Shown: positions 1-64,000, numbered from the stretch's first letter. The stretch is 64,000 bases of DNA from Ornithobacterium rhinotracheale DSM 15997 (GCF_000265465.1 NC_018016.1:1974001-2038000); one strand, 5' to 3'. Made by a program: numbers and translations. Notes: a model not told the origin generated them from the sequence alone.

Positions 1-354
1 AGGAATGTTAATTATGAGTTGATAGGTATTGTTTTCTTCAATTTTAAAACCTTCATTTTCTCTTAGATAAATCTGTTTATTTTTATCAAAAGCCAAGTTT
101 GTGCTTTCTCCCGTTGTTTTATTTTGCAGAGTTGCTTGAGCGTTTCGGATGACATCGATTTCATTTTTGTTATACTCAAGAATAGGGTGCGACCACTGCA
201 AACCAACGCCCGGAATGGATCTCGGCGAAAGGTAGCTCATTACGACACATTTTTTTTCTGTGGCTTCCTTGGGCGGTGTTATCTCTTGGGTAAAGACATC
301 TTCGCAGCTATTTAAAACTAAAAGAGAAAATAGGCTAAATATATATTTTTTCAT
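1..354 (-). CDS. DUF4249-type lipoprotein, 3' part outside window
   Basis: The frame is open from an ATG at 354 to the window edge (118 codons), so the C-terminal part is missing. It begins MKKYIFSLFSLLVLNSCED, a lipoprotein signal with the lipobox LNSC. It continues with a beta-rich stretch (CVVMSYLSPRS, then ENNTYQLIINIP) typical of the DUF4249 family. It lies 12 bp downstream of the TonB receptor on the same strand, the usual arrangement of this pair in Bacteroidetes. In such pairs the lipoprotein is thought to be an outer-membrane partner of the receptor; the substrate is unknown. Family assignment rests on the N-terminus and on context. Confidence 0.72.
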   Translation of the reverse strand, partial: MKKYIFSLFSLLVLNSCEDVFTQEITPPKEATEKKCVVMSYLSPRSIPGVGLQWSHPILEYNKNEIDVIRNAQATLQNKTTGESTNLAFDKNKQIYLRENEGFKIEENNTYQLIINIP

Positions 355-366
355 TTTTTTTCTGAA

Positions 367-2742
367 TTAAAATTTCAAACTATAACTAATGCTTGGAATA
401 ATTGGAAAAATCGAATATTGATTCAGCACGACTTTCCTTTGGCTTGAGCCGTCTGGATTCTCTATCTCCTTGTCGGCATATTGGTAGAAAAACGGATTCT
501 TGCGAGAATAAACATTGTAAACTCCAATTTCCCAAATGCGTTCGCGCTTGCGCTTGGTGATTTTTTTAAACTGAATGGCTAAATCTAAACGATGATAAGC
601 ACGCATTCTTAAATCATTTTTGCTCCCATAGGCATAAACATTTGCATACGGATTGTCGCTGTCTAGAGGATCGATTAAATTAAAATAAGAGGATTTGGGC
701 AAGCTCACGGCATTTCCCGTTCCATAGACCCAAGTTCCTGAAAGGCTGATGTTTTTGGTAATGTCGTAAAATCCTACTAGCGAAATATCGTGTCGCCTGT
801 CGTAGCGGGCAAAATACTTTTCGCCTTTGTTATCTTCGTCAAATTGGTGTTGCACCCAAGCTAGCGTATAGCCCGCCCAGCCAGAAAACTTGCCGACTTT
901 CTTCTGCACAAAAAATTCAAGCCCATATGCCCAGCCTTGCCCATGAATCACATTTTCTTCCCAAGAATACTCGCGGTTTGGGTGGCTTAAGTCTAAATTA
1001 TTGAGCAAGAAGCTTGCTCCTGGTGCATAGCCCAAAAGGTCGTTCATTTTTTTGTAGTAGCCCTCGAGCGAAATTCCGATTTTTTGCTCGTTCCAGTCTT
1101 TGGAAATGCCCAGCGCAAATTGCTCTGAATGTTGAGGTTTTACGCGATCGGTAGTGGTAACCCACAAATCCATGGGGAGGCTCACGCCTGCACTTGTGAG
1201 CAAATGTATGTATTGGTTCATGGTTGCATAAGATGCCTTGATAGACAAATCATCTGTCAAGGAATAGCGGAGCGAAACTCGTGGCTCTAGCGAGGTATAA
1301 GTCTTGTTTTTGTGCAAATAATTGCTCAATCGCAAGCCTGCGTTCATTTTAAATTTTTTGTAAAAGCTCCACTCGTTTTCCATATAAACATTGGCTTCGG
1401 TGGTTTTGATTTTTTCTACCGTATTTTCATGATTAGAGAGCTGTTCGCTTTCATCTTTAATGCTTATTGCACTTGGTTTAAAGTTATGCAATACTGCATT
1501 GGCTCCCGCTCTGATTAAATATTGAGGCGAAATGTTGAATTGCATATCATATTTTAAGCCCAAATCGGTGATGCTTGATTGGTATTTGCTTTCGTAGAAA
1601 TATTTTGTGTTATTAAGTTTCTCATCGTCATCAAACTCATCAGAAGAATATACATTAAAATTGTAGTCGCTAAAGATCAAAGAGGTGTTGGAAAAGATTT
1701 TATCATTAAATAAATGATTCCAGCGTAAAGTTGCGGTGGCATTTCCCCAGAATAATTTGCCTTTGCTCTCGCCGTAGTCGTCGCCTAAAACTGAACGGAA
1801 ATAATCTTTGCCAAAATAGCCACTCAAATATAATTTGTTACGCTGATTGAATTCATAATTGATTTTAGCATTTAAATCATAAAAATAATACTTCATTTTT
1901 TCGTCTTCGTCCATGAGTGGCGTTAAGATAAAATCCACATAAGTTCTACGCGCGGAAATGATAAACGATGATTTGTTTTTCACAATGGGACCTTCGAGCA
2001 TTAAGCGGGAAGATAAAAGCCCTAGCCCGATTTCTCCGCCAAATTTTTCTTTGTTCCCGTCTTTCATGCTCACATCTAGCACAGAGGAAAGTCTACCGCC
2101 ATAGCGAGCAGGGAATCCGCCTTTGATTAAATTAATGTTTTTGATTGCGTCGCCATTAAAAATCGAGAAAAAACCAAATAGGTGAGAGGCATTGTACACA
2201 GGTGCATCGTCTAGAATCAATAAATTCTGATCGGGACCACCGCCACGCACATAGAGCCCGCTGCTGCCCTCGGCTCCAGATTGCACCCCAGGGGTGAGTT
2301 GCAGGGCTTTGAGCACATCTTTTTCGCCCAAAAGGCTTGGCAGGCGTTTGATTTGTGCTATGGGGATTTTCACTTCACTCATCTGTGCACTTTTGCTTTG
2401 TTTAATGGAGTTTTCTGCCGAAGCCACTACTTCCTTGAGCGTGATATGATTGCTGAGCGAAATGTTTAAAATTTGGTTTTGGTTTAATTCTATATGGTCT
2501 TCAAACTCTTGGTAGCCCACAAGTGTGCAGATGATGTCGTAATCGCCCTTGGGCAGGGAGATGGAGTAGTAGCCATAATTGTTGCTCACCACCGATTGCT
2601 TGATTTGCGGCACATAAATCTCGGCACCTATCAAAAGCTCTTGGCTGCCTTCCTCGGTAATATAGCCGCTGAGCGTAAACTTCTCTTGCGCCAGAAGCGA
2701 CAGCGAAATCAGGGAAAGATATAGAAAGATGTATTTTTTCAT
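367..2742 (-). CDS. TonB-dependent receptor with carboxypeptidase-like regulatory domain
   Basis: This 791-aa outer-membrane receptor begins with a signal peptide (MKKYIFLYLSLISLSLLAQ). A carboxypeptidase-D-like beta-sandwich follows at about 22-105 (FTLSGYITEEGSQELLIGAE), then a plug domain at about 125-235 with LYVRGGGPDQNLLILDDAPV. A 22-stranded-type barrel ends in the terminal aromatic residue SYSLKF. It is the DUF4249-partner class rather than the SusC class. Nothing in the sequence identifies the ligand. The gene is transcribed before the DUF4249 lipoprotein and probably forms an operon with it. The ATG at 2742 is supported by the signal peptide and by a TATATTTG box about 35 nt upstream. 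Confidence 0.9.
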   Translation of the reverse strand: MKKYIFLYLSLISLSLLAQEKFTLSGYITEEGSQELLIGAEIYVPQIKQSVVSNNYGYYSISLPKGDYDIICTLVGYQEFEDHIELNQNQILNISLSNHITLKEVVASAENSIKQSKSAQMSEVKIPIAQIKRLPSLLGEKDVLKALQLTPGVQSGAEGSSGLYVRGGGPDQNLLILDDAPVYNASHLFGFFSIFNGDAIKNINLIKGGFPARYGGRLSSVLDVSMKDGNKEKFGGEIGLGLLSSRLMLEGPIVKNKSSFIISARRTYVDFILTPLMDEDEKMKYYFYDLNAKINYEFNQRNKLYLSGYFGKDYFRSVLGDDYGESKGKLFWGNATATLRWNHLFNDKIFSNTSLIFSDYNFNVYSSDEFDDDEKLNNTKYFYESKYQSSITDLGLKYDMQFNISPQYLIRAGANAVLHNFKPSAISIKDESEQLSNHENTVEKIKTTEANVYMENEWSFYKKFKMNAGLRLSNYLHKNKTYTSLEPRVSLRYSLTDDLSIKASYATMNQYIHLLTSAGVSLPMDLWVTTTDRVKPQHSEQFALGISKDWNEQKIGISLEGYYKKMNDLLGYAPGASFLLNNLDLSHPNREYSWEENVIHGQGWAYGLEFFVQKKVGKFSGWAGYTLAWVQHQFDEDNKGEKYFARYDRRHDISLVGFYDITKNISLSGTWVYGTGNAVSLPKSSYFNLIDPLDSDNPYANVYAYGSKNDLRMRAYHRLDLAIQFKKITKRKRERIWEIGVYNVYSRKNPFFYQYADKEIENPDGSSQRKVVLNQYSIFPIIPSISYSLKF

Positions 2743-2776
2743 AAGAAGAGTTTAATGTTTTGTTGAAAAACTCTCC

Positions 2777-2784
2777 CAAATATA
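2777..2784 (-). promoter_or_regulatory. -7 box (TATATTTG) of the TonB receptor operon
   Basis: On the minus strand TATATTTG matches the Bacteroidetes -7 consensus TAnnTTTG and lies about 35 nt upstream of the receptor ATG. I found no clear TTG -33 element at 19 nt. Confidence 0.5.
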
Positions 2785-2852
2785 ATGAAAAAAATAAGCG
2801 AAATATTAATTTTTTTAATATTTCGCTTGGTGATTTTTGTTTTAAAAACTCC

Positions 2853-3614
2853 CTATCTCACAAAAACCAATTCTCTTTCGCTAGAGAGGTTGTCGTCGTA
2901 GGCATAATTCATGCCTGTGAAGGCTTTTAAATCATCGAGATTTTGCACTTGGTTTTCGGCACAGAAACGAGCCATAGCTCCTCGTGCTTTTTTGAAATAC
3001 ACATTGATTTGTTTTAATTTTCCGTTTTTGTAATCTTTAAATTTCACATCAATCAAAGTGCCTTTTAGCTTATCGAGCAACAAAGATTTCATGTATTCTT
3101 TACTGCTTAAATCCAGCAAAATTTCGCCCTTTTTAGTGTTTTTATTTACAAAATCGGTGAGCCTTTTTTGCCAAAAATCGTACAATGTTTTTCCGTCTGG
3201 ATTTTGGAGTTTGGTGCCCATTTCTAGGCGATAGGGCATCACCACATCGAGCGGACTTAAAATCCCGTACAGCCCAGAAAGGATATAGACATGCTCCTTG
3301 AGATATTCCACAGCCTCGCCAGAAAGTGGCGTGTCGCGCAAGCCTCGATATACTTCGCCATCAAACATCAATCCCGCTTGGTAGCCATTGTCTTTTTTAG
3401 GTTTGGCAGTCCAGTGTTGATTGCGCTCGTAGTTCATTTGGGCAATGTCGTCGGAAATGCTCATCAAATCGCTCAGCTGTTTTGGCGTTTTGGTTTTTAA
3501 AATCTCCATTAATTGCTCCGCATCTTTCAAAAAACGGGGTTGAGTCTCTTTTCCCCATTGCTTTTCGATTTCGTCGGTATTGAGTCTTTTGGCGGGTGAT
3601 AAAAATATTTTCAT
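2853..3614 (-). CDS. yaaA: YaaA family peroxide-stress protein (DUF328)
   Basis: At 253 aa this is the usual length of the YaaA/UPF0246 family. It shows the conserved start MKIFLSPAKRLN, the central YKG-like segment (YRGLRDTPLSGEAVEYL), LYGILSPLDVVMPYRLEMG, and the C-terminal KARGAMARFC. In Escherichia coli YaaA limits intracellular iron and so reduces hydroxyl-radical damage during peroxide stress; the same role is inferred here. It sits 20 bp downstream of the guanidine-hydrolase gene and may be the last gene of that transcript. There is no signal peptide, so it is cytoplasmic. Confidence 0.93.
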   Translation of the reverse strand: MKIFLSPAKRLNTDEIEKQWGKETQPRFLKDAEQLMEILKTKTPKQLSDLMSISDDIAQMNYERNQHWTAKPKKDNGYQAGLMFDGEVYRGLRDTPLSGEAVEYLKEHVYILSGLYGILSPLDVVMPYRLEMGTKLQNPDGKTLYDFWQKRLTDFVNKNTKKGEILLDLSSKEYMKSLLLDKLKGTLIDVKFKDYKNGKLKQINVYFKKARGAMARFCAENQVQNLDDLKAFTGMNYAYDDNLSSERELVFVR

Positions 3615-3633
3615 TTCAGTTGTTTTTTTTTAT

Positions 3634-4548
3634 TTAATCTCTAATCAGCGGCATGGTAGAACAACGCAATAATCCGCCCATTTTAGAAATTTCACGATAC
3701 GGAATTTCTTCTACCGTAATGCCCCATTCGTCGCGCATGTGTCGGTTTAGGCGTTTAAAATTTTGTTCAGAAACCACCACATCGGGAGCGATGGAGAAAA
3801 TGTTTGGCGACATCCAGTACATTTCTTCGCGTGTCACTTCAAACACATTGTCGCGCCCAAATAAATCAATCAAAACATGATAATGGCGTGGGTTCAAAAA
3901 TCCGTCTCGGTAGATAATCGCTTTGTTTTCGCCCACGGGCTGAAAGCAACAATCCAGGTGCAAAATGCCCGTGTAAGGATCTTGGTCGTTTTTTACCAAT
4001 TCCATGTCGATTACCCATTTGTTGGGGAATTTTTGTTTCAATAATTCCACCGCGGCGGCATTGGTGCGAGCGGTTTTAAATTTGGGATAATCAGGCTGTT
4101 TGTAGGTGCCTACAAAAAGGAAATCGTTCCACAAAATCACATCGCCACCTTCCACATGCACTTGGTCTGGCACTTGGATAATGTTTTCTTTTTTCACCGA
4201 ATCAAAGATTAATTCATAAGCTTGGAGCTCATCTTTTCGGTCTTCGATTAAATTGGAAATCACTAATTTATCATCAATCACAAACCCCACATCTCGTGCA
4301 AAAACTTGGTTGGTATCCTTTAAGTCATAAGGTCTAAATACCTGAACACCATATTTTTTAAGCACTTCGGCAAAGGCGTTCATCTCGTTTCGCATCGCTT
4401 CTTCTGTGGGGTACACCCCATTGATTACGCTTTCGCGAGATTTGGAATCGTAAGTTTCAGCTACATTGGGCGTTGCACCTGGGCTATTTGGTGTCCCAAG
4501 TACCACGGCTTTCAATCTTCCAGTTTCGTTTTTTATATTTAAAATCAT
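3634..4548 (-). CDS. Arginine deiminase / DDAH-superfamily hydrolase
   Basis: This 304-aa cytoplasmic enzyme belongs to the guanidine-modifying (amidinotransferase) superfamily. Visible signatures are FARDVGFVIDD, the VEGGDVILW strand, the His-containing GILHLDCCF and the C-terminal nucleophile Cys in GLLRCSTMPL. These residues build the Cys-His-Asp/Glu site that hydrolyses arginine or methylated arginine to citrulline. Bacteroidetes genomes often carry this protein together with CtlX; here ctlX is present but 24 kb away. It is 4 bp from the exonuclease stop, so it is probably co-transcribed with pssA and the exonuclease. The exact substrate cannot be read from the sequence. Confidence 0.82.
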   Translation of the reverse strand: MILNIKNETGRLKAVVLGTPNSPGATPNVAETYDSKSRESVINGVYPTEEAMRNEMNAFAEVLKKYGVQVFRPYDLKDTNQVFARDVGFVIDDKLVISNLIEDRKDELQAYELIFDSVKKENIIQVPDQVHVEGGDVILWNDFLFVGTYKQPDYPKFKTARTNAAAVELLKQKFPNKWVIDMELVKNDQDPYTGILHLDCCFQPVGENKAIIYRDGFLNPRHYHVLIDLFGRDNVFEVTREEMYWMSPNIFSIAPDVVVSEQNFKRLNRHMRDEWGITVEEIPYREISKMGGLLRCSTMPLIRD

Positions 4549-4552
4549 ATAG

Positions 4553-5329
4553 TTAAAGCTTATTATTTAATTTTCTAAGTTTAATTTCGGTTAAAACTTT
4601 TTTGGTATAAAGCGGGAAATCAGCATTTTGAATCCAGCCAAAATAGCCCGCATCTTTTTCCAACACATCTTCCACACGCTGGTCTTTGTATTTTCCGAAT
4701 TTAAAGACTTCTTTACCATCTTGGTCAAACCCTATAAAACCTGCAAAATCCGCATTTTTATAATGTTGCGAAAATTCACTTAGGAAATTAATGTCGTTTT
4801 CAAGGTCTTCGTATTTAGCCACTTGCTCCACAAAAATTTCGTAAGTAGCATTGGTGTCTGCCGCTGCCGAGTGTGCGTTTTCCAAATCCTTGTTGCAATA
4901 AAATTTATACGCTGCCGAAAGGTTTCTCGGTTCTTTTTTATGGAAAATCACCTGCACATCAATCGGGCGACATTTCTTTAAATCAATATCTTGACCCGCA
5001 CGCAAAAGCTCTTCGGCAAGCAAAGGCACATCAAATCGGTTAGAGTTAAATCCCGCAATGTCGCTGTCTTTCAGCATTTCTACCACTTTGGGTGCCAATT
5101 CTTTAAAAGTAGGCTGGTCTTTCACATCCTCATCATTTATGCCGTGAATGGCAGTCGTTTCGGGCGGAATGGGTCTTTCAGGATTCACTAGCCAAGTGCG
5201 GCTTTCTTTTTCTCCGTTGGGATAAACCTTTAAAATTGAAATTTCTACGATTTTATCGTTGCCCACATTGGTTCCTGTGGTTTCTAAATCAAAAAAGCAG
5301 ATAGGTTTATGTAAGTTTAATTTTCTCAT
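4553..5329 (-). CDS. DnaQ-like 3'-5' exonuclease with C-terminal QSregVF-like domain
   Basis: The 258-aa protein has a DEDDh exonuclease fold. Exo I is FFDLETTGTNVGNDKIVEIS, Exo II is IAGFNSNRFDVPLL, and Exo III is NAHSAAADTNAT with the His and Asp of the DEDDh set. The C-terminal 60 residues (FGKYKDQRVEDVLEKD, then YFGWIQNADFP) resemble the small domain of putative quorum-sensing-regulated virulence factors (DUF3820), often fused to exonucleases in Bacteroidetes. It probably trims DNA or RNA 3' ends. Its ATG overlaps the TGA stop of pssA (ATGA), which indicates translational coupling. Confidence 0.88.
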   Translation of the reverse strand: MRKLNLHKPICFFDLETTGTNVGNDKIVEISILKVYPNGEKESRTWLVNPERPIPPETTAIHGINDEDVKDQPTFKELAPKVVEMLKDSDIAGFNSNRFDVPLLAEELLRAGQDIDLKKCRPIDVQVIFHKKEPRNLSAAYKFYCNKDLENAHSAAADTNATYEIFVEQVAKYEDLENDINFLSEFSQHYKNADFAGFIGFDQDGKEVFKFGKYKDQRVEDVLEKDAGYFGWIQNADFPLYTKKVLTEIKLRKLNNKL

Positions 5330-6012
5330 GATACAAAATAATTTTTAAATATGATTGAAAGTAAAATATAGACTAAAATAATTGGTGCCAAGGCGGCTTT
5401 GCCCATTATGATAAAAAGCAAAATAGCAATGACTGCCAAGGCAATGTGTGGCGTGAGTTTTTTAGCGTTTACGCCTTTAAATTTTAATGAAAATAGTGGC
5501 AAATTCGATACCAAAAGATAGCTTGAAATTAAGCTGAAGATAACCAAAACCCAACTTTGCTGAAACCACGGATATTCCATGGCTAAATAATACATCCCGA
5601 TGCACAAAATCGTGTTGGCAGGTGTTGCAAGCCCTTTGAAATAGTAGCTTTGCTCGGTATCGATATTGAATTTGGCTAAACGATATGCCGATGCCAAAAC
5701 TATTGAGAAAATAATGAAATTCTCATAAGGGAAAATATGATTTGATTCAGCCGTGTAAAACAACAAAAATCCAGGGAATACCCCAAAACTCACCATGTCT
5801 GCCAAGGAATCCAATTGCAAGCCAATGGGCGATTGTGCATGGAGCCAGCGAGCCGTGAGCCCGTCAAAAAAATCGGCGATCAAACTGTAAATTATACACA
5901 AAAAAGCGTATTCCAGCGGAAAAACACCTGTGACTAAAATAAATATCGCCAAACAGCCACTGAACAAATTGCTCAGCGTGAGTGCATTGGGTATGTGTTT
6001 TGTAATTTGCAT
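5326..6012 (-). CDS. pssA: CDP-diacylglycerol--serine O-phosphatidyltransferase
   Basis: This 228-aa integral membrane enzyme makes phosphatidylserine from CDP-diacylglycerol and serine, the first step towards phosphatidylethanolamine. The CDP-alcohol phosphotransferase signature D-G-x2-A-R-x8-G-x3-D-x3-D is complete: DGLTARWLHAQSPIG then LQLDSLADMVSFG. About seven or eight hydrophobic segments follow. It begins the transcript pssA - exonuclease - guanidine hydrolase - yaaA (all minus, gaps of -4 to 20 bp). Its stop is TGA inside an ATGA overlap, which shows that TGA terminates translation in this organism. Confidence 0.93.
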   Translation of the reverse strand: MQITKHIPNALTLSNLFSGCLAIFILVTGVFPLEYAFLCIIYSLIADFFDGLTARWLHAQSPIGLQLDSLADMVSFGVFPGFLLFYTAESNHIFPYENFIIFSIVLASAYRLAKFNIDTEQSYYFKGLATPANTILCIGMYYLAMEYPWFQQSWVLVIFSLISSYLLVSNLPLFSLKFKGVNAKKLTPHIALAVIAILLFIIMGKAALAPIILVYILLSIIFKNYFVS

Positions 6013-6071
6013 AAATGCGAATATACTAAATTTTAAGCGATAATACTAATTGATTTGAGCAAAAAATAGGC

Positions 6072-8624
6072 TTATCGATAGGTGTCTCGCACTTGTCTGA
6101 TTTTGATTGTTGGCGGATGAATTTCGTTTAATTCAGGCGAAGAAATTTCGATGGTTTTGGTTTCGTTTGGCAATAAATCAAAGAAATTATCGCTAAACTG
6201 AACACCCAAAATCGGGATCTCTACAAATACATTTTTAGCCAATTTATCGGTTTTAAGTTTTAAATAATATTTTCCGTTTTTAAATTTAAGTTTTGTATGG
6301 ATTTGATTTTTAGGTAAATTCAACTCTTTTACGGGCAAGAAATAGAAATTATCTTGGGCTAAAGTTTTGCCTTTTTGGTCTTTTAAATTTAATACTAAAA
6401 AAGCATTTTTCATGGTTTTTTCGTCGGCAATATCCTTGAGGTTTAAGCTCGCAACTTTTTGAGCTTGGTTGGCTAAAACATCGGTCGGGAAATTCCATTT
6501 TTTGAGGATTTTTCCCGAGAAATCCATGAGTTTTACTTCCAAATTCGCTTTTGGGATACTTTTTAATTCATCAGAAAATATGTAAAAATCATATTTTTGA
6601 GTATCTGAGTTTTGGTAGGCATCCACGGCAATTGGTGCAAAGGCTTCTCGAGCTTTGTAGTGCAGTGCTTTCCAGTTGTTGAAATAATCCACGCTCGACC
6701 ACGAAACCACCGGCCAGCTATCGTTGAGTTGCCAATACAGCGAGCCCATGCAATAAGGGCGATTTCTACGATGGGCGAGCATGCCCTTTTTCATGCCTTC
6801 GCCTTGGAGCACAAGCCCTAAGTACACAAAATCCGAAAAGTTTTCGGGCATTCGGTAGTAGCGTTCCATGTATTCTTTTATGGCATCGTTGCCCGTGCTA
6901 CTTTTTTGGTGTGCTTGCATCACTTTAGAGTTTAGGGCAAAATCTTTTTCATCGGCAAAAGTGCGGAGCGTTTTTTCTTCTGGAAAAGCTTGGAACCCAA
7001 ATTCACTCATAAATCTTGGTACATTTTTGTCTAAAATTTCAAATGGCTGACGGCCATACCAAACGCCCCAGTAGTGCGAATCCCCATAAGCCCAAGTGGC
7101 AGGTCGCCCCCAGTTGGCAATGAGTGGCGAGCCGTGGATGTAAGGCGTTTCGGGTGCGTATTTTTTGACTAAATCGGGGAGAAGCGTTTTGAAAATTTGG
7201 TCGTAGGAGTGAAAGAAATTTTGGTATGCATCGGCAGGGACACGCTTTTCAAATCCCCAATATTTAATGGATTCTTCCACCTCGTTGTTGCCACACCAGA
7301 GAGCCACGCAAGCATAGTTGCGTAGGCGTTTGATATTGCTGATGGCTTCTTCTTCCACATTGTCGAGAAATGCCGAATCGCTCGGGTAAGGCGTGCATGC
7401 AAACATAAAATCTTGCCAAATGAGAATGCCATAGCGATCGGCCAATTCATAGAAATAATCGTTTTCGTAAATGCCACCGCCCCAAACTCTTAACATGTTC
7501 ATATTGGCGGCGACTACATTTTTAAATAATCGTTCGTAGTAAGCCGAATCTTGCTGAGCTGTAAGCGTTTCGCCAGGAATGTAATTGGCACCTTTGGCAA
7601 AAATCGGATTGCCATTTATTTTAAAATAAAAACTTTCGCCCTTGGGTTCTTTTTCTCGTACGAGTTCAATTTTTCTAATGCCAATTTTGTGATTTTTAGA
7701 GCTAATAGTTTTATCCTTGTTTTTAATTTCGATAGAAAAATCATACAAATTTTGATTTCCCCAGCCGTTAGGTTGCCAGAGTTTTGGCTGGTTTAAATCA
7801 ATGGGAAGTAAAAAAGAATTAGAGCCTTTTGCGATGTCAAAACTGCGTTGTATGCTACTTATGGTTTTTCCATTTTCTCGAATATTTAAAACGATATTAG
7901 CCTTAAAATCTTTGTCAGATTTAATTTGTAAATGATTTTGAATCACGGCTTTTTTCTCCGAAACTTCCTTTTGTTCTACAAAATAATCGGTGATGTAGGC
8001 TTCGTTTAAAAATTGAAGATAAACGGGACGCCAAATGCCCATTTGTACAATGCGGATTCCCCAATCCCACCCAAAATGATAGGGTGCTTTGCGAGAATAA
8101 ACACTTACTTTTTCTGTGCGATGATCGTTATCGGCAGGATATTCAAAGCCCGCTGCGAGTCGTTTTGGTTCGTTATATTTGATAGGTGAATAAAATTTGA
8201 TTTTGAGCGTATTTTTTCCAGTTTTTAAATATTTTTTAACAGGAATATCGTACGGCACAAACATATTTTGGGCGTGCAGAATTTTATGTTCGTTCAGGGT
8301 AACATCGGCAAAGGTGTCAAGTCCCGTGAGTTGCAAAAGAATATTTGGGAATTTCAAGTCATTAGCCTGAATTTCAAAATCTTTTATAAAAATCCAATCT
8401 TTATCTTCCACCCATTGTATCTTTTCTTCGTTGGTGCCTTTGTAAGGTGGTGGTAAAATTTTATGCTGAATTAGAGAATGTTGCACCGAGGTAGGAATGT
8501 CGGTTTTATACCATTTTTGGGAATTAATTTCAGAAAATTGCCAATCTTGATTGAGTGTAATGCGTTTCTGAGAAAAGCTTAGACTCATGATTAAAACATT
8601 TAGTAAAAAGAAAAATCTACGCAT
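6072..8624 (-). CDS. Beta-mannosidase, glycoside hydrolase family 2
   Basis: This 850-aa exported enzyme has a signal peptide (MRRFFFLLNVLIMSLSFSQ). The GH2 layout is a sugar-binding domain, an Ig-like domain and a TIM barrel. The acid/base Glu is in WCGNNEVEE (about residue 447) and the nucleophile Glu in PRFMSEFGFQAFP (about 542). DWGIRIVQMGIWRPVYL is typical of the beta-mannosidase branch rather than beta-galactosidase. It removes terminal beta-linked mannose, for example the core mannose of N-glycans. With the GH20, GH130 and sialidase genes in this window it fits stepwise stripping of host glycoproteins. It is divergent from the SusC locus. Confidence 0.92.
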   Translation of the reverse strand: MRRFFFLLNVLIMSLSFSQKRITLNQDWQFSEINSQKWYKTDIPTSVQHSLIQHKILPPPYKGTNEEKIQWVEDKDWIFIKDFEIQANDLKFPNILLQLTGLDTFADVTLNEHKILHAQNMFVPYDIPVKKYLKTGKNTLKIKFYSPIKYNEPKRLAAGFEYPADNDHRTEKVSVYSRKAPYHFGWDWGIRIVQMGIWRPVYLQFLNEAYITDYFVEQKEVSEKKAVIQNHLQIKSDKDFKANIVLNIRENGKTISSIQRSFDIAKGSNSFLLPIDLNQPKLWQPNGWGNQNLYDFSIEIKNKDKTISSKNHKIGIRKIELVREKEPKGESFYFKINGNPIFAKGANYIPGETLTAQQDSAYYERLFKNVVAANMNMLRVWGGGIYENDYFYELADRYGILIWQDFMFACTPYPSDSAFLDNVEEEAISNIKRLRNYACVALWCGNNEVEESIKYWGFEKRVPADAYQNFFHSYDQIFKTLLPDLVKKYAPETPYIHGSPLIANWGRPATWAYGDSHYWGVWYGRQPFEILDKNVPRFMSEFGFQAFPEEKTLRTFADEKDFALNSKVMQAHQKSSTGNDAIKEYMERYYRMPENFSDFVYLGLVLQGEGMKKGMLAHRRNRPYCMGSLYWQLNDSWPVVSWSSVDYFNNWKALHYKAREAFAPIAVDAYQNSDTQKYDFYIFSDELKSIPKANLEVKLMDFSGKILKKWNFPTDVLANQAQKVASLNLKDIADEKTMKNAFLVLNLKDQKGKTLAQDNFYFLPVKELNLPKNQIHTKLKFKNGKYYLKLKTDKLAKNVFVEIPILGVQFSDNFFDLLPNETKTIEISSPELNEIHPPTIKIRQVRDTYR

Positions 8625-8769
8625 AGGGGTATTTTTTATAAATGTATGAAAATCTATTGTGATTTCAATAATTTTATAATTTAGTGAGTTTTTTATTTTT
8701 GATGTCGTTTTTTGAATTTTTGTAAGATTGATTATTCAGGAGTAGTTTGTTGTTATTGTTAAACTATAG

Positions 8770-8807
8770 TTTTTTTTTTTATTATTATGTATTAATATAT
8801 AAATTTG
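8770..8807 (+). promoter_or_regulatory. Promoter of the SusC locus with a T11 tract at the -33 position
   Basis: TAAATTTG at 8800-8807 matches the -7 consensus and is 35 nt upstream of the SusC ATG. Exactly 19 nt upstream, where TTG should be, lies a run of 11 T (8770-8780). A length change in this tract would alter the -33 spacing, so slippage could vary expression; that is inference. Confidence 0.5.
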
Positions 8808-8842
8808 CGGTAGATAATTATTTTTATGAAAGTTATTGAATT

Positions 8843-11800
8843 ATGCGAAAAATTTTATTTTATTTATTTGTAGCATTGGTGTCAAGTGCTCAAATTTTCA
8901 CAAAAGCACAGTCTGTTACAATTCAAGGAAATGTAGTGGATGAAAATAAGGAGCCAGTAGTGGGAGCTTTGATTCAGTCTTTGAAAGAAAAATCTTTAGA
9001 GGTTGAAACAGATGGAGAAGGGAATTTTGAAATAACAGTTCCTAAGAATTCATTTATTGAAGTGTCTTTCCCTAATCTTGAGATTTTAAAATTAAAGGCT
9101 AAGCCTAAGATGAATATTGTTTTGCATCTTCAATCTCAAGAGTTGAAAGAGGTTGTTGTTACTGGTTACCAGAAGGTTAGGAAAGAGAGGATGACTGGGA
9201 GTGTTTCTACGCTTCAATCATCAGACCTTAAAAAGATGAATGTCAAGTCGATAGATAATGCCTTGGCTGGAAATTTATCGGGGGTATCTGTAACTACTTC
9301 GTGAAGGCCAGGTGCAGATGCTCAAATTCATGTAAGGGGTGTAAACTCTTTGATTGGGAATACTGATCCAATTTGGATCGTGGATGGAATGCCGCTCCAA
9401 GGGGAGGTTCCTAATTTAAATTCGTTGGGAGGGAGTTTAGACCCATCTTTATTTCAATCAGGAATAGGGAATCTGTCGCCCGATGATATAGAAAGCATTA
9501 CTGTATTGAAGGATGCGGCTGCAAGTGCAATTTATGGAGCTCGTGCTGCAAATGGGGTAATCGTAATTAAGACCAAGTCTGGGAAAGCTGGCAAGGCTAA
9601 GTATAATGTATCTGCAACTTTTGGTATAAATGAAAGGCCTAAAAGTAATTTAAATATGATGAATTCATTAGAAAAAATTCAATTTGAAAAAGAGGTTTAT
9701 AACGATTTAGAGGTTTCAACATATGGTAGAGTAACCTCTCTTTTGAGGGAGCTTTCCAGAGGGCTGATTTCTCAGCAAGCATTTGATGCAGAGTTGGATA
9801 GATTGGGAAGTATTAATACAGATTGGTTTAAAGAATTATATAGAAACAGTTATTCAATGCAGTTAAATGCAAATATGTCTGGTGGCACGGAAAAGACTCA
9901 ATTTTATAATTCAGTGAACTATTTGAAAGAGAATGGGATAGAGTATAATAATGATTATAAAAGATTAAGATTGCGCTCAAGGATTGATCATAAAATTAAT
10001 GATAAAATATCAATGCAATTAGATTTGTCTGGTACCTATAGAAATAATGTTAGTACAGCTTCAGCTATAAATCCATTGACTTATGCCATCTATGCAAATC
10101 CGTATGAATTGCCAAATGAATATGATTTAAGTTGGTCTATGACTCAAAGTAGAATAAGAAGTGGGTTGAGATGGTCTACACTAAATGTTAAAAATGAAAT
10201 AGAAAGAAATCAATCAAATAGTAGATATCTAGAGGGTGCCGTTAGAGCAAAGTTAGAGTGGAAGCCAATAAAAGGACTGTCTATAGCTTCGCAAGGCATA
10301 GCAAGTGCAAGAAGTAATAATACTAATAGGACAGAGGGAGAGGGAACTTATACAAACTTTGTGAATAATTGGTACAATTTTGCGGTTTCGGAGATTCTGC
10401 CAGAGCAAGTAAAAGGCTCTCTAAACGAAGGGACTTCTTATGGAAATAGTTATACGCTTAGAAACACCATTGAATATGGATTGAATATTAATCAAAAACA
10501 TTATTTAGACTTATTTGCCGGACAAGAAATTTCACACTCTATTACCAATACATCGTTTAATTATTCTCCAATTTTTGATCAATTACATAGAATAATTGGG
10601 TTCCCAGCTTTGCCAGAGGGAATAGATGTGAGAACAATCCCATTTAGTAGCCTAGGGAATACAGGTAGATTTGAATCTAAATTAGTTTCTTTTTTCTTTA
10701 ACGGAACCTATTCTTATATGGATAAGTATGTGTTAAGTGGCTCTGTGAGATACGATGGATCAGATGTTATTGGAAATGATAATCAATTTACACCACTATG
10801 GAATGTCTCAGGGAAATGGAATGTTTCTAAAGAGAATTTTTTTGAATCAGAGATTATAAATGATTTGTCTTTGAGAGCAGGTTTTGGCTATACTGGAAGT
10901 ATAGATAAAAACGCATTTCCGTTTGTTTTGATGAAATTTGAAAATAGATATGATTATGATAATATAATTATTCCAACCTCGTTTGTGTATGCAAATCCCA
11001 ATGTTAAATGGCAAACGAAAAAAGATTTCAACATAGGGGTAGAATCATCTTGGTTAAATAGAAGATTAATTTTTGGACTGAATTACTATAATAATTTTGT
11101 ATACGATTTATTGGATAGAAAAGCCCTGGCACTTTCTTCTGGGCGAGAGGACGTAGTTCAAAATGTTGCTAATTTGAGAAACAAAGGTTGGGAGTTTGAT
11201 CTAGAGGCTAAAGTTATAAAAACAAGAGATTTATCGTGGATATTAAGAGGAAACCTTTCTCTAAATAAAAACATAGTTACAGAAACATTTTATGAAAATC
11301 TAGCATCTTTACCTATTATAAGCTCAGGTAGTGGTAATCGTAATTTTGTGAAAGATTATCCAGTTCAAGGATGGTTCGGTTATCGATTTGCTGGAGTAGA
11401 TCCAGAGAATGGGCATACATTAGTTTATGATGGTAATGGAGATGTTTTTGATATGGATAGACTTAGTAATGTAACTTTAGGATTAAAGGCACCTACGCCT
11501 CAGTTTTTGGGAGATTTTGTTCCTCCAGTTGTAGGCGGATTTTCTACAAGTCTTAATTGGAGAGAGTGGTCTCTTAATATGAATTTTGAATTTAAAATGG
11601 GACATTACATTCGTTCGTTTGAAGGCTTTAGTTCAATTTCATCAAGAAATCGACATATTAGTGATAAATCAAGATGGAGAGCTCCAGGAGACAAAGCTTT
11701 GAAGCCAGAAATTTCATATAACAATGTGGCTTATAGAGAATACATGTACGATTCTATGCTAGAAAAAGGAGATTATTTAAGAAATACATTTACATCATTT

Positions 11801-11980
11801 GGTTACAATTTGCCACAAAATTGGCTTAAAAATATGCAGATAGACAATGCTAGAATAAGCATCGGAGCCAACAATCTATTTACTATTACTAAATATAAAG
11901 GAATAGACCCAGCCCTCATGGGAAGTTTAGGGTACCCAAATACAAGAAGCTACAATTTAATGATTAATATAGGTTTTTAA
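8843..11980 (+). pseudogene. SusC/RagA-type TonB-linked receptor interrupted by one in-frame TGA
   Basis: A single reading frame of 1045 codons encodes a full SusC-family transporter. It has a signal peptide, a carboxypeptidase-like domain (TIQGNVVDENKEPVVGALIQ), a TonB-plug region (WIVDGMPLQGEVPN, LKDAAASAIYGARAANGVIV) and a long barrel. Codon 154 at 9302-9304 is TGA, between GVSVTTS and RPGADAQIHVRGVN. In relatives a small residue, often Gly, sits here, so a GGA-to-TGA change is likely. No shift of frame occurs. The upstream piece (153 aa) cannot make a channel; the downstream piece lacks a signal peptide. The SusD and lipoprotein genes downstream are intact, which argues for a recent mutation or a sequencing error. 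Confidence 0.85.
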
Positions 11981-11990
11981 TACTGTGAAA

Positions 11991-13430
11991 ATGAAAAAAA
12001 TTATAATAGCAATATTGGCTTTATTTACAATTTATTCTTGCCAAGATTACTTAAATGTAAAGCCAGAAAATGTAATGACAGTTAGTTCTTACCAAGATGT
12101 CAAGTCTCTTTTAGGAGGACACCTAAAGTCTTTTCAAGATGGCGATACGAGACAAGCCTTGAGTAATGTCCCAATTTTCTTTAGCGACAATAAGGATTAT
12201 TTAATTACGCACTTTTATAGCGATGATTATGATCTTGAAAAATATTTGGATAATTACATGGGGAGAAACAATAGAGGGGATTTTCAAAAATCTCAAGATT
12301 GGAAACACCCAGATATTAATGAGCAAATATGGAAAACGGGATTTAAATCAATTGGATTCTACAATATGGTTTTGTTCGAGTTGGATAAAGTAAAGGCTTC
12401 TGAAGATGAAAGAAATATTATAAAAGGTGAAGTTAAGACATTAAGAGCTTGGAACTTCTTTAGATTACTCCAATTTTTTTCGCCTTACCACAATAATAGT
12501 CTTGGTCTACCATTGAATACAAACCCAGACAAAGTTGGAGATTACGATAAATCAAGAAAATCACAGGTGGAAAATTACGACTTTATTATAAATGAACTAG
12601 AAGAAGTTTTAAATTATAAAACAAAACCTAAACAGGGATATAATATATTTTATGATAAGAAAATTGTCCACGCTCTTTTAGCCCAAGTGTATTTGTATAA
12701 AGGAGACTCGGGGGCAAAGGCAGCAACAGACTATGAGAAAGCAATTGCCCATGCTCAAAAAGCGATGGAAGGGCGTCTTAGCTTAGAAGAAATTTCAAGA
12801 AATCCGACGGAAAATGAAAGCTATGGTATTAATAAAGAAAAGACATATTCTTTATTATCGTTTATGTACAACGATACAAATAGAATTTTTAATCTTGTAG
12901 GGATGCCAGCTTGGGGTATGTTTCAATATGCCTCAGATGAATTATTTAGCTTATTTGATGAAAACGATAAAAGAACTGATTTATATTTCAATAAGGATAA
13001 AGGTATTTTGAAGTTTGAGTCAGAGTTTCAATACTCGTATTGTAAGTGGGATTTCTTTACTGCGAGCGAAATGCAATTGATTATAGCTGAAAGTTATGCC
13101 CGAAAAGGTGATGAAGAGAATGCTAAAAGAGCATTAAAAGTCTTTACAGATTCAAGGTATAATAAATACCTTTCCAAAGAAAATTTATCAACATTGGATA
13201 AAATTTTGATTGAACGCAGAAAAGAATTTTGCTTTGATTACTGCATGAGATGGATTGATTTGACTCGATTGCAAAAAGGCTTTAAACATAAATCTGTAGG
13301 CAAGAAAAAAGACCAAAAAGAATTTTTTGAATTATCAAATGGGGATTTCAGATTTTGTATGCCAATTCCGAAATCAGGTGAGTTGCAAAATAATAAAATA
13401 GAACAAAACCCTGGCTGGGGTAACTTTTAA
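11991..13430 (+). CDS. SusD/RagB family nutrient-binding lipoprotein
   Basis: This 479-aa surface lipoprotein begins MKKIIIAILALFTIYSCQDY (lipobox IYSC). The ATG at 11991 is preferred over the GTG at 11985. The SusD N-terminal helical repeats are seen (YLNVKPENVMTVSSYQDVK, EVKTLRAWNFFRLLQFF). The C-terminal signature is IERRKEFCFDYCMRWIDLTR followed by FCMPIPKSGELQNN, and it ends in NPGWGNF. In RagA/RagB-type systems this protein forms the lid over the SusC channel and captures oligopeptides or glycans. It lies 10 bp after the SusC frame. If SusC is truly dead, this protein has no dedicated partner here. Confidence 0.93.
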   Translation: MKKIIIAILALFTIYSCQDYLNVKPENVMTVSSYQDVKSLLGGHLKSFQDGDTRQALSNVPIFFSDNKDYLITHFYSDDYDLEKYLDNYMGRNNRGDFQKSQDWKHPDINEQIWKTGFKSIGFYNMVLFELDKVKASEDERNIIKGEVKTLRAWNFFRLLQFFSPYHNNSLGLPLNTNPDKVGDYDKSRKSQVENYDFIINELEEVLNYKTKPKQGYNIFYDKKIVHALLAQVYLYKGDSGAKAATDYEKAIAHAQKAMEGRLSLEEISRNPTENESYGINKEKTYSLLSFMYNDTNRIFNLVGMPAWGMFQYASDELFSLFDENDKRTDLYFNKDKGILKFESEFQYSYCKWDFFTASEMQLIIAESYARKGDEENAKRALKVFTDSRYNKYLSKENLSTLDKILIERRKEFCFDYCMRWIDLTRLQKGFKHKSVGKKKDQKEFFELSNGDFRFCMPIPKSGELQNNKIEQNPGWGNF

Positions 13431-13442
13431 AATATAGTAAAA

Positions 13443-14645
13443 ATGAAATTTTTAAAATTTTTTGTACTGAGTATAATAGCATTGCTTATGCTCAATTCTT
13501 GTAACAAAGATGAAACTGAATATTCGATTGGTTTTATCGGATTCGATAAAATAGCAAAAATCGAGCTATCTCCTAATAGTCCTCAATTAATTGCAGATGG
13601 AGTGGCTGAGCTAAAATTTAAGGTAAAATGTTATTATCTGATAAAAGATACAGTACTTGTGCCTATGCTAGCAGATAGAGTTCCTCTAGACAAAATAGAA
13701 ATAAAATCATCTGACGGGCAAAAAATAAAGTTGTCTGAGGCTTATACAACAAAATCCAAAGCAGATTCAATAGCCTTTACCTGTACAGTGGGAGATAAAA
13801 CATCAAATGAGGTGAAAGTAGCATTGACAGAACCCGTTGTGAACAATGATGAAGAGATAGTTGTGCCAATTATTTTTCATGCATTATATACTGAGGAAAC
13901 AAAAAACAACACCAAAAATTTAAATAAAGAATTTCTTCAAGATATTGTGAATAAAACCAACAAAGTTTTTGCTAATGAAGTGAATAAATCCCCTAGTAGT
14001 TTCAATTCAGGAATTAAATTTAAGGTGCATAAATTAGAATTTGTAAAAGTAGATGCAGAAATAATGAGCAGTCAATTTGATTTGTATAACTACATTTCAG
14101 AGAATTTAATCGAGGAGCCTGAAAAATATTTAAATGTTTGGATACTAAATACTCAGATGTGGAAGTTAGGAGATGATGCATGTGTTCCTGCGTTCACATT
14201 CGGAGATCCATCAAAAATTAAAGGACTTGATTTGGAGGTTGTTAAAAGTATAGATGAAATTAAAAAAATAAAACCAGAATATGTCGGTTTTGCTCTAACA
14301 TATGGAGGCATTTATCAGATGAAAGAGGGGTATGGCGGTAAATCTTTCTCCTACAGCATAGGAAAGTATTACGGGCTTTTACCAACAGGACATTATAATG
14401 AGGATAATCCTCCGATGGAGAACAATGACTTGGATTATTGTCCCGATACCTATTCTTATGTTAAAAAAGAGATGACTTTGCAGAAAAAAACATTTCCTAT
14501 AAATGGAGATAAAAATAAAATATATTATTACGATTCGTTTAATATAATGGATGAAATATCATCCTCGAAAACAATAAGCAAAGACCAAATCTTTAGAATA
14601 AAACAGGTGATGAAAGACTGTCCATTTAGGCAAATGAAATTGTAA
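13443..14645 (+). CDS. Lipoprotein of pappalysin (M43) type with degenerate zinc site
   Basis: The 400-aa lipoprotein starts MKFLKFFVLSIIALLMLNSC. An Ig-like domain occupies about 30-130 (IELSPNSPQLIADGVAELKF). The rest follows the layout of the zinc metalloproteinase lipoproteins found beside RagA/RagB: VPIIFHALYTEE, the strand KYLNVWILN, a segment aligned with the active-site helix, and the Met-turn NIMD (367-370). The active-site helix reads YSIGKYYGLLP (304-314) where HExGHxxGxxH is expected. All three His and the Glu are replaced, while the Gly, Gly-Leu-Leu and Met-turn remain. It is therefore probably a non-catalytic binding protein. It is co-transcribed with SusC/SusD and ends at a strong terminator. 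Confidence 0.72.
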   Translation: MKFLKFFVLSIIALLMLNSCNKDETEYSIGFIGFDKIAKIELSPNSPQLIADGVAELKFKVKCYYLIKDTVLVPMLADRVPLDKIEIKSSDGQKIKLSEAYTTKSKADSIAFTCTVGDKTSNEVKVALTEPVVNNDEEIVVPIIFHALYTEETKNNTKNLNKEFLQDIVNKTNKVFANEVNKSPSSFNSGIKFKVHKLEFVKVDAEIMSSQFDLYNYISENLIEEPEKYLNVWILNTQMWKLGDDACVPAFTFGDPSKIKGLDLEVVKSIDEIKKIKPEYVGFALTYGGIYQMKEGYGGKSFSYSIGKYYGLLPTGHYNEDNPPMENNDLDYCPDTYSYVKKEMTLQKKTFPINGDKNKIYYYDSFNIMDEISSSKTISKDQIFRIKQVMKDCPFRQMKL

Positions 14646-14653
14646 ATAGAACT

Positions 14654-14686
14654 AAATTCCGTAAATTATTTTACGGAATTTTTTAT
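14654..14686 (+). terminator. Rho-independent terminator of the SusC/SusD/M43-like operon
   Basis: A perfect 12-bp stem AAATTCCGTAAA / TTTACGGAATTT (14654-14665 / 14670-14681) with loop TTAT is followed by a T run. It separates the operon from the sialidase gene. Confidence 0.85.
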
Positions 14687-14794
14687 TTAAATATGAAATT
14701 AAAACACGATTGATAATTATCATGATTTAAAAAACTAATTTTTCAATTTAAAATTTCGTATCTTAGTCCACCAAAATTTTAAACAAAATAACAC

Positions 14795-15865
14795 ATGAAA
14801 AAATTTATATTGCTCCTTGCTAGCGCGATGACCTTTGCACAAAATGCCAAACCAATGCCTACCATTTTATTTACCAATAAAGATAAAAATTTAAATGGAG
14901 GTTGCTACAGAATCCCTTCGCTCATCACAGCACAAGACGGAACTTTGATTGCTGTAGCCGATCAGCGTTTGAATGGTTGTGGAGATTTGAAATACAACGA
15001 CGACATCAACATCGTGGCGCGTCGTAGCACCGATGGCGGTAAAACTTGGAGTGATATAGAAAGCATTGTGGATTTCCCGAAAGGAGAATCAGCATCAGAT
15101 GCATCTATGGTTTTGAATAAAAAAACAGGAGATATTATCTTGTTTTACAATTATATGGATTTGAAAAATGAAAAAGACATTTTTAAACAACATTATGTAA
15201 TCAGCCACGACAATGGCAAAACTTGGAGCAAGTCCTACGATATTACAAGACAAATCGCTCCAGAAAATTCATACAAAGACTTTAAATTCATCACTTCGGG
15301 GCGTGCTACCCAAGCACCCGACGGAACGATTTACCAAACTTTGGTAGACCTTCAAAAGAAAGGAGTTTTTATATTTTATTCTAAAAACAATGGCGTTTCA
15401 TGGAATTTATTAACAGGTTCGGTACAGCCCGCAGATGAAACCAATATTGTTGCCCTGCCAAACGGAAACATTTTGCTAAATGCGCGTGTGGCAGGATTAG
15501 GAAGTCGAAAAATCTATGAATTTGCGCCAAATGGCAAATTGTTGAGAGACGAGGTAGTAAAAGCCTTGCCAGATCCTGCTTGTAACGGAGCCATTTTGGA
15601 CTATCAAGTAGGAAAACAAAATTTACTGTTTTTCTCAAATGCAAACGACAGCAAGAAACGTAAAAATATGACCATAAAATACAGCACAGACAATGGTAAT
15701 ACATGGAGCCAAGGAAAAGTGCTAAATCCAGGATTTTCAGCATATTCATCTTTAGCTCAGTTGGATAACAATGATTTAGGAATTTTATACGAGGTTAATG
15801 ACTACGGCGACATCGCTTTTAGCTATTTGCCGATAGATTGGGTTTTGTCTCAAAGTGTAAAATAA
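14795..15865 (+). CDS. nanH: Exo-alpha-sialidase, glycoside hydrolase family 33
   Basis: This 356-aa exported sialidase removes terminal sialic acid from host glycans. It has a short signal peptide (MKKFILLLASAMTFAQ) and the catalytic-arginine motif YRIP (R39). Four Asp boxes mark the six-bladed propeller: STDGGKTW, SHDNGKTW, SKNNGVSW and STDNGNTW. Length and motif order match compact bacterial GH33 enzymes without extra lectin domains. It has its own upstream region after a terminator, so it is probably transcribed separately from the SusC locus. Together with hexosaminidase and mannosidase genes in the window it indicates use of mucosal glycoproteins. Confidence 0.95.
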   Translation: MKKFILLLASAMTFAQNAKPMPTILFTNKDKNLNGGCYRIPSLITAQDGTLIAVADQRLNGCGDLKYNDDINIVARRSTDGGKTWSDIESIVDFPKGESASDASMVLNKKTGDIILFYNYMDLKNEKDIFKQHYVISHDNGKTWSKSYDITRQIAPENSYKDFKFITSGRATQAPDGTIYQTLVDLQKKGVFIFYSKNNGVSWNLLTGSVQPADETNIVALPNGNILLNARVAGLGSRKIYEFAPNGKLLRDEVVKALPDPACNGAILDYQVGKQNLLFFSNANDSKKRKNMTIKYSTDNGNTWSQGKVLNPGFSAYSSLAQLDNNDLGILYEVNDYGDIAFSYLPIDWVLSQSVK

Positions 15866-15903
15866 ACCAAAAATTCCCGCTTTTTGTTTTAAGTCAAAAA
15901 AAT

Positions 15904-15911
15904 TATCTTTG
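15904..15911 (+). promoter_or_regulatory. -7 box (TATCTTTG) of the GH13 gene
   Basis: TATCTTTGCA lies about 31 nt upstream of the GH13 ATG and fits TAnnTTTG. A TTTTTG run 17 nt upstream may serve as the -33 element. Confidence 0.55.
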
Positions 15912-15941
15912 CACAGCTGAAAAAATCCGAAAAATAAAAGA

Positions 15942-17366
15942 ATGAAATTTCATAAAACGCTCGTTTTATTAATTAGCCTTGCATGCGTGGTGTCATGCCA
16001 AAAAAAAGAAAACAAAATACAAACGCCAACTTTAAGTTTAGATTCTTTAAAAATCAATATTCCAGTGATAAATGTTGATGTGGAGCCAGAAGATGAAGGC
16101 AGGGAGCAACCTGAGTGGGCTAAAAATGCAGTGATTTATGAAGTAAATGTTCGTCAATTTTCTAAAGAAGGAACGCTAAAAGCCGTAACACAACAGCTAA
16201 ATCGCATCAAAGATTTGGGGGCAGATGTAGTATGGCTCATGCCGATTTATCCCATTGGGAAAAAGGGGCGAAAAGGCGAGTTGGGAAGCTATTACGCCAT
16301 TAGAGATTACAAGAAAATCAATCCCGCTTTTGGGAAAGAAGAAGATTTAAAAGTCTTGGTAGACAGTGCACATGCTTTGGGCATGAAAGTTTTGCTCGAT
16401 TGGGTGGCAAATCATACATCGCCAGACCATTTTTGGGTAAAAGCAAACAAAGATTTTTATGTGCTCGATAGTGCAGGGAAAAAACCAATAAAGCCACTCG
16501 GAACAGATTGGGACGATGTAATTCAACTTAATTATAGCAATCCGCAAATGCAGGATTCTATGATAAGTGCCATGCAATATTGGGTGAAAAACTTTGATAT
16601 AGATGGCTACCGCTGTGATGTGGCAGAAATGGTGCCAATGAGCTTCTGGAACCGAGCTCGCACCGAGCTAGATAGCATAAAAAATGTATTTATGCTTGCC
16701 GAGGGCGAAAAGCCTGAGCTTTACGAAGCCTTTAATGCAACTTATGCCTTTGCGTTTAAGGATACGATTTTGGATATTGCGCGTGGTAAAAAAGACTTCA
16801 ACGCTGTGTATGAATATTTTAAAAATACGATTGAAAAATCTAAACCAAATGATTTGAAATTGTATTTTACCACCAATCACGACGAAAACTCATGGAACTA
16901 TACCGAGCAAGAAATGTTTGGCGAAAACTATAAGAATTTTACAATTTTAACGTATGCTATGGCGGGTATTCCGCTCATTTACAATGGGCAAGAAGCGGGG
17001 CTAGACAAGCGATTGGATTTCTTTAATAAAGATGTAATCCGCTGGGGAAATTACCGAAACTATGCATTTTTTCATCAAATCAATACACTGCATAATCAAA
17101 ACCCCGTGATGTGGAACAATGGGAAACCTGCAAGCTTTGAAGTAATTAAAGCCGATAGCAATACATTCCAATTCATTCGCTCCAAAGACCGACAAGTCTT
17201 GGCATTTTTGCAAAACTATTCGGATAAGCCACAATTTGTAGCGAAATTAAGCCTAAACGGATTGAATACTAAAATCAATTTGCTTAACAATCAGCCCATT
17301 CCAGAGGACAATCGTGGAATAGAAATTCCACCGCACCAGACCATCATCATCGGTCAAGAAAATTAG
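15942..17366 (+). CDS. Alpha-amylase family (GH13) lipoprotein
   Basis: This 474-aa lipoprotein begins MKFHKTLVLLISLACVVSCQ (lipobox VVSC). It carries a TIM-barrel amylase domain: VIYEVNVRQFSKEG and DLGADVVWLMPIYPIG near the start, VLLDWVANHTSPDH (region I), IDGYRCDVAEM with the nucleophile Asp (about 226), MLAEGEK with the acid Glu (about 255) and FTTNHDENSW with the stabilising Asp (about 313). It likely cleaves alpha-1,4-glucans such as glycogen or starch outside the cell. There is no starch-binding domain. Its stop overlaps the convergent birA stop by 4 bp. Confidence 0.93.
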   Translation: MKFHKTLVLLISLACVVSCQKKENKIQTPTLSLDSLKINIPVINVDVEPEDEGREQPEWAKNAVIYEVNVRQFSKEGTLKAVTQQLNRIKDLGADVVWLMPIYPIGKKGRKGELGSYYAIRDYKKINPAFGKEEDLKVLVDSAHALGMKVLLDWVANHTSPDHFWVKANKDFYVLDSAGKKPIKPLGTDWDDVIQLNYSNPQMQDSMISAMQYWVKNFDIDGYRCDVAEMVPMSFWNRARTELDSIKNVFMLAEGEKPELYEAFNATYAFAFKDTILDIARGKKDFNAVYEYFKNTIEKSKPNDLKLYFTTNHDENSWNYTEQEMFGENYKNFTILTYAMAGIPLIYNGQEAGLDKRLDFFNKDVIRWGNYRNYAFFHQINTLHNQNPVMWNNGKPASFEVIKADSNTFQFIRSKDRQVLAFLQNYSDKPQFVAKLSLNGLNTKINLLNNQPIPEDNRGIEIPPHQTIIIGQEN

Positions 17367-18097
17367 TATAAAAGCCTAATTTCCTTATGTGCAAAAGCTT
17401 GAATGGGCTTGTTTTCTAGCTCAATCAAAGCTTTGCCTTCGGGCGTAATGCCTCGCAAGATTCCGTTTTGCAAAATACCATTATGCTCATAAGTTGCTAC
17501 TTGATCTTTCACGAACAGCGATTTTAAATAATAATCATTGATTTCGTCGAATTTTTTGTCCAAGATTAAATGATAATTTTGGCTAAAAACGGACATAATT
17601 TGCTCAAGCAATTGCGCCAAATCCTCATTAAAGTCAACATTAAAACAAGCAAGCGAAGTGGCGTTGAGCATGCCAAAATCACGCTGAAAAACATTTAGCC
17701 CAATTCCAATTACCGAAAAATCAATTTTGTCATGTTTTATTCGGTTTTCGATTAGGATTCCGCCTAGTTTTTTGCGATTTAGAATCAAGTCGTTAGGCCA
17801 TTTCACTTTTACAGGAAACTGCCAATCTGTCAAAAACTGGTGCAAGCAATTAGCCACCCAACGATTGAGGTAGGCTTGGTCTTTTAAATCTAAATTTTTT
17901 AGTAAAAAACTAAAGGTTAAGTTTTGATTATCAGACGATAGCCATTGGTTGCCTGCATAGCCCTTTCCATGTGTCTGTGCATCGCACCACACCACGGTAA
18001 ACGCCTCGGCTCCTTGCTCTGCCAATTGGTATAACTTTTGATTAGTTGATGGCAATGATTTATAACGAATAAATTTTACAGAATTCGGCTCTTTCAT
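17363..18097 (-). CDS. birA: Biotin--[acetyl-CoA-carboxylase] ligase
   Basis: This 244-aa enzyme attaches biotin to the carrier protein of acetyl-CoA carboxylase. The biotin-adenylate loop reads HGKGYAGNQW and the conserved KVKWPNDLILNRKKLGG motif follows. There is no N-terminal DNA-binding domain, so it is a ligase only (group I). I use the ATG at 18097, just before KEPNSVKFIRYKSLPSTNQ. The frame could extend to 18181, but that would overlap the divergent rsfS start and promoter and would add a hydrophobic stretch unlike the family. It is convergent with the GH13 gene. Confidence 0.92.
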   Translation of the reverse strand: MKEPNSVKFIRYKSLPSTNQKLYQLAEQGAEAFTVVWCDAQTHGKGYAGNQWLSSDNQNLTFSFLLKNLDLKDQAYLNRWVANCLHQFLTDWQFPVKVKWPNDLILNRKKLGGILIENRIKHDKIDFSVIGIGLNVFQRDFGMLNATSLACFNVDFNEDLAQLLEQIMSVFSQNYHLILDKKFDEINDYYLKSLFVKDQVATYEHNGILQNGILRGITPEGKALIELENKPIQAFAHKEIRLLY

Positions 18098-18111
18098 AGT
18101 ACAAAGATAGC

Positions 18112-18141
18112 TTGTATTTTGTAGGATTTGTTTTATTTTTG
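18112..18141 (+). promoter_or_regulatory. rsfS-ftsH promoter
   Basis: TTG at 18112-18114, exactly 19 nt, then TATTTTTG at 18134-18141 gives a complete Bacteroidetes promoter, with the rsfS ATG 22 nt further on. Confidence 0.8.
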
Positions 18142-18162
18142 CAATTATATAAAAATATTTGA

Positions 18163-18537
18163 ATGTCAGAAAATTCATCAAAGAAACTCCTTGACTCTGT
18201 AGTCCTTGGAATCGAAGATTTAAAGGGAGAAGATATCACCGTATTAGACTTGCGCGAAATAGAAAATGCTGTATGCGATTATTTTGTCGTGTGTACAGGA
18301 AACTCAAACACGCAAGTTTCGGCAATTGCCAATTCCATTGAGCGCACCGTGCGAAAAGAAAACAAAGAGCGACCAATCAGCGTGGAAGGAAAAGAAAACG
18401 CGATGTGGGTGTTGCTAGATTACGCATCGGTTGTGGTGCATGTGTTCCAGCGAAATATTCGTGAATATTACGATATAGAAAGCATGTGGGGCGATGCCAA
18501 AACCATCAATGTTCAACCTGAAAAATCTGCGGAATAA
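18163..18537 (+). CDS. rsfS: Ribosome silencing factor RsfS (Iojap/YbeB)
   Basis: The 124-aa protein has the whole RsfS domain: VLDLREIENAVCDYFVVCTG, SNTQVSAIANSIE, the ENAMWVLLDYASVVVHVF segment and YYDIESMWGDA near the end. RsfS binds ribosomal protein L14 and blocks subunit joining when nutrients are short. Its stop is immediately followed by the ftsH ATG, so the two are translated from one message. The birA-rsfS-ftsH order is common in Flavobacteriia. Confidence 0.95.
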   Translation: MSENSSKKLLDSVVLGIEDLKGEDITVLDLREIENAVCDYFVVCTGNSNTQVSAIANSIERTVRKENKERPISVEGKENAMWVLLDYASVVVHVFQRNIREYYDIESMWGDAKTINVQPEKSAE

Positions 18538-20595
18538 ATGCCAGAAATCAATAACAATAATAATAACAATAGAAATAAGCCTACTTTTAATCTAAATTGG
18601 CTTTACACTTCGCTTGCTATATTTTTGATTGGGTGGTTTTTCTTTATGAACGATGCCTTTCAATCAAAATCTAAAAAAATTCAAGAAAATCAATTTTTTG
18701 AATATGTAGAAAAAGGTTATGTAAAGAAATATGTATTTAATAAAGACAGCGATGTGGTAGATGTGTATCTTACCGATGCTGCTTTAGAAAATCCAGAGTT
18801 TAAAGGACTTAAACAAGAGTCTGGTATTATGGGACAAAGCCCAAATATGACTTTTAAAGTACTTTCTAAAACCGATTTTGCACGCAAAATGGATCAGTTG
18901 CCAAAAGAAGCGACCGAGCATTTAAAGAGTGATATTGAGGAAGAAAGTGTTTGGACAAGTTTATTGATCAATGTGGGCGTTTGGTTCTTATTGATTTTTA
19001 TTCTTTGGAGTTTTGTATTCCGTCGCATGGGCGGAGGCGGAGGTCCTGGCGGACAAATCTTTAACATAGGGAAATCTCGTGCAAAATTGTATGATGAAAA
19101 CGATAAAGTAAAAGTTTCATTTAGAGATGTCGCAGGACTAGAAGGAGCTAAAGAAGAAGTAGAAGAAATCGTAGAATTTCTTAAAAATCCAGATAAATAT
19201 ACCCAATTGGGAGGTAAAATTCCTAAAGGTGCCTTGCTTGTAGGCCCTCCAGGTACAGGTAAAACGCTTTTGGCTAAAGCCGTAGCAGGAGAGGCAAAAG
19301 TACCGTTTTTCTCGCTTTCAGGTTCCGATTTTGTGGAAATGTTTGTGGGAGTAGGAGCTTCGAGAGTAAGAGATTTATTTAAAAAGGCTAAAGAAAAATC
19401 GCCTTCAATCATATTTATCGATGAGATAGATGCCATTGGTCGTGCGCGTGGCAAAAATGCGATGACTGGCGGAAACGATGAGCGCGAAAATACATTGAAT
19501 CAGTTGCTTACCGAGATGGATGGCTTTGGAACAGATACTAATGTAATCGTGCTTGCTGCGACCAACCGTGCCGATATTTTGGACAAAGCCTTGATGCGTG
19601 CAGGTCGTTTTGATCGAAGAATCTATGTGGATTTACCAGAAATCCATGAGCGTCAAGAAATTTTTAAAGTGCATACAAGAAATTTAAAAATTAAAGATGA
19701 ACTTGATATTGAATTTCTAGCCAAACAAACACCTGGATTTAGTGGAGCAGATATTGCTAACTTGTGTAACGAGGCCGCTTTAATTGCCGCGAGAAAAGGA
19801 AAATCAGCGATAGATAAACAAGATTTCTTGGATGCGGTAGATAGAATTATCGGAGGTCTAGAGAAAAAAGGCAAGATTATTAAGCCTCAAGAAAAACGCA
19901 GAATAGCATTCCACGAGGCAGGACATGCAACTGTGAGCTGGTTGCTAGAACACGCTTCGCCATTGGTCAAGGTTACTATTGTTCCGCGTGGTCGTTCGCT
20001 AGGAGCTGCTTGGTATTTGCCAGAAGAAAGACAAATCACCACGCCAAGCCAATTAAAAGATGAAATGTGTGCTCTTTTAGGTGGGCGTGCTGCCGAGCAA
20101 GTGATTTTTGGAGATTACTCAACAGGAGCACAAAACGACTTGGAGCGAGCCTTTAAACAAGCCAATGCCATGGTTACGATTTATGGATTGAGCGACAAAG
20201 TGGGGCACATTTCGTATTATGACAGTTCTGGACAATCGGATTACAGCTTCAGCAAGCCGTATTCTGAAAAAACAGCTGAATTAATCGATAGCGAAATTAA
20301 AGCTTTGATAGATGAGCAATACCAGCGTTGTATTGATTTGCTGACAGAGAACAAAGATAAATTATCTGAATTGGCAAAAATCCTCATTGAGAAGGAGGTC
20401 ATTTTCCGTGATGATTTGGAAAAAATCTTTGGAAAACGTGTTTTTGACGAAGAAAATGATTTGGTAGCAGATTCTGTGAGCCAATCGCATAGAAAGCCAG
20501 AAGTGCAAGATTTACCTGAAAGCACAGAGTTGCCTTCGTCAAACGATTTGCCAGAAAACAACAATGACACTCCATCGCTTGAGAATTTAGGCTAA
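18538..20595 (+). CDS. ftsH: ATP-dependent zinc metalloprotease FtsH
   Basis: This 685-aa membrane AAA+ protease degrades misfolded and short-lived membrane and cytosolic proteins. Two transmembrane segments (about 20-37 and 137-160) flank a periplasmic domain. The AAA module has Walker A GPPGTGKT (about 236-243), Walker [10 protein letters not shown] and the SRH region ([20 protein letters not shown]). The zinc site HEAGH is at about 459-463. A glycine-rich linker ([10 protein letters not shown]) follows the second membrane helix. The acidic, low-complexity C-terminus ([14 protein letters not shown]) is common in Flavobacteriia. A 20-bp-stem terminator lies downstream. Confidence 0.97.
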
Positions 20596-20614
20596 GGATT
20601 TGTTTAAGATATTT

Positions 20615-20658
20615 AAAAACACATCGCGGGGTTCCTAAGAACCCCGCGATGTGTTTTT
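20615..20658 (+). terminator. Bidirectional terminator between ftsH and the receptor gene
   Basis: A perfect 20-bp stem (20615-20634 / 20639-20658) with loop CTAA carries the GC-rich core CATCGCGGGGTTC, A-rich on the left and T-rich on the right. It can stop ftsH on the plus strand and the receptor gene on the minus strand. Confidence 0.92.
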
Positions 20659-20678
20659 TTGTACGAAAAATAAGGAGA

Positions 20679-23057
20679 TTAATCTAGTCTCTTTACTTCA
20701 TCTTTATTACCAAGTTCTTTTTCTTTCACTCTAATTTTTTCGTTACCAAATTTATAACTAAAACCAAGAGTGAAACTTCTGTTATCATCATAAGTATTGT
20801 AAATCTGTTTAACGCCATTGGTATATGTTGTTACATTAGGAGAAGAGGTTTTAAATACATCATTAATCCTAGCGGTTAGTTGTAGCTTTTTATCCATAAA
20901 ATTCATTTTAAAGCCTAAATCTAGTTTCCAAAAAGGATCTATATTGAACATAAATTCATTTCCTCTTGTCTGTCCATAAAAAGATGCTTCTGCCTGAATA
21001 GTTCCTTCACGGTTTAACAGAAATACTTGGTTTGTGTATGCTTGAAATTTCCAGCCATTAAAAATTTTATCTGTTCCTAAATTTACATCTGTCATCGTTT
21101 CTTGATATACTCCAGAAATCATAGATGTAGTATTCCACCATTTAAATGGATTAAATAATATTGTTTGAGATGCGCCATAAGATTTTAAATTACCAACATT
21201 TTGAAATGTGTAGTATTGTTGTTTTTGATTAGTATCAACTTTGGGGATTTGACTGGCTATGTCTTCAATATAGTTAAAATACAATTCAGTAATAAATGCC
21301 TTTTTTAATATGTATTTAAATCTTATTTCATTCGAGAAACTAGGTTGCAAATTAGGGTTACCTTCAACATAAGAATTAGCATTAATATAGAATTTAAAAG
21401 GGTTTAATCTAGCAAAACTTGGTCTATTGATGCGTCTATTTAAAGATAAATTAAATATATTGTTTATATCCTTGGTATAAGATAAATATAGGGTTGGGAA
21501 TAGTTGTACATAATTCTTTTTATTCACTTGGTTTAAATTTTTAGAAAATCCTTCGGTTTGAGTGAATTCTGAACGAAGTCCTAATTTAGCTTGTAAATTT
21601 TCATTAAACTTTTTAGATATATCCAAATATAATGCTTGAATATCTTCTGTATATTTAAATGCATTGCTTTTATTTTGAGAAAATACAGGGATTCCATTAC
21701 TTAGATCATAAAAATTAACATCATTATTAGTTGTTGTTCTAGCAATCTTACCACCATAAGAATAGTTAGCAAATTTGGTCGGATGTTGAAAATCTACTTT
21801 AGCACTATAATTTTCAATATTTTGAATTCCAGTATTATTAGTCTTTTGAAATGTTGAGTGATACCCCGATTGTTCACTTTTAAATTCTCTATCTTTATTG
21901 TTTTTATAATTAAAATAATCTAAATCTATAAACATCTCACTGCCTAAGGTGTCTAATTTCTGAGAGTAATGCACATTCAAGATGTTATTTATGGTTTTTT
22001 GTTTCATTCCCCCTATGTTTTTTACTTTTCCTATTAAGGTATTATGTGTATTCATGATGAATGTGTTACTGTTCTTGATTGAATTAGGTTTTTTATAATC
22101 TCCTGAGTAAAAGATTCCTATGTTGGATTTGTTACTTATTTGATAATCAATCCCTAATTTTCCAGAAATATAATCACTAGCTATTTTGGTTTTTATTGTA
22201 TCTTTCCATACTCCTGCAGGATAATAAATATTCATTTTAGTTAGTTTTTGGGAGTGTCCATTTTTTCCATCTATAGAGGCAAATATTTTCCATTTTTGAT
22301 GACTGTAATTAAAGGTGTTGCCTAATTGTGTTGCTGGATATGTTGTCTGTGTGTAAGAGGTTCTAATTTGATTATTCCAAGAATTTTCTTTTGGTCTTTT
22401 TAAAATAATATTGATAAGGCCTCCATTTCCTTCAGCTTGGTACTTTGCTGGTGGTGTGCTAATTACTTCAATATTTTTAATATCATCAGAAGAAAAACTA
22501 CTTAAGTAGCTCACTAATTCCTCTCCAGATAGAGGAACAACCCTATCATTGATTAAGACCCTTGCACCTGATTTGCCTATGATATTTATGTTATTATTAT
22601 TTACTTGAACACTTGGCGTAACCTTAAGCAAATCTAAAGCATTCCCGTTGCTAGAAGATACAGAATTTTCAACATTAAATACCAGCCTATCAACTTTTTG
22701 GTCGATCATTTTTTTTCTCGCTACAACTACAAATTCTTTTAATGTTGTACCTCCCTCTTTTAAAATTATAGTTCCAAGTTCAAATGTCTTTGGCTTAATT
22801 GTTTGAGTTTCCAATCCTACAAAACTTATTTCAATACGATCTACAGGTTTTTTATCCTCTACTTCCAAATTAAAGTCACCATTATTGTCGGTAATAGTAC
22901 CTTCAATAATGTTATTATTCTCGTCTATAGCTAAGATGTCTGCATATGGAACTGGTATTTGTTGCTCATCAATTATCTTTCCCTTGTATGTTATAGTTTG
23001 GGAAAAAACTATAGTACTAAGCATTAGCAATAAAAAATTTAAAATTACATTTCTCAT
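20679..23057 (-). CDS. Outer-membrane beta-barrel receptor (PF14905-like TonB-dependent)
   Basis: The 792-aa protein has a signal peptide (MRNVILNFLLLMLSTIVFSQ), a carboxypeptidase-like domain (YKGKIIDEQQIPVPYADILA), a plug (LLKVTPSVQVNNNNINIIGK, EVISTPPAKYQAEGNGGLIN) and a barrel of the outer_membrane_beta-barrel family. It ends in a short charged tail (EKELGNKDEVKRLD) after the last strand (FTLGFSYKFG). No SusD partner follows, so it is not a Sus system. It is visibly AT-richer than ftsH. Two copies of the 18-bp palindrome precede it, one exactly 21 nt upstream of its -7 box, and the LuxR-type regulator is divergent. The ligand is unknown. Confidence 0.88.
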   Translation of the reverse strand: MRNVILNFLLLMLSTIVFSQTITYKGKIIDEQQIPVPYADILAIDENNNIIEGTITDNNGDFNLEVEDKKPVDRIEISFVGLETQTIKPKTFELGTIILKEGGTTLKEFVVVARKKMIDQKVDRLVFNVENSVSSSNGNALDLLKVTPSVQVNNNNINIIGKSGARVLINDRVVPLSGEELVSYLSSFSSDDIKNIEVISTPPAKYQAEGNGGLINIILKRPKENSWNNQIRTSYTQTTYPATQLGNTFNYSHQKWKIFASIDGKNGHSQKLTKMNIYYPAGVWKDTIKTKIASDYISGKLGIDYQISNKSNIGIFYSGDYKKPNSIKNSNTFIMNTHNTLIGKVKNIGGMKQKTINNILNVHYSQKLDTLGSEMFIDLDYFNYKNNKDREFKSEQSGYHSTFQKTNNTGIQNIENYSAKVDFQHPTKFANYSYGGKIARTTTNNDVNFYDLSNGIPVFSQNKSNAFKYTEDIQALYLDISKKFNENLQAKLGLRSEFTQTEGFSKNLNQVNKKNYVQLFPTLYLSYTKDINNIFNLSLNRRINRPSFARLNPFKFYINANSYVEGNPNLQPSFSNEIRFKYILKKAFITELYFNYIEDIASQIPKVDTNQKQQYYTFQNVGNLKSYGASQTILFNPFKWWNTTSMISGVYQETMTDVNLGTDKIFNGWKFQAYTNQVFLLNREGTIQAEASFYGQTRGNEFMFNIDPFWKLDLGFKMNFMDKKLQLTARINDVFKTSSPNVTTYTNGVKQIYNTYDDNRSFTLGFSYKFGNEKIRVKEKELGNKDEVKRLD

Positions 23058-23093
23058 AAATTCTGTTTTTAATTAATTACTTATTTTACATTA

Positions 23094-23101
23094 CGAAATT
23101 A
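23094..23101 (-). promoter_or_regulatory. -7 box (TAATTTCG) of the receptor gene
   Basis: On the minus strand TAATTTCG lies exactly 21 nt downstream of the palindrome at 23123-23140. The spacing is the same as that before the ThiF-like gene, which is the main reason for calling this imperfect TAnnTTTG match. Confidence 0.6.
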
Positions 23102-23122
23102 GGTGATATTGTTTGAATAATA

Positions 23123-23140
23123 ATTACACAAAAGTGTAGT
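23123..23140. promoter_or_regulatory. Operator copy 1 (ATTACAC-N4-GTGTAGT)
   Basis: An 18-bp inverted repeat with 7-bp arms and a 4-bp spacer, one mismatch from the perfect ACTACAC-N4-GTGTAGT. It lies 66 nt upstream of the receptor ATG. It is probably a dimer site for the adjacent LuxR-type regulator. Confidence 0.72.
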
Positions 23141-23161
23141 AATTTTCTGATCTATAGTAAA

Positions 23162-23179
23162 CTACAAAAAAGTGTAGTT
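23162..23179. promoter_or_regulatory. Operator copy 2 (ACTACAA-N4-GTGTAGT)
   Basis: This is the second 18-bp inverted repeat of the same 7-4-7 design, one mismatch from perfect. Its centre is 39 bp from copy 1, which puts both on roughly the same helix face. It lies between the receptor and luxR genes. Confidence 0.72.
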
Positions 23180-23253
23180 TCTTTTATAAATAGTTGTAGA
23201 AATAAAGCTGTTGGAAAATAAACGAAAGTTTCTTTGTTTAACATTTTTTTCTC

Positions 23254-23261
23254 TATATTTG
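23254..23261 (+). promoter_or_regulatory. -7 box (TATATTTG) of the LuxR-type gene
   Basis: TATATTTG lies 28 nt upstream of the regulator ATG; TTTG at 23233-23236 could be the -33 element with a 17-nt spacer. Confidence 0.6.
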
Positions 23262-23289
23262 AAAATAAAAATTAACTATTTGTTTAAAT

Positions 23290-24045
23290 ATGAACAACAA
23301 TCCATTTTTTTTTGATAAAAACACTATTAATAAGCTTTCTGAGAAAGAATTAAAACAGACATATAATTATTTAGCTACGATAGAAGCCTTTTCTAGAGTT
23401 ACTTATAGTAGCGTTTATGTTATAGATTATCAGAAAAAAGGGTTTGACTTTGTTTCCCATAATCCCTTATTTTTATGTGGTCATAGTCCTGAAGAGGTTC
23501 AAGAAATGGGATATGCTTTTTACTTCAAATATGTTCCTGAAGAAGATTTGGAACTTTTATTGAAAATAAATACAACAGGATTTGAATTTTTTCATAAAAT
23601 ACCTGTAGACGAAAGACTTTTATACACTCTTTCTTACGATTTTCATCTTAGAAATAATGAGGGGAAAACGGTGTTGGTTAATCAAAAAATTACGCCGATA
23701 TATTTAACAGATGAAGGGAAAATATGGAAAGCAATATGTGTTGTTTCAATCTCAGAAAAGAAAAACTCTGGAAATATTACACTTTATAAAAAAGGGAGAA
23801 ATATAAAATTAGTTTATAATATAGAGGGGGATTACTGGAAAGAGGAGGAGAGATTAAAACTTTCTGAAAGAGAGAAAGAGATATTGATTTATTCAGCAAG
23901 AGGTTTTTCTATCGCTCAGATAGCTGAAGCAATTTTTGTATCGGCAGATACAGTAAAGTTTCATAGAAAAAAAATGTTTGAAAAATTAGGTGTTTCAAAT
24001 ATTTCTGAAGCTATTTTTTTTGCGACTAATAATCAATTGATATAA
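23290..24045 (+). CDS. LuxR-family transcriptional regulator with PAS-like N-terminus
   Basis: The 251-aa protein has an N-terminal sensory part with a PAS-like pattern (SSVYVIDYQKKGFDFVSHNP, YFKYVPEEDLELL). The C-terminal LuxR/FixJ helix-turn-helix runs from about 195 to 251: LSEREKEILIYSARGFSIAQ, then IFVSADTVKFHRKKMFEKLG. There is no receiver domain with a phospho-acceptor Asp, so it may bind a ligand directly. It is divergent from the receptor and convergent with the ThiF-like gene. The three nearby palindromes sit upstream of those two genes, making this protein their likely activator. The signal is unknown. Confidence 0.87.
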   Translation: MNNNPFFFDKNTINKLSEKELKQTYNYLATIEAFSRVTYSSVYVIDYQKKGFDFVSHNPLFLCGHSPEEVQEMGYAFYFKYVPEEDLELLLKINTTGFEFFHKIPVDERLLYTLSYDFHLRNNEGKTVLVNQKITPIYLTDEGKIWKAICVVSISEKKNSGNITLYKKGRNIKLVYNIEGDYWKEEERLKLSEREKEILIYSARGFSIAQIAEAIFVSADTVKFHRKKMFEKLGVSNISEAIFFATNNQLI

Positions 24046-24048
24046 TAG

Positions 24049-24804
24049 CTACTCATTGGCGATAGTAGATAAATAAAATTCTGGAAATGTTTTAACTCTT
24101 TTCTTTGTTGCTATTCTAAAGATAAGATCTGTACACATTGAAGCAGCAAGCCAAGAGGCGACAGAAAGTTGTGGAGGAGGAGATGAGATATTTTCATTTT
24201 TATATTTTTCGATTATCTTTTCAATCCAAACCTGAGGTGAGTTCCAAAATCTCATATAGCTAGTGGAGTATTTTATAACTTTCAACTCATTTAGCAATTC
24301 ATCATCTTTATTGATTATATCCAATAATAAACCTTTTGGTGATATAATTGTAACTAATCCACCCCATCCTAGATTAAAAGGATGCAAAATTGGAATTTCT
24401 TTCTCTTGACATATTTTGTCAAAAAGTTGAGGCATTTTAGAATTGAAATCTATGGCATTAATAGCTATTTTATTATTATCTATAATAGATTCTATATTAT
24501 CAATATCTATAAATAGATTGTAAGATTTTATTTTAGCATCAGGATTAATGCCTAGTAGTCTCCTTTTTAAAGCTTCAGCTTTATTGTTTCCAATATCATC
24601 CATTAGATAGTTTTGGTGATTTAAATTGGAAAGTTCAACAGAATTGCCATCTACAATGTTTATATGCTCAAATCCAAGTCTTAGAGCGCACTCAGCTATC
24701 ACACTTCCAATGCCACTACCAGCTATAAGTATAGGGGTGTCTTTTATAAGTGTTTGCTCTTCAGGGCTTATGTACATTCCATTCCTATTATATCTTGAGT
24801 CCAT
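24049..24804 (-). CDS. ThiF/MoeB/HesA-family E1-like adenylyltransferase
   Basis: The 251-aa protein has the E1 Rossmann core: ILIAGSGIGSVIAECALRLG for ATP binding, then NIVDGNSVELSNLNHQNYLM and DIGNNKAEALKRRLLGINPD. I see no CxxC zinc pairs and no obvious catalytic Cys, unlike classical ThiF/MoeB. A C-terminal helix (SVASWLAASMCTDLIFRIAT) matches the family. It may activate a C-terminal carboxylate of a small protein or a free acid, but no ubiquitin-like or peptide partner is seen next to it. A perfect palindrome is exactly 21 nt upstream of its -7 box, tying it to the receptor. The stop is 3 bp from the convergent luxR stop. Confidence 0.82.
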   Translation of the reverse strand: MDSRYNRNGMYISPEEQTLIKDTPILIAGSGIGSVIAECALRLGFEHINIVDGNSVELSNLNHQNYLMDDIGNNKAEALKRRLLGINPDAKIKSYNLFIDIDNIESIIDNNKIAINAIDFNSKMPQLFDKICQEKEIPILHPFNLGWGGLVTIISPKGLLLDIINKDDELLNELKVIKYSTSYMRFWNSPQVWIEKIIEKYKNENISSPPPQLSVASWLAASMCTDLIFRIATKKRVKTFPEFYLSTIANE

Positions 24805-24823
24805 AATTTATTATTTCATAGGG

Positions 24824-24831
24824 TAAAGGTA
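24824..24831 (-). promoter_or_regulatory. -7 box (TACCTTTA) of the ThiF-like gene
   Basis: On the minus strand TACCTTTA lies exactly 21 nt below the palindrome at 24853-24870 and about 20 nt above the ATG. Confidence 0.6.
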
Positions 24832-24852
24832 TTATTAAATACAATATTTAAT

Positions 24853-24870
24853 ACTACACCAAAGTGTAGT
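24853..24870. promoter_or_regulatory. Operator copy 3 (perfect ACTACAC-CAAA-GTGTAGT)
   Basis: This is a perfect 7-4-7 inverted repeat, 49 nt upstream of the ThiF-like ATG. It is the same design as the two sites upstream of the receptor gene 1.7 kb away. Confidence 0.78.
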
Positions 24871-24900
24871 TTTTATAAACAAAGAATAAAAACCTTTAGC

Positions 24901-24932
24901 AAAAAAAATACCCAGCGAAATGGCTGAGTATT
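24901..24932 (-). terminator. Terminator of cydB (minus strand)
   Basis: AATACCCAGC (24907-24916) pairs with GCTGAGTATT (24923-24932) with one mismatch. Read on the minus strand it is followed by a T8 tract (A run 24901-24908). Confidence 0.7.
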
Positions 24933-24956
24933 CTTGATTCTTTAATTAAAAAAGGC

Positions 24957-25994
24957 TTAATAGCTATGCTCGTCTAATTCTACTTTGCCCCAGAAAGTTT
25001 TGTAGACAAAGAAGGTGTAGCCCAGCACGAGCGGTCCGCCGATTGCTACGATAAGCATCATGATTTTGAGCGATTTGGTAGACGCCGCTGCATTATACAC
25101 TGTGATGCTGTTGGCAAGGTCGTTGGTGTTTCTTAAAAGTTCAGGGTAAAGTTCTACCGCCACGAGCATCATCATAAAACTCAAAGTTAGAGAAGAGAAA
25201 AGAAACGCTCCACGGAAGTTCTTTTTGTGTGCCAAGCGTGGTACATTAGCAATGCTCAAAAATCCCAAAATTGGGAAGATAAAATAATAAGGTTCAGCCA
25301 TTAAATCATCGTACAAATGTGGGATGAATGTAAGTGCATAAGCCGTTGTGATGGTGAAAATAATTATAAATAGAATTACGGCTCTTTTTAAAATATTTTC
25401 TAACTGAAGAAATAGCTGTCCGCGTGTTTTGATGAGCAAATATATCGCGCCGTGCATTACAAAAAGTGCCAAAATACTTAATCCGCAAAGGATAGAAAAC
25501 GGATTTAGAAATTGGAAAAAGGCACTTCCCGCATATTCTAGCTCATGATTGAGTGGTATCCCCTGTAAGATGTTTCCAAGCACTACGCCAAGCAAAAATG
25601 CCAAAAGATTAGACGAAACGAAATAGGAAATATCCCAAGTTCTTTTCCACCAGCGCATGTTTTCTTTTCCACGGAATTCAATGGAAACGGCACGGAAAAT
25701 CAGACAAACCAAAAATAGCATAAATGGAATGTACATTGCCGAAAAAAGTGTGGCATAAAACAACGGAAAGCCCGCAAACAACGCACCACCACCGATGACA
25801 AGCCAAACCTCGTTACCATCCCACACAGGACCAATGGCATTGAGCGCAATACGGCGGTGATCTTCTCGCTTGAAAAATAAGTGCAACGCACCTGCGCCAA
25901 AGTCGAAGCCATCTAAAATGGCGTAACCCGAAAATAATGCACCTACTACCAAAAACCACCAAGTGGGATAATCGATTCCTAATAAAGTTTCCAT
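24957..25994 (-). CDS. cydB: Cytochrome bd ubiquinol oxidase subunit II
   Basis: This 345-aa integral membrane protein has about nine hydrophobic helices. It matches CydB: YPTWWFLVVGALFSGYAILD, DGFDFGAGALHLFF, GPVWDGNEVWLVIGGGALFA and EFRGKENMRWWKRTWDISY. With CydA it forms the high-affinity bd oxidase used at low oxygen. Normally cydA lies directly upstream. Here the upstream gene is the LTA-synthase-like sulfatase, 16 bp away, and no cydA is present in the window, so the genes are either split in this genome or rearranged. A minus-strand terminator follows the gene. Confidence 0.93.
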   Translation of the reverse strand: METLLGIDYPTWWFLVVGALFSGYAILDGFDFGAGALHLFFKREDHRRIALNAIGPVWDGNEVWLVIGGGALFAGFPLFYATLFSAMYIPFMLFLVCLIFRAVSIEFRGKENMRWWKRTWDISYFVSSNLLAFLLGVVLGNILQGIPLNHELEYAGSAFFQFLNPFSILCGLSILALFVMHGAIYLLIKTRGQLFLQLENILKRAVILFIIIFTITTAYALTFIPHLYDDLMAEPYYFIFPILGFLSIANVPRLAHKKNFRGAFLFSSLTLSFMMMLVAVELYPELLRNTNDLANSITVYNAAASTKSLKIMMLIVAIGGPLVLGYTFFVYKTFWGKVELDEHSY

Positions 25995-26010
25995 AGGTAT
26001 TGCTTAAATT

Positions 26011-27942
26011 TTAATTTGTTAAATTTCTATCTATAATTCTTTCGTTATAATCTTGGAACCATTTTTTTACCAATTCTTCCGCCTTTTGGTGCTGTGGTAA
26101 ATTGCGTTCAGAGATTAAATTATGCGCCAAATCGGCGTTGTTTCGTTTATAAATCCCAATGACATCTTTGCCATCGAAGATGTAAATATAATCATTAATG
26201 ATGAATTGATTATTCACGCCAGTAGAATTAACGATAATATTGGGCTCCTCGCTATTTTCTTGCACCAAACTGCGTCCCCAGCTACGGAAAGGCTTGTTGT
26301 AGCCAATCAAATCGGTGAGCGTAGGGTAGATGTCGATTTGTTGTGCAGGCGTGGCTACTTCGCCATGAAGATTATAGTTTTCATTTGGGCTAAAGAATAA
26401 AATCGGAATTGCAAAACGATTCATCGTTTTTTGATACTCAGGATAGTAGACTTGGTTGGTGTGATCTGCTACAATCACAAAAATCGTGTTGTGGTACCAA
26501 GGCATCTTTTCTGCCGTTTTGAAAAATTGTTTCAATGCAAAATCTGAGTACTCAATCGGTTCGTGAATTGGAATTTTTCCTTGTTTAAATTTTCCGTTGT
26601 ATTTCTCAGGAATTTTAAACGGGTGATGAGACGAAACACTGAACAAAGTCGCCATAAAAGGCGATTGTTTTTGGTTAAGTGTCTTGGCAAAATATTGGAA
26701 AAATGGCTCGTCCCAGATTCCCCAAATTCCGTCGTAATCATCGTCGTTGTTGTATTCCGTTTTGCCATAATAATGATTAAATCCTAAAATATTCCCAAAG
26801 CCTAAAAAGCCCATGGAGCCATTAGGTGCCCCATGGAAAAACGAAGTATCGTAGCCCATATCGTTGCATACAGACACGATAGATTGTATTTTTTGATTGG
26901 CATACGGCGACGAGGTAAACGCATCTTTGAGCGAAGGAATTCCGCATAAAACCGAAGACATTCCGTGAATGGATTGTCTGCCATTGGCGTAAGCCTCGGT
27001 GAAAATTAAACTTTTGCCCGCCAAAGAATCCAAAAATGGCGTATAGGAAACAAAATCTGGAATTTGAGTATTTTTATTGAAAGCTCCGCTGTATTCTTTC
27101 CCAAAACTTTCCATGATAAAAATAACGATATTCGGTTTTTCGGGCGTTTCGCGAGGATAATATTTTATGGTCTTAATATCTCGCTCGGCCTCGGCGGTAG
27201 GATACCAATTTTCTTTTTTAAAACCATTGCTGCGAATTGTGCGAATCAGCGAAAAAGGGCTGTTCAGGACTAAATTCGCATTCACGGGCTTTTTGGTGTG
27301 GCGTCCCGCATCTACCATGTTGATGGGGCGTGTGCTATGCTGAAAATCACCACGGATTCCGCCCACGACTAAAACCGTAATCACGGCAATTTGCAATACC
27401 GAAATCCCAAAATATTTCCATAATTGCTCGGGCTTGTAGGTGCGAATTTTCACTTTCTTATACAAGAAAATCCAAAGAATCATCAGCCCAATGTACCAAA
27501 TCGGTATTGAGGGTTGAGATTTTATAGCTTCCCAGAATACGCGTGCTAAATTGGTTTCGTGTCCCACGACATCGAACACGGCAGAGGTGAGCCTACTTTG
27601 GCTAAACTTAAAATAAACAAAATCTCCAAAATTCAAGACATAAGCAATGCCATTGGTAATGAAATACCACCACATCAAAAAGGTTTGAAATCCTTTTCTA
27701 GTATTAATGTATAGTGGCAAAATACTCAGTAAAATAAAAACCGAGTTGATGTATAAAATCGCCGTGGTGTCAAAAGCTGTTCCGTAATAGCAAAGCCTAA
27801 ACAAATCTTTTGTGGAATCCACCGAAAGCAAATCGGCATTGTAGTAATAGAAAAGCAATCGCGCAATTTGGTAAAACACAAATACCAAAAGCAAGCGATA
27901 GGCAAGCACTTTAAGCTCGTTGAGGCGAGACCAATTTTTCAT
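26011..27942 (-). CDS. LTA synthase-family membrane sulfatase/phosphotransferase
   Basis: The 643-aa protein has about five N-terminal membrane helices (residues 12-190), then a large extracytoplasmic alkaline-phosphatase-fold domain. Motifs are IVIFIMESFGKEYSG (metal-binding Glu region), ANGRQSIHGMSSVLCGIPS with a Ser at the nucleophile position, FHGAPNGSMGF, and FVIVADHTNQ with the C-terminal metal ligands. In this family the enzyme transfers or hydrolyses phospho-alcohol head groups on envelope polymers or lipids. Gram-negative Bacteroidetes do not make LTA, so the true substrate is unknown. It lies 16 bp upstream of cydB and 61 bp downstream of ctlX. Confidence 0.87.
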   Translation of the reverse strand: MKNWSRLNELKVLAYRLLLVFVFYQIARLLFYYYNADLLSVDSTKDLFRLCYYGTAFDTTAILYINSVFILLSILPLYINTRKGFQTFLMWWYFITNGIAYVLNFGDFVYFKFSQSRLTSAVFDVVGHETNLARVFWEAIKSQPSIPIWYIGLMILWIFLYKKVKIRTYKPEQLWKYFGISVLQIAVITVLVVGGIRGDFQHSTRPINMVDAGRHTKKPVNANLVLNSPFSLIRTIRSNGFKKENWYPTAEAERDIKTIKYYPRETPEKPNIVIFIMESFGKEYSGAFNKNTQIPDFVSYTPFLDSLAGKSLIFTEAYANGRQSIHGMSSVLCGIPSLKDAFTSSPYANQKIQSIVSVCNDMGYDTSFFHGAPNGSMGFLGFGNILGFNHYYGKTEYNNDDDYDGIWGIWDEPFFQYFAKTLNQKQSPFMATLFSVSSHHPFKIPEKYNGKFKQGKIPIHEPIEYSDFALKQFFKTAEKMPWYHNTIFVIVADHTNQVYYPEYQKTMNRFAIPILFFSPNENYNLHGEVATPAQQIDIYPTLTDLIGYNKPFRSWGRSLVQENSEEPNIIVNSTGVNNQFIINDYIYIFDGKDVIGIYKRNNADLAHNLISERNLPQHQKAEELVKKWFQDYNERIIDRNLTN

Positions 27943-28003
27943 TTCTCAAAATTTAAAAAATGCCGAAAATTCGACATTTTGATACATTTTTTTTAGGATT
28001 AAA

Positions 28004-28945
28004 TTATTCAGCTTTTGGCAAAAAGATTTCAGCCATCATACAACGAGCACTTCCACCGCCTAGTTTTTCAATGATTGGGATAGAAACACTTATGATTGGG
28101 TTGTGTTTTTCAATTGCTTGAATTTGATCAGGCGTAAGCGACTGGTAAGCCGTTTCAGACATCACTAAATATGGCTGATCGTCTTTCCCCAAAACTTGTA
28201 GCATATTTCCTGCAAATTGGTGCATTTGTTCATCGGTGATTTTGATGATTTCTTTCCCCGTTTGCTTTAAAGTTTCTACCACATTTTTCTTCTCTTTTTT
28301 ATCGTCGATGCTGTCTAGGCAAATGATGGCATATTTATCTGCCAAGCACATCATCACATTGGTGTGGTAAATCGGCATACGCTCACCATCTACAGTTTGA
28401 TTTGCTACAAAGCTAATTGGCGTAAATTCAAAATCTTCGCAAAATTCGATGAATAAACCTTCATCTGTGCGAGGAGAAAGTGCGGCATAAGCATAGCGAT
28501 TTTCGCGATCGAGAATCATACTTCCTGTGCCTTCCAAGAAAATATCTTCTTGCTCGGCTGCCGAAAAATCGGTTACACCATCAATCACAAAACCGATTTC
28601 TTCCAAATAGTCCAAAATATCTTCTCGGCGTTCTGGTCTGCGGTTTTCGGCAAACATAGGATACAGGGCAACCTGTGCATTCTCGTGCGTAGTAATCCAG
28701 TTGTTTGGGAAAATAGAATCTGGCGTGTGTGGCTCTTTGGTGTCCTTTACAGTGATTACATTCACGCCGTGGCTGCGCAATTTTTCCACCATTGCCATAA
28801 ATTCAGCGTGTGCCAATGCCTGCACTTTCTCGCTGTCTCGGCTAGGTTTTTGTTGAAAATAATTGTTTTCAGCCGTTTCGGCATTGTAATAGAACGCCAC
28901 AGGTTCTATCATTAATATACTATTGGTATTCTGTTTATTTTTCAT
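28004..28945 (-). CDS. ctlX: Citrulline-utilisation hydrolase CtlX (arginine-deiminase-related)
   Basis: The 313-aa cytoplasmic enzyme belongs to the guanidine-modifying superfamily. Features are SILMIEPVAFYYNAETAENN near the start, IFPNNWITTH, the FLEGTGSMILD strand, the His in MPIYHTNVMMCL, and the nucleophile Cys in KLGGGSARCMMAEIFLP near the C-terminus. CtlX was named for its link to citrulline use; the chemistry is hydrolysis of a guanidino or ureido group. It is 20 bp downstream of dprA, so the two may share a message. The related enzyme at 3634-4548 is in another transcript. Confidence 0.87.
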   Translation of the reverse strand: MKNKQNTNSILMIEPVAFYYNAETAENNYFQQKPSRDSEKVQALAHAEFMAMVEKLRSHGVNVITVKDTKEPHTPDSIFPNNWITTHENAQVALYPMFAENRRPERREDILDYLEEIGFVIDGVTDFSAAEQEDIFLEGTGSMILDRENRYAYAALSPRTDEGLFIEFCEDFEFTPISFVANQTVDGERMPIYHTNVMMCLADKYAIICLDSIDDKKEKKNVVETLKQTGKEIIKITDEQMHQFAGNMLQVLGKDDQPYLVMSETAYQSLTPDQIQAIEKHNPIISVSIPIIEKLGGGSARCMMAEIFLPKAE

Positions 28946-28965
28946 AAGGCGAATTTACTACTTTT

Positions 28966-30072
28966 TTAGGAGATTAGTTCATAATTTTTTCCAGATAATG
29001 GACGAATGATTCCTTTCATTTCTAAATTTAACAAATCACTCATCAGCGCAAAGCCAGGTTTTTTAAGATTAAGTGCAATTTCATCTATATGCAACTGATT
29101 ATTCTTGCGCAAAACTTCGACAATTTCTTTTTCTTCGGGCGAAAAATTGATGAATAATTCGCGCTGAATAGGTTTTTGTTTTTTCTGAGGTGTTAAGTTC
29201 AAATAGTTTAAAACATCTTTGGCTTCGGTGAGCAAAAATGCTTTGTGTGATTTGATTAAGTGATGACACCCCTTGGAATAAGTGTCGTCCACGCGTCCAG
29301 GTACGGCAAAAACATCACGATTATAATTATTAGCGTGAGTAGCAGTGCTCATAGCACCGCCTTTTACGGCAGATTCTACAATGATTGTTGCGTCAGAAAG
29401 CCCCGCAATAACTCGGTTTCGGCTTAGGAAAAATTCTCTCTGCGGACGATGAAAAGACGAAAAGCTCGAAATCAAACCGCCATTTTTAAGCATTTTCATG
29501 GCGGTGGCTTCGTTTGCTCTGGGATAAATTTCGTGCACCGAATGTGCCAAAACGCCCAAAGTAGGCAAATTATTTTCTAATGCAGCACGATGTGCGGCAG
29601 CATCTACACCGAGTGCCAATCCGCTCACGATGACTACGGGCTGATCGGCTAAATCTGCCACAAATTTTTGGATAAATTCTTCGCCGCGGGGTGTCATGTT
29701 GCGTGTGCCCACGATCCCGATGAATTTTTTGTCTTTCCAGTCCATTTCGCCACGATGAAAGATAAAACAAGGCGAGTCGCTACATTGTTTCAGTAGATAA
29801 GGAAAATCCTCGGAGTAAAAACTTAGAATTTTGATATTTTTTTGTTCGCAAAGTTCAATTTCTTTTTCCGCTCGCTCCAAGAGTTCTGTGTTCCCAATGC
29901 CTTCTATTTTCTTGGGCGAAAGGTTTTGAATGCTTAATTTTTCTTTGGTTGAAAGTTCCCAGACACTTTTTGCTGATCCAAAATGGGAGATGAGCTGTTT
30001 TGCAGATTCGGCGCCAATGCCAGAAACATAATTAAGTGCCAAAAGATACTTTAAATCATTGTCTTGATACAT
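28966..30072 (-). CDS. dprA: DNA processing protein DprA/Smf
   Basis: The 368-aa protein loads RecA on incoming single-stranded DNA during natural transformation. It has an N-terminal helix-hairpin-helix segment (ALNYVSGIGAESAKQLISHF). The DprA Rossmann core follows: FIGIVGTRNMTPRGEEFIQK, VVIVSGLALGVDAAAHRAAL and AVPGRVDDTYSKGCHHLIKS. A C-terminal winged-helix (LHIDEIALNLKKPGFALMSD) ends the protein. Length and order are typical for Bacteroidetes. It is divergent from the HU/SPOR gene, a common neighbour. Confidence 0.94.
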   Translation of the reverse strand: MYQDNDLKYLLALNYVSGIGAESAKQLISHFGSAKSVWELSTKEKLSIQNLSPKKIEGIGNTELLERAEKEIELCEQKNIKILSFYSEDFPYLLKQCSDSPCFIFHRGEMDWKDKKFIGIVGTRNMTPRGEEFIQKFVADLADQPVVIVSGLALGVDAAAHRAALENNLPTLGVLAHSVHEIYPRANEATAMKMLKNGGLISSFSSFHRPQREFFLSRNRVIAGLSDATIIVESAVKGGAMSTATHANNYNRDVFAVPGRVDDTYSKGCHHLIKSHKAFLLTEAKDVLNYLNLTPQKKQKPIQRELFINFSPEEKEIVEVLRKNNQLHIDEIALNLKKPGFALMSDLLNLEMKGIIRPLSGKNYELIS

Positions 30073-30137
30073 AAATAGTTATAAAATTGTTGAAATCTCT
30101 TTTATAAGTTTTGCATAAAAGTAAGATTTTATTTTTT

Positions 30138-30145
30138 AATTTTGC
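30138..30145 (+). promoter_or_regulatory. -7 box (TAATTTTG) very close to the HU/SPOR start
   Basis: TAATTTTG ends only 4 nt before the ATG at 30150. If used, transcription would start at or near the start codon, giving a leaderless message or favouring the second ATG at 30156. Confidence 0.45.
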
Positions 30146-30149
30146 TACT

Positions 30150-31127
30150 ATGAACATGAAAAAAACTATAGTTGCATTATTATACCAGTACGATTGTGTC
30201 ATCGTTCCAGGGCTTGGTGGCTTTATCGCTAAAAACACCGAATCTGAATTTAATCCTATAGATTACACATTTTCTCCGCCGAGAAAAAAAATCGGATTTA
30301 ATAGCGATTTAGTGCACACCGATGGGCTTTTGGCAAATGCGATTGCCAAAGAAAATGGTATGGATTATAAAAATGCAGTTTTAGCAATTGATAAAGAAGT
30401 CGCACTTTGGAAAGAAGCTTTAAATCAAGGGAAAAGCATTCAAATCGAAGGCTTAGGCGTATTGAATAAGCAAAACCAAAGTTTAAACTTTCAGCCAGAG
30501 CAAAACATCAATTTTGCACTAGAAACCTTTGGGCTAGAGCCTGTGAAGGCAACTTATATTTTGAGAGAAAAATCTGAACCTAAATCTGTTGCCAAAACAA
30601 CAAGTGCTTGGGGCTCTTATGCGGCTGCCATTGCACTAGCCATTGGAGTAGGCGTAACTAGCTTTTTTGCCAATCATACACTAGTGCAGCCACAGTTAAG
30701 TAGTATTCTTCCATTCACTTTGAATGCAGAAATCCCTCAAAGACAAAATGTAGCAGATTTCATATTAGAACAAAGCGAGCATCCAATCGAAGTTTCTTCT
30801 ACCTCGAATAAAAACATGGAGGCAAACGAAGTGGTAGTTGCAGAGCCAGTGCCAGTTGTGGAACAAGTAGAGGTAGTAAAGGAGCCAGAGGTGGCAGAAG
30901 TTGTGGTGAAACCTTATCAGGTAATTGGGGGTTCATACAAAAGACACAGCGAGGCGATAGAGGAAGTTGCAAACATGAAGAAGAAAGGCTACAACAATGC
31001 TGTAATCGTAGGGAAAGTAGGTTCTTATTTCATGGTAGCATACGATACTTTTGACAGCGAAGACGAAGCCTTAGCCTTGAAAAGAAGCCTTGAGGCTAAA
31101 AAAGTAGATGTATTTTTAAGAAAATAG
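30150..31127 (+). CDS. HU-CCDC81-type domain protein with membrane helix and SPOR domain
   Basis: The 325-aa protein has tandem HU-like domains of the bacterial CCDC81 type in the first 140 residues (YQYDCVIVPGLGGFIAKNTE, IQIEGLGVLNKQNQ). One transmembrane helix (SYAAAIALAIGVGVTSFFAN) and a Val/Glu-rich linker follow. A C-terminal SPOR domain (YQVIGGSYKRHSEAIEEVAN) ends it. SPOR domains bind denuded peptidoglycan at division sites, so a role linking chromosome or cytoplasm to the septum is inferred. The start at 30150 begins the conserved MNMKKTIVALL segment. A strong terminator, duplicated about 870 bp further on, follows the stop. Confidence 0.87.
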   Translation: MNMKKTIVALLYQYDCVIVPGLGGFIAKNTESEFNPIDYTFSPPRKKIGFNSDLVHTDGLLANAIAKENGMDYKNAVLAIDKEVALWKEALNQGKSIQIEGLGVLNKQNQSLNFQPEQNINFALETFGLEPVKATYILREKSEPKSVAKTTSAWGSYAAAIALAIGVGVTSFFANHTLVQPQLSSILPFTLNAEIPQRQNVADFILEQSEHPIEVSSTSNKNMEANEVVVAEPVPVVEQVEVVKEPEVAEVVVKPYQVIGGSYKRHSEAIEEVANMKKKGYNNAVIVGKVGSYFMVAYDTFDSEDEALALKRSLEAKKVDVFLRK

Positions 31128-31198
31128 GCTAAAAACGATATTTTTTAACACAAAGCAGGAATTTTTCCTGCTTTTTTTGTTTATATTTATCAAAAACA
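31121..31198 (+). repeat. 78-bp direct repeat, copy 1, containing the terminator of the HU/SPOR gene
   Basis: The segment contains the stop codon and the hairpin AGCAGGAA-TTT-TTCCTGCT (31154-31172) followed by T7. It is repeated almost exactly at 31989-32065. In this copy the stem is full length (8 bp). Confidence 0.88.
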
Positions 31199-31218
31199 GA
31201 AAGAACTTTTACAAATCA

Positions 31219-31587
31219 ATGATGAGACAAAAAGAAATATTTAATTCACTTGTTATAGGTTTAATAGATGATATTCCACAAGGGGAACAATTTGAAAAAG
31301 CGGAGCTAAATATAATGAGACTTGAGGGAGTTGTAGAGTTTAATAGCTATATAATTGATGGTGAGAATAAAAAAAGAACTCTAGAAGTTTCTATGGGATA
31401 CAAATATGCAAAATTAATCCACGAACTCTATAATATAACTCAAAACGAGCCGCCAGTTCATACGAATTGGAACAGAGCAAAGTTTACTTTATTTCATGAT
31501 GGAAAAATGCAAATGGAATATATTTGGGATCAAGAATTACAAGATGAAGTAGATGGTTACAATAACGATATTAAACCAAATGCTTAG
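31219..31587 (+). CDS. YezG-family (DUF600) immunity protein
   Basis: The 122-aa cytoplasmic protein resembles YezG/DUF600 immunity proteins. It has an aromatic/acidic beta-sheet and the closing pattern WNRAKFTLFHDGKMQMEYIW with DQELQDEVDGYNN. In Bacillus, YezG-type proteins neutralise the nuclease end of LXG or WXG toxins. I start at the ATG 31219; an in-frame TTG at 31177 lies inside the repeat and is less likely. No full toxin lies next to it, so it looks like an orphan immunity gene kept to protect against kin. It opens the toxin/immunity scrapyard that runs to 35396. Confidence 0.75.
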   Translation: MMRQKEIFNSLVIGLIDDIPQGEQFEKAELNIMRLEGVVEFNSYIIDGENKKRTLEVSMGYKYAKLIHELYNITQNEPPVHTNWNRAKFTLFHDGKMQMEYIWDQELQDEVDGYNNDIKPNA

Positions 31588-31712
31588 GCTCAAAAGTTGT
31601 TAGCAGCAGGTATTTTAATTTTTCGAAGAACCTCTAAAAGAATGTTTAAATCTGAATATTAGATAGATGGAAAATATAAATTGGAAAAATTTGATAATTT
31701 ATGATTGCAAAA
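31588..31712 (+). other. Short degenerate stretch after the YezG gene
   Basis: Translation gives a fragment (QKLLAAGILIFRRTSKRMFK) that stops after about 30 codons. It may be the worn end of another toxin or immunity gene; I do not recognise it. Confidence 0.3.
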
Positions 31713-31995
31713 AAACAAAAGTGAAATCCAATCGATTTCGTTGGTCAATCAATTGCCCGAGTTGAATAAAACTGAAGGGTTTATTACAAGAGATATAGTT
31801 AAAGGTTACTTTAAAACTGAAAATGGCGAGCGCGTGATGGTTCTCATCAATCAAGAAGATAATTTGCCCTATATTTTAATCACGACTAAAAACGGGCAGA
31901 AAATATATTTTTCGTCTGACGATGAAAGCGATTTGGAATTGTATAAAATTTTGAAAGGAGACTTGATGCCAAATGTAGATATTTTAGGAAAATAG
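31713..31995 (+). pseudogene. Truncated duplicate of the C-terminal PH-like domain of the downstream membrane protein
   Basis: About 250 bp match 32536-32780 nearly base for base: both encode SEIQSISLVNQLPELNKTEG and later EDNLPYILITTKNGQKIYFS. This copy lacks the membrane part and has only a TTG as a possible start. It differs mainly near the end (SDDESDLELYKILKGDLMPN). It is a product of tandem duplication with the flanking 78-bp repeats and is probably not functional. Confidence 0.78.
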
Positions 31996-32065
31996 GCTAA
32001 AAACGATATTTTTAACACAAATCAGGAATTTTTCCTGCTTTTTTTGTTTATATTTATCAAAAACA
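31989..32065 (+). repeat. 78-bp direct repeat, copy 2
   Basis: This copy is identical to 31121-31198 except for one missing T and an AGC-to-ATC change that shortens the terminator stem to 6 bp (CAGGAA/TTCCTG). The downstream membrane gene begins 6 bp after it. Confidence 0.88.
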
Positions 32066-32071
32066 AAATCT

Positions 32072-32797
32072 ATGTTCATTGCAATAGTATATTCCATTTT
32101 ATTTGTAATTTTTGGACTGTATATTAATCCAAAACGAGTGCAGTTTCTATTCTTGTGCCGTGGGTTCAACGATTACAGTGATGATAAATTTAATGTATCA
32201 GGTTTTTCTTCTTATTTGAAGAAGTTAAATATTTTCCTTGGCATATCCATGCCACTGCTATTTTTTGCGATTTATCATTGGTACGAAGTTGCTTATGCAT
32301 ATTTAAGCCTACTTATTTATCCAATCTTTGTGTATATCTTTTTAATGATAAAACAACCCAGCTTTTATTATGTGAAGCCCAAAAAGTATGAAAAAGAAGA
32401 TTGGATTTATGCCCCTTATATTGGAATATTTAGTATTGTAGGTGTATTTATACTATTGTATGTGGGGACGAGAAATTCCGAATTGGAAGTGGAAAACGAC
32501 AAAATCAAAATCACGGGAATTTACGAAACAGAAATAAACAAAAGTGAAATCCAATCGATTTCGTTAGTCAATCAATTGCCTGAGTTGAATAAAACTGAAG
32601 GGTTTATTACAAGAGATATAGTTAAAGGTTACTTTAAAACTGAAAAAGGCGAAAGCGTGGTGGTTCTCATCAATCAAGAAGATAATTTGCCTTATATTTT
32701 AATCACGACTAAAAACGGGCAGAAAATATATTTTTCGTCCGGCAATAAAAGCAATTTGGAAGTGTATAAAGAATTGAAAGAAAAGCTAAATCTTTAA
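32072..32797 (+). CDS. Membrane protein with DUF3784-like N-terminus and PH-like C-terminal domain
   Basis: The 241-aa protein has four hydrophobic segments (residues 1-17, 46-64, 67-90 and about 115-135) in a DUF3784-like arrangement (FIAIVYSILFVIFGLYI). A soluble C-terminal domain of about 100 residues resembles bacterial PH domains (LEVENDKIKITGIYETEI). It may be an immunity protein, since many polymorphic-toxin immunity proteins in Bacteroidetes are small membrane proteins, but nothing proves it. Its C-terminal domain is duplicated upstream. Confidence 0.62.
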   Translation: MFIAIVYSILFVIFGLYINPKRVQFLFLCRGFNDYSDDKFNVSGFSSYLKKLNIFLGISMPLLFFAIYHWYEVAYAYLSLLIYPIFVYIFLMIKQPSFYYVKPKKYEKEDWIYAPYIGIFSIVGVFILLYVGTRNSELEVENDKIKITGIYETEINKSEIQSISLVNQLPELNKTEGFITRDIVKGYFKTEKGESVVVLINQEDNLPYILITTKNGQKIYFSSGNKSNLEVYKELKEKLNL

Positions 32798-32819
32798 AAT
32801 TTATTACGAACTCAAATCT

Positions 32820-33104
32820 GTGATAGATGTACCTCCCGGTAAGTTTGCAGAGCAATTTATAAAAGACCTTAGCCGTAGAGATGTCAATAGCCTAGACCAA
32901 ATTAAATGGATATTTAATGGAGCAAAAAAACCGATAGGAAAAGATGGAAAAGCCTTTAAAGAAACAATGGAAAAAGCAATTGATAATCTTCCGATTACAG
33001 ATGATTTGGCTAAGAAAATACTAGACAACCCTGATGCTACAAAGGCAATACTAAAAAATGAATTAAAATCTAAATTTAATAATATTTTTAAACTTTCGAA
33101 CTAA
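32820..33104 (+). pseudogene. Orphan toxin C-terminal fragment 1 (QIKW linker)
   Basis: A 94-codon frame opens at GTG 32820, but the same frame reads open a further 30 bases upstream (KIYYELKS), so the fragment lacks its real N-terminus. It contains the linker SLDQIKWIFNGAKKP followed by a helical tail (FKETMEKAIDNLPITDDLAK). Its stop overlaps the next ATG (TAATG), as in many toxin/immunity pairs. The linker recurs twice more downstream. Probably the end of a secreted polymorphic toxin, left as a displaced cassette. Confidence 0.6.
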
Positions 33105-34068
33105 TGAAAATTATTGAAATAATTGAAAAAATAGATAGTGTATTTCATTTTGGCAATAATTTATGCTATACAAAATCTAATGGAGTCTATATTAATCAAA
33201 ATCTAATTGATCATAATGAAGATGATTACACTTTCGTGTCAAATGATAATCTTTTTTTTGTTAAAAAAAAGAAAAAGGACTATATATTTATAGAGATAAA
33301 AAATTCAATCTATTAAATAAAGAATTTACAAATATTTTTTTCTATAATTTTGAAAACTTCATTTTAAGTAAAATTAATGATGATTTTCCTGTTATTACTT
33401 ATTTTAAAACTTGTAATTCTGAATTTTCTTTATGCGGTTTAAACTCAATATTATATTTTAAATATAATCATATTGTAACTTATAACACTTTAGAAAAAAA
33501 AGAAATTTTAATTGTAGATTATAAAGGAGAAATTATTAAAAAATTTGTAATTAGAGATGGATTTAATATTGATAATAAACCAAAGTTGGTAAACAATATA
33601 TTATTCTTTAAAGCCTATAATGAAAATCAAAAAAATCAACTATTAACAGGATTAGATATAGAAACAGGAGCAGTAATATGGCAAGATATGTATGAGGTAA
33701 CCAATGAGCGTAACTTTATTCAAGCCACTGCTTATAATGAAGCAGACCAATTGTATTATGGTTTTTATAGCAACTATCAAGTATTTAATCCTAAAACAGG
33801 AAAATTAATTTTCAAAAAAGAAATAGAAGATATAGAAAAATATGATTTAGAACCCTATATAAATGCTATTTATGATGATAAATTATGGTTTGTAAGTGGT
33901 AGAGGTTTGCAAACAAAGTTCGGATATATCAATATACAAACGCAACAAATAGAATTATTGCAAGATTTTCCGCAAGAGGAAGATGAGTTTTTTGATGCAC
34001 CTATATATCACGATGGAAAATTGTATTTAAGAGGTAAACATTTTAATAATCTGTATGTGTTTGAATAG
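33104..34068 (+). pseudogene. Beta-propeller-like immunity gene broken by a frameshift in an A8 tract
   Basis: Two frames join into one protein of about 320 residues. The first runs from ATG 33104 to a TAA at 33316. The second is open from about 33271 to 34068. The shift (-1) falls in GTTAAAAAAAAGAAAAAGG at 33260-33278. The joined product has PQQ/WD-like strands (TGLDIETGAVIWQDMYEV, YINIQTQQIELLQ, YHDGKLYLRGKHFNNLYVFE) and resembles the intact protein at 34277-35287 in length, layout and final LYVFE. It follows toxin fragment 1 with a 1-bp overlap, so an immunity role is inferred. One extra A is the simplest cause. Confidence 0.72.
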
Positions 34069-34299
34069 AAAACCAACAGCCTAGACCAAATTAAATGGAA
34101 AATCTATGGGCAAAACTTTACCAAAGCAGATTTTGAAAAATATTTAAAAGAGAATAGAGAGGCGATTGAGAAATTACCTATTCAAAAAATAGAGAATCTT
34201 CTTCCAGACTCAATGAAAGAAGGATTAAGAGATACAAATAAGTATGATAGAATTTATAAACAACTTATAGATAATTATGAGAAAATATTCATTAAATAA
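34069..34299 (+). pseudogene. Orphan toxin C-terminal fragment 2 (QIKW linker)
   Basis: Directly after the stop of the broken immunity gene the same frame encodes about 76 residues without a start codon: NSLDQIKWKIYGQNFTKADF, then AIEKLPIQKIENLLPDSM and a charged helical end. It parallels fragment 1 (AIDNLPITDDLAKKIL). At the DNA level 22 bases around the linker (34078-34099) are identical to 32889-32910. Its last 23 bases overlap the next immunity gene. It cannot be translated on its own. Confidence 0.65.
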
Positions 34300-35287
34300 A
34301 ATATTACATAAAATCCAAGATTTTTTACTAATCAATAATATTTTTGTCTTATCAGAAAATTTTTTGACTGATATTTTAAATAATAGGAGTAAAAAAATAG
34401 ATTGCCTATCTCTATATATGGTAAATGGATATATACTGACAGATAGTAAAATTGTATTTGATTATAATTTGAATGAAATTGAAATAAAAATTGATGATGA
34501 GTTTATGTATAGAAGAAAATCTTATAATAATATTGTCATTTTTAACAATGAAAAAACATTATTCTTTTATGACATTTTAAATGGTCAATTGATAAAAAAA
34601 ATAGATATTTCTATTTTAAAAGATATGGGAGCTATCTATTGTTTTATTGATGCAAAAACTATATTACTTAAAAATGATTTTTCAAAATTATTTGCCTATG
34701 ATTATATTAACAATGAAATCCTATGGCAATTTAATATATCCGATTACTTCAATGCTCCATCAGGAGTTTACCAGGGCAGAGTGCTCGTGGTAGGAGACCG
34801 GCTAGTATTTTTTGCCCATACCAAGGATTGGAAAAAGGGAGCCACCTTTGTATTAGATGCCCAAACGGGAGAGGTATTAAACAATCCAGCACAGACTATA
34901 TTTGGAGGAAAACTATTTTTATTTGACGGGTACATATGGCAAAAGAAAGACAAAGGTTTTGCCAAGATGAATCCCAACACTTTTGAAGTAACTCATTATG
35001 ATTTAAGCCAAGAACTGCCCACAGAAATCATAGACAACAAAACAATGGCATATCACGATGGCGTAATAGCCGTAAGTGCCAAGCCTCAAAAAGGAAGTAT
35101 CAGAAGTTTGGTATTATTATTTGATACAAAAACTGAGCAGATAATATGGAGAAAAGAAATTTTGCACGATGAGAATAAAGCCTCTACCGATGCAAACAGA
35201 AGACAGATAGAAGAAATACAGATGAATGAAAAATATATTGCCGTATCCACCTCAGGTTATTTGTTGTATGTTTTTGAAAAAGAGTAA
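34277..35287 (+). CDS. Beta-propeller-like protein, probable immunity factor
   Basis: The 336-aa protein has no signal peptide and shows repeated strand patterns typical of PQQ/WD-type propellers: LFFYDILNGQLIKKIDI, LFAYDYINNEILWQFNI, TFVLDAQTGEVLNNPAQ and LLFDTKTEQIIWRKEI. It ends in YLLYVFEKE, like its broken relative upstream. The start overlaps toxin fragment 2 by 23 bp, the spacing expected of a toxin/immunity pair. The N-terminal third is strongly AT-rich while the rest is closer to the genome average, which suggests a mosaic. The function is inferred from position only. Confidence 0.62.
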   Translation: MRKYSLNKILHKIQDFLLINNIFVLSENFLTDILNNRSKKIDCLSLYMVNGYILTDSKIVFDYNLNEIEIKIDDEFMYRRKSYNNIVIFNNEKTLFFYDILNGQLIKKIDISILKDMGAIYCFIDAKTILLKNDFSKLFAYDYINNEILWQFNISDYFNAPSGVYQGRVLVVGDRLVFFAHTKDWKKGATFVLDAQTGEVLNNPAQTIFGGKLFLFDGYIWQKKDKGFAKMNPNTFEVTHYDLSQELPTEIIDNKTMAYHDGVIAVSAKPQKGSIRSLVLLFDTKTEQIIWRKEILHDENKASTDANRRQIEEIQMNEKYIAVSTSGYLLYVFEKE

Positions 35288-35294
35288 TCATCGA

Positions 35295-35396
35295 GATTTA
35301 TACAACGCCACAGATATCTCCCAAATTAAATGGATATTTGATGGGCAGAAAGCCCCTACAGTTTTTTTGCTAAAAAATTATAGCGTAACTTTGTAG
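35295..35396 (+). pseudogene. Toxin C-terminal fragment 3 (remnant of QIKW linker)
   Basis: One frame reads DLYNATDISQIKWIFDGQKA followed by a short unrelated tail and a stop. The linker aligns with the two upstream fragments (LDQIKWIFNG, LDQIKWKIYGQ), and CCAAATTAAATGGATATTT is shared at the DNA level with fragment 1. No start codon is present. It is the last scrap of the cassette series before ndh. Confidence 0.55.
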
Positions 35397-35412
35397 CCAT
35401 AAAACGAAGTTT

Positions 35413-36738
35413 ATGAATATTCCTGATTTAAGTATCAAGCGTGTCGTGGTGATTGGTGCTGGTTTTGCGGGGCTTAACCTTGCCAAAAAACTCAACAAAC
35501 AAAATCTGCAAGTCGTGCTGATTGATAAAAACAATTATCACACCTTTCAGCCATTGTTGTATCAAGTGGCTACAGCTGGGCTAGAGGCAGATTCTATCGC
35601 ACACGCCGTGAGAACTTTATTCAAAAAAGAAAAAAACTTTCATTTTAGAATCGCGCAAATCAGCCGTATCGATACCCAAAACAAGAAAATTCATTCCGAT
35701 ATTGGGGATTTAAGCTATGATTATTTAGTTATCGCCACGGGCTCTAAGACCAATTATTATGGCAACAAAAACATAGAAACTTATTCTATGCCTATGAAAT
35801 CGATTCCGCAAGCTTTGGATTTGCGTCATTTGGTATTGCAGAACTTCGAGGCAGCGTTGCTGACAGATGATTTGGCAGAGCGCGAACGATTGATGAATTT
35901 CGTTATCGTAGGAGGTGGGCCAACGGGCGTGGAATTGGCAGGAGCTTTTTCTGAATTAAAGAATCATGTTTTGCCAAATGATTATCCCGATTTAGATATC
36001 CGAAGAATGAATGTGCATTTGATCCAAGCGGTAGATCGACTATTGCCAGGTTTTTCAGACAAAGCTTCGACCAAAGTTGCCGAATATTTGCGAAAGATGG
36101 ATGTGCATGTTTGGCTCAATACCATTGTGCAAGATTACGATGGAAAAGTAGCCAAAACCAATCTCAGAAATTTTGAAACCTCAACCTTGATTTGGGCAGC
36201 AGGAGTGCAAGGTAGCACTATCGACGGCATGCCAGAGGAATCCGTGGAAAGAGGAAGATACAAAGTGGATTTGTATAACAAAGTATTGGGCGTAGAAGAT
36301 ATTTATGCCATAGGAGATATCGCTTGTATGCAGTCCGAGGACTATCCGCATGGGCACCCGATGGTGGCACAACCCGCCATTCAGCAAGGAAAGCTTTTGG
36401 CTCGCAACCTCAACGCCTTGAGCATAGGTAAAGAAATGAAAGCCTTTAAATATAACGATAAAGGATCCATGGCTACCATTGGGCGAAATAAGGCAGTGGC
36501 AGACATCGGAAAATTCAAATTCACAGGATTTTTTGCATGGATGATTTGGATGTTTGTGCATTTAATTTCGCTTGTGGGCTTTAGAAATAAAGTAGTAGCA
36601 CTCGTAAACTGGGTGATCCAATATTTTCAATACAACAAGGGGGTGCGTCTCATCATTCGTCCATATCGCCGTAAAGTAAAGGAAATCAGCGAGGCAGAGA
36701 ATATAGAAGCCGTTTTAGAAGCAGATAAAAAATCCTAA
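35413..36738 (+). CDS. ndh: Type II NADH dehydrogenase (NDH-2)
   Basis: The 441-aa flavoprotein oxidises NADH and reduces quinone at the inner membrane without pumping protons. The FAD site is RVVVIGAGFAGLNLAKKL, followed by YHTFQPLLYQVATAGLEADS typical of NDH-2. The NADH site is NFVIVGGGPTGVELAGAFSE. IYAIGDIACMQSEDYPHGHP and AQPAIQQGKLLARNL mark the C-terminal FAD contacts. A C-terminal hydrophobic helix (FFAWMIWMFVHLISLVGF) anchors it. It probably feeds electrons to the quinone pool used by terminal oxidases such as bd. Confidence 0.93.
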   Translation: MNIPDLSIKRVVVIGAGFAGLNLAKKLNKQNLQVVLIDKNNYHTFQPLLYQVATAGLEADSIAHAVRTLFKKEKNFHFRIAQISRIDTQNKKIHSDIGDLSYDYLVIATGSKTNYYGNKNIETYSMPMKSIPQALDLRHLVLQNFEAALLTDDLAERERLMNFVIVGGGPTGVELAGAFSELKNHVLPNDYPDLDIRRMNVHLIQAVDRLLPGFSDKASTKVAEYLRKMDVHVWLNTIVQDYDGKVAKTNLRNFETSTLIWAAGVQGSTIDGMPEESVERGRYKVDLYNKVLGVEDIYAIGDIACMQSEDYPHGHPMVAQPAIQQGKLLARNLNALSIGKEMKAFKYNDKGSMATIGRNKAVADIGKFKFTGFFAWMIWMFVHLISLVGFRNKVVALVNWVIQYFQYNKGVRLIIRPYRRKVKEISEAENIEAVLEADKKS

Positions 36739-36782
36739 AAAAGCAGAAAATCAAAAAATCTCAATAAAAAAATGTTAAAATG

Positions 36783-36814
36783 TTTGTTGAGAATTTTGCT
36801 TTGTTTTAAATTTG
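36783..36814 (+). promoter_or_regulatory. Promoter of the Ala/Glu-rich lipoprotein gene
   Basis: TTTG at 36783-36786 and TAAATTTG at 36807-36814 (spacer 20) lie about 50 nt before the ATG at 36865, leaving a short A-rich leader. Confidence 0.65.
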
Positions 36815-36864
36815 CACCTAAGTTGATAAAACAAACTAATATTAAAATTAAAATAAATAGTAAA

Positions 36865-37296
36865 ATGAAAAAAGTATTATTACCATTAGTTGCTGTTGTA
36901 GCATTCACTTTCACTTCATGCGAAAAGAAAAACAACGAAGCAACTCCAGTTGCAACTGACGTAGAAAACGTACAAGGAGAAAACGTTGCTGACGCTCAAG
37001 AAGATGTTAACGCTGAAGTAGCTGATGCTCAAAAAGCATTAAACGATGCTCAACAAGCATTAGAAGAAGCTAAAGCTAAAGGAGACGAAGCTGCTGCTAA
37101 AGTTGCAGAAGAAAAAGTTGCTGAATTGCAAAAAAAATTAGACGAGATCCAAGCTAAAGCTGCTGAAACTCTACAAGCTGTAGACGGTGCTGCTGACAAC
37201 GCTGGTCAAGTTCTAGACAATGTTAAAGATCAAGTAGAAGAAAAAACTGACGCGGTAGAAAACGCTGCAGAAAAAGTAGAAGAAGCTGTAAAATAA
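36865..37296 (+). CDS. Small Ala/Glu/Asp-rich coiled-coil lipoprotein
   Basis: The 143-aa lipoprotein starts MKKVLLPLVAVVAFTFTSCE (lipobox FTSC). The ATG at 36865 is chosen because it begins this signal; upstream in-frame codons are untranslated leader. The mature part is almost wholly Ala, Glu, Asp, Lys and Gln in heptad-like helices (AQKALNDAQQALEEAKAKGD). Codons are strikingly uniform (GCT for Ala, GAA for Glu), as in highly expressed genes. It likely forms a periplasmic or outer-membrane coiled coil, in the manner of Lpp-like or apolipoprotein-like repeats. A clean terminator follows. The specific function is unknown. Confidence 0.72.
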   Translation: MKKVLLPLVAVVAFTFTSCEKKNNEATPVATDVENVQGENVADAQEDVNAEVADAQKALNDAQQALEEAKAKGDEAAAKVAEEKVAELQKKLDEIQAKAAETLQAVDGAADNAGQVLDNVKDQVEEKTDAVENAAEKVEEAVK

Positions 37297-37320
37297 TTCA
37301 GTTTTTTTGAATAAGATTCA

Positions 37321-37349
37321 AGCCATTTGCTCAGCAAGTGGCTTTTTTT
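37321..37349 (+). terminator. Terminator after the coiled-coil lipoprotein
   Basis: AGCCATTTG / CAAGTGGCT (37321-37329 / 37335-37343) forms a 9-bp stem with one G-U pair and a 5-base loop, followed by T7. Confidence 0.85.
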
Positions 37350-37401
37350 GTCCCTAAATGCTACGAAAAAAACACACAAATTTTATATTTTTACGCCTTA
37401 A

Positions 37402-39395
<1,994 letters not shown>

Positions 39396-39396
<1 letters not shown>

Positions 39397-40500
39397 TGGA
39401 GATAAAAATATTTAGCAAAATAGAGGATGTGCCTCCCGAATGGGGCAAGCTGGCGAATGATGTTTTTTTAAGTGCTAAATACTTGAGAGCTACAGAAAAA
39501 AGTATGCCTGAGAATTACCAAACATTCTATGTCGTTTTGTGGGATGAAGGTAAAATTCAGGCAAAATCCGTTTGTCAGGTGTTGAGTTTTGATCTTTCGC
39601 AAGTGAGCGAAAAAAAATGGATTTCCAAAAGTTTTATGCAAAAAATTAAATTCACGGCATTTAGTTTTGGGAATATGATGCTCACGGGAAATCACGCAGC
39701 GGTGTTTGCCAACACAGCGGCGGAGCATTATTTTTACAAGCATCTGGATCAAATTGCTGATTTGATAGAAAAACATGCAGGAATTAAGCGAAATATTACT
39801 TTAATCAAAGATTTTAATCTTCAAGAAAAAAAGCAAATTCAGGCATTTTTGCCTCAGTTTTCAGGTATTAAAGTTCAGCCCAATATGGTGATGAGTTTTC
39901 GCAAAAATTGGAGAGAATTTTCGGACTATCTGCAAGCGATGCGCACCAAATATCGCACTCGAGCCAAGCGTGCGTTTAAGAAATCCAATGATTTACAATT
40001 TTGCACGCTCACGCTCAACGAAATTGAGCAGTATAAAAATGAGGTTTATAAGCAATATCAGTGCGTTTTTGAAAATGCTGAGGTAAAATTCCTATGTCTT
40101 GCCACCAAATTATTTTTACACGCTTAAAAAAGAGCTAAAAGACGATTTTGAGCTTATTGCAGGTTTTCTAGATAAGAAGCTAGTATGTTTTTACACTTTA
40201 ATTAAAAACAGAAATGAGCTAGAATCTGGATTTTTGGGTTACGATGCTCGGTATTTGCAATCGCATGCTTTGTATTTGCGCATGTTGTATGAAATGGTTT
40301 CGGCGGGAATTGCTTCAAAATATGCCAAAATCATATTTTCTCGCACCGCTTTAGAGATTAAAAGCTCGGTTGGGGCGACGCCAGAGGAAGTTTTTGTGTT
40401 TGCTAGGGCAAAAAATCCAATTTTGAATCGTTTTTTAGGCAAGATTGTTTCTTTTTTCTATCAAGAGCCAAATTTTGAGCCAAGAAATGTTTTTAAATAA
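39396..40500 (+). pseudogene. FemAB/GNAT-like acyltransferase gene with a frameshift
   Basis: The gene starts at GTG 39396 (MEIKIFSKIEDVPPEW), overlapping the ligA stop. It is open until a TAA at 40127, but the family sequence continues in the +1 frame from about 40098 to 40500. The product should read ENAEVKFLCL then PPNYFYTLKKELKDDFELIA. One extra base near 40099-40102 explains the break. The rebuilt protein of about 367 residues resembles FemAB-like peptidoglycan or lipid aminoacyl/acyl transferases of Bacteroidetes (PNMVMSFRKNWREFSDYL). It may be a true pseudogene or a sequencing error. Confidence 0.75.
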
Positions 40501-40564
40501 ATTACTGTAAATCAGATTTGTATATAAAAATATAAAAATTTTTCAATAAAATTTGCTTGAAAAG

Positions 40565-40595
40565 TTTGGTATTTTAAAATTCCGTCTTATATTTG
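40565..40595 (+). promoter_or_regulatory. tRNA-Gly promoter
   Basis: TTTG (40565-40568), exactly 19 nt, TATATTTG (40588-40595), then tRNA-Gly 10 nt later: an exact match to the Bacteroidetes housekeeping promoter. Confidence 0.88.
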
Positions 40596-40605
40596 CAGTC
40601 CAATT

Positions 40606-40678
40606 GCGGGAGTAGCTCAATTGGTAGAGCTTCAGCCTTCCAAGCTGAATGTTGCGGGTTCGAGTCCCGTCTCCCGCT
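40606..40678 (+). tRNA. tRNA-Gly (anticodon TCC)
   Basis: The cloverleaf is complete. The acceptor GCGGGAG pairs with CTCCCGC, the D arm is GCTC/GAGC, and the anticodon stem TTCAGC/GCTGAA closes the loop CTTCCAA with TCC at 34-36. The T arm is GCGGG/CCCGT around GTTCGAGTC. The discriminator is T and CCA is not encoded. Confidence 0.96.
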
Positions 40679-40754
40679 CTACGAGTCTTTAAGCGTAGCT
40701 TGAAGGCTTTTTTTTCTTTTTTCATAATTTTTTATTGATTAATTATTGCAACAA

Positions 40755-40788
40755 AAAATCGCTGAATTCTTTCGAACTCAGCGATTTT
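40755..40788. terminator. Bidirectional terminator between tRNA-Gly and rpoD
   Basis: AAAATCGCTGA (40755-40765) pairs perfectly with TCAGCGATTTT (40778-40788) with a 12-base loop. A-rich and T-rich flanks allow termination on both strands. Confidence 0.85.
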
Positions 40789-40814
40789 GTTTTTTATGCC
40801 CTTTTTGTGAGGGG

Positions 40815-41681
40815 TTATCTCGCAAGATAAGTTTTTAAAATTTTGCTTCTTGAAGTGTGTTTAAGTCTTCTAATGGCTTTTTCTTTAATTTGTCTTACAC
40901 GCTCACGAGTTAAATCAAAAGTTTCACCGATTTCTTCCAATGTCATTGGATGTTGTCCGTTTAGCCCAAAATACAAACGAATTAAATCTGCTTCTCTAGG
41001 GGTAAGCGTTTGCAAAGCACGCTCAATCTCGATGCGTAGCGATTCGTTCAATAATTCGCGATCTGGGTTTGGAGATTCGCCCGAGCGGAGTACATCGTAT
41101 AAGTTTGAGTCTTCTCCTTCCACGAGTGGAGCGTCCATAGAGACATGGCGTCCAGAGTTTTTGATGGATTCTTTTACATCTTCCTCGGTCATATCCAGCT
41201 GATCTGAAATTTCTTCGGCAGATGGAGCTCGCTCATGCTCTTGCTCAAGGGCAGCATAGGCTTTATTAATTTTGTTGATAGAGCCGATTTTGTTCAGTGG
41301 TAATCTCACGATACGAGATTGCTCTGCCAAGGCTTGCAAGATAGATTGGCGAATCCACCATACGGCATAAGAAATGAATTTGAAACCACGCGTTTCGTCG
41401 AATCTTTGAGCGGCTTTGATGAGTCCTAGGTTTCCTTCGTTGATCAAATCTGGAAGGCTAAGTCCTTGATTTTGGTATTGTTTAGCAACCGATACCACGA
41501 ATCTTAAATTGGCTTTAGTCAATTTTTCTAGCGCAATTTTGTCACCAGCTTTAATCCTTTGAGCGAGTTCCACCTCTTCTTCGGCAGTAATCAAATCTAC
41601 TTTACCAATCTCTTGTAGATACTTGTCTAGCGACGCAGTTTCACGGTTGGTTACCTGTTTTGTAATCTTTAGTTGGCGCAT
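40815..41681 (-). CDS. rpoD: Primary sigma factor RpoD (short Bacteroidetes type)
   Basis: The 288-aa protein is the housekeeping sigma factor. It lacks the long N-terminal region 1.1 of proteobacterial RpoD, as is normal for Bacteroidetes. Region 1.2 ([20 protein letters not shown]), region 2 ([40 protein letters not shown]), region 3 and region 4 ([20 protein letters not shown]) are all clear. It recognises the TTG-N19-TAnnTTTG promoters seen throughout the window. A bidirectional terminator lies after it. Confidence 0.97.
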
Positions 41682-42111
41682 ATGGTGTTTTTAGTTTTAA
41701 TATTTAATTTTCAGTGAAATAAGCCTTCAAACTTTTCAAGGTTTTAGCGAAAGCTCGGGTTTATATATACGGAAAAAATATCGGATTGTTACAATTTAAA
41801 TGTTAAAATATAATTAAAAATATGAATTTCAAGTGATTTTTGATTCAAAAATGGCAATAAATCAAATTTTAATCCGTTTAAACGCCTTTAATTATTAGTT
41901 GAAAGATATTCAAATGTTTAATTTTAAGGTGATTGTGAATGATTTTTGTGTAGAGGGGTACTTATTGGGATTTTCATTCGGGTTGAATCTTTTTGTTGGT
42001 GCAATCTGTTTTTTTGAGATGTTTAAGCTAAAATTCACATCAAAAATCATAGAAAAATACAATTAAAATTGTTGTATATTTGTTTGTGTTAAATGAAAAA
42101 TCAATAATATA
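41682..42111. other. 430-bp divergent intergenic region between rpoD and GH130
   Basis: This AT-rich stretch contains no open frame that resembles a gene. The only element I can support is TATATTTG at 42075-42082, a -7 box 30 nt before the GH130 ATG. The rpoD promoter must lie on the minus strand near 41700-41800, but I cannot place it. Confidence 0.5.
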
Positions 42112-43089
42112 ATGCAAAACAAAGTACAAATCCCATGGCAAGATCGTCCAGAGGGCTCCAAAGATGTCGTGTGGCGATACGACCAAAATCCAATCATAGA
42201 TCGTTACGCAATTCCTAGTTCTAATAGTATTTTCAATAGTGCCGTTGTGCCGTTTGAAGATGGCTTTGCGGGAGTGTTCCGTTGCGATAACAAGGCGGTG
42301 CAAATGAATATTTTTGCAGGATTTAGTAAAGATGCAGTGAATTGGGAGATTGAACACAATCCCATTGATTTTGCCAAGGATCCTGATACCGAGATGATTC
42401 ACTCTGATTATAAATACGATCCGCGTGTTACTTTTATCGAAGATCGTTACTGGATCACTTGGTGCAATGGCTACAACGGACCTTCTATCGGGGTGGGCTA
42501 CACTTTCGATTTTAAAAAATTCTATCAGTGCGAAACTGCCTTTTTACCATTTAACCGAAATGGCGTTTTGTTCCCACGAAAAATCAACGGAAAATATTGT
42601 ATGCTCAGCCGTCCAAGCGACAACGGGCACACAGCCTTTGGCGATATTTTCTTAAGCTATAGCCCAGATATGAAATACTGGGGCGAGCATCGTTTTGTGT
42701 TTGGAGCCACTCCGTTTGAGGATAGTGCTTGGCAATGTCTAAAAGTAGGAGCAGGCGCGGTGCCAATCGAAACAGAAGAAGGCTGGCTAGTCATTTATCA
42801 TGGCGTAATCCGCACTTGCAACGGCTATCGCTATGCAATGGGTTCTGCCTTGCTGGATTTGGACGACCCGAGCAAAGTGCTTTATCGCACACAAGACTAT
42901 ATTTTAGGTCCTGCGGCACCTTATGAATTGGTAGGAGATGTGCCAAATGTAGTGTTCCCTTGTGCGGCGTTACATGATTTTGAAAAAGATAGAATTGCAA
43001 TTTATTATGGCGCAGCAGACACCCATGTGGGATTGGCTTTTGCGCATATTTCTGAGCTAATTCAATTTACCAAAGAGCATTCTTTATAA
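42112..43089 (+). CDS. GH130 beta-mannoside phosphorylase
   Basis: The 325-aa cytoplasmic enzyme phosphorolyses beta-mannosides, releasing mannose 1-phosphate. GH130 features are [20 protein letters not shown], the catalytic-Asp segment [15 protein letters not shown] (Asp103), [16 protein letters not shown] and [20 protein letters not shown] with YHGV. Length and motifs fit the subfamily acting on Man-beta-1,4-GlcNAc or Man-beta-1,4-Glc. The GH20 hexosaminidase is directly downstream, so a role in breaking down the Man-GlcNAc core of N-glycans is inferred. It has no signal peptide; a TATATTTG box lies 30 nt upstream. Confidence 0.9.
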
Positions 43090-43168
43090 TTTAAAGTTCA
43101 ATGAGAGAATCAAAAAAGGGCAAAAAATACCTTTTTTGGTTCTTTTTTTATTTTTTAATGAAACGAAA

Positions 43169-45517
43169 ATGAAAACAATACAATTATTTTGTCTTGGTTT
43201 TTTTGGCTTAATCTTGTCGTGCACCGCGGTGCAGAATAATGCTGAGCCAAAAAAAACAGCATTTAGCACAATTCAAAAAGATCAAATCATACCCGTTCCG
43301 CAAAAGGTGGAATATGAAATGGGAGCTTTTGTATTTTCGCCTGAAACCAAAATTTACATTTCCAACGAAAATCAGCGTTATGTAGCGGAATTAATTCAGG
43401 CTAAATTCCAGCCAGCAATGGGCTACGAATTGCCCATCGTTACCCAAAAGCCTAAAACGAATTTTATAGGTTTTGAAGAAGATACTCATTTAAAACCAGA
43501 AAATTATACTTTAAAAGTAAATCCAAATTTTATAGAATTAAAGGCAAGCGACCGAGCAGGCTTTGTGTATGCCTATGAGTCTTTGCGCCAATTGCTTCCG
43601 CCAGAAATTGAGTCGGGAAATTTAATCAAGAAACAATGGGCGGTGCAAGCGCAAAACATTACAGATTTCCCAGAGTTTAAATGGCGTGGCGTGATGCTCG
43701 ATGTGTCAAGACATTTTTTCTCCAAAGATTATATTTTAAGCACAATCGATCGTTTGGCTTTGTTGAAAATGAATACACTTCATTTGCATTTAATAGATGA
43801 TCAAGGTTGGCGAATTGAGATTAAGAAATATCCAAAACTTACCGAAGTAGGCGCGTGGCGTGCAGACCACGAAGATAAACATTGGGACGCTCGCCCTCCG
43901 CAAAAACCTGGCGAAAAAGCTACTTATGGTGGTTTTTATACCCAAGAAGAGCTGAAGGAAATCGTGGCTTATGCCACCGAGCGTGGCATCAATGTAGTGC
44001 CAGAAATCGAGATGCCAGCCCATGTTACGAGTGCAATTGCAGCTTATCCCGAATACTCTTGCCAAGGCAAACCCGTTACGGTACCAACAGGTGGGCTATG
44101 GCCAATTACTGATATTTACTGTGCAGGACAGGAAAAAACTTTTAAATTTTTGGAAGATGTTTTGGATGAAGTGATGGAGATTTTCCCTTCGGAGTACATT
44201 CATATCGGGGGAGATGAAGCTACCAAAACCAACTGGAAAACTTGTCCGCACTGCCAAGAAAGAATGAGAGAAGAAGGCTTAAAAGATGAAAAAGAATTGC
44301 AAAGTTATTTCATTAAGCGTATCGAAAAATATTTGAACCAGCATGGCAGAAAGTTAGTTGGTTGGGACGAGATCTTGGAGGGCGGCATTGCTCCCGAAGC
44401 TACGGTGATGAGCTGGCGTGGCTTTGATGGCGGAATCGAAGCGGCAAATCAAGGACACGATGTTGTGATGACGCCAGGAGACTATGCCTATTTTGATGCC
44501 TATCAAGGAACGCCACAAAACGAGCCTTTGGCAATTGGAGGATACAAAACGCTTAGCAAAGTTTATGAGTTTAATCCTATTCCACCACAGATTGCACCCG
44601 ACAAAAAACATCATATTCTAGGAGCACAAGCCAATTTATGGGCGGAGTTTGTGCCAAACGAAAAGCACTCGGAGTACATGTTGTATCCGCGTCTTTTTGC
44701 CATGTCAGAAGTGTTGTGGTCTTCGCCTAAGCAGCGCGACATCAAGGATTTCTTCTCTCGTGTGTATGTGATGATGGATCGTTTCGACCGATTGGGCATC
44801 AACTATGCAAAGAGCATTTACGAAGTTACGGGAAAAGAAAAAATAGATGAAAAAGATCCAAATGTAATTTGGCTGACTTTGTCCAACGAAATTCCAACTG
44901 CTATGGACATTCGTTATACCATTGATGATAAAAATTTAGCCAAAAATGCTAAAAAATACACTTCTCCTATCAAGATTACGAAAAACTGCACCGTGCGTGC
45001 CTCTTTGTTTAAAGACGGAAAGCCTATCAATAATGTGTATGAGAAAACATTTAAATTCCATAAAGCAGTGGGCGCAACGGTAAGTTACGAGCCAATGTAT
45101 CACAAAAGCTATCAAGGTCAGCACGAGACCAATATGGTGAATTTGCTCCGTGGTACCGAGGATTTCCACGATGGGCAATGGCAGGCATGGTTGAGAGATA
45201 ATGCCACTATTACACTTGATTTGCATCAACCTATCGACATGAGCGAAGTGGTAGTGGGCATGATGCAAAAACAAAGTTCGGGTATTTATTTCCCGCTAGA
45301 AGTGGTGGCTTATGTTTCGCTTGATGGCAAGAGTTTTAAAAAAGTGGGCGAAATTAAACAGCCTTATGAGGAAAATGGATTGGCTGAGTTAAAGAATTAT
45401 GCCTTTGCATTTAAGCATCAAAAAGCACAATTTGTGAAAATCTTTATCAAAAACATTGCACATCCACCTAAGGGCGGCGACGCATGGATTTTTGTAGATG
45501 AAGTCATGGTAAACTAG
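43169..45517 (+). CDS. Beta-N-acetylhexosaminidase, GH20, lipoprotein
   Basis: The 782-aa surface lipoprotein begins MKTIQLFCLGFFGLILSCTA (lipobox ILSC); this ATG is preferred to the upstream in-frame TTG. A GH20b domain (about 30-170) precedes the catalytic barrel: RGVMLDVSRHFFSKDYIL, HLIDDQGWRIEIKKYP and HIGGDEATKTNW with the Asp-Glu pair (about 349-350). A chitobiase-like C-terminal domain (DIRYTIDDKNLAKNAKKY) and an F5/8-type carbohydrate-binding domain follow. It cleaves terminal GlcNAc or GalNAc from host glycans. It is 79 bp after GH130 and ends at a terminator. Confidence 0.95.
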   Translation: MKTIQLFCLGFFGLILSCTAVQNNAEPKKTAFSTIQKDQIIPVPQKVEYEMGAFVFSPETKIYISNENQRYVAELIQAKFQPAMGYELPIVTQKPKTNFIGFEEDTHLKPENYTLKVNPNFIELKASDRAGFVYAYESLRQLLPPEIESGNLIKKQWAVQAQNITDFPEFKWRGVMLDVSRHFFSKDYILSTIDRLALLKMNTLHLHLIDDQGWRIEIKKYPKLTEVGAWRADHEDKHWDARPPQKPGEKATYGGFYTQEELKEIVAYATERGINVVPEIEMPAHVTSAIAAYPEYSCQGKPVTVPTGGLWPITDIYCAGQEKTFKFLEDVLDEVMEIFPSEYIHIGGDEATKTNWKTCPHCQERMREEGLKDEKELQSYFIKRIEKYLNQHGRKLVGWDEILEGGIAPEATVMSWRGFDGGIEAANQGHDVVMTPGDYAYFDAYQGTPQNEPLAIGGYKTLSKVYEFNPIPPQIAPDKKHHILGAQANLWAEFVPNEKHSEYMLYPRLFAMSEVLWSSPKQRDIKDFFSRVYVMMDRFDRLGINYAKSIYEVTGKEKIDEKDPNVIWLTLSNEIPTAMDIRYTIDDKNLAKNAKKYTSPIKITKNCTVRASLFKDGKPINNVYEKTFKFHKAVGATVSYEPMYHKSYQGQHETNMVNLLRGTEDFHDGQWQAWLRDNATITLDLHQPIDMSEVVVGMMQKQSSGIYFPLEVVAYVSLDGKSFKKVGEIKQPYEENGLAELKNYAFAFKHQKAQFVKIFIKNIAHPPKGGDAWIFVDEVMVN

Positions 45518-45538
45518 CCAAAGCCATAATGTTTTAAA

Positions 45539-45584
45539 AAAAGCCTCTTTAGCTTTAATTTAAGATTTAGGGGCTTTTTTTTTT
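45539..45584 (+). terminator. Terminator of the GH130-GH20 operon
   Basis: AAAAGCCTCT (45539-45548) pairs with AGGGGCTTTT (45569-45578) with one G-U pair, followed by a long T run. Confidence 0.72.
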
Positions 45585-45755
45585 GTAATTGTACTTGGCG
45601 TATAATAAAAAGACTTGTAATTTTAACATGCTAAATGCTTGCGATTATAAAAACTTTTTATAGCTTTGCCCCTGTCTATGAAACAGCGTGTGCCACATAT
45701 AATGAATTGTGATAAATTTAACAACTTTTTCTTGCTTAGTTCGAGAAAAAGTGTA

Positions 45756-45799
<44 letters not shown>

Positions 45800-45917
45800 T
45801 ATATACCTTATAATATAGTTTGTCTATTTGCTTGTGCAAATGCTTCTTTCCTTTATTTAAAAACCAAAAATATTGTTGCTAGCTTGTTGCTAGCTATACT
45901 ATATTGTATAAAGAGAC

Positions 45918-45958
45918 TAAAGCCAAAGTTCCGTTTAGGAGCTTTGGCTTTATGTTTT
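45918..45958 (+). terminator. Orphan terminator hairpin in the intergenic block
   Basis: TAAAGCCAAAG (45918-45928) pairs with CTTTGGCTTTA (45942-45952). The stem extends inward (one G-U pair, then three pairs) to about 15 bp with a 5-base loop, and a T run follows. No gene precedes it, so it may end a short RNA that starts near or within the AC tract. Confidence 0.65.
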
Positions 45959-46302
45959 TTTACAAAGAAATGTTTTTGCAGTGCCCCACACTGTAAAATA
46001 CTTTGTTTTCATATACTCTCGTGGAACGCGCTTCCTAGTAGAATGTTTTTTTTCATACTTAATTTTTTTGGTCGAGAGACTAAAAGAGTTATTTAGTAAT
46101 GTTCGCTATGGGAATAGCCGACAATCGTTTTTAAGTTTTGGCCTTGCTGTGGTATGCCCCTAATGCCATGGTAAGGCTTTTTTGTTGAAAGTAGCACAGC
46201 TTTACAGCTGTAATCGATATAAATGAGAAGTTCTTTGGGATTTTGTATAGTGCTAGTGTCTTCTTTCTTGTTCTTTTGGCTTGACCCAAAAGAACGAAAA
46301 AG
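45959..46302. other. Non-coding stretch between the orphan terminator and the structured repeat
   Basis: No plausible gene is visible. A GCCTT...AAGGC hairpin followed by T6 at about 46141-46182 looks like another weak terminator. The end (TTGACCCAAAAGAACG, 46281-46296) leads into the repeat. Confidence 0.45.
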
Positions 46303-46634
46303 TCAAGAGCGAAGGCAGCGGTTTGCCTAACGGCACGGGGTTCGCCTCCGCTATTTGAAAGCTTTGGCTTTCAAGTTCGCTATGGAGGCTCTCCCTAAAC
46401 CTGCCTTCGCTCACCTACAGCTCGTTGAAGCGAAGCGTTAATGAGCAAGAGCATGGGCAGTAGGCGGAGTGGAGCGCGTCCGAGGGATGAGCCTAGGGAG
46501 AAAGGGAGGCAAGCCCGCGTAGTCCTACGGTACGCAGTAGCCCATTTCACTTGCTCTTGATTCACATACTCTGCTCTCGCAGACTTTTCAACTTTTTTCA
46601 TCAAGGAAAAAAGTTGGCTGAAAGAAGAAGTCTG
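46303..46634 (+). repeat. Structured direct repeat, copy 1 (upstream of FISUMP gene)
   Basis: The ~332-bp element is visibly GC-richer than its surroundings and repeated at 48580-48934. It has nested complementary segments: 46303-46310 with 46553-46560 (TCAAGAGC/GCTCTTGA), 46308-46318 with 46401-46411, 46344-46349 with 46384-46389, 46355-46362 with 46367-46374, 46453-46458 with 46540-46545, 46517-46521 with 46531-46535, and 46590-46598 with 46607-46615. It looks like a multibranched RNA or a recombination repeat. It has no coding sense. Confidence 0.85.
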
Positions 46635-46778
46635 CAAAAGCGGAGTATATGGAGTAATTGTAAAGAGGGAGGGGAATTAGCCCTGCAAAAAGGAAACACT
46701 ATACAAAATCCTTGATGATATAGAAAGAAATAAAACGAAATAAAACCATAAAGTTTAATTTTAAAAAAGTAAAAAAGT

Positions 46779-48458
46779 ATGAAACGAAGTTTTTATCTTC
46801 TAGGAATGTTGCTGGTGGGCGGTGTAGCCCTTGCGCAGCAAGATGCAGAGGGGCGAGTGGGGGTGAATACCACTACCCCAAATGCAAGTTTGGAAGTCTC
46901 TCGGAACGATGAGTTGTTTAAGAAGGACGAAACCCAAGCACAAGGGGTAACCTTCCCAAACTTTAGTACCGAGGAGCGTTCTAAGTTTGAGAATGTTGCC
47001 GTGGGCACGATGATTTTTAACACAACCAAGAAATGTTTAGAGATGTATTTTGGGGTAGTGAATGGGGTACACCAGTGGAGTTGTATTCCTGATGTGAACA
47101 ATAAGCAGTCTCAAAATGTGAGTGTGGAGCCAGCCGGCTGGAGTGGACAGTTTATTGGTGGCGTAGCATTAAATGGTCAATCGGTTAAGTTTAAGTTAGT
47201 GAACAATGGTTTTGTAGGGATAACAAATGTTAATTTTTCTGATGCTGTGAGCATACAGAACGCCTCTAGTGGGGCTTCCAAGCAGGGCAATGTAAGCGTT
47301 AAGCAAGGGCAGCACACCAGTGTTTCGTTAAATGGAGGAGAAAGCAGGGTGCTCACCTATCAGTTAGAGGGTACGCCAGAGGCAGGAACCTTAGTAGCTA
47401 AATTTGAGAAATTAGGGCTTTCCGCCGACCAGCAAACTGTGGTAGGCTTAGGAAGTGCTACTTTGCAAAATGCCCAGCCTAATTATACAGTATCATTAGT
47501 GTATAACCAGACCAAAATACAAGGAAGGATAGACAATGGCAGTAATAAAGTAACGATAAAAATCCCGTATACTAATGGTAAGGGTTCTTATAATGCTTTT
47601 AGCCAAACGGTAGCTGCGGCTAAAGGGCAAGGGAATGATGCCAATAATTTAACCTTGGATATAGCAGGCGGTAATTTTGGCGTAAAGGGTGAGCTTACCG
47701 CCACAGTAAAGGTAGAGGGTGATGGCGAATATTTAGTAAAACAACTAGCGCCAGGGAAATCCTATGACATAGCCACATTTAATGTAGATATAAACGGAAG
47801 TAGAGCAACTGTAGTATTAAAAGGTAGAGGCGGTATCCCAGATAAGAAGTTTGGGGTGAAAACCAATGGTAAATTAGAGCACCAGTTTATCTATATTCCT
47901 ATCACAGGCCCAGATGGCAGAACATGGTTAAATAACAATTTAGGAGCGGATTATGCTAATGTTAATTCTCCACACTTTAATCCAACCCAGCAGGCTACAA
48001 GTAAGACTGATTATAAGGCATATGGTTCGTTGTTCCAGTGGGGTAGAGAGGCAAATGGACATGAGTTAGTAGATTGGACTAGTTTTGGTTCAGGACGTGT
48101 AGTTCATTCAAATCTGTCTTGGAGTAGAGATATGTCGTCAAGTTTAACCACTTATCATGATCCATGTCCAAATGGGTATCATACTCCATCTAAGTCCGAG
48201 TGGGAACAATTGTTCAGCAAAGTGGGTTCAGGCAATTCAAATATGTGGAAAGAGCGTCAGTTAAATCTTCCCGCTGCAGGCTACCGCTACAGCTCCAATG
48301 GTTCGCAGTTCAACAGCACAGGTAGCGGCGGCTACTATTGGTCGTCTACGCAGAATGGTAGCAATAACGCATGGGAGTTGGGCTTCAGCTCAAGCAGTGG
48401 CAACATGTTCAGCGCCAATCGTTCCTACGGGCAGCCGGTTCGTTGCCTCAAGGATTAG
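46779..48458 (+). CDS. Exported FISUMP-domain surface protein
   Basis: The 559-aa secreted protein has a signal peptide (MKRSFYLLGMLLVGGVALAQ). A short head follows (GRVGVNTTTPNASLEVSRND), the form found in Bacteroidetes surface and tail-fibre-like proteins. The middle consists of Gly/Asn/Val-rich beta repeats. The C-terminal 180 residues are a Fibrobacter succinogenes major paralogous (FISUMP) domain: GRTWLNNNLGADYANVN, DPCPNGYHTPSKSEW, LPAAGYRYSSNGSQF and GYYWSSTQNGSNNAWELGF. FISUMP modules are thought to act in surface display or adhesion, fused to varied heads. The gene is enclosed by two structured direct repeats. Confidence 0.85.
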   Translation: MKRSFYLLGMLLVGGVALAQQDAEGRVGVNTTTPNASLEVSRNDELFKKDETQAQGVTFPNFSTEERSKFENVAVGTMIFNTTKKCLEMYFGVVNGVHQWSCIPDVNNKQSQNVSVEPAGWSGQFIGGVALNGQSVKFKLVNNGFVGITNVNFSDAVSIQNASSGASKQGNVSVKQGQHTSVSLNGGESRVLTYQLEGTPEAGTLVAKFEKLGLSADQQTVVGLGSATLQNAQPNYTVSLVYNQTKIQGRIDNGSNKVTIKIPYTNGKGSYNAFSQTVAAAKGQGNDANNLTLDIAGGNFGVKGELTATVKVEGDGEYLVKQLAPGKSYDIATFNVDINGSRATVVLKGRGGIPDKKFGVKTNGKLEHQFIYIPITGPDGRTWLNNNLGADYANVNSPHFNPTQQATSKTDYKAYGSLFQWGREANGHELVDWTSFGSGRVVHSNLSWSRDMSSSLTTYHDPCPNGYHTPSKSEWEQLFSKVGSGNSNMWKERQLNLPAAGYRYSSNGSQFNSTGSGGYYWSSTQNGSNNAWELGFSSSSGNMFSANRSYGQPVRCLKD

Positions 48459-48579
48459 CGGGGTTTCATTCCCCTCTTGAAGGGGGTGCTTGATAGGGGG
48501 GGGTGTTTTCTTTCTTCTTCTTTTCTCTTGATAGAAAGTCTTGCGAAGACTTGGAGCAAGAGTATGTGAAAGCAAAAGA

Positions 48580-48934
48580 TCAAGAGCGAAGGCAGCGGTT
48601 TGCCTAGCGGCACGGGGTTCGCCTCCGCTATTTGAAAGCTAAAGCTTTCAAGTTCGCTATGGAGGCTCTCCCTAAACCTGCCTTCACTCACCACCACGCG
48701 TAAGTTTCGAGCATTCCAGCTCGAACAAAGCGAAGCGTTAATGAGCAAGTGCATGGGCAGTAGGCGGAGCGGAGCGCGTCCGAGGGATTAGCCTAGGGAG
48801 AAAGGGAGGCAAGCCCGCGTAGTCCTGCGGTACGCAGTAGCCCATTTCTCTTGCTCTTGACTCACATACTCCGCTGTCGCGGACTTTGCAACTTTTTTCA
48901 TCAAGGAAAAAAGTTGGTTGAAAGAAGAAGCCTG
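48580..48934 (+). repeat. Structured direct repeat, copy 2 (downstream of FISUMP gene)
   Basis: The ~355-bp element aligns with 46303-46634 along its whole length. The main differences are a small insertion at about 48691-48726 and scattered substitutions. The hairpin GAAAGC-TAAA-GCTTTC keeps both arms but changes the loop (TTTG in copy 1). One base pair is lost in the CTGCCTTCACT arm. Confidence 0.85.
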
Positions 48935-49085
48935 TAAAGGCACATATACAAAGACTTTGCAGGCTTTTTTGTTCCCTTATGGGAAAGGTGGGGAATTAAC
49001 CCCACAAAAAGAAGCATTTAATATATGAATAACAAATAGGAATATGAATCATAAATAAGAATTAACAATCAAAAAATAAGAAATT

Positions 49086-49478
49086 ATGCCAGTAAAATAC
49101 AATGTAGTGGAGCGCAAGAATCCGCAGAAGAGAGAAGAGCCCGGCAAGTGGTATGCCAATGCTAAGGCAGATGGAGATATTAGCCTTAAAGAAATCGCCG
49201 AGGAGATTTCTGGCGGTTCTACCACGGTGAGCGATACCGATGTTTTGGCAGTGCTCAATGAGATGATAAAGACTTGCACTCGTCATTTATCAGATGGTAA
49301 AGTAGTGAAGTTTGGCGAGTTTGGGAATTTCCAAGTCAGCCTTACTAGCGAAGGAGCAGCGTCGGAAGAAAAGTTTAATCCTAGCTTGATTAAGGGCAAC
49401 AAGATACAGTTTCGCCCAGGCGAGGCACTTCGCAAAATGCTCAAAACCGTGAAATACGAGAAATATAGCAAGAAGTAG
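49086..49478 (+). CDS. HU-HIG family DNA-binding protein
   Basis: The 130-aa protein has the Bacteroidetes HU-related domain with the start MPVKYNVVERKNPQ. The middle (SLKEIAEEISGGSTTVSDTD, VLAVLNEMIKTCTRHLSDG) and KFGEFGNFQVSL correspond to the HU arms. The C-terminal tail is basic (FRPGEALRKMLKTVKYEKYS). Such proteins bend or bind DNA. It lies 150 bp after the second structured repeat, and HU-HIG genes are often found in repeat-rich or mobile contexts. A perfect palindromic terminator follows. Confidence 0.9.
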   Translation: MPVKYNVVERKNPQKREEPGKWYANAKADGDISLKEIAEEISGGSTTVSDTDVLAVLNEMIKTCTRHLSDGKVVKFGEFGNFQVSLTSEGAASEEKFNPSLIKGNKIQFRPGEALRKMLKTVKYEKYSKK

Positions 49479-49502
49479 TCTTGAGCCATTTTAAGGTATG
49501 AA

Positions 49503-49528
49503 AGCCCTCACTAGTGAGGGCTTTTTTT
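49503..49528 (+). terminator. Terminator after the HU-HIG gene
   Basis: The perfect palindrome AGCCCTCACT/AGTGAGGGCT (49503-49522) is followed by a T run. Confidence 0.88.
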
Positions 49529-49621
49529 ATGCGCAAAAGGTTCTTATCTCAACGCGAAGGCTCGCGCGACATTGCGGGAGCGTTTGCGTTCATTTACGGG
49601 ATAGTTCGTGTGTGCAGATGG

Positions 49622-49651
49622 GAGCGTTCCCGTCGCGCGACGGGAACGCTC
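49622..49651. repeat. 30-bp perfect GC-rich palindrome
   Basis: Arms GAGCGTTCCCGTCGC / GCGACGGGAACGCTC are complementary with no loop. The stretch around it (49550-49665) is unusually GC-rich and contains further CGCG-rich near-repeats. There is no T tract, so it is not an ordinary terminator; it may be a REP-like element or a recombination remnant. Confidence 0.75.
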
Positions 49652-49693
49652 GCGTAGAGAGGGGCTTGCTTTTAGCTTTGGTCGGTAAAAAGA

Positions 49694-51001
49694 TTAAGAG
49701 GATTTCACCGCTTTTTTATAGACTTCCAAACAACGCAGTCGGCTAGATTTTAGATCCACCATAGGCTCGGGATATTTAGCCGTGCCCCATTCAGGAATCC
49801 ATTTTTTGATATATTTTTGATTTGGGTCAAACTTTTCTGCCTGCGTAATGGGGTTAAATACTCTAAAATATGGGGCAGCATCGGTGCCACAACCTGCCAC
49901 CCATTGCCAATTTCCGTTGTTAGATGCCAAGTCAAAATCCATTAATTTCTCGGCAAAATAAGCCTCGCCCCATCGCCAATCAATCAAGAGATTTTTAACC
50001 AAAAAACTCCCCACAATCATGCGTACACGGTTGTGCATAAAGCCCGTAGCGTTCAGCTCTCGCAAACCCGCATCCACAATAGGAACGCCCGTTTTTCCTT
50101 GGCACCAAAGTTCAAATTCCTGCTCGTTGTTTCGCCAAGCAATAAAATCGTATTTTGGTTTAAAAGCCTTAGAAACCACTTCTGGATAATGCCCCAAAAC
50201 TTGACTGAAAAACTCGCGCCAAATCAATTCGTTCCAGAAAGTTTCGTTGTGCTGCATGGCATAGCGCATGGCTTCTCGTATGCTCAAAGTCCCAAAACGC
50301 AAAGCCGTGCCGAGCTTGGAAGTGCCGTCGTTTAAGTAAGGCAAATCTCGCTCTTTTTCGTAATGATCGATATTGATGTTTTGCAAATCGGTGGGCAAAT
50401 TAGGAATTTCCACATTTTCAAACCCTATGCTCTCCAGCGTTTCAAAATCATCATTAAAAAAGGTATAAAAATTGGATTTTTCGAGTGCTATGGGAAACGC
50501 CTTTAAATCCCGAGCGGGTTCCAAAATCTTTTTCCATTGATTTTTGTAGGGCGTGTACACTTTATAAGGCTCGCCCGCTTGCGTGAGCACTTCGTTTTTC
50601 TCAAAAATAATTTGGTCTTTAAAGGTGTGAAATTCGATATTTTTTTGGGTTAAAAGTCGTTGCACTTTTTCATCTCGCTGGAGCGCGTAGGGCTCATAAT
50701 CACGATTGGTGAAAACAGCCTTTAGATGTGAATCTTGGGCTAAATCTTTCCAAATTTCGGAGGGATTTCCTTTTAGGATTAATAAGTCTGAATTCAGCTT
50801 TCGCAAGGACTTTTTTAAGGCTAAAAGTTGCTGCAAGATAAAGCCAACACGCTTGTCTTGCTTGGGCAAATGTTTTAGAATTTCGGTGTCAAAAATAAAA
50901 ATACATTTTACGGGTATTTTGTGCTGAATGGCGTGGTGTAGTGCGGTATTGTCCTTTAGTCTTAAATCTCTACGAAACCAATGAATTACATAATCCTTCA
51001 T
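49694..51001 (-). CDS. phr: Deoxyribodipyrimidine photolyase / cryptochrome family
   Basis: The 435-aa flavoprotein repairs UV-induced cyclobutane dimers using light. The N-terminal antenna domain starts MKDYVIHWFRRDLRLKDNTA. I choose this ATG at 51001 because the 22 extra codons upstream have no family match. The FAD domain contains LNDGTSKLGTALRFGTLSIR, ELIWREFFSQVLGHYPEVV, GKTGVPIVDAGLRELNATGF and MHNRVRMIVGSFLVKNLLID. SNNGNWQWVAGCGTDAAPYF closes the chromophore pocket. It is convergent with the HU-HIG gene. Confidence 0.93.
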   Translation of the reverse strand: MKDYVIHWFRRDLRLKDNTALHHAIQHKIPVKCIFIFDTEILKHLPKQDKRVGFILQQLLALKKSLRKLNSDLLILKGNPSEIWKDLAQDSHLKAVFTNRDYEPYALQRDEKVQRLLTQKNIEFHTFKDQIIFEKNEVLTQAGEPYKVYTPYKNQWKKILEPARDLKAFPIALEKSNFYTFFNDDFETLESIGFENVEIPNLPTDLQNINIDHYEKERDLPYLNDGTSKLGTALRFGTLSIREAMRYAMQHNETFWNELIWREFFSQVLGHYPEVVSKAFKPKYDFIAWRNNEQEFELWCQGKTGVPIVDAGLRELNATGFMHNRVRMIVGSFLVKNLLIDWRWGEAYFAEKLMDFDLASNNGNWQWVAGCGTDAAPYFRVFNPITQAEKFDPNQKYIKKWIPEWGTAKYPEPMVDLKSSRLRCLEVYKKAVKSS

Positions 51002-51160
51002 GTGAGTAAGATAACGATTTTGAGGATTTAGCCCAAAAAATCCCCGAAAATCTAAATAAGTGTTCAAAATCAGCGTTATTTAATCCCATAATTAGAAAAA
51101 AATGCTTAATTTCGCAGACATTCAATTTTTGAGAATTTTAAATAGAACAATTAAAGAATT

Positions 51161-54100
51161 ATGCATAATAAATTTCCAGAATACAAGCAGTTGGACTTGG
51201 TAAAGGTCGCCGCGGAAGAATTAGATTTTTGGGAGAAAGACGATACCTTTAAAAAGAGTATCGAAACTCGCGAAGGAAACGAAACTTTTGTATTTTTTGA
51301 AGGACCACCTTCAGCCAACGGAATGCCTGGAATTCACCATGTATTGGCGCGTTCAATCAAAGATATTTTTTGTAGATACCAGACTTTAAAAGGCAAACAA
51401 GTTAAGCGTAAAGCAGGCTGGGATACGCACGGCTTGCCAGTGGAGCTTGGCGTGGAAAAAGAATTGGGAATTACTAAAGAAGACATCGGCGTAAAAATCT
51501 CGGTAGAAGATTACAACAAAGCTTGTCGCGAAGCGGTAATGCGCTACACCGATGCTTGGAACGATTTAACTCATAAAATCGGATATTGGGTAGATTTAGA
51601 AGATCCATACATTACCTACCAATCTAAATACATGGAATCGGTATGGTGGCTATTGAAACAAATCTATGATAAAGGCTTAATTTATAAAGGCTACACCATT
51701 CAGCCATATTCTCCAAAAGCGGGGACAGGGCTTAGCTCGCACGAGTTGAACATGCCTGGGACTTATAAAGATGTAAGCGACACTACGATTGTGGCTCAGT
51801 TCAGAGCTAAAAAAGAAACTTGCCCTGCTTTGCAAGATTTAGATGGCGCGGTGTATTTCTTGGCTTGGACGACTACTCCTTGGACTTTGCCATCGAACAC
51901 GGCACTCACCGTGGGCAAAAAGATTGAGTATGTCGCGGTAAAAACTTTTAACCAATATACTTTTGAGCCAATTACCGTAATCATCGGAAAACCATTGTTG
52001 AAAAAGCAATTCGGCGGGAAATTCGTAGAAACCGATAATCCTGAGGATTTTGCAAATTATAAAAGCGAAGATAAAAAGATTCCTTACCAAATTCTAAAAA
52101 CCTTTACGGGAGCAGATTTAGTAGGGGTTAAATATGAGCAATTATTGCCTTGGGCATTGCCATATAAAGATGCAGACCAAGCCTTCCGTGTGATTGCGGG
52201 TAATTTCGTAACCACAGAAGATGGTACAGGTATCGTGCACACTGCAGCTACCTTTGGTGCAGATGATGTCCAAGTGAGTGAGGAAAACGGTGTGCCACCA
52301 ATGCTCGTTTTAGACGACCACGGAAACCCTGTTCCGCTTGTAGATTTGCAAGGGAAATTCACTTCGCATGCTCCTGAAAAATACGCAGGAAAATATGTGA
52401 AAAACGAATATTATAACGAGGGCGAAGCACCTGAGCGTTCTGTAGATGTAGAAATCGCTATTCAGTTAAAAGAAGAAAACAAGGCCTTCAATGTTCAGAA
52501 ATATAATCACACTTATCCACATTGTTGGCGTACCGATAAGCCTGTTTTATACTATCCGCTAGACAGCTGGTTTATCAAAATCAGCGACAAACGCGAAAGA
52601 TTGGTGGAATTGAATAAAACCATCAATTGGAAACCAAAATCTACGGGAGAAGGCCGTTTCGGAAACTGGCTGGCAGAGGCTAAGGATTGGAACCTTTCTC
52701 GTTCAAGATATTGGGGAATCCCATTGCCAATTTGGCGCACAGAAGAAGGCGATGAGGTGAAATGCATTGGCTCTGCACAGGAGTTAATGGAAGAGGTGGA
52801 AAAAGCTATCGCAGCAGGCGTGATGACCGAAAATCCATACAAAGATTTTGTACCAGGTGATTATTCAGAAGAAAACTATGAAAAATTAGATTTACACAAA
52901 AATTATGTAGACCAAATCACATTGGTATCTTCGACAGGCAAACCAATGAAACGCGAATCTGATTTGATCGATGTTTGGTTCGATAGTGGTTCTATGCCTT
53001 ATGCACAATGGCACTATCCGTTCTCTTGCGATAAAAAATTAGAGGAAATCGTTCCTGCTGATTTCATCGCAGAAGGCGTAGACCAAACACGCGGATGGTT
53101 CTATACTTTGCACGCGATTGCAACTTTAGTTTTCGACCAAATTGCCTATAAAAATGTAGTGTCTAATGGTTTAGTTTTAGACAAAAACGGACAAAAAATG
53201 TCTAAGCGTTTAGGAAACGCCATCGATCCGTTTGAAACCATTCAGAAATATGGTCCAGATGCAACACGCTGGTACATGATTTCGAATGCACAACCATGGG
53301 AAAACTTAAAATTTGATTTAGAAGGAATTGAGGAAGTTCGTAGAAAATTCTTCGGTACCTTATATAATACATATTCGTTCTTTGCATTGTATGCCAATGT
53401 AGATGGATTTACCAACCAAGAGGCAAAGGTTCCTGTTGAAAAACGCCCAGAGCTTGATCGTTGGATTTTATCTGAATTAAACACATTGATTGAAAAAGTA
53501 GATGGATACTATTCAGATTATGAGCCTACGCGTGCAGCGAGAGCAATCCAAGAGTTTGTGGGAGATAACTTAAGTAATTGGTATGTTCGTTTGAACAGAA
53601 GACGCTTCTGGAAAGGCGAATATTCTGAAGACAAAATTGCTGCTTACCAAACTTTGTACGAAGTATTGAAAGTCGTAGCACAATTGGCTTCTCCAATTGT
53701 ACCATTCTTTAGCGATAGATTGTATAAGGATTTAACCGCGGTGGCGGGAGAAACACAATCTGTTCACTTATCAGATTTCCCGAAAGCTGATGCAAGCCTA
53801 ATCGATGATGAATTGCAAGAAAGAACACACTTAGCTCAAAAAGCGACAAGTATGCTCTTTAGCCTTAGAAAACAAGCCGAAATCAAAGTAAGACAACCGC
53901 TTACTAAGGTGATGATTCCTGCACTAGATGAGGTAATGAAAGAAAGATTGGAGTCTATTGCCGAGCTACTGAAACACGAGGTGAATGTAAAAGAAGTAAA
54001 AATCTTGAGCAACGAAGAAGCTGCGGATATTTTGGTAAAAGAAGTGAAACCAAACTTTAAATCACTAGGACCAAAATTCGGTAAGGATATGAAAAATGTT

Positions 54101-54556
54101 GCGGCAGCAATTCGTTCAATGAGCAACGAGCAAATTAACGAGCTGGAGCGTGCAGGCAAATTCAGTTTAGAAATAAACGGAGAAACGCACGAATTGCCAA
54201 TCGAGGATTTTGAAATCATAACTAAAGATATTCAAGGTTGGGTAGTGGCTGTAGATGGCAACTTAACAGTGGCATTAGATACTACACTCACAGATGAATT
54301 AAAAGCGGAAGGTCTTGCAAGAGAGTTAGTTAATAGAATTCAAAATTTAAGAAAAGATGCGGGGCTAGAAGTTACCGATCGCATCAATGTTCAGTTACAA
54401 TACACTCCAGAGATTCAGCAAGCGGTAGATGCTAATTACGATTACATCGCCAACGAAACTTTGGCAGAAAAAATTGAAGTTTTTGAAGTGCTAAATGTTG
54501 CAAATGTCGTAGAAATTGACGATATTGTAACGAAAATAGCAATTCAAAAACCTTAA
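51161..54556 (+). CDS. ileS: Isoleucyl-tRNA synthetase
   Basis: The 1131-aa class Ia synthetase charges tRNA-Ile and edits Val. The HIGH-type motif is PPSANGMPGIHHVLARSIKD, the WDTHGLPVE motif follows, and KMSKRLGN is at about 680. The CP1 editing domain lies between them (VVTEDGTGIVHTAATFGADD). The C-terminal part is the anticodon-binding domain and extension (IleS2-like long form). It is followed 4 bp later by the DksA-like gene, so both are on one message. Confidence 0.96.
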   Translation: MHNKFPEYKQLDLVKVAAEELDFWEKDDTFKKSIETREGNETFVFFEGPPSANGMPGIHHVLARSIKDIFCRYQTLKGKQVKRKAGWDTHGLPVELGVEKELGITKEDIGVKISVEDYNKACREAVMRYTDAWNDLTHKIGYWVDLEDPYITYQSKYMESVWWLLKQIYDKGLIYKGYTIQPYSPKAGTGLSSHELNMPGTYKDVSDTTIVAQFRAKKETCPALQDLDGAVYFLAWTTTPWTLPSNTALTVGKKIEYVAVKTFNQYTFEPITVIIGKPLLKKQFGGKFVETDNPEDFANYKSEDKKIPYQILKTFTGADLVGVKYEQLLPWALPYKDADQAFRVIAGNFVTTEDGTGIVHTAATFGADDVQVSEENGVPPMLVLDDHGNPVPLVDLQGKFTSHAPEKYAGKYVKNEYYNEGEAPERSVDVEIAIQLKEENKAFNVQKYNHTYPHCWRTDKPVLYYPLDSWFIKISDKRERLVELNKTINWKPKSTGEGRFGNWLAEAKDWNLSRSRYWGIPLPIWRTEEGDEVKCIGSAQELMEEVEKAIAAGVMTENPYKDFVPGDYSEENYEKLDLHKNYVDQITLVSSTGKPMKRESDLIDVWFDSGSMPYAQWHYPFSCDKKLEEIVPADFIAEGVDQTRGWFYTLHAIATLVFDQIAYKNVVSNGLVLDKNGQKMSKRLGNAIDPFETIQKYGPDATRWYMISNAQPWENLKFDLEGIEEVRRKFFGTLYNTYSFFALYANVDGFTNQEAKVPVEKRPELDRWILSELNTLIEKVDGYYSDYEPTRAARAIQEFVGDNLSNWYVRLNRRRFWKGEYSEDKIAAYQTLYEVLKVVAQLASPIVPFFSDRLYKDLTAVAGETQSVHLSDFPKADASLIDDELQERTHLAQKATSMLFSLRKQAEIKVRQPLTKVMIPALDEVMKERLESIAELLKHEVNVKEVKILSNEEAADILVKEVKPNFKSLGPKFGKDMKNVAAAIRSMSNEQINELERAGKFSLEINGETHELPIEDFEIITKDIQGWVVAVDGNLTVALDTTLTDELKAEGLARELVNRIQNLRKDAGLEVTDRINVQLQYTPEIQQAVDANYDYIANETLAEKIEVFEVLNVANVVEIDDIVTKIAIQKP

Positions 54557-54560
54557 CAAT

Positions 54561-54950
54561 ATGAGTAACGAAGAAAAAGGAAAAAAAAGGTACAGCGACG
54601 CCGAGCTTGAAGAGTTCAAAGTGTTGATTCTTGAAAAAATTGCAAAGGCGGAAAAAGATTTAAAAGTGATAAAAGAATCTTTTATTAATGATCAAAACAA
54701 TGGTACCGATGATACTTCGCCTACCTTCAAAGCATTTGAAGAAGGCTCGGAAACCATGAGCAAGGAGCAAAACGCTCAGCTCGCAAACCGACAAGAGAAG
54801 TTCATCAAAAATCTAAAAAATGCCTTGATGCGTATTGAAAACAAAACTTATGGCATTTGTAGAGAAACAGGTAAATTGATTAGTAAAGAAAGATTAAAAC
54901 TTGTTCCGCATGCAACTTTAAGCATCGAAGCTAAGCAAAAACAGCGTTAA
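54561..54950 (+). CDS. TraR/DksA-family zinc-finger-like protein
   Basis: The 129-aa protein has a helical coiled-coil N-terminus and a C-terminal DksA/TraR finger region (RIENKTYGICRETGKLISKE, RLKLVPHATLSIEAK). Only one Cys of the usual C4 set is kept. This is common in Bacteroidetes homologues, which probably do not bind zinc. DksA-type proteins bind the RNA polymerase secondary channel and modulate initiation. It follows ileS by 4 bp and ends at a terminator. Confidence 0.87.
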   Translation: MSNEEKGKKRYSDAELEEFKVLILEKIAKAEKDLKVIKESFINDQNNGTDDTSPTFKAFEEGSETMSKEQNAQLANRQEKFIKNLKNALMRIENKTYGICRETGKLISKERLKLVPHATLSIEAKQKQR

Positions 54951-54956
54951 AAAAAG

Positions 54957-54991
54957 AAGACTCAGATGGTTGATTTCTGAGTCTTTTTTTT
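54957..54991 (+). terminator. Terminator after ileS and the DksA-like gene
   Basis: AAGACTCAGA (54957-54966) pairs with TCTGAGTCTT (54976-54985) around a 9-base loop, followed by T's. Confidence 0.85.
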
Positions 54992-55029
54992 ATTTTTGTA
55001 GAGATCAATTAAAAAATATAGAAAAAAAA

Positions 55030-55587
55030 ATGACAACAGTAGGTATTATAATTTTAGTCATCTTAATTTTGTTTGTGTTGTATGGCGTGGGCGTTTACAA
55101 TAAATTAGTAAGCCTTAAAACCCTTGTAGAGGAGGCGTGGAGTGCCATCAATGTAGCATTGAAAAAGCGTCATGATTTAATCCCCAATTTGGTGGAAACC
55201 GTGAAGGGATATGCACAACACGAGAGCGGAACTCTGGAAAAAGTAATCCAAGCGAGAAATCAAGCAGTGCAGGCTAATGGTGTGCAAGGGCAGGAGCAGG
55301 CAGAAAATATGCTCACTAAGGCTCTGGGTGGTATATTTGCCTTGGCAGAAAGATATCCAGATTTAAAGGCAAATACCAATTTTTTAAGTCTGCAAGAACA
55401 GCTTACTCAAATAGAAAATGATATTCAAAAAACAAGAAATTACTACAATGGCACTGTGCGCGAGAAAAATATCTTGATAGATAGCTTCCCGAGCAATATT
55501 GTTGCAAATATTTTTAAATTTACTAAAAGTCAATTCTTTGAGTTGGACAATCCAGCCGAAAAAGAAGTGCCACAAGTTAACTTTTAG
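55030..55587 (+). CDS. lemA: LemA family protein
   Basis: The 185-aa protein has one N-terminal membrane helix (VGIIILVILILFVLYGVGVY) and the LemA helical domain: EEAWSAINVALKKRHDLIPN, LVETVKGYAQHESGTLEKVI, RNYYNGTVREKNILIDSFPS and a short C-terminus. The start at 55030 places the helix at the N-terminus; the upstream in-frame residues are not family-like. The function is unknown in general. It is often paired with DUF2207 or TPM-domain membrane proteins, as here, with the DUF2207 gene 14 bp downstream. Confidence 0.92.
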   Translation: MTTVGIIILVILILFVLYGVGVYNKLVSLKTLVEEAWSAINVALKKRHDLIPNLVETVKGYAQHESGTLEKVIQARNQAVQANGVQGQEQAENMLTKALGGIFALAERYPDLKANTNFLSLQEQLTQIENDIQKTRNYYNGTVREKNILIDSFPSNIVANIFKFTKSQFFELDNPAEKEVPQVNF

Positions 55588-55601
55588 ACCTTAAAAAATA
55601 T

Positions 55602-56443
55602 ATGAAAAATAGGTTTTTTGTATTTTTCTTCTTGCTCTGCCTAGCCGTATTTGCTCAGCAGGAGCGAATCCTTAATTTTCATTCAGATATAAAGATTGAG
55701 GAGTCGTCTGATATTCAGGTACAGGAAAAAATCAAAGTGCATGCAGAGGGCATAAATATCCGTCGTGGAATTTTTAGAGTACTTCCCACCATTCGCAAGA
55801 AAAATACAGGAAACTATAAAGTAAACTATCATGTGAGCTCGGTATTGAGAGATGGGGTAGAGGAGCCTTATTCTACCGAGGTGCGAGATGGGAAATTCTA
55901 TATCTACATCGGTCGTAAAAACAACTTTTTGCCAGCTGGAGATTATGAATATCAAATCAATTACACGGCAGATAACCAAATTGGGTATTTTGACACCTAC
56001 GATGAGTTTTATTGGAATGTGAACGGAAACTATTGGGATTTTCCAACAGATAAGGTTTCAGCCAATATTGTATTGCCTCATGGCGTAAAAGTGGAAAGCA
56101 CCGCTTGCTACACAGGCTCTTATGGAGAGGATAAGCAGGATTGTGATATAGAAACGAGAGACGGAGCAGTGAGCTACAAAGCAGAAAACCTAGCCATAGG
56201 CGAGGGGCTAACGGTGGCTGTGGCTTTCACTAAAGGGGTAGTTATGGCACCTGCGCCACCTAGTTTTCTTGAACGATACGGGATTACGATTTTATCCATT
56301 ATTCTATTGATTCCCACACTTTTCTATTGTTATAGAACTTGGGACAAATACGGGCGCGATTATCCCAGTCCTGTGGTGGTGCCACAATTCAATGTGCCCA
56401 ATAATATGTCGCCAGGCACAGTGGGAATGTTTAATGATTTAAG
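55602..56443 (+). pseudogene. DUF2207 membrane protein, 5' fragment (interrupted by IS110 element)
   Basis: The first part encodes a signal peptide (MKNRFFVFFFLLCLAVFAQQ), the DUF2207 beta-domain (GINIRRGIFRVLPTIRKKNT, DEFYWNVNGNYWDFPTDKV) and the first membrane helix (ITILSIILLIPTLFYCYRTW). It breaks off after NNMSPGTVGMFND. The frame runs on into the insertion sequence for about 7 codons and stops at 56468. The remainder is found at 57687-58743. The gene is paired with lemA upstream. Confidence 0.9.
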
Positions 56444-56460
56444 GGTCGTACATTTGTACG

Positions 56461-56491
56461 TTGGTTAATAATTTGATAATTTATAACTTTG
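56461..56491 (+). promoter_or_regulatory. Promoter in the left end of the IS
   Basis: TTG at 56461-56463, 20 nt, TAACTTTG at 56484-56491. It would start a transcript at about 56497, exactly at the base of the AGGCATGG/CCATGCCT stem. Confidence 0.65.
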
Positions 56492-56496
56492 ATATA

Positions 56497-56650
56497 GGCA
56501 TGGACAAAGACCGATTAAGGGGTGGTTCAAGAAACCGGGTTTAACGTTCAGTCCCCATGCCTTTACATCTGAAATCTGGATAGTTCGTTGGGACTTATGA
56601 TCCCGTGTTGGCGACGATAGATTACAGGATGTATTCAACCAAATTAAAGA
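56497..56650 (+). ncRNA. Candidate IS110 bridge RNA
   Basis: IS110-family recombinases are known to use a structured RNA from the non-coding end to bind target and donor DNA. Here AGGCATGG (56496-56503) pairs with CCATGCCT (56555-56562), enclosing an internal GGTT/AACC hairpin and large loops. A second hairpin GGGA/TCCC (56590-56604) lies in the next stretch before the transposase. A promoter directly precedes it. The 3' end and guide loops are not resolved. Confidence 0.55.
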
Positions 56651-56654
56651 CGTT

Positions 56655-57626
56655 ATGACTTACATTGGAATTGACATCAGCAAGGACAGCTTTGTAGCTG
56701 CTTTTCCGAAAGTATCGGGTTATCAGACCCAAACTTACCCTAATACCGTAAAAGGTATCAGGAAGTTCATCGGCTCGCTTTCCGTAACAGAACATCATTG
56801 TGTGATGGAAGCCACCGGCAATTACGGCTTTCTGCTTCTTTATCTGCTTGACAGGCAAGGAATAGCTTCCAGTATGGTAAATCCCAAACAAATCAAGCAC
56901 TTCTCACGCATGATGATGACCGTCACCAAGACCGACCCCAAAGATGCCTGTATGATTGCCATGTACGGGGAGAAAATGAATCCTCCCGTTTACAAGATGC
57001 CCTCTGAAGCCGTCATGCTGCTGAAGCAGAAGAAAACGATTATCAGGCAGTTGAAGAAACAGCTTACGGCGAGCAAGAACCTGAAAAGCTCCCTCGTTAT
57101 GCTTCCGTTCCAAGACAAGAACGGGATGAAAGCGTTGGATAAGACCATTTCTTTTTTGGCAAGCCAAATTGAGTCTTTGGAATCCGAACTTGCAGACTTG
57201 GCTTCGTCTGAGTTTGACAGGCAGGTTAAACTACTCACATCCATCAAAGGGATTGGCATCACTTTGGCTACAGCCTTGATTGTCGCTACCGGAGGATTCT
57301 CCTATTTCAACAATGCAAAGCAGGTTTCCCGTTTTATCGGGATATGCCCGACTTACCAGCAGTCAGGAACATCCGTACACATCAAAGGTGGGATTAACCG
57401 AAACGGGGATGCGAGCCTGCGTTCTTTGCTTTATGTCGCCTCGTGGTCTGCTTTACGTGGAAACACAACCTGTAAAGAATGCTACGCACGGTTGAAAGCC
57501 AACGGGAAGCCTTCCAAAGTGGCTCTTATCGCTGTTGCTAACAAACTCGTCAGACAAGCATTTGCCGTAATTAAATCAGATGCACCTTATGTGGATGGAT
57601 TCGTTTCTACCCATCAAACAAAATAA
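56655..57626 (+). CDS. IS110-family transposase (DEDD recombinase)
   Basis: The 323-aa protein has the N-terminal RuvC-like DEDD domain: YIGIDISKDSFVAAF with the first Asp, HCVMEATGNYGFLLLYLL with Glu, and VTKTDPKDACMIAMYG with the two Asp. A helical linker follows (LKQKKTIIRQLKKQL), then the C-terminal Tnp domain (IKGIGITLATALIVATGGF, FIGICPTYQQSGTSVHIKGG, INRNGDASLRSLLYVASWSA) with the conserved Ser. The protein is complete, so the element may still be active. It excises and inserts through a circular intermediate. Confidence 0.95.
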   Translation: MTYIGIDISKDSFVAAFPKVSGYQTQTYPNTVKGIRKFIGSLSVTEHHCVMEATGNYGFLLLYLLDRQGIASSMVNPKQIKHFSRMMMTVTKTDPKDACMIAMYGEKMNPPVYKMPSEAVMLLKQKKTIIRQLKKQLTASKNLKSSLVMLPFQDKNGMKALDKTISFLASQIESLESELADLASSEFDRQVKLLTSIKGIGITLATALIVATGGFSYFNNAKQVSRFIGICPTYQQSGTSVHIKGGINRNGDASLRSLLYVASWSALRGNTTCKECYARLKANGKPSKVALIAVANKLVRQAFAVIKSDAPYVDGFVSTHQTK

Positions 57627-57686
57627 CCTATGGTGGAATTTTTGCTCTCATTTTATTTGCTTATTAATATAGTTCGTTAAATCAAG

Positions 57687-58743
57687 TTTTTATTCGGCTG
57701 CGATTGTGCATTTAGCCATCAAAGGATATTTAAAAATCGAAGAAATCGTAAAAAAAGGATTTTTTGCAGACGAAAAATACTATAAATTAATCCAACTAAA
57801 AGAACCCGACAAAAATCTGCCCGATGAAGAGCAGTATTTGATGGAAGAGTTATTTCATTCTAAAACTGAGAAAATCATCGGAAAGAAATATGACAAAGAT
57901 TTAAGCGAATCTGTGCAAGCATTCAGAGATTCGTTGATTGTTCAAAATGATTATTTAATCAGAAAAGGGGCAAATTTAAAACTTTTAACCTTGCCAATTT
58001 TATTGGTTTTTGGGCTTAATTTAGCCTTAATAGCATTTTGCTACATCAATGAGTACAAAGACGGAGGTTTCGAGGATACACTAGGTTTCTCAATCGTTTC
58101 GCTAGTTGCGACTTTGTTTTTGCTCACTATTCCAGCCTTTGTGCGAAATTTTAGTGCAGTGATTGTTTTGTACAGCATTTCCAGTATATTCTTAGTAGGA
58201 GTATCCGTTTTGTATTTATTGGAAATGGGAGAGGACTTTTACTTTTTAAGCATTCCGCGATTGCTTGCGAGCATTGGGCTAAGTGTTTTGTTGTTTTATC
58301 GTATTTTGATTAAGCGACCAAGTATAGAATTGCTTAAAATTCAATCCTTAATCAAAGGGCTAAGGATGTATTTGGGCTTTGCCGAAGAAAAGAAGTTGCA
58401 GTATTTTAACCCACCGAAATTAACGCCGGAAGTGTTCGAGGAAATGTTGCCTTATGCCATGGTACTTGGCACAGATGGAGTTTGGGGCAAGAAATTTCAA
58501 AAAATGGTGGAAGCAGGCGTAGTGCCAAAAGACTATGAACCCACTTGGTATGCAGGGAATTTCTATAACTTCCATGCCTTTACCTATGGTTTAAATAGCG
58601 GATTAGCCCAAAGCGTAACAACTTCTATGACGCCACCACAATCCTCAAAAGCAGGTTCATCATCAGGCGGCTTTGGAAGCGGCTCGTTTGGCGGAGGTTT
58701 CTCTGGCGGCGGCGGTGGCGGTGGCGGCGGTGGCGGCTGGTAG
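57687..58743 (+). pseudogene. DUF2207 membrane protein, 3' fragment
   Basis: The frame resumes with FYSAAIVHLAIKGYLKIEE, typical of the DUF2207 C-terminal domain. Membrane helices follow (LLTLPILLVFGLNLALIAF, and about three more), then EEMLPYAMVLGTDGVWGKKF. The Gly/Ser-rich tail SGGFGSGSFGGGFSGGGG ends in GGGW, a hallmark of the family. The annotated ATG-like start at 57706 is only an internal GTG. Without its N-terminal half it is unlikely to work. Confidence 0.9.
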
Positions 58744-58754
58744 GTTGTTAAGTT

Positions 58755-60035
58755 TTATTCAAACCTAAAAAGCTCAAAAGCTTGTCGGTCGAGTTCTTCT
58801 CTAAAGTCTGGGTGAGCAGTCGAAATCAAGAGTTTAGCTCGTTCTTTGTTGCTTTTTCCAAACAAATTCACCGCACCATACTCAGTAACCACCCATTGCA
58901 CATGCGCACGCGTGGTAGTAACGCCAGCGTTTTGTTTAAGGCTCGGAACAATTTTGCTGATGCCTTTGTGCGTCTTAGAACTAATGCCAAAAATAGGTTT
59001 TCCGCCTTTGGACATGGAGGAGCCAAGCGTAAAGTCTAGCTGACCGCCTACACCAGAAAATTGATACGCTCCTAAAGTATCGGCACAGATTTGCCCCGTT
59101 AAATCTATCTCCAAAGCACTATTGATGGCAACAGCTTTGTCGTTTTGGCTAATCACACAAGGATTATTGGTATATGACGAAGGCTTTAGCATCACTTTAG
59201 GATTGTCGTGTACAAAATCATACAAATCCTTTGCTCCAAATAAAAAGGTGGAAACGATTTTTTCGGTATCAATTCTTTTATTTTTACCATTAATCACCCC
59301 AGATTTAATCAAAGGCAACACGCCATCTGAGAAAATTTCGGTGTGGATTCCTAAATTTTTATGATTTTTCAAATTGCCCAAAACAGCATTTGGCAAAGCT
59401 CCAATTCCCACTTGGAGGTTTGAGCCATCTTCGATCAATTCTGCAATATATTCGCCTATGGCAGCATCTACCTCTGATGGCGGAGGCGTTACCACTTCGG
59501 CAATAGGAGAGTTGTGCTCCACAGCATAATCAATCTCGCTCAGGTGAATGTAGCCATCTCCAAAGGCGCGGGGAACATTAGAATTCACTTGTGCAATCAC
59601 CGTTTTAGCCGATTTCATTGCCGCCAGAGAAGTGTCTAGACTCACCCCAATAGAGCAATATCCGTGCGCATCTGGAGGAGAAACCTGGATTAAAGCCACA
59701 TCTAGATCAATGTATCGCTCCTCAAACAGGCGAGGCATTTGGCTTAAAAAAGTAGGCGTGTAGCTACCTTGCGGAGAATTTACAGCACGACGCACATTGC
59801 CCCCGACAAATAAACTATGAATATTAAAACTATCTTTTAATTCAGGTTTAGCATAGCCTCCATCATCATTCGTTATGATTTGAAAAATTTTCACATTTCT
59901 AAGCTCGCTTGCGCGTTCCACCATCGCATCGACCAAAATATTGGGAGACATAGGTGTGGTGTGGATAAAAACGGAATTCTCGCTATTTATGGCTTTTACA
60001 GCGTCTTGTGCTGAACAAAATTTAGTTTTTTTCAT
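58755..60035 (-). CDS. Acetyl-CoA hydrolase/transferase family (4-hydroxybutyrate CoA-transferase-like)
   Basis: The 426-aa cytoplasmic protein belongs to the class I CoA-transferase family. Features are VDAMVERASELRNVKIFQI, VGGNVRRAVNSPQGSYTPTF, ALIQVSPPDAHGYCSIGVS, LQVGIGALPNAVLGNL, the catalytic Glu in GIHTEIFSDGVLPLI (about residue 232) and FSGVGGQLDFTLGSSMSKGG. It moves CoA between acyl groups, for example acetyl-CoA and a short-chain acid. The substrate is not determined. It is convergent with the DUF2207 fragment and divergent from pdhB. Confidence 0.88.
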   Translation of the reverse strand: MKKTKFCSAQDAVKAINSENSVFIHTTPMSPNILVDAMVERASELRNVKIFQIITNDDGGYAKPELKDSFNIHSLFVGGNVRRAVNSPQGSYTPTFLSQMPRLFEERYIDLDVALIQVSPPDAHGYCSIGVSLDTSLAAMKSAKTVIAQVNSNVPRAFGDGYIHLSEIDYAVEHNSPIAEVVTPPPSEVDAAIGEYIAELIEDGSNLQVGIGALPNAVLGNLKNHKNLGIHTEIFSDGVLPLIKSGVINGKNKRIDTEKIVSTFLFGAKDLYDFVHDNPKVMLKPSSYTNNPCVISQNDKAVAINSALEIDLTGQICADTLGAYQFSGVGGQLDFTLGSSMSKGGKPIFGISSKTHKGISKIVPSLKQNAGVTTTRAHVQWVVTEYGAVNLFGKSNKERAKLLISTAHPDFREELDRQAFELFRFE

Positions 60036-60225
60036 ACATTATTAAGTGCTAAATAAAATGATCGATAGCCTAAAAGTACAAAAAAAATTTAAATTAAAAA
60101 ATAGAAATTGTTTAAAATACGCTTTATCTGTTATAAAGCGGAATAGGGCAGCAGGAATTAGAAAAAATTTAGGTGAAATAAATCATTTTTTATGGATATG
60201 CTTGGTAATATTCAAGTATAATTAA

Positions 60226-60233
60226 TAAATTTG
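60226..60233 (+). promoter_or_regulatory. -7 box (TAAATTTG) of pdhB
   Basis: TAAATTTG lies 22 nt upstream of the pdhB ATG. A TTG at 60202-60204 is a little far (21 nt). Confidence 0.5.
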
Positions 60234-60255
60234 TGGAGTTAAAGAAAAAAATATC

Positions 60256-61236
60256 ATGACAGAAAAAACTTTTAGAGAAGTAATTGCTGAGGCAATGAGC
60301 GAAGAAATGCGTCGCGATGAATCTATATATTTAATGGGGGAAGAAGTAGCAGAGTATAACGGAGCGTATAAAGCTTCTAAAGGAATGCTTGCTGAATTCG
60401 GACCAAAAAGAGTTATAGATACCCCGATTGCGGAGTCTGGTTTTGCTGGAATCGGTGTAGGGTCTGCAATGAATGGAAACCGTCCGATCATTGAGTTCAT
60501 GACTTTTAACTTCTCTCTGGTTGCAATCGACCAAATTATAAACAATGCTGCTAAAATGCGCCAAATGAGTGGTGGACAATGGAATATCCCAATCGTGTTC
60601 CGTGGACCTACTGCCTCTGCAGGGCAATTGGCGGCTACGCACTCTCAAGCTTTTGAAAGTTGGTATGCAAACTGTCCTGGTTTAAAAGTTGTAGTTCCGT
60701 CAAACCCATATGATGCAAAAGGATTATTGAAATCTGCCATCCGTGATAACGATCCTGTAATCTTCATGGAATCTGAGCAAATGTATGGTGACAAAATGGA
60801 AATGCCAGACAGCGAATATTTAATTCCGCTAGGAGTGGCTGATGTCAAAAGAGAAGGTACAGATTGTACAGTAGTTTCTTTTGGTAAAGTAATCAAAGAA
60901 GCGATAAAAGCTGCTGATGAATTGGCTAAAGAAGGTATCAATATCGAAGTTATTGATTTAAGAACAATTCGTCCGCTAGATTATGATACTGTAATCAAAT
61001 CAGTTAAGAAAACAAATCGTTTGGTAGTTTTGGAAGAAGCTTGGCCATTTGGTTCAGTAGCTTCTGAGATAGCATACATGGTTCAGCAAAAAGCATTTGA
61101 TTATTTAGATGCTCCAGTGAAAAGAATCACAACTCCAGATGTGCCATCTCCATTCTCATCTGTATTGTACGAGGCTTGGTTCCCGAAAGCAGAAGAGGTA
61201 GTGGCTGCCGTAAAATCTGTGATGTATAAAAAATAA
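60256..61236 (+). CDS. pdhB: Pyruvate dehydrogenase E1 component, beta subunit
   Basis: The 326-aa protein is the E1-beta subunit of the pyruvate dehydrogenase complex. It has FREVIAEAMSEEMRRDESIY, MGEEVAEYNGAYKASKG, the ThDP-contacting Glu in TPIAESGFAGIGVGSAMNG, QWNIPIVFRGPTASAGQLAA and the C-terminal transketolase domain (IEVIDLRTIRPLDYDTVIKS, EEAWPFGSVASEIAYMVQQ). The alpha subunit is not beside it in this window, so the E1 genes are separate here. It is transcribed alone, with a clear terminator 24 bp after the stop. Confidence 0.93.
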   Translation: MTEKTFREVIAEAMSEEMRRDESIYLMGEEVAEYNGAYKASKGMLAEFGPKRVIDTPIAESGFAGIGVGSAMNGNRPIIEFMTFNFSLVAIDQIINNAAKMRQMSGGQWNIPIVFRGPTASAGQLAATHSQAFESWYANCPGLKVVVPSNPYDAKGLLKSAIRDNDPVIFMESEQMYGDKMEMPDSEYLIPLGVADVKREGTDCTVVSFGKVIKEAIKAADELAKEGINIEVIDLRTIRPLDYDTVIKSVKKTNRLVVLEEAWPFGSVASEIAYMVQQKAFDYLDAPVKRITTPDVPSPFSSVLYEAWFPKAEEVVAAVKSVMYKK

Positions 61237-61259
61237 GATAGATTTATAGTTAATAAAAA

Positions 61260-61296
61260 AGCACCTTAAATTTAAATTATTTAGGGTGCTATTTTT
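61260..61296 (+). terminator. Terminator of pdhB
   Basis: AGCACCTTAAAT (61260-61271) pairs with ATTTAGGGTGCT (61279-61290) with one G-U pair, loop TTAAATT, then T's. Confidence 0.87.
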
Positions 61297-61302
61297 TGTG
61301 TT

Positions 61303-61376
61303 GGCCCCATAGTTCAACTGGATAGAATATCAGATTTCGGCTCTGAGGGTTGAGGGTTCGAATCCTTCTGGGGTCA
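61303..61376 (+). tRNA. tRNA-Arg (anticodon TCG)
   Basis: The acceptor GGCCCCA pairs with TGGGGTC (one G-U). The anticodon stem TCAGA/TCTGA closes the loop TTTCGGC with TCG at 34-36. The T arm GAGGG/CCTTC-like surrounds GTTCGAATC. The D stem GTTC/GAAT is weak (one G-U). The discriminator is A, and CCA is not encoded. It borders the decayed island that follows, a common integration site. Confidence 0.9.
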
Positions 61377-61414
61377 CATTCAAGTCTATAAAACAAAGAC
61401 TTGCAGAAAATAGG

Positions 61415-61458
61415 GACTAAAAAAGGGACTAATAATAGGATTAGTCCCTTTTTTAGTC
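61415..61458. repeat. 19-bp perfect hairpin after tRNA-Arg
   Basis: GACTAAAAAAGGGACTAAT (61415-61433) pairs perfectly with 61440-61458 around the loop AATAGG. It contains an internal direct repeat GGGACTAA. It may act as a terminator of tRNA-Arg or mark an old integration end. Confidence 0.75.
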
Positions 61459-62154
61459 ATGTTTTATACTTTGCTCCATAAAATTCAAATTCGCTTAGAA
61501 GCATACGAATAATACTATTTCACCCCTAAGCTGGTAAAAAACTTACCACCCCCAAATCCGTAAAAACACTAGTTAACAGTAACTTACATTTTTTCTCAAT
61601 ATTTTATATTATTATATATACATAGTAACATAGTAGAATTACATAGCAGAATTCTTTTAATCATTTTTTTATTTCTGTAATCTATTTTTATTCTTATTGA
61701 AAATCAACTAGTTGAGAGTTTTGGTTTTAATGCGTAATTTTAGTTGCAAGATGTGTCTTTGTGCCCACAACTTTTTACAAAGTTTCGGATACTAAATACC
61801 ATCTTACCTTTTTTAAATTCTATTATTTTACTTCGATTACATCTTCGAAAAAAAAAGAATTTTTGAAAAAGGGGATAAAAACTTCGGAACACGTTTTTTA
61901 ATCACTTAAAACAATTTTAAAGGCAAAGAATATATTTGATTTTAGCTAAAAATAAGTTGAAGTAAACTATCAAGATTGGCACAATCAAAATCTCTGTAAA
62001 AATAGTAAAGTATTTTGGTGATGATTTTTGAAGTATTTAATCAAAATTTAATATATTTGATAAGTTTATAGATTTTAAGTTAGCATAAGAAGACTATGGA
62101 GAAAAAACAACCAAGAATGTAGAAGAGCCATTAGAAAAATAGCTATGGAAATTT
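61459..62154. other. AT-rich non-coding stretch in the tRNA-Arg island
   Basis: No intact gene is visible. A small hairpin GGTAA-AAAAC-TTACC is at about 61530-61545. At about 61940-61990 a broken sequence faintly recalls the DFS-NK-EVNYQDW region of type I methylases, but it is too degraded to call. The rest looks like neutral decay. Confidence 0.45.
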
Positions 62155-62372
62155 GGAGATTACGAAGATATTAAAGGTTTTTTGTGCCTCTGCGTCCAAA
62201 AAGCGAGTGGCAGAATTAGATTATGTGCTTACTACTGGCAGATATGTAGAAGAAGAAGATTTTTGATTTCAATGAAAGATTTACATTTTTGAAAGCAATG
62301 TTTGAAGCTCAATTAATTGAAGAGGAAGCATTAAATCAAAAAATATAGGAGAACTTGTCTAGAAAAAATTAG
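62155..62372 (+). pseudogene. Remnant of a type I restriction methylase gene (hsdM, C-terminal end)
   Basis: With two single-base corrections the plus strand reads DYEDIKGFCASASKKRVAEL, then DYVLTTGRYVEEED, DFNERFTFLKAMFEAQLIEE and EALNQKI-stop-ENLSR. This is the characteristic HsdM C-terminus (YVLTPGRYVG, FNERF, LxxxIxENL). Frameshifts lie in the T6 run at about 62178 and the T5 run at about 62261, plus a TAG near 62345. No hsdS or hsdR follows. The HepT/MntA pair starts 5 bp later, a linkage often seen inside type I restriction loci. Confidence 0.75.
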
Positions 62373-62376
62373 AAGA

Positions 62377-62805
62377 ATGAAAAATAATACCGATATTCGA
62401 TGGATACAACGATTAGACAATTACAATAAAGCTTTGTCTAAATTGACCGATGCCGTGCAGTTAGACCAAACTAAAACGCTTAGTGAACTAGAAAAACAAG
62501 GTTTGATTCAGTCTTTTGAATATACGCATGAGCTTGCATGGAAAGTCATGAAAGATTATTTTACTTTTCAAGGAAATACAGAAATTACAGGTTCACGAGA
62601 TGCAACGAGACAAGCCTTTAAAGCAAATCTTATAGAAGATGGAGATAACTGGCTAAAAATGATACATAACAGAAATTTAACTAGCCATACTTACAATGAA
62701 GAGACATCAGAGGAAATCTACGAGAATATAGTAACTATTTTTTATCCCCTTTTTGTTTTATTCCAAAAGAAAATGAATCAATTAAAGGAGAAAAACGAAG
62801 AGTGA
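62377..62805 (+). CDS. hepT: HEPN-family toxin HepT (nucleotidyltransferase substrate-binding protein)
   Basis: The 142-aa helical protein belongs to the HI0074-like HEPN family. It has IRWIQRLDNYNKALSKL, LIQSFEYTHELAWKVMKDYF and the Rx4-6H-type RNase motif in HNRNLTSHTYNEE. In HepT/MntA pairs HepT is an RNase toxin that is neutralised when MntA adds AMP groups to a Tyr next to the catalytic motif; the Tyr in SHTY is in place. The partner gene follows 19 bp downstream. Here the pair is intact although the restriction system around it is gone. Confidence 0.87.
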   Translation: MKNNTDIRWIQRLDNYNKALSKLTDAVQLDQTKTLSELEKQGLIQSFEYTHELAWKVMKDYFTFQGNTEITGSRDATRQAFKANLIEDGDNWLKMIHNRNLTSHTYNEETSEEIYENIVTIFYPLFVLFQKKMNQLKEKNEE

Positions 62806-62824
62806 TTAACTTTCAACTTAAAAC

Positions 62825-63133
62825 ATGTACGGATTAAAGGAGAAACATATTGATACAATACAATCTATTTTTGGAAAGTATCCAGAGATAGATGAAGCCA
62901 TTTTATATGGTTCTCGGGCAAAGGGTAATTACCAAAATGGTTCTGATATCGATTTAACTTTAAAGGGAGAACACTTAAACCTTTCTAAACTTTCTCAAAT
63001 TCAAATAGAGCTAGAAGACACCTATTTGCCGTATCAAGTAGATTTATCGATATATCATGCCATTGAAAATCCAAAACTGATAGAACATATAGACCGAGTA
63101 GGTATTTCTTTTTATAAAAAAACAAAACTGTAA
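62825..63133 (+). CDS. mntA: Minimal nucleotidyltransferase antitoxin MntA
   Basis: The 102-aa protein has the minimal nucleotidyltransferase signature GSRAKGNYQNGSDIDLTL (G-S-x10-D-x-D) and a third acidic strand QVDLSIYHAI. It is the HI0073-like partner of HepT. In characterised pairs it AMPylates the toxin and so blocks it. Genes are in the order HepT-MntA on the plus strand with a 19-bp gap, consistent with an operon. Confidence 0.88.
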   Translation: MYGLKEKHIDTIQSIFGKYPEIDEAILYGSRAKGNYQNGSDIDLTLKGEHLNLSKLSQIQIELEDTYLPYQVDLSIYHAIENPKLIEHIDRVGISFYKKTKL

Positions 63134-63187
63134 ATCGTCAGCAAAAAGTTTACCAGTTTTAGGTTAAGAATATAGTATATTAAAAAA

Positions 63188-63616
63188 ATGAAAAGTTTAA
63201 AGATTATAGTATTACTATTTGCTCTGATATCATTTTCTAGTTGTAGAACAAATGGGAAAGAAGAAGCAATAAATACCGCTTTTAAAATATTGGAAAGTAT
63301 AGAGCGTAAGGACTATGAATCTTTTCAAAAACTATTGATTATACCTGAAAATGAATATAATTTTGAAAGTTTAAATGAAATGTTTAGCGATAGTGTAATT
63401 GCAAACTTTGATAGAGATAAAGTTATTTTTAAAGACACAATATTTCCTTTTAATTCTCCGTTTAACATAAAAAATAAATATATCAAAATTCCTTATTATA
63501 ACTTTCCGAAGGAATCTTCCTCGGCTTATAAAAAGATGACATTATATATTTTCTTTGATGAAAAAAATCAACAGGATTTTAATCAAGCACTAAGGATAAA
63601 CTTAGCAGGAGAATAG
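63188..63616 (+). CDS. Small hypothetical lipoprotein
   Basis: The 142-aa protein begins MKSLKIIVLLFALISFSSCR (lipobox FSSC). The mature part has an N-terminal helix (INTAFKILESIERKDYESFQ) and beta strands with aromatic residues, a layout loosely like NTF2-type or DUF4878-like lipoproteins. I do not recognise a family with certainty. It is AT-rich, sits in the accessory island, and may be a passenger of it. Confidence 0.6.
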   Translation: MKSLKIIVLLFALISFSSCRTNGKEEAINTAFKILESIERKDYESFQKLLIIPENEYNFESLNEMFSDSVIANFDRDKVIFKDTIFPFNSPFNIKNKYIKIPYYNFPKESSSAYKKMTLYIFFDEKNQQDFNQALRINLAGE

Positions 63617-63780
63617 TAATTGGATAAATGACAGAGGTTAATTGTTAAAAAAAAACTAAATACTAAAGTTTTTATAAATAAGATTATAGGAGCGACGCAA
63701 AAAAAGAAATCCCATTTTTTTAGGAGATTATAGCCAAATCATTTAGTTTTGTTTCATAAACCTTTATGTTTAAAAAAACG

Positions 63781-64000
63781 ATGAAAATTCAAATCAAAGA
63801 AATCATACAATCCCTTGAAAAATGGGCTCCTACGGCTTACGCTGAGTCGTTCGATAATGTGGGCTTGCAGCTTGGGGATAAAGAAAAATATATTGAGAAA
63901 GCATTAGTCGCTTTTGAAATTACCGAAGAAGTTTTAGAAGAAGCAATTGAAAACCAAGCAGGTTTAATCATTACATTTCACCCATTGATTTTTGGCGGGT
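63781..64000 (+). CDS. Nif3-like dinuclear metal centre protein, 5' part
   Basis: The first 73 codons are present; the rest lies beyond the window. The start reads MKIQIKEIIQSLEKWAPTAY, then AESFDNVGLQLGDKEKYIEK. The metal-binding His is in IITFHPLIFGG, as in the Nif3/DUF34 family (GTP cyclohydrolase I type 2-like). The biochemical role of this family is still debated. It marks the return to core genome after the tRNA-Arg island. Confidence 0.9.
   Translation, partial: MKIQIKEIIQSLEKWAPTAYAESFDNVGLQLGDKEKYIEKALVAFEITEEVLEEAIENQAGLIITFHPLIFGG

Follow-up and report, generated by a model that had tools for sequence, protein, structure and literature searches.

Which known system, if any, unites a LuxR-type regulator, an outer-membrane receptor and a ThiF-like enzyme that share a palindrome in Ornithobacterium rhinotracheale DSM 15997? 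The genes lie in a 64,000-nucleotide stretch of the chromosome (NC_018016.1:1974001-2038000; hereafter the window, whose numbering is used throughout), and an earlier note on this DNA had proposed an uptake-and-modification system with no match to a named one. The ThiF-like protein (251 aa; 24049-24804, minus strand; Pfam ThiF) is a member of the AclA family. It is 59-60% identical over 248 residues to PDB 9EGB, titled 'AclA from Tenacibaculum discolor in complex with substrate', and its model (pLDDT 90) matches 9EGB with Z 38.8 and an rmsd of 1.2 over 249 residues, the next structural match being E. coli ThiF (Z 27). A profile of the AclA family matches 9EGB, 9EGC and 9EGD over the full length (E 5e-127), and NCBIfam equivalog tests for ThiF/MoeB stayed below all cut-offs (best 97 bits vs a cut-off of 159). 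AclA shares its fold and adenylation motifs with the ThiF/MoeB/TcdA adenylating enzymes, but is 16-23% identical to most of them, has no zinc cysteines and is accompanied by an acyltransferase.

AclA is the ATP-dependent cyclase of signal synthesis in N-acyl-cyclolysine (ACL) quorum sensing; the locus thus has a named counterpart after all, and the earlier supposition that its ThiF-like enzyme modifies an imported molecule finds no support. ACLs are reportedly made by acylation of lysine and ATP-dependent cyclization by AclA, and are said to be sensed by AclR and to control co-localized operons. We regard the system as already known because all of our findings fit this AclA/AclR scheme. As summarized in a 2026 review (PMC13419125), N-acyl-cyclolysines were discovered as a Bacteroidota signal family by Linares-Otoya et al. 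(Nature 2025, 646:423).

The LuxR-type, or AclR-type, regulator (251 aa; 23290-24045, plus strand) adjoins aclA and has a C-terminal GerE DNA-binding domain (Pfam GerE 1.4e-16); Pfam found no ligand-binding domain in its N-terminus. It is 54-64% identical to the regulators of complete ACL circuits and nests with them in the regulator tree (Tenacibaculum, Flavobacteriaceae and others; support 99/97) on a long branch (0.54). It departs from otherwise invariant columns only once and retains a conserved DNA-binding helix.

Palindromes of the form ACTACAC-N4-GTGTAGT occur three times in the window, with 1, 1 and 0 mismatches, compared with 0.04 in dinucleotide shuffles, which is far beyond chance. 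All three are assigned to minus-strand promoters: a proximal operator at the receptor promoter (23123-23140, one mismatch), a distal operator 38 bp from it (23161-23178, one mismatch) and a perfect palindrome at the aclA promoter (24853-24870). A scan of the whole 64-kb window with up to two mismatches returned no copy beyond these, as the earlier note had said; its positions for the outer sites (23123 and 24853) also hold, while the middle site starts at 23161 rather than 23162, and the receptor sites lie 38 bp apart, start to start, rather than 39. Genome-wide (2,399,175 bases, one contig), the same three sites were joined by one two-mismatch match (C1:361708) and no crowd of random copies; the window palindromes are the only convincing ones in the 2.4-Mb genome. 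The distance from palindrome end to −7 box is, as previously noticed, exactly 21 nt on the minus strand at both the receptor gene (TAATTTCG, 23094-23101; G000:C1:1997094-1997140) and the ThiF-like gene (TACCTTTA, 24824-24831; G000:C1:1998824-1998870).

The same geometry recurs in relatives, which were sought in species genomes and in 296 family genomes. Across 62 related loci, an exact TAnnTTTG box lies at gap 21 for 55 of 143 distinct sites and at gap 22 for four; the mean for gaps other than 21 is 0.87, a figure that includes 32 boxes at gap 59, which belong to the distal or upstream copies of 38-bp pairs, and the remaining gaps have 0-3 each. Operator pairs in these loci are spaced by 38 bp in 34 cases and by 39, 28 or 23 bp in three, three and two. 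The composite palindrome-N21-TAnnTTTG, searched with up to two mismatches, is present in 96 of the 296 family genomes, and 94 of these encode the regulator (p 1e-44), so that operator and regulator do co-occur in other Bacteroidota. The 21-nt gap is found at the ThiF, acyltransferase and output promoters of relatives. We consider the operator to be real because other Flavobacteriales repeat the 21-nt and 38-bp geometry at dozens of promoters that adjoin orthologues of the regulator. With the box centered near −7, the palindrome is centered near −42.5, where LuxR-type activators have their lux box. The earlier prediction of a LuxR-type activator and a 7-4-7 operator dedicated to it in the activator position is supported, and the suggestion of one coherent regulon is supported as well.

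Complete loci in relatives contain AclA, the regulator, a LuxI/FeeM-like acyltransferase of about 210 aa and interchangeable peptide-natural-product operons, all under the shared operator, with the ThiF-like, regulator and acyltransferase genes placed together or at opposite ends of one cluster. The acyltransferase matches Pfam FeeM (best 3e-8), with one of four relatives passing the Pfam cut-off and two more falling below it. Its AlphaFold model (pLDDT 77) best matches FeeM (2g0b) and LasI (1ro5), both at Z 14.1, followed by TofI, RpaI and BjaI (about 13) and ordinary GNATs (about 12 or less). It therefore has the fold of the FeeM N-acyl amino acid synthases, and is tied in relatives to AclA and the regulator. 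The family genomes include 43 with the acyltransferase and 45 with AclA (one a fragment); the two co-occur in 42 of the 43 and 42 of the 45 (p 3e-46), and the regulator is present in every acyltransferase genome. G159 is the one acyltransferase genome without the ThiF-like gene, and its locus lies near a contig end. AclA occurs without the acyltransferase only in the window genome, G076 and G301 (the fragment).

Given that the ThiF-like protein is AclA, an enzyme with an acyltransferase partner, we infer that the ligand is likely to be a cell-to-cell signal and the receptor a controlled output gene. In complete circuits, the acyltransferase would acylate L-lysine, AclA would adenylate and cyclize the acylated lysine to an N-acyl-cyclolysine, and the LuxR-type regulator would bind this signal and activate the promoters of aclA, the acyltransferase gene and the adjacent natural-product operon from the palindrome near −42.5. 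This scheme resembles LuxI/LuxR quorum sensing by AHLs in its GNAT-fold synthase (in the ACL relatives), LuxR-type regulator, inverted repeat near −42.5, autoinduction layout and frequent regulator solos, but differs in its separate AclA cyclase, lysine-derived lactam signal, Bacteroidota −7 promoters and an operator distinct in sequence from the lux box. In several loci (L045:10246-10263, L109, L110 and L038:10320-10337) the output promoter's upstream operator falls inside the acyltransferase gene, at its 3′ end, and supplies the codons of a conserved C-terminal L(H/P)xSVV; conservation of this tail in the protein would therefore reflect the DNA site. A divergent acyltransferase (29%) adjoins a divergent AclA (40%) at L181:8950-10426 (G403), with a response-regulator-like ORF alongside and neither a close operator nor a LuxR-type neighbor; the pair may represent a second lactam-synthesis subtype.

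The receptor (792 aa; 20679-23057, minus strand), a predicted ACL-controlled output, is an outer-membrane β-barrel protein (Pfam OMP_b-brl_3, 3.7e-95) and is 33-37% identical, over its full length in most cases, to the receptor encoded behind the acyltransferase in ten ACL loci; ACL-controlled lanthipeptide-type operons begin with a homologue of it. In the cassette it is followed by no peptide genes, and a search for lanthipeptide leaders had no match in the window genome, nor any in control genomes. The operons behind the acyltransferase differ among loci: a receptor with lanthipeptide-type precursors (L045, L110, L111, L177), radical SAM/SPASM maturases with Cys-rich or GG-leader peptides (L038, L113, L125), NHLP-type export (L121, L128), NHLP-type leader peptides (L039, the same locus as L173), an SdpB-like cluster (L035) or a SagB-type dehydrogenase (L037); the radical-SAM gene of L125 and the precursor genes of L111 and L177 were named by eye from sequence. 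These peptide genes had suggested a RiPP-modifying ThiF enzyme of the microcin C or pantocin type, which was rejected: the ThiF-like protein follows the acyltransferase (42 of 43 genomes) and not one peptide class. A 2025 review of such RiPP-modifying enzymes mentions no case from Bacteroidota.

The three genes form an inserted cassette of about 4.2 kb (20677-24860) between ftsH and cydB, delimited by BLAST against the congener loci L158 and L159. In the congener G002, about 169 bp separate ftsH and cydB in place of these positions, and neither the regulator nor its operator sites nor the cassette was found in any of three congeners. The AT-rich character that had been pointed out is equally clear (28.7% GC, compared with 37.0% for the window), and horizontal acquisition of the cassette, inserted after ftsH as had been claimed, is supported. 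A transposase-like ORF occupies the same gap in the congener G001 (L158:3922-4818), and insertions therefore seem to have hit this gap repeatedly.

The cassette shares with the ACL circuit of Bacteroidota an AclA orthologue, a LuxR-type regulator, the operator at its aclA and output promoters and a co-localized output gene; it differs in having no acyltransferase, a substituted AclA (R9G/D54N/R63H) and no peptide-natural-product genes after the receptor. No member of the acyltransferase family was detected in the window genome at E≤10 with a single query or at E≤1e-8 with a profile that matched the 43 relatives. A search for an acyltransferase relic in the cassette yielded nothing convincing, just scattered short matches with E above 0.2. 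The AclA substitutions lie in the active-site region: D54 and R63 are invariant in 32 AclA relatives, which have neither the N nor the H of the window protein, and R9, here G, is nearly invariant. R63 aligns with Arg73 of MoeB, an ATP-contacting residue. D54N and R63H, together with R9G, are predicted from these alignments to cripple ATP use. Because the acyltransferase is absent, AclA is substituted and the regulator is nearly unchanged, signal synthesis has probably been lost and reception probably kept. We therefore favor a derivative of ACL quorum sensing without signal synthesis, either receiving only or decaying, and give this a probability of roughly 0.8. The acyltransferase would be gone and AclA impaired, with the regulator, operators and receptor gene left.

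Two fates of such a derivative deserve to be weighed, and they overlap. With no enzyme to start signal synthesis, the cassette may only listen to its neighbors. A functional eavesdropper of this kind, in which ACLs from neighbors would switch on a receptor akin to those of ACL-controlled peptide operons while no ACL is made, is a tentative proposal. In that case the receptor might, for instance, import a peptide released simultaneously by the producers, or confer resistance to it. Decay of a remnant that is not under selection, in which the loss is so recent that regulator and operators have yet to disappear, seems to us a similarly tentative possibility. The lost acyltransferase, the substituted AclA and the missing peptide operon agree with decay, as do the long regulator branch and the transposase-like ORF of G001 at the same spot, but the three genes all have open frames, each operator is intact (0-1 mismatch) and at invariant columns the regulator differs only once. 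Loci that have operators and the regulator alone are, moreover, common: the regulator is present in 129 of the 296 family genomes, and in 85 of them AclA is absent. On the regulator tree, from which six long solo rows were left out, the presence of the acyltransferase changes at least eight times, and receivers without synthesis may be the ACL counterpart of LuxR solos. Our preference is for a working receiver over a remnant.

It is improbable, in our judgment, that the circuit is functionally complete, with another acyltransferase elsewhere supplying N-acyl-lysine and the substituted AclA still cyclizing it. The aclA frame is open, its operator and −7 box are intact, and an acyltransferase of an unrelated kind, encoded elsewhere, could substitute for the missing one; distance between AclA and its partner is by itself no argument, since AclA lies far from the acyltransferase in L128, L182 and L183. 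The searches at both thresholds nevertheless left the genome without a member of the acyltransferase family, and two of the altered AclA residues, D54 and R63, are otherwise invariant. Far less likely still is the original reading of a new uptake-and-modification system, in which a ligand is imported and altered by the ThiF enzyme: one operator does serve both that enzyme and a TonB-type outer-membrane receptor, but the ThiF family is tied to a LuxI/FeeM-like acyltransferase and has a solved relative in AclA, receptors vary or are absent among circuits, and the idea was dropped on the match to AclA.

A precise and testable ACL operator rule emerges from the locus: 21 nt separate a 7-4-7 palindrome from the −7 box that follows it, and another palindrome often lies 38 bp farther upstream. 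By this rule, ACL-controlled operons can be found across Flavobacteriales from sequence alone, and many of those found are lanthipeptide-type, radical-SAM or NHLP-type peptide clusters. Perfect or near-perfect composites of operator and −7 box distant from the regulator gene, in L149 (G217:C6), L150 (G130:C25), L151 (G286:C2), L153 (G059:C2) and at L147:17646, probably mark unlinked members of the regulon; the L150 operon encodes repeated 97-aa proteins. At L145:8710-13605 and L152:8093-12994, distant regulator solos that have a gap-21 operator precede proteins of 1631-1633 aa with a signal-peptide-like start. L185 (G301:C1:107929-108339) holds a broken AclA fragment with an operator and −7 box in a genome that has no regulator, and is a relic of a lost circuit. 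Flavobacterium loci L039-L044 had appeared to carry the ThiF-like gene alone and without sites; this was discarded, as the wider region of one of them (L173) contains the acyltransferase, regulator and sites 9 kb away.

Elsewhere in the window, SusD-like, metalloprotease-like and sialidase-like ORFs, recognized by eye, follow one another at 11985-15865 and are possibly a glycan-use locus. Two neighboring ORFs (31705-31995 and 32072-32797) have a nearly identical stretch in common (KSEIQSISLVNQLPELNKTEGFITRDIVKGYFKTE...), a partial tandem duplication.
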